Below are positions 1-7,584 of a stretch of 7,584 nt of DNA, in pieces (the stretch's first letter is position 1; each line of letters starts with the position of its first letter). Both the position numbers and the translations under genes were made by a program. Source of the DNA: a bacterium (GTDB taxonomy: Bacteria > UBP15 > UBA6099 > DSWB01); contig JAGUYV010000222.1 in NCBI GenBank assembly GCA_020061125.1, positions 1 to 7,584 on the forward strand, written 5' to 3'. The notes below the pieces were generated by a model, which was not told the origin of the DNA, did not search any database, and was given only the letters and a program-made list of their open reading frames with translations.

Positions 1-539
1 ATCGTGGCCCCGGACCTCGAGATGCCGGGCATGAGCGCTGCGGCCTGGGCCAGCCCGATGAGCAGCGGCACGCTCCACGCGCTGTGCTGCAACTCGCCTT
101 CGCCCTCGCGCACCCGGCCCGCGACAAACAGAAACGCGCCTGTGACGAGCAGGCAGGTTGCGGGAACCCTGATGCTTGAGAACGCGTCATGAATCACATC
201 GTTGAGCGCCACCCCGGCGATGCCCGCAGGCACGGTTCCCACCATGAGCCAGGCCGCGTAGCGCCACGCCTCGGCCTGCGTTCCCGTCCACACAAATCCG
301 GACCCTGGGTCCGCGGGCGCGCGCCCGGCCAGCGCCAGAACCATGTTCGCAATGTCCCTGCGGAAATACACGAAGATCGCGAACAGGGTGCCAAGGTGCA
401 GCATCACATCAAAAAACACCATAGGCTCGCGCAAGCCCATGAAGTGCTGCATGATGGCCAGGTGCGCGCTGCTGCTGATGGGGAGAAATTCCGTGAGGCC
501 CTGGGCCAGGCCCAGGATCAAAGCGTTCAGCCAGTTCAT
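1..539 (-). CDS. uppP: Undecaprenyl-diphosphatase UppP (BacA family), 3' end cut by window edge
   Basis: Integral membrane enzyme that removes a phosphate from undecaprenyl diphosphate, recycling the lipid carrier for peptidoglycan and other envelope polymers. Reading the minus strand from the ATG at 539 gives 179 codons with no stop, so the gene continues beyond base 1; the family is usually about 265-275 residues. Seen directly: an N-terminal LILGLAQGLTEFLPISSSAH motif with Q13, E17 and H26, matching the family's (E/Q)xxxE motif and catalytic His. A second signature, PGISRSG, lies at residues 171-177, with R175 corresponding to the catalytic Arg. Between them are several hydrophobic segments typical of multi-pass membrane proteins. 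The start codon overlaps the stop of the HEAT-repeat gene upstream as ATGA (536-539), so the two are probably translationally coupled and transcribed from the promoter at 1136-1163. No other family fits these two motifs. Confidence 0.95.
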   Translation of the reverse strand, partial: MNWLNALILGLAQGLTEFLPISSSAHLAIMQHFMGLREPMVFFDVMLHLGTLFAIFVYFRRDIANMVLALAGRAPADPGSGFVWTGTQAEAWRYAAWLMVGTVPAGIAGVALNDVIHDAFSSIRVPATCLLVTGAFLFVAGRVREGEGELQHSAWSVPLLIGLAQAAALMPGISRSGAT

Positions 540-1084
540 TTTCCGTCTCTTTTCAGCTCTTCAAGCGCGTGGCGCGCGGCCTCGCACACTGTGGGGTCTT
601 CATCCAGCAGGCATTGGCTGATGGGGTCCACGGCGCGCTTGTCCTTGAGTGCGGCCAGGCTCTTGATGGCGCTGGTTTTGACCCACCAGCTCGGGTGTTC
701 GAGGTAGCTCACCAGCTCGACGACATCGTCGTCGGTGAAGGGCCTGTCTATGCCCAGCTTTTTGAGCGCCTTGCGCGCGGCCTGCCGCACCCTGGGGTTG
801 AAGTCCAGAACAAGCGCCTTGAGGCGATCCACAGCCACGCGATCCCCGAGCTTCGCCAGAACGCCGACGGCTTCCACCTTGCCCTGCCACTGCACATTGC
901 GGAGTTCGCGCAGGAAGTCCGCGACCTGTCGCGAGGTGGCGTGCCGGGACAGCATGCGCACGGCGTAGCGGCGTCTCTTGTCGTCTTCGCTCAACAGGTC
1001 CTGGAACAGGTCGTCCAGGTCCGAGCGTTTGCGCCGGGGCGCGCTGTTGGCCGCGGGCGGAGTTGTGCGGTGTTGTTTGGAGAC
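536..1084 (-). CDS. HEAT-repeat protein upstream of uppP (start codon uncertain)
   Basis: Small soluble alpha-helical repeat protein, about 182 residues from the start used here. The body is four or so HEAT-like helix pairs, with repeats such as RRRYAVRMLSRHA, PRVRQAARKALKKLG, SWWVKTSAIKSLAALKD and PTVCEAARHALEEL. Such repeats normally serve as protein-protein scaffolds, and no catalytic motif is visible. The N-terminal 20 or so residues are basic and low in complexity. Start choice: the open frame reaches an ATG at 1180, but a near-consensus promoter (1136-1163) lies inside that extension and would exclude the ATG from its own transcript. A strong AAGGAGGGG sits at 1092-1100. The codon at the right distance is GTC at 1084, giving an N terminus like (M)SKQHRTTPP. 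GTC is a very rare start; the first ordinary in-frame start further down is TTG at 994. The gene overlaps uppP by four bases, so it may act with the envelope lipid-carrier step, but that is only context. Confidence in the gene is high and in the start is low. Confidence 0.82.
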   Translation of the reverse strand, partial: VSKQHRTTPPAANSAPRRKRSDLDDLFQDLLSEDDKRRRYAVRMLSRHATSRQVADFLRELRNVQWQGKVEAVGVLAKLGDRVAVDRLKALVLDFNPRVRQAARKALKKLGIDRPFTDDDVVELVSYLEHPSWWVKTSAIKSLAALKDKRAVDPISQCLLDEDPTVCEAARHALEELKRDGK

Positions 1085-1091
1085 GGGCCGT

Positions 1092-1100
1092 CCCCTCCTT
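1092..1100 (-). promoter_or_regulatory. Shine-Dalgarno without a canonical start codon
   Basis: Read on the minus strand, this is AAGGAGGGG, nearly the full anti-16S complement. It lies about 30 bases downstream of the predicted transcription start of the HEAT/uppP unit. Seven bases after it comes an in-frame GTC (1084-1082) rather than ATG, GTG or TTG. It is the main reason for placing the HEAT protein start near 1084. Confidence 0.6.
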
Positions 1101-1135
1101 CCGCGGCGACTTCGCGCCGCGCGCGTGTTGTGATG

Positions 1136-1163
1136 ATTATACCCCAATTCCCGATCGTGCCAA
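1136..1163 (-). promoter_or_regulatory. Sigma70-type promoter for the HEAT-repeat/uppP unit
   Basis: On the minus strand there is TTGGCA (-35, 5 of 6 consensus bases, 1163-1158), a 16-base spacer and TATAAT (-10, perfect, 1141-1136). Transcription would begin near 1129, leaving a leader of about 45 bases before the GTC at 1084, with a strong Shine-Dalgarno in between. In this GC-rich sequence such an AT-rich match is unlikely by chance. It lies inside the upstream extension of the HEAT open frame, which argues that the extension is not translated. Confidence 0.7.
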
Positions 1164-1322
1164 GGTTGATACCGGGGCATGCAATGAAAATCGAAAGGCG
1201 CGCAGGCCCCGGATTTGAAATTATGGCGGATTCCGCACAGGGGAGGGGCGCGGCATTAAAATATAGTGTTACCGGAATAACGGCAGGCTGCGCTTCGGGC
1301 GCTATGTTGAGAGGGCGATTCC

Positions 1323-3062
1323 ATGGCGGATGTGATAATCAAGAACGGGACCGTGATCACCGGCTCCGGGAAATCCGCGTTCAAGGCGGATGTGGTCATC
1401 AGCGGGGATTGGATCGAGTCCATAGAAAAAGCACCCGTGCCGGCAAACAACGGCGCGCGCGTGATTGACGCGCAGGGCAAAGTGGTGTGCCCGGGCATCA
1501 TAGACTCGCATTCGCACGCGGACTTGAGCGTGCACCTGCCCAACCAGGCCGAGCTTCTCGCGCCCCTGGTCATGCAGGGCATCACCACCTTCATCGGCGG
1601 CAACTGCGGCATGTCCCTGGCGCCCATTACGGACCGTTTCTATCCCGAGCTGCAGATGTATCTCGAAGGCTTCACGGCGCGGCCCCTGGACGGCAATGTG
1701 TCCTGGCGCAGCATGAACGGATTCATGGAACACATCGAAACCAACGGCACGCTGCTGAACACGGCCCTGCTGGCCCCGCACGGGCTGATTCGCATAGACG
1801 CCATGGGCATGGCCGCGCGCGCGGCCACGCTCGATGAAAAGCGCCGCATGGAGCGCACCCTCGAGGAGTGCCTGGACGCGGGCTGCATCGGCATGTCCAC
1901 CGGCCTCCAATACATGCCCGGCCTGCAGTGCGACACCCGCGAGCTTATCCATCTGGGCAAGGCGCTCAAGAAATACGACGGCATCTACGCAAGCCACCTG
2001 CGCACCTACATGAACGCGCTGGACAAGGCCGTGAACGAACTTGTGGCAGTGAGCCGCCGCAACGACATCCGCGGGCAGATCTCGCACATCTTCTGGGTGC
2101 CGGACATGGGCCTGCTCGGCCCCGTGGTGCGCTATTTCGCGCGCCGCATGATTGATTTGTCCAGGCAGTTTGTGCTGCCCGTGAAGATGGATGCGGAGAT
2201 TGAAAAGATCGCAAACCGAATCGCAAAGCTGCGCCGCCGCGGCATCCGCATCGGCATGGATGTCATGCCCACCACGACCACTTTCACGCACCTGCTCGCA
2301 TATTTCCCCCCATGGGTGCTGGAAGGCAACAGGGACGATGTGGCCGCGCGCCTGTTGAGCAAGCGCATCCGCCGCCAGATGCGCCGCGACATCGAGTTCG
2401 GACAGATGGTGTGGCCGCACACGGGCCGCAACTCTTGGTCCCTGAACCTGTTCAAACTGCTCGGGTGGGAAAGCACGCGCATCATGAGCGTGGTCACGGA
2501 AAAGAACCGCAAGTACGAGGGCATGCGCATCGCCGACATCGCGGCCGAGCAGGGCAAGCACCCGTTCGACGCCATCTGCGATCTGCTCGTGGACGAGGAG
2601 GGCCGCATTCTCGTGTTCTCGTCGCTGGGCGAACCCGAGGACCGGTTCACCGAGCAGTCCATCTTCGCCGCGCTTTCGTCTCCGGATGTGTCCATCAGCA
2701 CGGACACCATCCTCATGGGATTCGGCAAGCCCTCGCACCTGTTCTACGGCGCGTATCCGAAATTTTTCTCGCGCTATGTGCGCGAAATGCACATGCTGAA
2801 TCTCGAGACCGCGGTGCACAAGGTCACGGGCCTGCCCGCGCGGCATTTCAACCTGCGCAAGCGCGGGTTCATCCGCCAGGGCTACTTCGCCGATGTGCTG
2901 GTTTTCGACCCGGACGCGATTTCGCCCAATGTGGATTTCAACCACCCCGTGGGCCGGCCGTCGGGCGTCGAGCATGTATTCATCAACGGCAAGCATGTGG
3001 TGGACGGCGGCGAGTTCCGCAAGGGCGTGGTCGCCGGACAGCTTATCCGCAACAGCGCGTAA
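1323..3062 (+). CDS. N-acyl-D-amino-acid deacylase (D-aminoacylase) family amidohydrolase
   Basis: Metal-dependent TIM-barrel amidohydrolase of 579 residues, predicted to cleave N-acyl groups from D-amino acids or a related amide. The N terminus (ADVIIKNGTVITGSG) is the family's small beta-sandwich, and the barrel opens with PGIIDSHSHADL. Candidate metal ligands are H63 and H65 (HSH), C95 in GNCGMS (the Cys ligand typical of D-aminoacylases), H225 in YASHLR, H255 in QISH and D461 in STD. GMSTGLQYMPG at 190-200 and the RYVRE and GxxADVLVFDP blocks near the C terminus are further family marks. From memory, the Alcaligenes enzyme has 483 residues; C95-H225-H255 spacing is about the same here, but H255-D461 is about 90 residues longer. 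No signal peptide is seen, so it is probably cytoplasmic. The ATG at 1323 follows GAGGG by seven bases. An AT-rich TAAAATATAGT at 1257-1267 may hold a -10, but I see no good -35. Related D-glutamate or dipeptide deacylases cannot be separated by eye. Confidence 0.9.
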   Translation: MADVIIKNGTVITGSGKSAFKADVVISGDWIESIEKAPVPANNGARVIDAQGKVVCPGIIDSHSHADLSVHLPNQAELLAPLVMQGITTFIGGNCGMSLAPITDRFYPELQMYLEGFTARPLDGNVSWRSMNGFMEHIETNGTLLNTALLAPHGLIRIDAMGMAARAATLDEKRRMERTLEECLDAGCIGMSTGLQYMPGLQCDTRELIHLGKALKKYDGIYASHLRTYMNALDKAVNELVAVSRRNDIRGQISHIFWVPDMGLLGPVVRYFARRMIDLSRQFVLPVKMDAEIEKIANRIAKLRRRGIRIGMDVMPTTTTFTHLLAYFPPWVLEGNRDDVAARLLSKRIRRQMRRDIEFGQMVWPHTGRNSWSLNLFKLLGWESTRIMSVVTEKNRKYEGMRIADIAAEQGKHPFDAICDLLVDEEGRILVFSSLGEPEDRFTEQSIFAALSSPDVSISTDTILMGFGKPSHLFYGAYPKFFSRYVREMHMLNLETAVHKVTGLPARHFNLRKRGFIRQGYFADVLVFDPDAISPNVDFNHPVGRPSGVEHVFINGKHVVDGGEFRKGVVAGQLIRNSA

Positions 3063-3080
3063 TCGCGCCCGCTATTTTTT
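3055..3080 (+). terminator. Possible short intrinsic terminator of the deacylase gene
   Basis: A perfect 5-bp GC stem (GCGCG at 3055-3059 paired with CGCGC at 3064-3068) closes a TAAT loop that contains the stop codon. Six T residues follow at 3075-3080 after a six-base gap. The stem is short and the T tract is offset, so it is weak by usual standards. It sits exactly at the convergent junction and overlaps the 3' end of the opposing gene. On the minus strand there is no T tract after the stem, so it would work for the plus strand only. Confidence 0.3.
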
Positions 3081-3959
3081 CAGTTGAGCAATGACATAAT
3101 CGGCGTACAGGCCGGCGGCGTCTAGGCCGCTGGTTTCGCGAATGCCGCGGAACCCGCCGAAGGCGGAGACCTCGAGGGCCAGGGGGCCGCGGGGCGATTC
3201 GATGATGTCCACGCAGGTGAATGTCAGGTTGAAGGGCGCCTGGGCGCGGCGCGCGATTTCGATGGTTTCCGCGGACGGCTCGAAGGGTTCGTAGCGGCCG
3301 CCCGACGCGGTGGTGGTGTTCCACGAGCCGCCTCCGCTGCACCGGGCGTAGGTGGTGAGGTATTCGCCGCCCAAAAAAGCCACGCCCAGGTCGCACCCTT
3401 CATGGTCCTCGATTTTCTGGATGTACATGACCCGGTTTTCCTGCTGATAGGCGTGCACCTGATCGCGGGCGTCCGGCCCGCGCGCGATGACTTTCATGCC
3501 CCGCGCCTTGGAGGTGTACATGGGTTTGAACACCGCCGAGCCGTATTCGTTGAGCGCGTTCAGGGCTTCGTCCATATCCTCGGTGATGGTGGTGGGCGGC
3601 ATGGGAATGCCGGACAGGCGCATGGTCACGGTGCAGCTCAAACGGTCCATGACGCGCATCATGGACAGGGGCGGCGAGAAAACGGGCAGCCCCTGCCCGT
3701 GCAGCAGGCGCAGCATTTCAAGCCGGTCCAGGAGGTCCGGAGAATACCGCGCCCCGATTTTCTTCACGATCAGCGCGTCCAGGTCCAGGAGGTTGGTTTC
3801 TCCGAACCAGGCCGCGCCCTCATTCACATCCACACGCACGCGGTCCATTTCCACAAGCATGCGAAAGCCCGTGCGCTCGGCCACGGCGTCGGCCAGGCGT
3901 TCGCTGGACCAGCCGCCGGGGGTTCCCACCACTGCTATTTTCCATGTGTGCGAAGTCAT
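3072..3959 (-). CDS. RimK-like ATP-grasp ligase, probable 'GAK system' type
   Basis: ATP-grasp enzyme of 295 residues, expected to activate a carboxylate as an acyl-phosphate and join it to an amine or thiol nucleophile; the substrate is unknown. The N terminus KIAVVGTPGGWSS (7-19) is a Rossmann-like strand with a Gly-rich turn. DRLSCTVTMRLSGIPMPPT (105-123) matches the RimK 'D+ ... L...gIP.P.T' region. Then come VFKPMYTSKARGMKVI (143-158, ATP-binding Lys K145 and the flexible glycine-rich loop), YIQKIE (179-184), R206 with WNTTTASGG (213-221), and VDIIES...LALEVSAFGGFRGI (250-273) supplying the metal-binding acids. The usual EVN Asn is Ser here (S265). Start: ATG 3959 shares one base with the upstream stop (TGATG), so translation is coupled; the longer open frame upstream only re-reads the kinase gene. 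It is the last gene of the four-gene operon. The sequence style (GTPGGWSS, EVSAFGGF) fits my memory of the GAK-system ATP-grasp family in Desulfovibrio, which needs a model search to confirm. Confidence 0.88.
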   Translation of the reverse strand: MTSHTWKIAVVGTPGGWSSERLADAVAERTGFRMLVEMDRVRVDVNEGAAWFGETNLLDLDALIVKKIGARYSPDLLDRLEMLRLLHGQGLPVFSPPLSMMRVMDRLSCTVTMRLSGIPMPPTTITEDMDEALNALNEYGSAVFKPMYTSKARGMKVIARGPDARDQVHAYQQENRVMYIQKIEDHEGCDLGVAFLGGEYLTTYARCSGGGSWNTTTASGGRYEPFEPSAETIEIARRAQAPFNLTFTCVDIIESPRGPLALEVSAFGGFRGIRETSGLDAAGLYADYVIAQLKK

Positions 3960-5611
3960 CAGTAGTAAAGCGCCGCCTCGGGGAGTTTGAAGTCTTCCCA
4001 CCCGCGTTCGCAGTGCGAACCGGCATGGGATGCGATACGCTCGAGCAGGAAATGGGCGCGCAGGAACATGGCGCGCGCAAAGGGTTCGTTCAGCTCGAAG
4101 CGCGTGGAGGTGTAGAACGAGCGCGCCAGGGCCAGGGCCATGCGGGACTCGAAGGTGCGGTCGTCCCACTCGCGGGCCACGGTTGCGGCGAAGTCGTACA
4201 GGGTGCGGATCTGGGCGTTCAGCCGCCGCCTCATGCGCGTCTTGAACACCGGAATGCGGAAGTGCGAAATGATGAGCACGGCCATGTCCTGTACATAATC
4301 GGCGTAGGCCGAGCGATGCAGATCTATATAGTGAACCTTGTTGGAGTCGGGGTTGTAAACGATGTTGTTGAGATTGAAGTCGCCGTGAATGAGCACGGAG
4401 AAGGGAGGGGCGAGCGCGTTCTGGATCTCCATGCAACCGTCGAGAAGCTGCTGGGTGGAAGCGGAGCGGGCGTCGCCCACGGCGGTTTCCGGGCGCATGA
4501 AATGAGGGTAGACCTTGCGCACATCTTTGAGCCGCGCGGGGATTTGCTCGATGTAGTCAATGCGTGGCGGCTCGGGCGTGCGGGTGGCGGTCCAGACCGC
4601 GCCGGTTGTGCTCTTGAGAGCGGCGGTGGCGCGAGCGAGCAGGGCTTCGTCCGCGTTCAGCAACACCTCGTCGAAGGTGTGTCCGGGCAGGAACTCGATG
4701 AGCATGCCCGCGGTTTCGCCGGTTTCGCGGTAGCTAATCACACGAGGGGCCAGGCCCGGAGCCAGGTCCGCCCAGCGGTCCAGGCCCGCTTTTTCCGCGC
4801 GCATTTTCGGAATTGCGCCTTCCTTGAAAATGCCGTCCCTTCGGCGTTCTTCCGTGGCGCCCTGCTCGATGCGGCTCACGCGGCATCCCGAGCGCGTGCC
4901 CAGGATCGCTTCCAGATCCATGTCGGCCATGGATGTGTCGAACCCGGACTCCTCGAGGTTCTGCCGCAGGGCTTCGAACTGGTGGATTTTGATCTTCTGC
5001 CCGAGGATGGAAAAGATCAGGGCTTCGCCGATGTTGAGCAGGGAATCGCCCATGCGCTCGAAGTAGCGGAAGATGAAAAGAATGGTGAGCAGGGTCTGGC
5101 TGTCGCCGCCGGAGTTCATCTCGGCGAGGATGCGGTCGAAGTAGATTTTGAACAGGCGGTCGAGTTCGGGTTCCGCGCGGCAGATGGCCAGCGCGTCGGC
5201 GAAGCTGCGGTTTTCGAAGGCCTCGGCCACGCCCGCGATGGTGTTGCTGATCACGGAAAAGCATTCGGCGTGGTTGTAGTTTTCGAGTACGGCCGGGTCT
5301 TTGAGATGCGCAACCTGTCCGAGGATGTTGATGCAGTTGTCGGCGATGCGTTCGAGGTTGACCGCGCCGATCTGGATGCCGCGGATTTCGCTGATGGCGT
5401 CCGGGCGCATATTTTTGCCCGCGCCGATGAGCGCGTAGCACTGGTTTTCGATGGTGTTCTTGAGGTTGTCCACATAGTCGTCGCGGGCGGTGATGCGGTC
5501 GTGGCCCGCGGCCGTGGGGTTTTTCATCCACTCATAGGTGGCGTTGACCAGGCTGTGGGTCTCGAGGGCGATGAAGCGGAAGTTTTCGTGCAGTCCGTCG
5601 AAGAGGATCAT
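3959..5611 (-). CDS. PhoU-like domain fused to APH-like (aminoglycoside phosphotransferase fold) kinase
   Basis: Two-domain cytoplasmic protein of 550 residues. Residues 1-210 are helical and PhoU-like, with two copies of the metal-binding E(x)3D helix: NLERIADNCINI (85-96) and RYFERMGDSLLNIGEAL (182-198). Residues 250-550 form an APH/choline-kinase fold: FKEG with probable ATP Lys K263, hinge MLIEFLPG (303-310), catalytic loop HGDFNLNNIVYN (409-420; H409, D411, N416) and metal-binding YIDLH (428-432, D430). All catalytic residues appear intact, so it should phosphorylate a small molecule or protein. In this fold family the substrate is not predictable from the motifs, and antibiotic resistance should not be assumed. 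PhoU proteins usually sense phosphate status beside Pst transporters or kinases, but no pst or pho genes are nearby. Start: ATG at 5611 lies two bases after the amphi-Trp stop; a longer frame to 5674 only re-reads the amphi-Trp gene. Its stop overlaps the ATP-grasp ATG. The fusion is unusual to me. Confidence 0.88.
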   Translation of the reverse strand: MILFDGLHENFRFIALETHSLVNATYEWMKNPTAAGHDRITARDDYVDNLKNTIENQCYALIGAGKNMRPDAISEIRGIQIGAVNLERIADNCINILGQVAHLKDPAVLENYNHAECFSVISNTIAGVAEAFENRSFADALAICRAEPELDRLFKIYFDRILAEMNSGGDSQTLLTILFIFRYFERMGDSLLNIGEALIFSILGQKIKIHQFEALRQNLEESGFDTSMADMDLEAILGTRSGCRVSRIEQGATEERRRDGIFKEGAIPKMRAEKAGLDRWADLAPGLAPRVISYRETGETAGMLIEFLPGHTFDEVLLNADEALLARATAALKSTTGAVWTATRTPEPPRIDYIEQIPARLKDVRKVYPHFMRPETAVGDARSASTQQLLDGCMEIQNALAPPFSVLIHGDFNLNNIVYNPDSNKVHYIDLHRSAYADYVQDMAVLIISHFRIPVFKTRMRRRLNAQIRTLYDFAATVAREWDDRTFESRMALALARSFYTSTRFELNEPFARAMFLRAHFLLERIASHAGSHCERGWEDFKLPEAALYY

Positions 5612-5613
5612 GG

Positions 5614-5886
5614 TCAGGAAATGGCGAGGGACTCCTTGTCGGGCGCGGCAGGGTCCGAGCCGGGTTCTTTCCACATGATTTTAATCTGGATGGTGGAGTC
5701 GGCGCCCTTGCGGCGGGCGCGCACGGACAGGTGGAGCAGGCCGCTTGGCGCGAGGATCATTTCATCGTCGCCGGACGCGAACCGGATTTCCCCTTTGGCC
5801 ATGCCCTTGCGCAGTGCCTTGAGATATTCGCCGATGCTGGCGGCGTCGTGCAGGGCCTCGTATTCGAAATTTTCCTTGGCGGCCAT
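5614..5886 (-). CDS. Amphi-Trp domain protein
   Basis: Small protein of 90 residues built almost entirely of the amphi-Trp domain, a short uncharacterised domain named for alternating hydrophobic strands and a conserved Trp. Seen: the opening FEYEA (7-11), helix SIGEYLKALRKGMAKGEI (17-34), then strands EMILAP (42-47), LLHLSVRARRK (50-60) and STIQIKIMWKEP (64-75) with W72. The last 15 residues look disordered. No catalytic residues are apparent, so a binding or adaptor role is more likely than an enzymatic one. The ATG at 5886 is preceded by GGAGGA at 5895-5900 with an eight-base spacer, clearly better than the upstream ATG at 5946, which lies inside the previous gene. It is 22 bases downstream of the PHP-like gene and two bases upstream of the PhoU-kinase gene. 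Amphi-Trp genes beside an ATP-grasp gene and a kinase are the defining trio of the GAK neighbourhood (from memory). Confidence 0.85.
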   Translation of the reverse strand: MAAKENFEYEALHDAASIGEYLKALRKGMAKGEIRFASGDDEMILAPSGLLHLSVRARRKGADSTIQIKIMWKEPGSDPAAPDKESLAIS

Positions 5887-5908
5887 GGCGTGTGTCCTCC
5901 GGTCCGGA

Positions 5909-7063
5909 TCAGGCGTGCAGGCGCTCGCGGTACTCGTTGATGACATCCGCGCGATCCATATTGGCGATGATGAGGTTCTTGCGCGTGTCCAGGTCGTCCC
6001 ATGCGGGCTGCACGCCGATCTCGCGGCCCGCCTTGCTTTTGACCTGGAGCGCGGGCGGGCGCACCTTCTCGCCCAGGTGCGTGTCGTCGCCCATGAAAAT
6101 CAGCATGCGCCGGTGTCCGGGCGGATGCTTGCTGTTTGTGCGCACCACCACGGAAATCAGAAAATCGGTGAGCGTGTGGGACTGCGGGTTCCACACCTCG
6201 AGGCCGTTGACATCGTAATCCGCCAGCAGAATGGGCCAGAACTGCTCGGGGTGCGGAATCACGATGCGCGCGCCCAGGCCGCGGGCCTCCTCGATGATCT
6301 CCACGGTGCGGTAAAAATACTTCATGGAAAACTCGGCCTTGACGATGAGCTTGACGGCCTTGAGATAGCTCTGCGCGCGCCGGATGGCGCGATCCCCGTA
6401 TGCCGGCGCCAGGGCGTCGAACCAGTCCCGCAGCAGCTTGTTCTTGAGGGACAGGGGCGGGACTTTTTCAAGGTTGCGATCAAGCAACTCCATGAGTTTT
6501 TTTGTATAGACCCGGCAGAACTTGATTGTCTCTTTGTCCGCGCCGGTCTCCTCGACCGCGGCTTCGATGCGGCGCTTGTCGGGCTTGACGATGGTGTCCA
6601 GCATGTCGAAGAGCTGGGACGAGCGGTACCTTGCGGTGTAGGCGAGCATGGACACGAGGCGGGACGCCCTGGCGCCGCGGTCCGCGGTCATGTGCAGCAG
6701 CAGTTGCACCTTCTGGTTGAAGCGCGTGGAGAAGCAGTCCACCTCCACGCCCGAGTATTCGCCGATTGTCAGGAGGACATTGTGCTGCGTGGGAATGATG
6801 AGCGCGTTGTGCGCGTTGGGGAACATGGCGCGGATGCGCTGCTCGATGAGATCCAGGGGCACGAACTCGGGGTGCCAGTGCACGGCCAGCAGATCTTCCT
6901 GGTGCGGGAACACCTCGGGCGGGGTGACGATGCGGCGGCGCTGCTCCTCGTCCAGATCCGTGCTCACCGTTTCCCAGAAGATGCGCTCATCCTCGTCCGT
7001 GATGTCCTCGACCAGGCGGTCAATGTCCAAGACCGCGCGGTTGTTGCCGTCAACCGGTTCCAT
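5909..7063 (-). CDS. PHP-superfamily-like metal-dependent phosphoesterase with helical insertion
   Basis: Cytoplasmic protein of 384 residues, first gene of the operon. I do not recognise a named family, but all four PHP metal motifs can be placed in order: HxH in LLAVHWHPEF (H62, H64), a Glu in GVEVDC (E107), His in IVIPHPEQ (H271) and DxH in MGDDTHLGE (D327, H329). GLEVWNP (287-293) resembles the PHP G(I/V)E-x-N strand. Between E107 and H271 lies a region of about 140 residues that looks mostly helical and charged (about 125-260), longer than in simple PHP phosphatases. Members of the fold hydrolyse phosphate monoesters or, in polymerases, 3' nucleotides, so a phosphoesterase role is inferred. 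The first 50 residues are acidic with no motif. The ATG at 7063 follows AGGGA (7075-7071) by seven bases, downstream of a TATAAT at 7122-7117. Alternatives are a degenerate PHP fold with a non-enzymatic role, or another alpha/beta hydrolase-like barrel. Confidence 0.7.
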   Translation of the reverse strand: MEPVDGNNRAVLDIDRLVEDITDEDERIFWETVSTDLDEEQRRRIVTPPEVFPHQEDLLAVHWHPEFVPLDLIEQRIRAMFPNAHNALIIPTQHNVLLTIGEYSGVEVDCFSTRFNQKVQLLLHMTADRGARASRLVSMLAYTARYRSSQLFDMLDTIVKPDKRRIEAAVEETGADKETIKFCRVYTKKLMELLDRNLEKVPPLSLKNKLLRDWFDALAPAYGDRAIRRAQSYLKAVKLIVKAEFSMKYFYRTVEIIEEARGLGARIVIPHPEQFWPILLADYDVNGLEVWNPQSHTLTDFLISVVVRTNSKHPPGHRRMLIFMGDDTHLGEKVRPPALQVKSKAGREIGVQPAWDDLDTRKNLIIANMDRADVINEYRERLHA

Positions 7064-7116
7064 AACAGGCTCCCTGCGGAAAGTGCGAATCGCGCGCGCG
7101 TGCTTTGCGCCATTTC

Positions 7117-7147
7117 ATTATAAACGCTTTGGACGCGCGCGCGGCAA
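7117..7147 (-). promoter_or_regulatory. Predicted promoter of the four-gene operon
   Basis: On the minus strand, TTGCCG (1st-3rd and 5th consensus bases, 7147-7142), a 19-base spacer and a perfect TATAAT (7122-7117). The spacer is longer than ideal, so the -35 may differ or an activator may help. Transcription would start near 7110 with a leader of about 45 bases to the ATG at 7063. Runs of alternating CG lie inside the spacer (7133-7143) and in the leader (7091-7103). Confidence 0.5.
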
Positions 7148-7168
7148 TATTTGTGGGATGCGTTCCGC

Positions 7169-7197
7169 TTTACATGCCGCCGCCCGGTTCCTACAAT
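7169..7197 (+). promoter_or_regulatory. Predicted promoter of the DnaJ-like gene
   Basis: TTTACA (7169-7174), a 17-base spacer and TACAAT (7192-7197): five of six consensus bases in each box at ideal spacing. Transcription would start near 7204, giving a leader of about 48 bases. It points away from the operon promoter, with 21 bases between the two -35 boxes, so one bound regulator could affect both. I see no CIRCE-type inverted repeat or sigma32-like boxes despite the J-domain gene. Confidence 0.6.
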
Positions 7198-7251
7198 AAG
7201 AAAACCGGACGCCCCTCCCCCTTGCAGACCCGTTCCGGAGGCCTGTGGCGC

Positions 7252-7584
7252 ATGCTTAACTACTACCAGTTGCTTGACCTCGAAGATTTCGCGCCCGCGG
7301 AAGAAATCCGCAGGGCGTACCGTGAGCGCGCGCGGCAGTATCATCCCGATCGCGTGAACACGCTCGGCCCCAAACTGCGCGCCATGGCCGAGAGCGAAAT
7401 GGCGGTCATCAACCAGGCATACGAGCAGTTGAGCGATCCGGAGCTTCGGGAGGAGTTCGACGCCTGGCTGCGCCTTGCGCGCGAGGGCAAGGCGTTCAAG
7501 GGTTGCGCGCGGTGCGGCCTGGAGTTTGCGCCGCCCCCCGGCCATGAGCTTGTGGCGCTGTGCCCGGCGTGCAGGCGCTTCGGG
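7252..7584 (+). CDS. DnaJ-like J-domain protein with zinc ribbon, 3' end cut by window edge
   Basis: Partial gene, 111 codons to the window end without a stop. Residues 2-72 are a J domain: NYYQLLDLEDFAPAEEIRRAYRERARQYHPDR, with the HPD tripeptide at 31-33 that stimulates DnaK ATPase, followed by the usual INQAYEQLSDPELREEFD helix. Next is a zinc-ribbon-like pair, CARC (85-88) and CPAC (104-107), directly after the J domain. The Gly/Phe linker and four-repeat zinc centre of true DnaJ are absent so far, so this is a specialised co-chaperone rather than the housekeeping DnaJ. The ATG at 7252 follows GGAGG (7237-7241) with a ten-base spacer and is downstream of the promoter at 7169-7197. It is divergent from the PHP-like operon; a functional link is possible but unproven. 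Confidence 0.88.
   Translation, partial: MLNYYQLLDLEDFAPAEEIRRAYRERARQYHPDRVNTLGPKLRAMAESEMAVINQAYEQLSDPELREEFDAWLRLAREGKAFKGCARCGLEFAPPPGHELVALCPACRRFG

Follow-up and report, generated by a model that had tools for sequence, protein, structure and literature searches.

The window analysed here, 7,584 nucleotides in length, makes up the entire contig C451 of a MAG of 4.1 Mb and 79% completeness. It carries four minus-strand open reading frames in an operon-like array, spaced by 22 and 2 bases and then overlapping by one base at position 3959. Genes, strand, coordinates and spacing agree with an earlier sequence-only reading of this DNA:

5909..7063, minus strand: PHP-fold metal-dependent phosphoesterase (predicted) of the GAK operon, 384 aa, recognised by fold and conserved residues
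5614..5886, minus strand: amphi-Trp protein, first paralogue (amphi-Trp1), 90 aa, TIGR04354 and PF20068, tail ending ...SLAIS
3959..5611, minus strand: fusion of a PhoU domain and an APH-type kinase (PhoU-APH), 550 aa, PF01895 and PF01636
3072..3959, minus strand: GAK system ATP-grasp ligase, RimK/MptN-like, 295 aa, TIGR04356

Ribosome-binding-like sequences (GGGAG and GGAGG) precede the first two genes. The genes had also been placed behind one promoter, which was not borne out: a consensus scan of the minus strand upstream of 7063 found no sigma-70-like site, so the only arguments for co-transcription are gene spacing and a conserved order. The ATP-grasp stop at 3072 converges on the stop (3062) of a plus-strand amidohydrolase gene (1323-3062), and the upstream neighbour of the first gene is a divergent DnaJ-domain gene starting at ~7252 (7252-7584, plus strand), whose product has a Cys-rich C-terminal segment (CARCGLEF...CPAC). 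The window further encodes a HEAT-repeat protein (536-1180, minus strand) and, by sequence reading only, a UppP-like membrane protein (3-539, minus strand). Rfam searches of the window and 15 relatives revealed neither an M-box nor any other riboswitch.

Protein families at the locus

No Pfam or NCBIfam family matched the product of the first gene. Its AlphaFold2 model (mean pLDDT 90.9) was aligned by VIA-align to the PHP enzyme 3o0f with Z 17.0 (243 residues, rmsd 3.3), to RNase AM 9etk with Z 15.4 and to 2yb1 with Z 15.3, followed by other PHP domains at Z 14.3 to 9.6 and by everything else at 5.1 or less. The metal-binding His/Asp/Glu set of the PHP superfamily is present as H62, H64, E66, H94, E107, H124, H271, D327 and H329, each at least 95% conserved across 57 aligned sequences and matched to the metal ligands of 2yb1 by motif order. 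On this model the first gene encodes a PHP-fold enzyme and predicted phosphoesterase, as had been proposed from the letters. The protein shares its fold (Z 15-17) and metal-ligand pattern with the PHP phosphoesterases 3o0f, 9etk and 2yb1, but differs from them in its low identity (13-18%), a longer helical segment around residues 127-260 and the lack of a sequence family. A viral collection scanned with the protein contained no relatives, and a PDB sequence search with the PHP profile returned nothing useful. At ~11 loci (for example L073:13849-16371; L numbers denote loci), a glycosyltransferase of ~840 aa whose N-terminus is PHP-like ('LHVHSKYS...') is encoded close to GAK, in many cases on the opposite strand.

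The second gene product matches TIGR04354 at 60.3 bits (cut-off 31) and PF20068 at 27.3 (cut-off 27), confirming its assignment as a GAK amphi-Trp protein. Its model consists of one helix and a four-stranded sheet that ends at an invariant Trp; the tail beyond it is poorly ordered. Proteins of the amphi-Trp1 type share the C-terminal pattern [LI]-x-[IV]-x-[ST]. A [LIMV]-x-[IV] motif lies 10-14 residues past the Trp in 59 of 60 amphi-Trp1 sequences, usually no more than 3 residues from the C-terminus, and a Ser/Thr stands two residues after the motif in 40 of 48 (linker Ser/Thr, 17%); as the motif definition comes from the sequences counted, the counts describe rather than test it. Three non-GAK amphi-Trps with readable ends lack the motif: two terminate 2-5 residues beyond the Trp, and the third has a longer, motif-free tail. 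Tails of the second paralogue (amphi-Trp2) often show a similar motif and then low-complexity sequence, and the downstream amphi-Trp2 proteins of L019, L021, L032, L057 and L096 have long low-complexity tails that are Lys/Ala/Pro-rich, acidic or His/Cys-rich. A fold search with amphi-Trp gave no convincing match, and we claim neither an HPr-like nor a new fold; a PDB sequence search with the amphi-Trp profile yielded nothing useful, the best matches being designed proteins. The XXXCH profile also matches amphi-Trp proteins (about 20-71 bits), and from this cross-match the N-terminal part of XXXCH proteins appears to be a third amphi-Trp-like domain of the full operon. XXXCH proteins with such an N-terminal region are encoded at L017:6335-6850 and at about 36 other loci.

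PhoU-APH matches PF01895 (67.3 bits) and PF01636 (45.3 bits), so the fusion of PhoU with an APH-type kinase read from the sequence stands. It has the two PhoU repeats of the phosphate-signalling protein PhoU; unlike PhoU proper, it falls below the PhoU equivalog cut-off (TIGR02135, 68.7 versus 130.25) and is joined to a kinase. The kinase residues K263, E273, H409-G-D411-x-N413, N416 and D430 are at least 95% conserved among relatives. Weak similarity to APH(3') (36.9 bits) could be taken to mean an aminoglycoside resistance kinase, but this score lies far below the NCBIfam cut-off of 205 and the protein is PhoU-fused within a GAK setting; we rejected this identity and give it practically no credence.

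The ATP-grasp protein scores 433.1 bits against TIGR04356 (cut-off 300), which makes it a GAK ligase as originally called. It belongs to the same fold family as the RimK, MptN and LysX ligases and scores below their cut-offs: it reaches 104.5 bits against 143.4 for the RimK alpha-L-glutamate ligase model TIGR00768, and its next best NCBIfam match is the tetrahydromethanopterin:glutamate ligase MptN (145 bits). In alignment it retains K145, D251 and E263, the ATP-site lysine and two metal ligands of RimK; a conserved Ser265 stands at the position of RimK's metal-binding Asn, and SGG replaces the substrate-side RGG of RimK and LysX. Because the RimK Asn and the Arg of RGG are replaced, the amino-acid partner of the ligase is not readable from the sequence.

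GAK operons with and without HprK

A one-genome-per-species scan with the ATP-grasp alignment recovered at least 523 confirmed relatives among at least 590 pattern matches. Loci of the best 80 of these relatives were read with flanks of up to 10 kb and mechanically drawn ORFs, and a gene table was compiled from iterative profiles over 88 loci, many of which end at contig ends. The usual operon order is XXXCH, PHP, amphi-Trp1, PhoU-APH, ATP-grasp, HprK_B, CofD, amphi-Trp2. Across the 88 loci read (best 80 of at least 523 relatives), PhoU-APH is present in 79, HprK_B in 78, amphi-Trp in 75, and PHP and CofD in 60 each. PhoU-APH lies immediately before the ATP-grasp in 67 of the 76 loci with room in this best-80 sample, and PHP, amphi-Trp and PhoU-APH precede it in that order in 44 of the 68 loci with enough upstream DNA, so the four-gene arrangement is not chance. 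The groups represented include Thermodesulfobacteriota, Pseudomonadota, Myxococcota, Zixiibacteriota and Eiseniibacteriota, and the expectation that all four genes would co-occur repeatedly in distant genomes is thus upheld. A Pfam scan of 122 neighbours identified no other strongly recurring function.

The sequence-only reading had interpreted the locus as a GAK variant in which an APH-PhoU kinase takes the place of HprK and a PHP enzyme is added. PhoU-APH is indeed the sole kinase in the window and in about five other loci, but PhoU-APH and HprK_B coexist in the ordinary operon and in the great majority of loci, PHP is an ordinary member, and HprK_B without PhoU-APH, the reverse reduction, exists too (L092, L093, L095). 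The operon table refutes the replacement, to which we assign very little probability and which survives only as the statement that HprK is dispensable. Judged by gene content, PhoU-APH and PHP are standard yet unnamed GAK parts: together they make up half of the window operon, and no GAK-named NCBIfam model matched either. All five Paracoccaceae loci lack the PHP gene and have in their operon a histidine phosphatase together with a metallophosphoesterase, a pair never found alongside PHP; these loci are one clade and hence one event. The presence of two other phosphatases in the PHP slot supports a phosphatase role for PHP.

Compared with the GAK system of the NCBIfam models (TIGR04354, 04355, 04356, 04357, 04358), the window has the same gene order and an ATP-grasp and an amphi-Trp protein that pass the cut-offs, but no HprK_B, CofD, XXXCH or second amphi-Trp. 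A search of the open-access literature found no paper on the GAK system, whose families are named in the NCBI library without a function. The models of the HprK-related kinases HprK_A and HprK_B (TIGR04352/04355) have no match in the window and reach at best 32.9 and 27.5 bits (against 200) in its own 79%-complete genome; the best match there to the CofD-like TIGR04357 is a YvcK-like protein (87.5 versus 340 bits), and XXXCH (TIGR04358) has no match in the window beyond the weak amphi-Trp cross-match. The same genome encodes an HprK-like protein beside a radical-SAM gene (L011, contig C202) that is by score unrelated to GAK. We file the window as an HprK-less GAK variant rather than a complete GAK system, its peculiarity being loss, not replacement.

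Similar reduced loci occur at L043, L055 and L078, in genomes that each have one GAK ATP-grasp and no HprK_B; CofD is missing and the ligase kept in these as in the window. L055 comes from a cultured isolate, Desulfocicer vacuolatum DSM 3385, so genome incompleteness cannot explain all HprK-less cases; its locus has no amphi-Trp ORF between PHP and PhoU-APH. The small genome of L088 also has a single GAK ATP-grasp and no HprK_B, with CofD kept at the locus. L044 is the additional copy of a genome that also carries a full set (L034). L033, L035, L061 and L068 carry HprK_B, their HprK ORFs being drawn with over-long starts. L089 (1156-2679) was rejected as an HprK loss: residues 1-198 of HprK_B are joined in frame to CofD residue 83 onwards, through either a deletion fusion or an assembly error. 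A quick tree of ATP-grasp sequences scatters the HprK-less rows and places the window beside the HprK-positive L030 and L031 (support 88); with HprK-containing sisters and such scatter, the loss looks repeated and secondary. The ATP-grasp is absent from six other searched genomes of the window's order, which makes horizontal gain of the operon possible.

The organism could instead hold a full GAK system, with HprK_B and CofD on a contig missing from the MAG or lost by misassembly at 3062-3072. The 79% completeness of the genome and the presence of HprK_B and CofD in the sister loci L030 and L031 favour this explanation. We nevertheless consider it unlikely, given that 9 bp, without any remnant, separate the operon from the convergent next gene and that HprK-less genomes, including that of an isolate, exist.

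Neighbouring phosphate and magnesium transport genes

Genes for phosphate and magnesium transport are found next to GAK operons far more often than expected by chance. In 49 GAK genomes, 5 of 51 over-cut-off pstB genes lie within 10 kb of GAK versus 0.25 expected (P = 6e-6), and in 48 genomes 5 of 12 mgtA genes do so versus 0.075 expected (P = 2e-8, or P = 7e-5 when counted as 3 independent events); these statistics come from the best 80 of at least 523 relatives and, bar the three-event mgtA correction, treat loci as independent. The pst-phoU genes are directly upstream of GAK in L024 and L065, pst genes lie upstream of PHP in L083, pstB-phoU is near GAK in L038, L045 and L015, and pstS is at the edge of L027. 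In L055 a PHO4-family (Pit) transporter gene precedes PHP by about 145 bp. The magnesium-translocating P-type ATPase gene mgtA (TIGR01524) is beside GAK in L028, L054, L056, L061, L091 and L092, and both mgtA genes of genome G411 adjoin its two GAK loci. On the same strand, mgtA follows HprK_B at about 142 bp (L056) and 54 bp (L091) and precedes the ATP-grasp by about 152 bp (L092). Most GAK loci read have no pst or mgtA neighbour, and none is present in the 7.6 kb of the window. Arsenate-reductase-like genes (LMW phosphatase fold) are also encoded near GAK in L062, L065, L073, L082, L086, L087 and L094.

Interactions of PhoU with PhoR and PstB are reported, as is activation of PhoB/PhoR by cytoplasmic Mg2+ starvation even when phosphate is abundant (PMC10055408); the substrate of Pit is described as metal-phosphate complexes (PMC2797804). 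In combination with these reports, the simplest reading of a PhoU-kinase encoded beside pst, pit and mgtA is a role in phosphate/Mg2+ control. As far as we found, this linkage is the first tie of the GAK operon to phosphate and magnesium uptake genes.

Proposed function and alternatives

We tentatively read the window as a reduced GAK operon encoding a phosphate/Mg2+-linked circuit with opposed kinase and phosphatase activities and a ligase that modifies the amphi-Trp tail. The system would respond to cytoplasmic phosphate/Mg2+ status, to which the PhoU domain would couple the APH-type kinase; the kinase would phosphorylate an acceptor and the PHP enzyme take the phosphate off. The RimK-like ligase, after activation by ATP, would couple a carboxylate to an amino acid or short peptide, in a manner similar to the extension of ribosomal protein S6 by RimK. 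The conserved free C-terminus of amphi-Trp1, encoded beside a RimK-type ligase, suggests that the acceptor is most likely the exposed tail of this small protein, although the tail might just serve as a docking strand. An optional second layer, lost from the window operon, would be formed by HprK_B, CofD and the other amphi-Trp-like proteins. CofD and HprK are hard to fit within a purely protein-modifying scheme, and a single substrate common to all GAK enzymes is a guess. A bolder proposal, that GAK is a protein-modification circuit responsive to phosphate/Mg2+, in which the PHP phosphatase and a PhoU-gated kinase would govern amino-acid addition by the RimK-like ligase to the conserved amphi-Trp C-terminus as a new type of reversible tag in anaerobic bacteria, is a long shot.

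GAK enzymes may instead make or recycle a small phosphorylated molecule, with PhoU-APH phosphorylating a metabolite, the CofD-like protein transferring a phospho group, an MptN/CofF-like ATP-grasp adding one or more glutamates, PHP dephosphorylating and amphi-Trp binding the product. MptN as the ligase's next best match (145 bits), the CofD-like gene in 60 of the 88 loci read (best 80 of at least 523 relatives), the resemblance of PHP to small-molecule phosphatases such as 2yb1 and a NUDIX gene in one locus are all consistent with such chemistry. Yet the ligase is kept where CofD is missing (the window, L043, L055 and L078), no scaffold synthase recurs in the neighbourhoods, and the conserved amphi-Trp1 tail is left unexplained, so that we hold this alternative to be somewhat doubtful. 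A storage-granule system, in which amphi-Trp proteins coat a granule whose polymer the enzymes make, would account for the Lys/Ala/Pro-rich low-complexity tails of several amphi-Trp2 proteins, as some granule and DNA-binding proteins have tails of this kind. These tails range from basic through acidic to His-rich, however, and no polymerase or known phasin is prominent nearby, which makes a granule function very improbable.

Together these results correct the GAK gene list, to which PHP and PhoU-APH belong as standard members and HprK as a dispensable one. They offer phosphate and magnesium uptake as the first testable functional setting for GAK, and point to the amphi-Trp C-terminus as its likely target. 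If the proposed circuit is true, sulfate reducers and their relatives would carry an unknown layer of phosphate/Mg2+ control.
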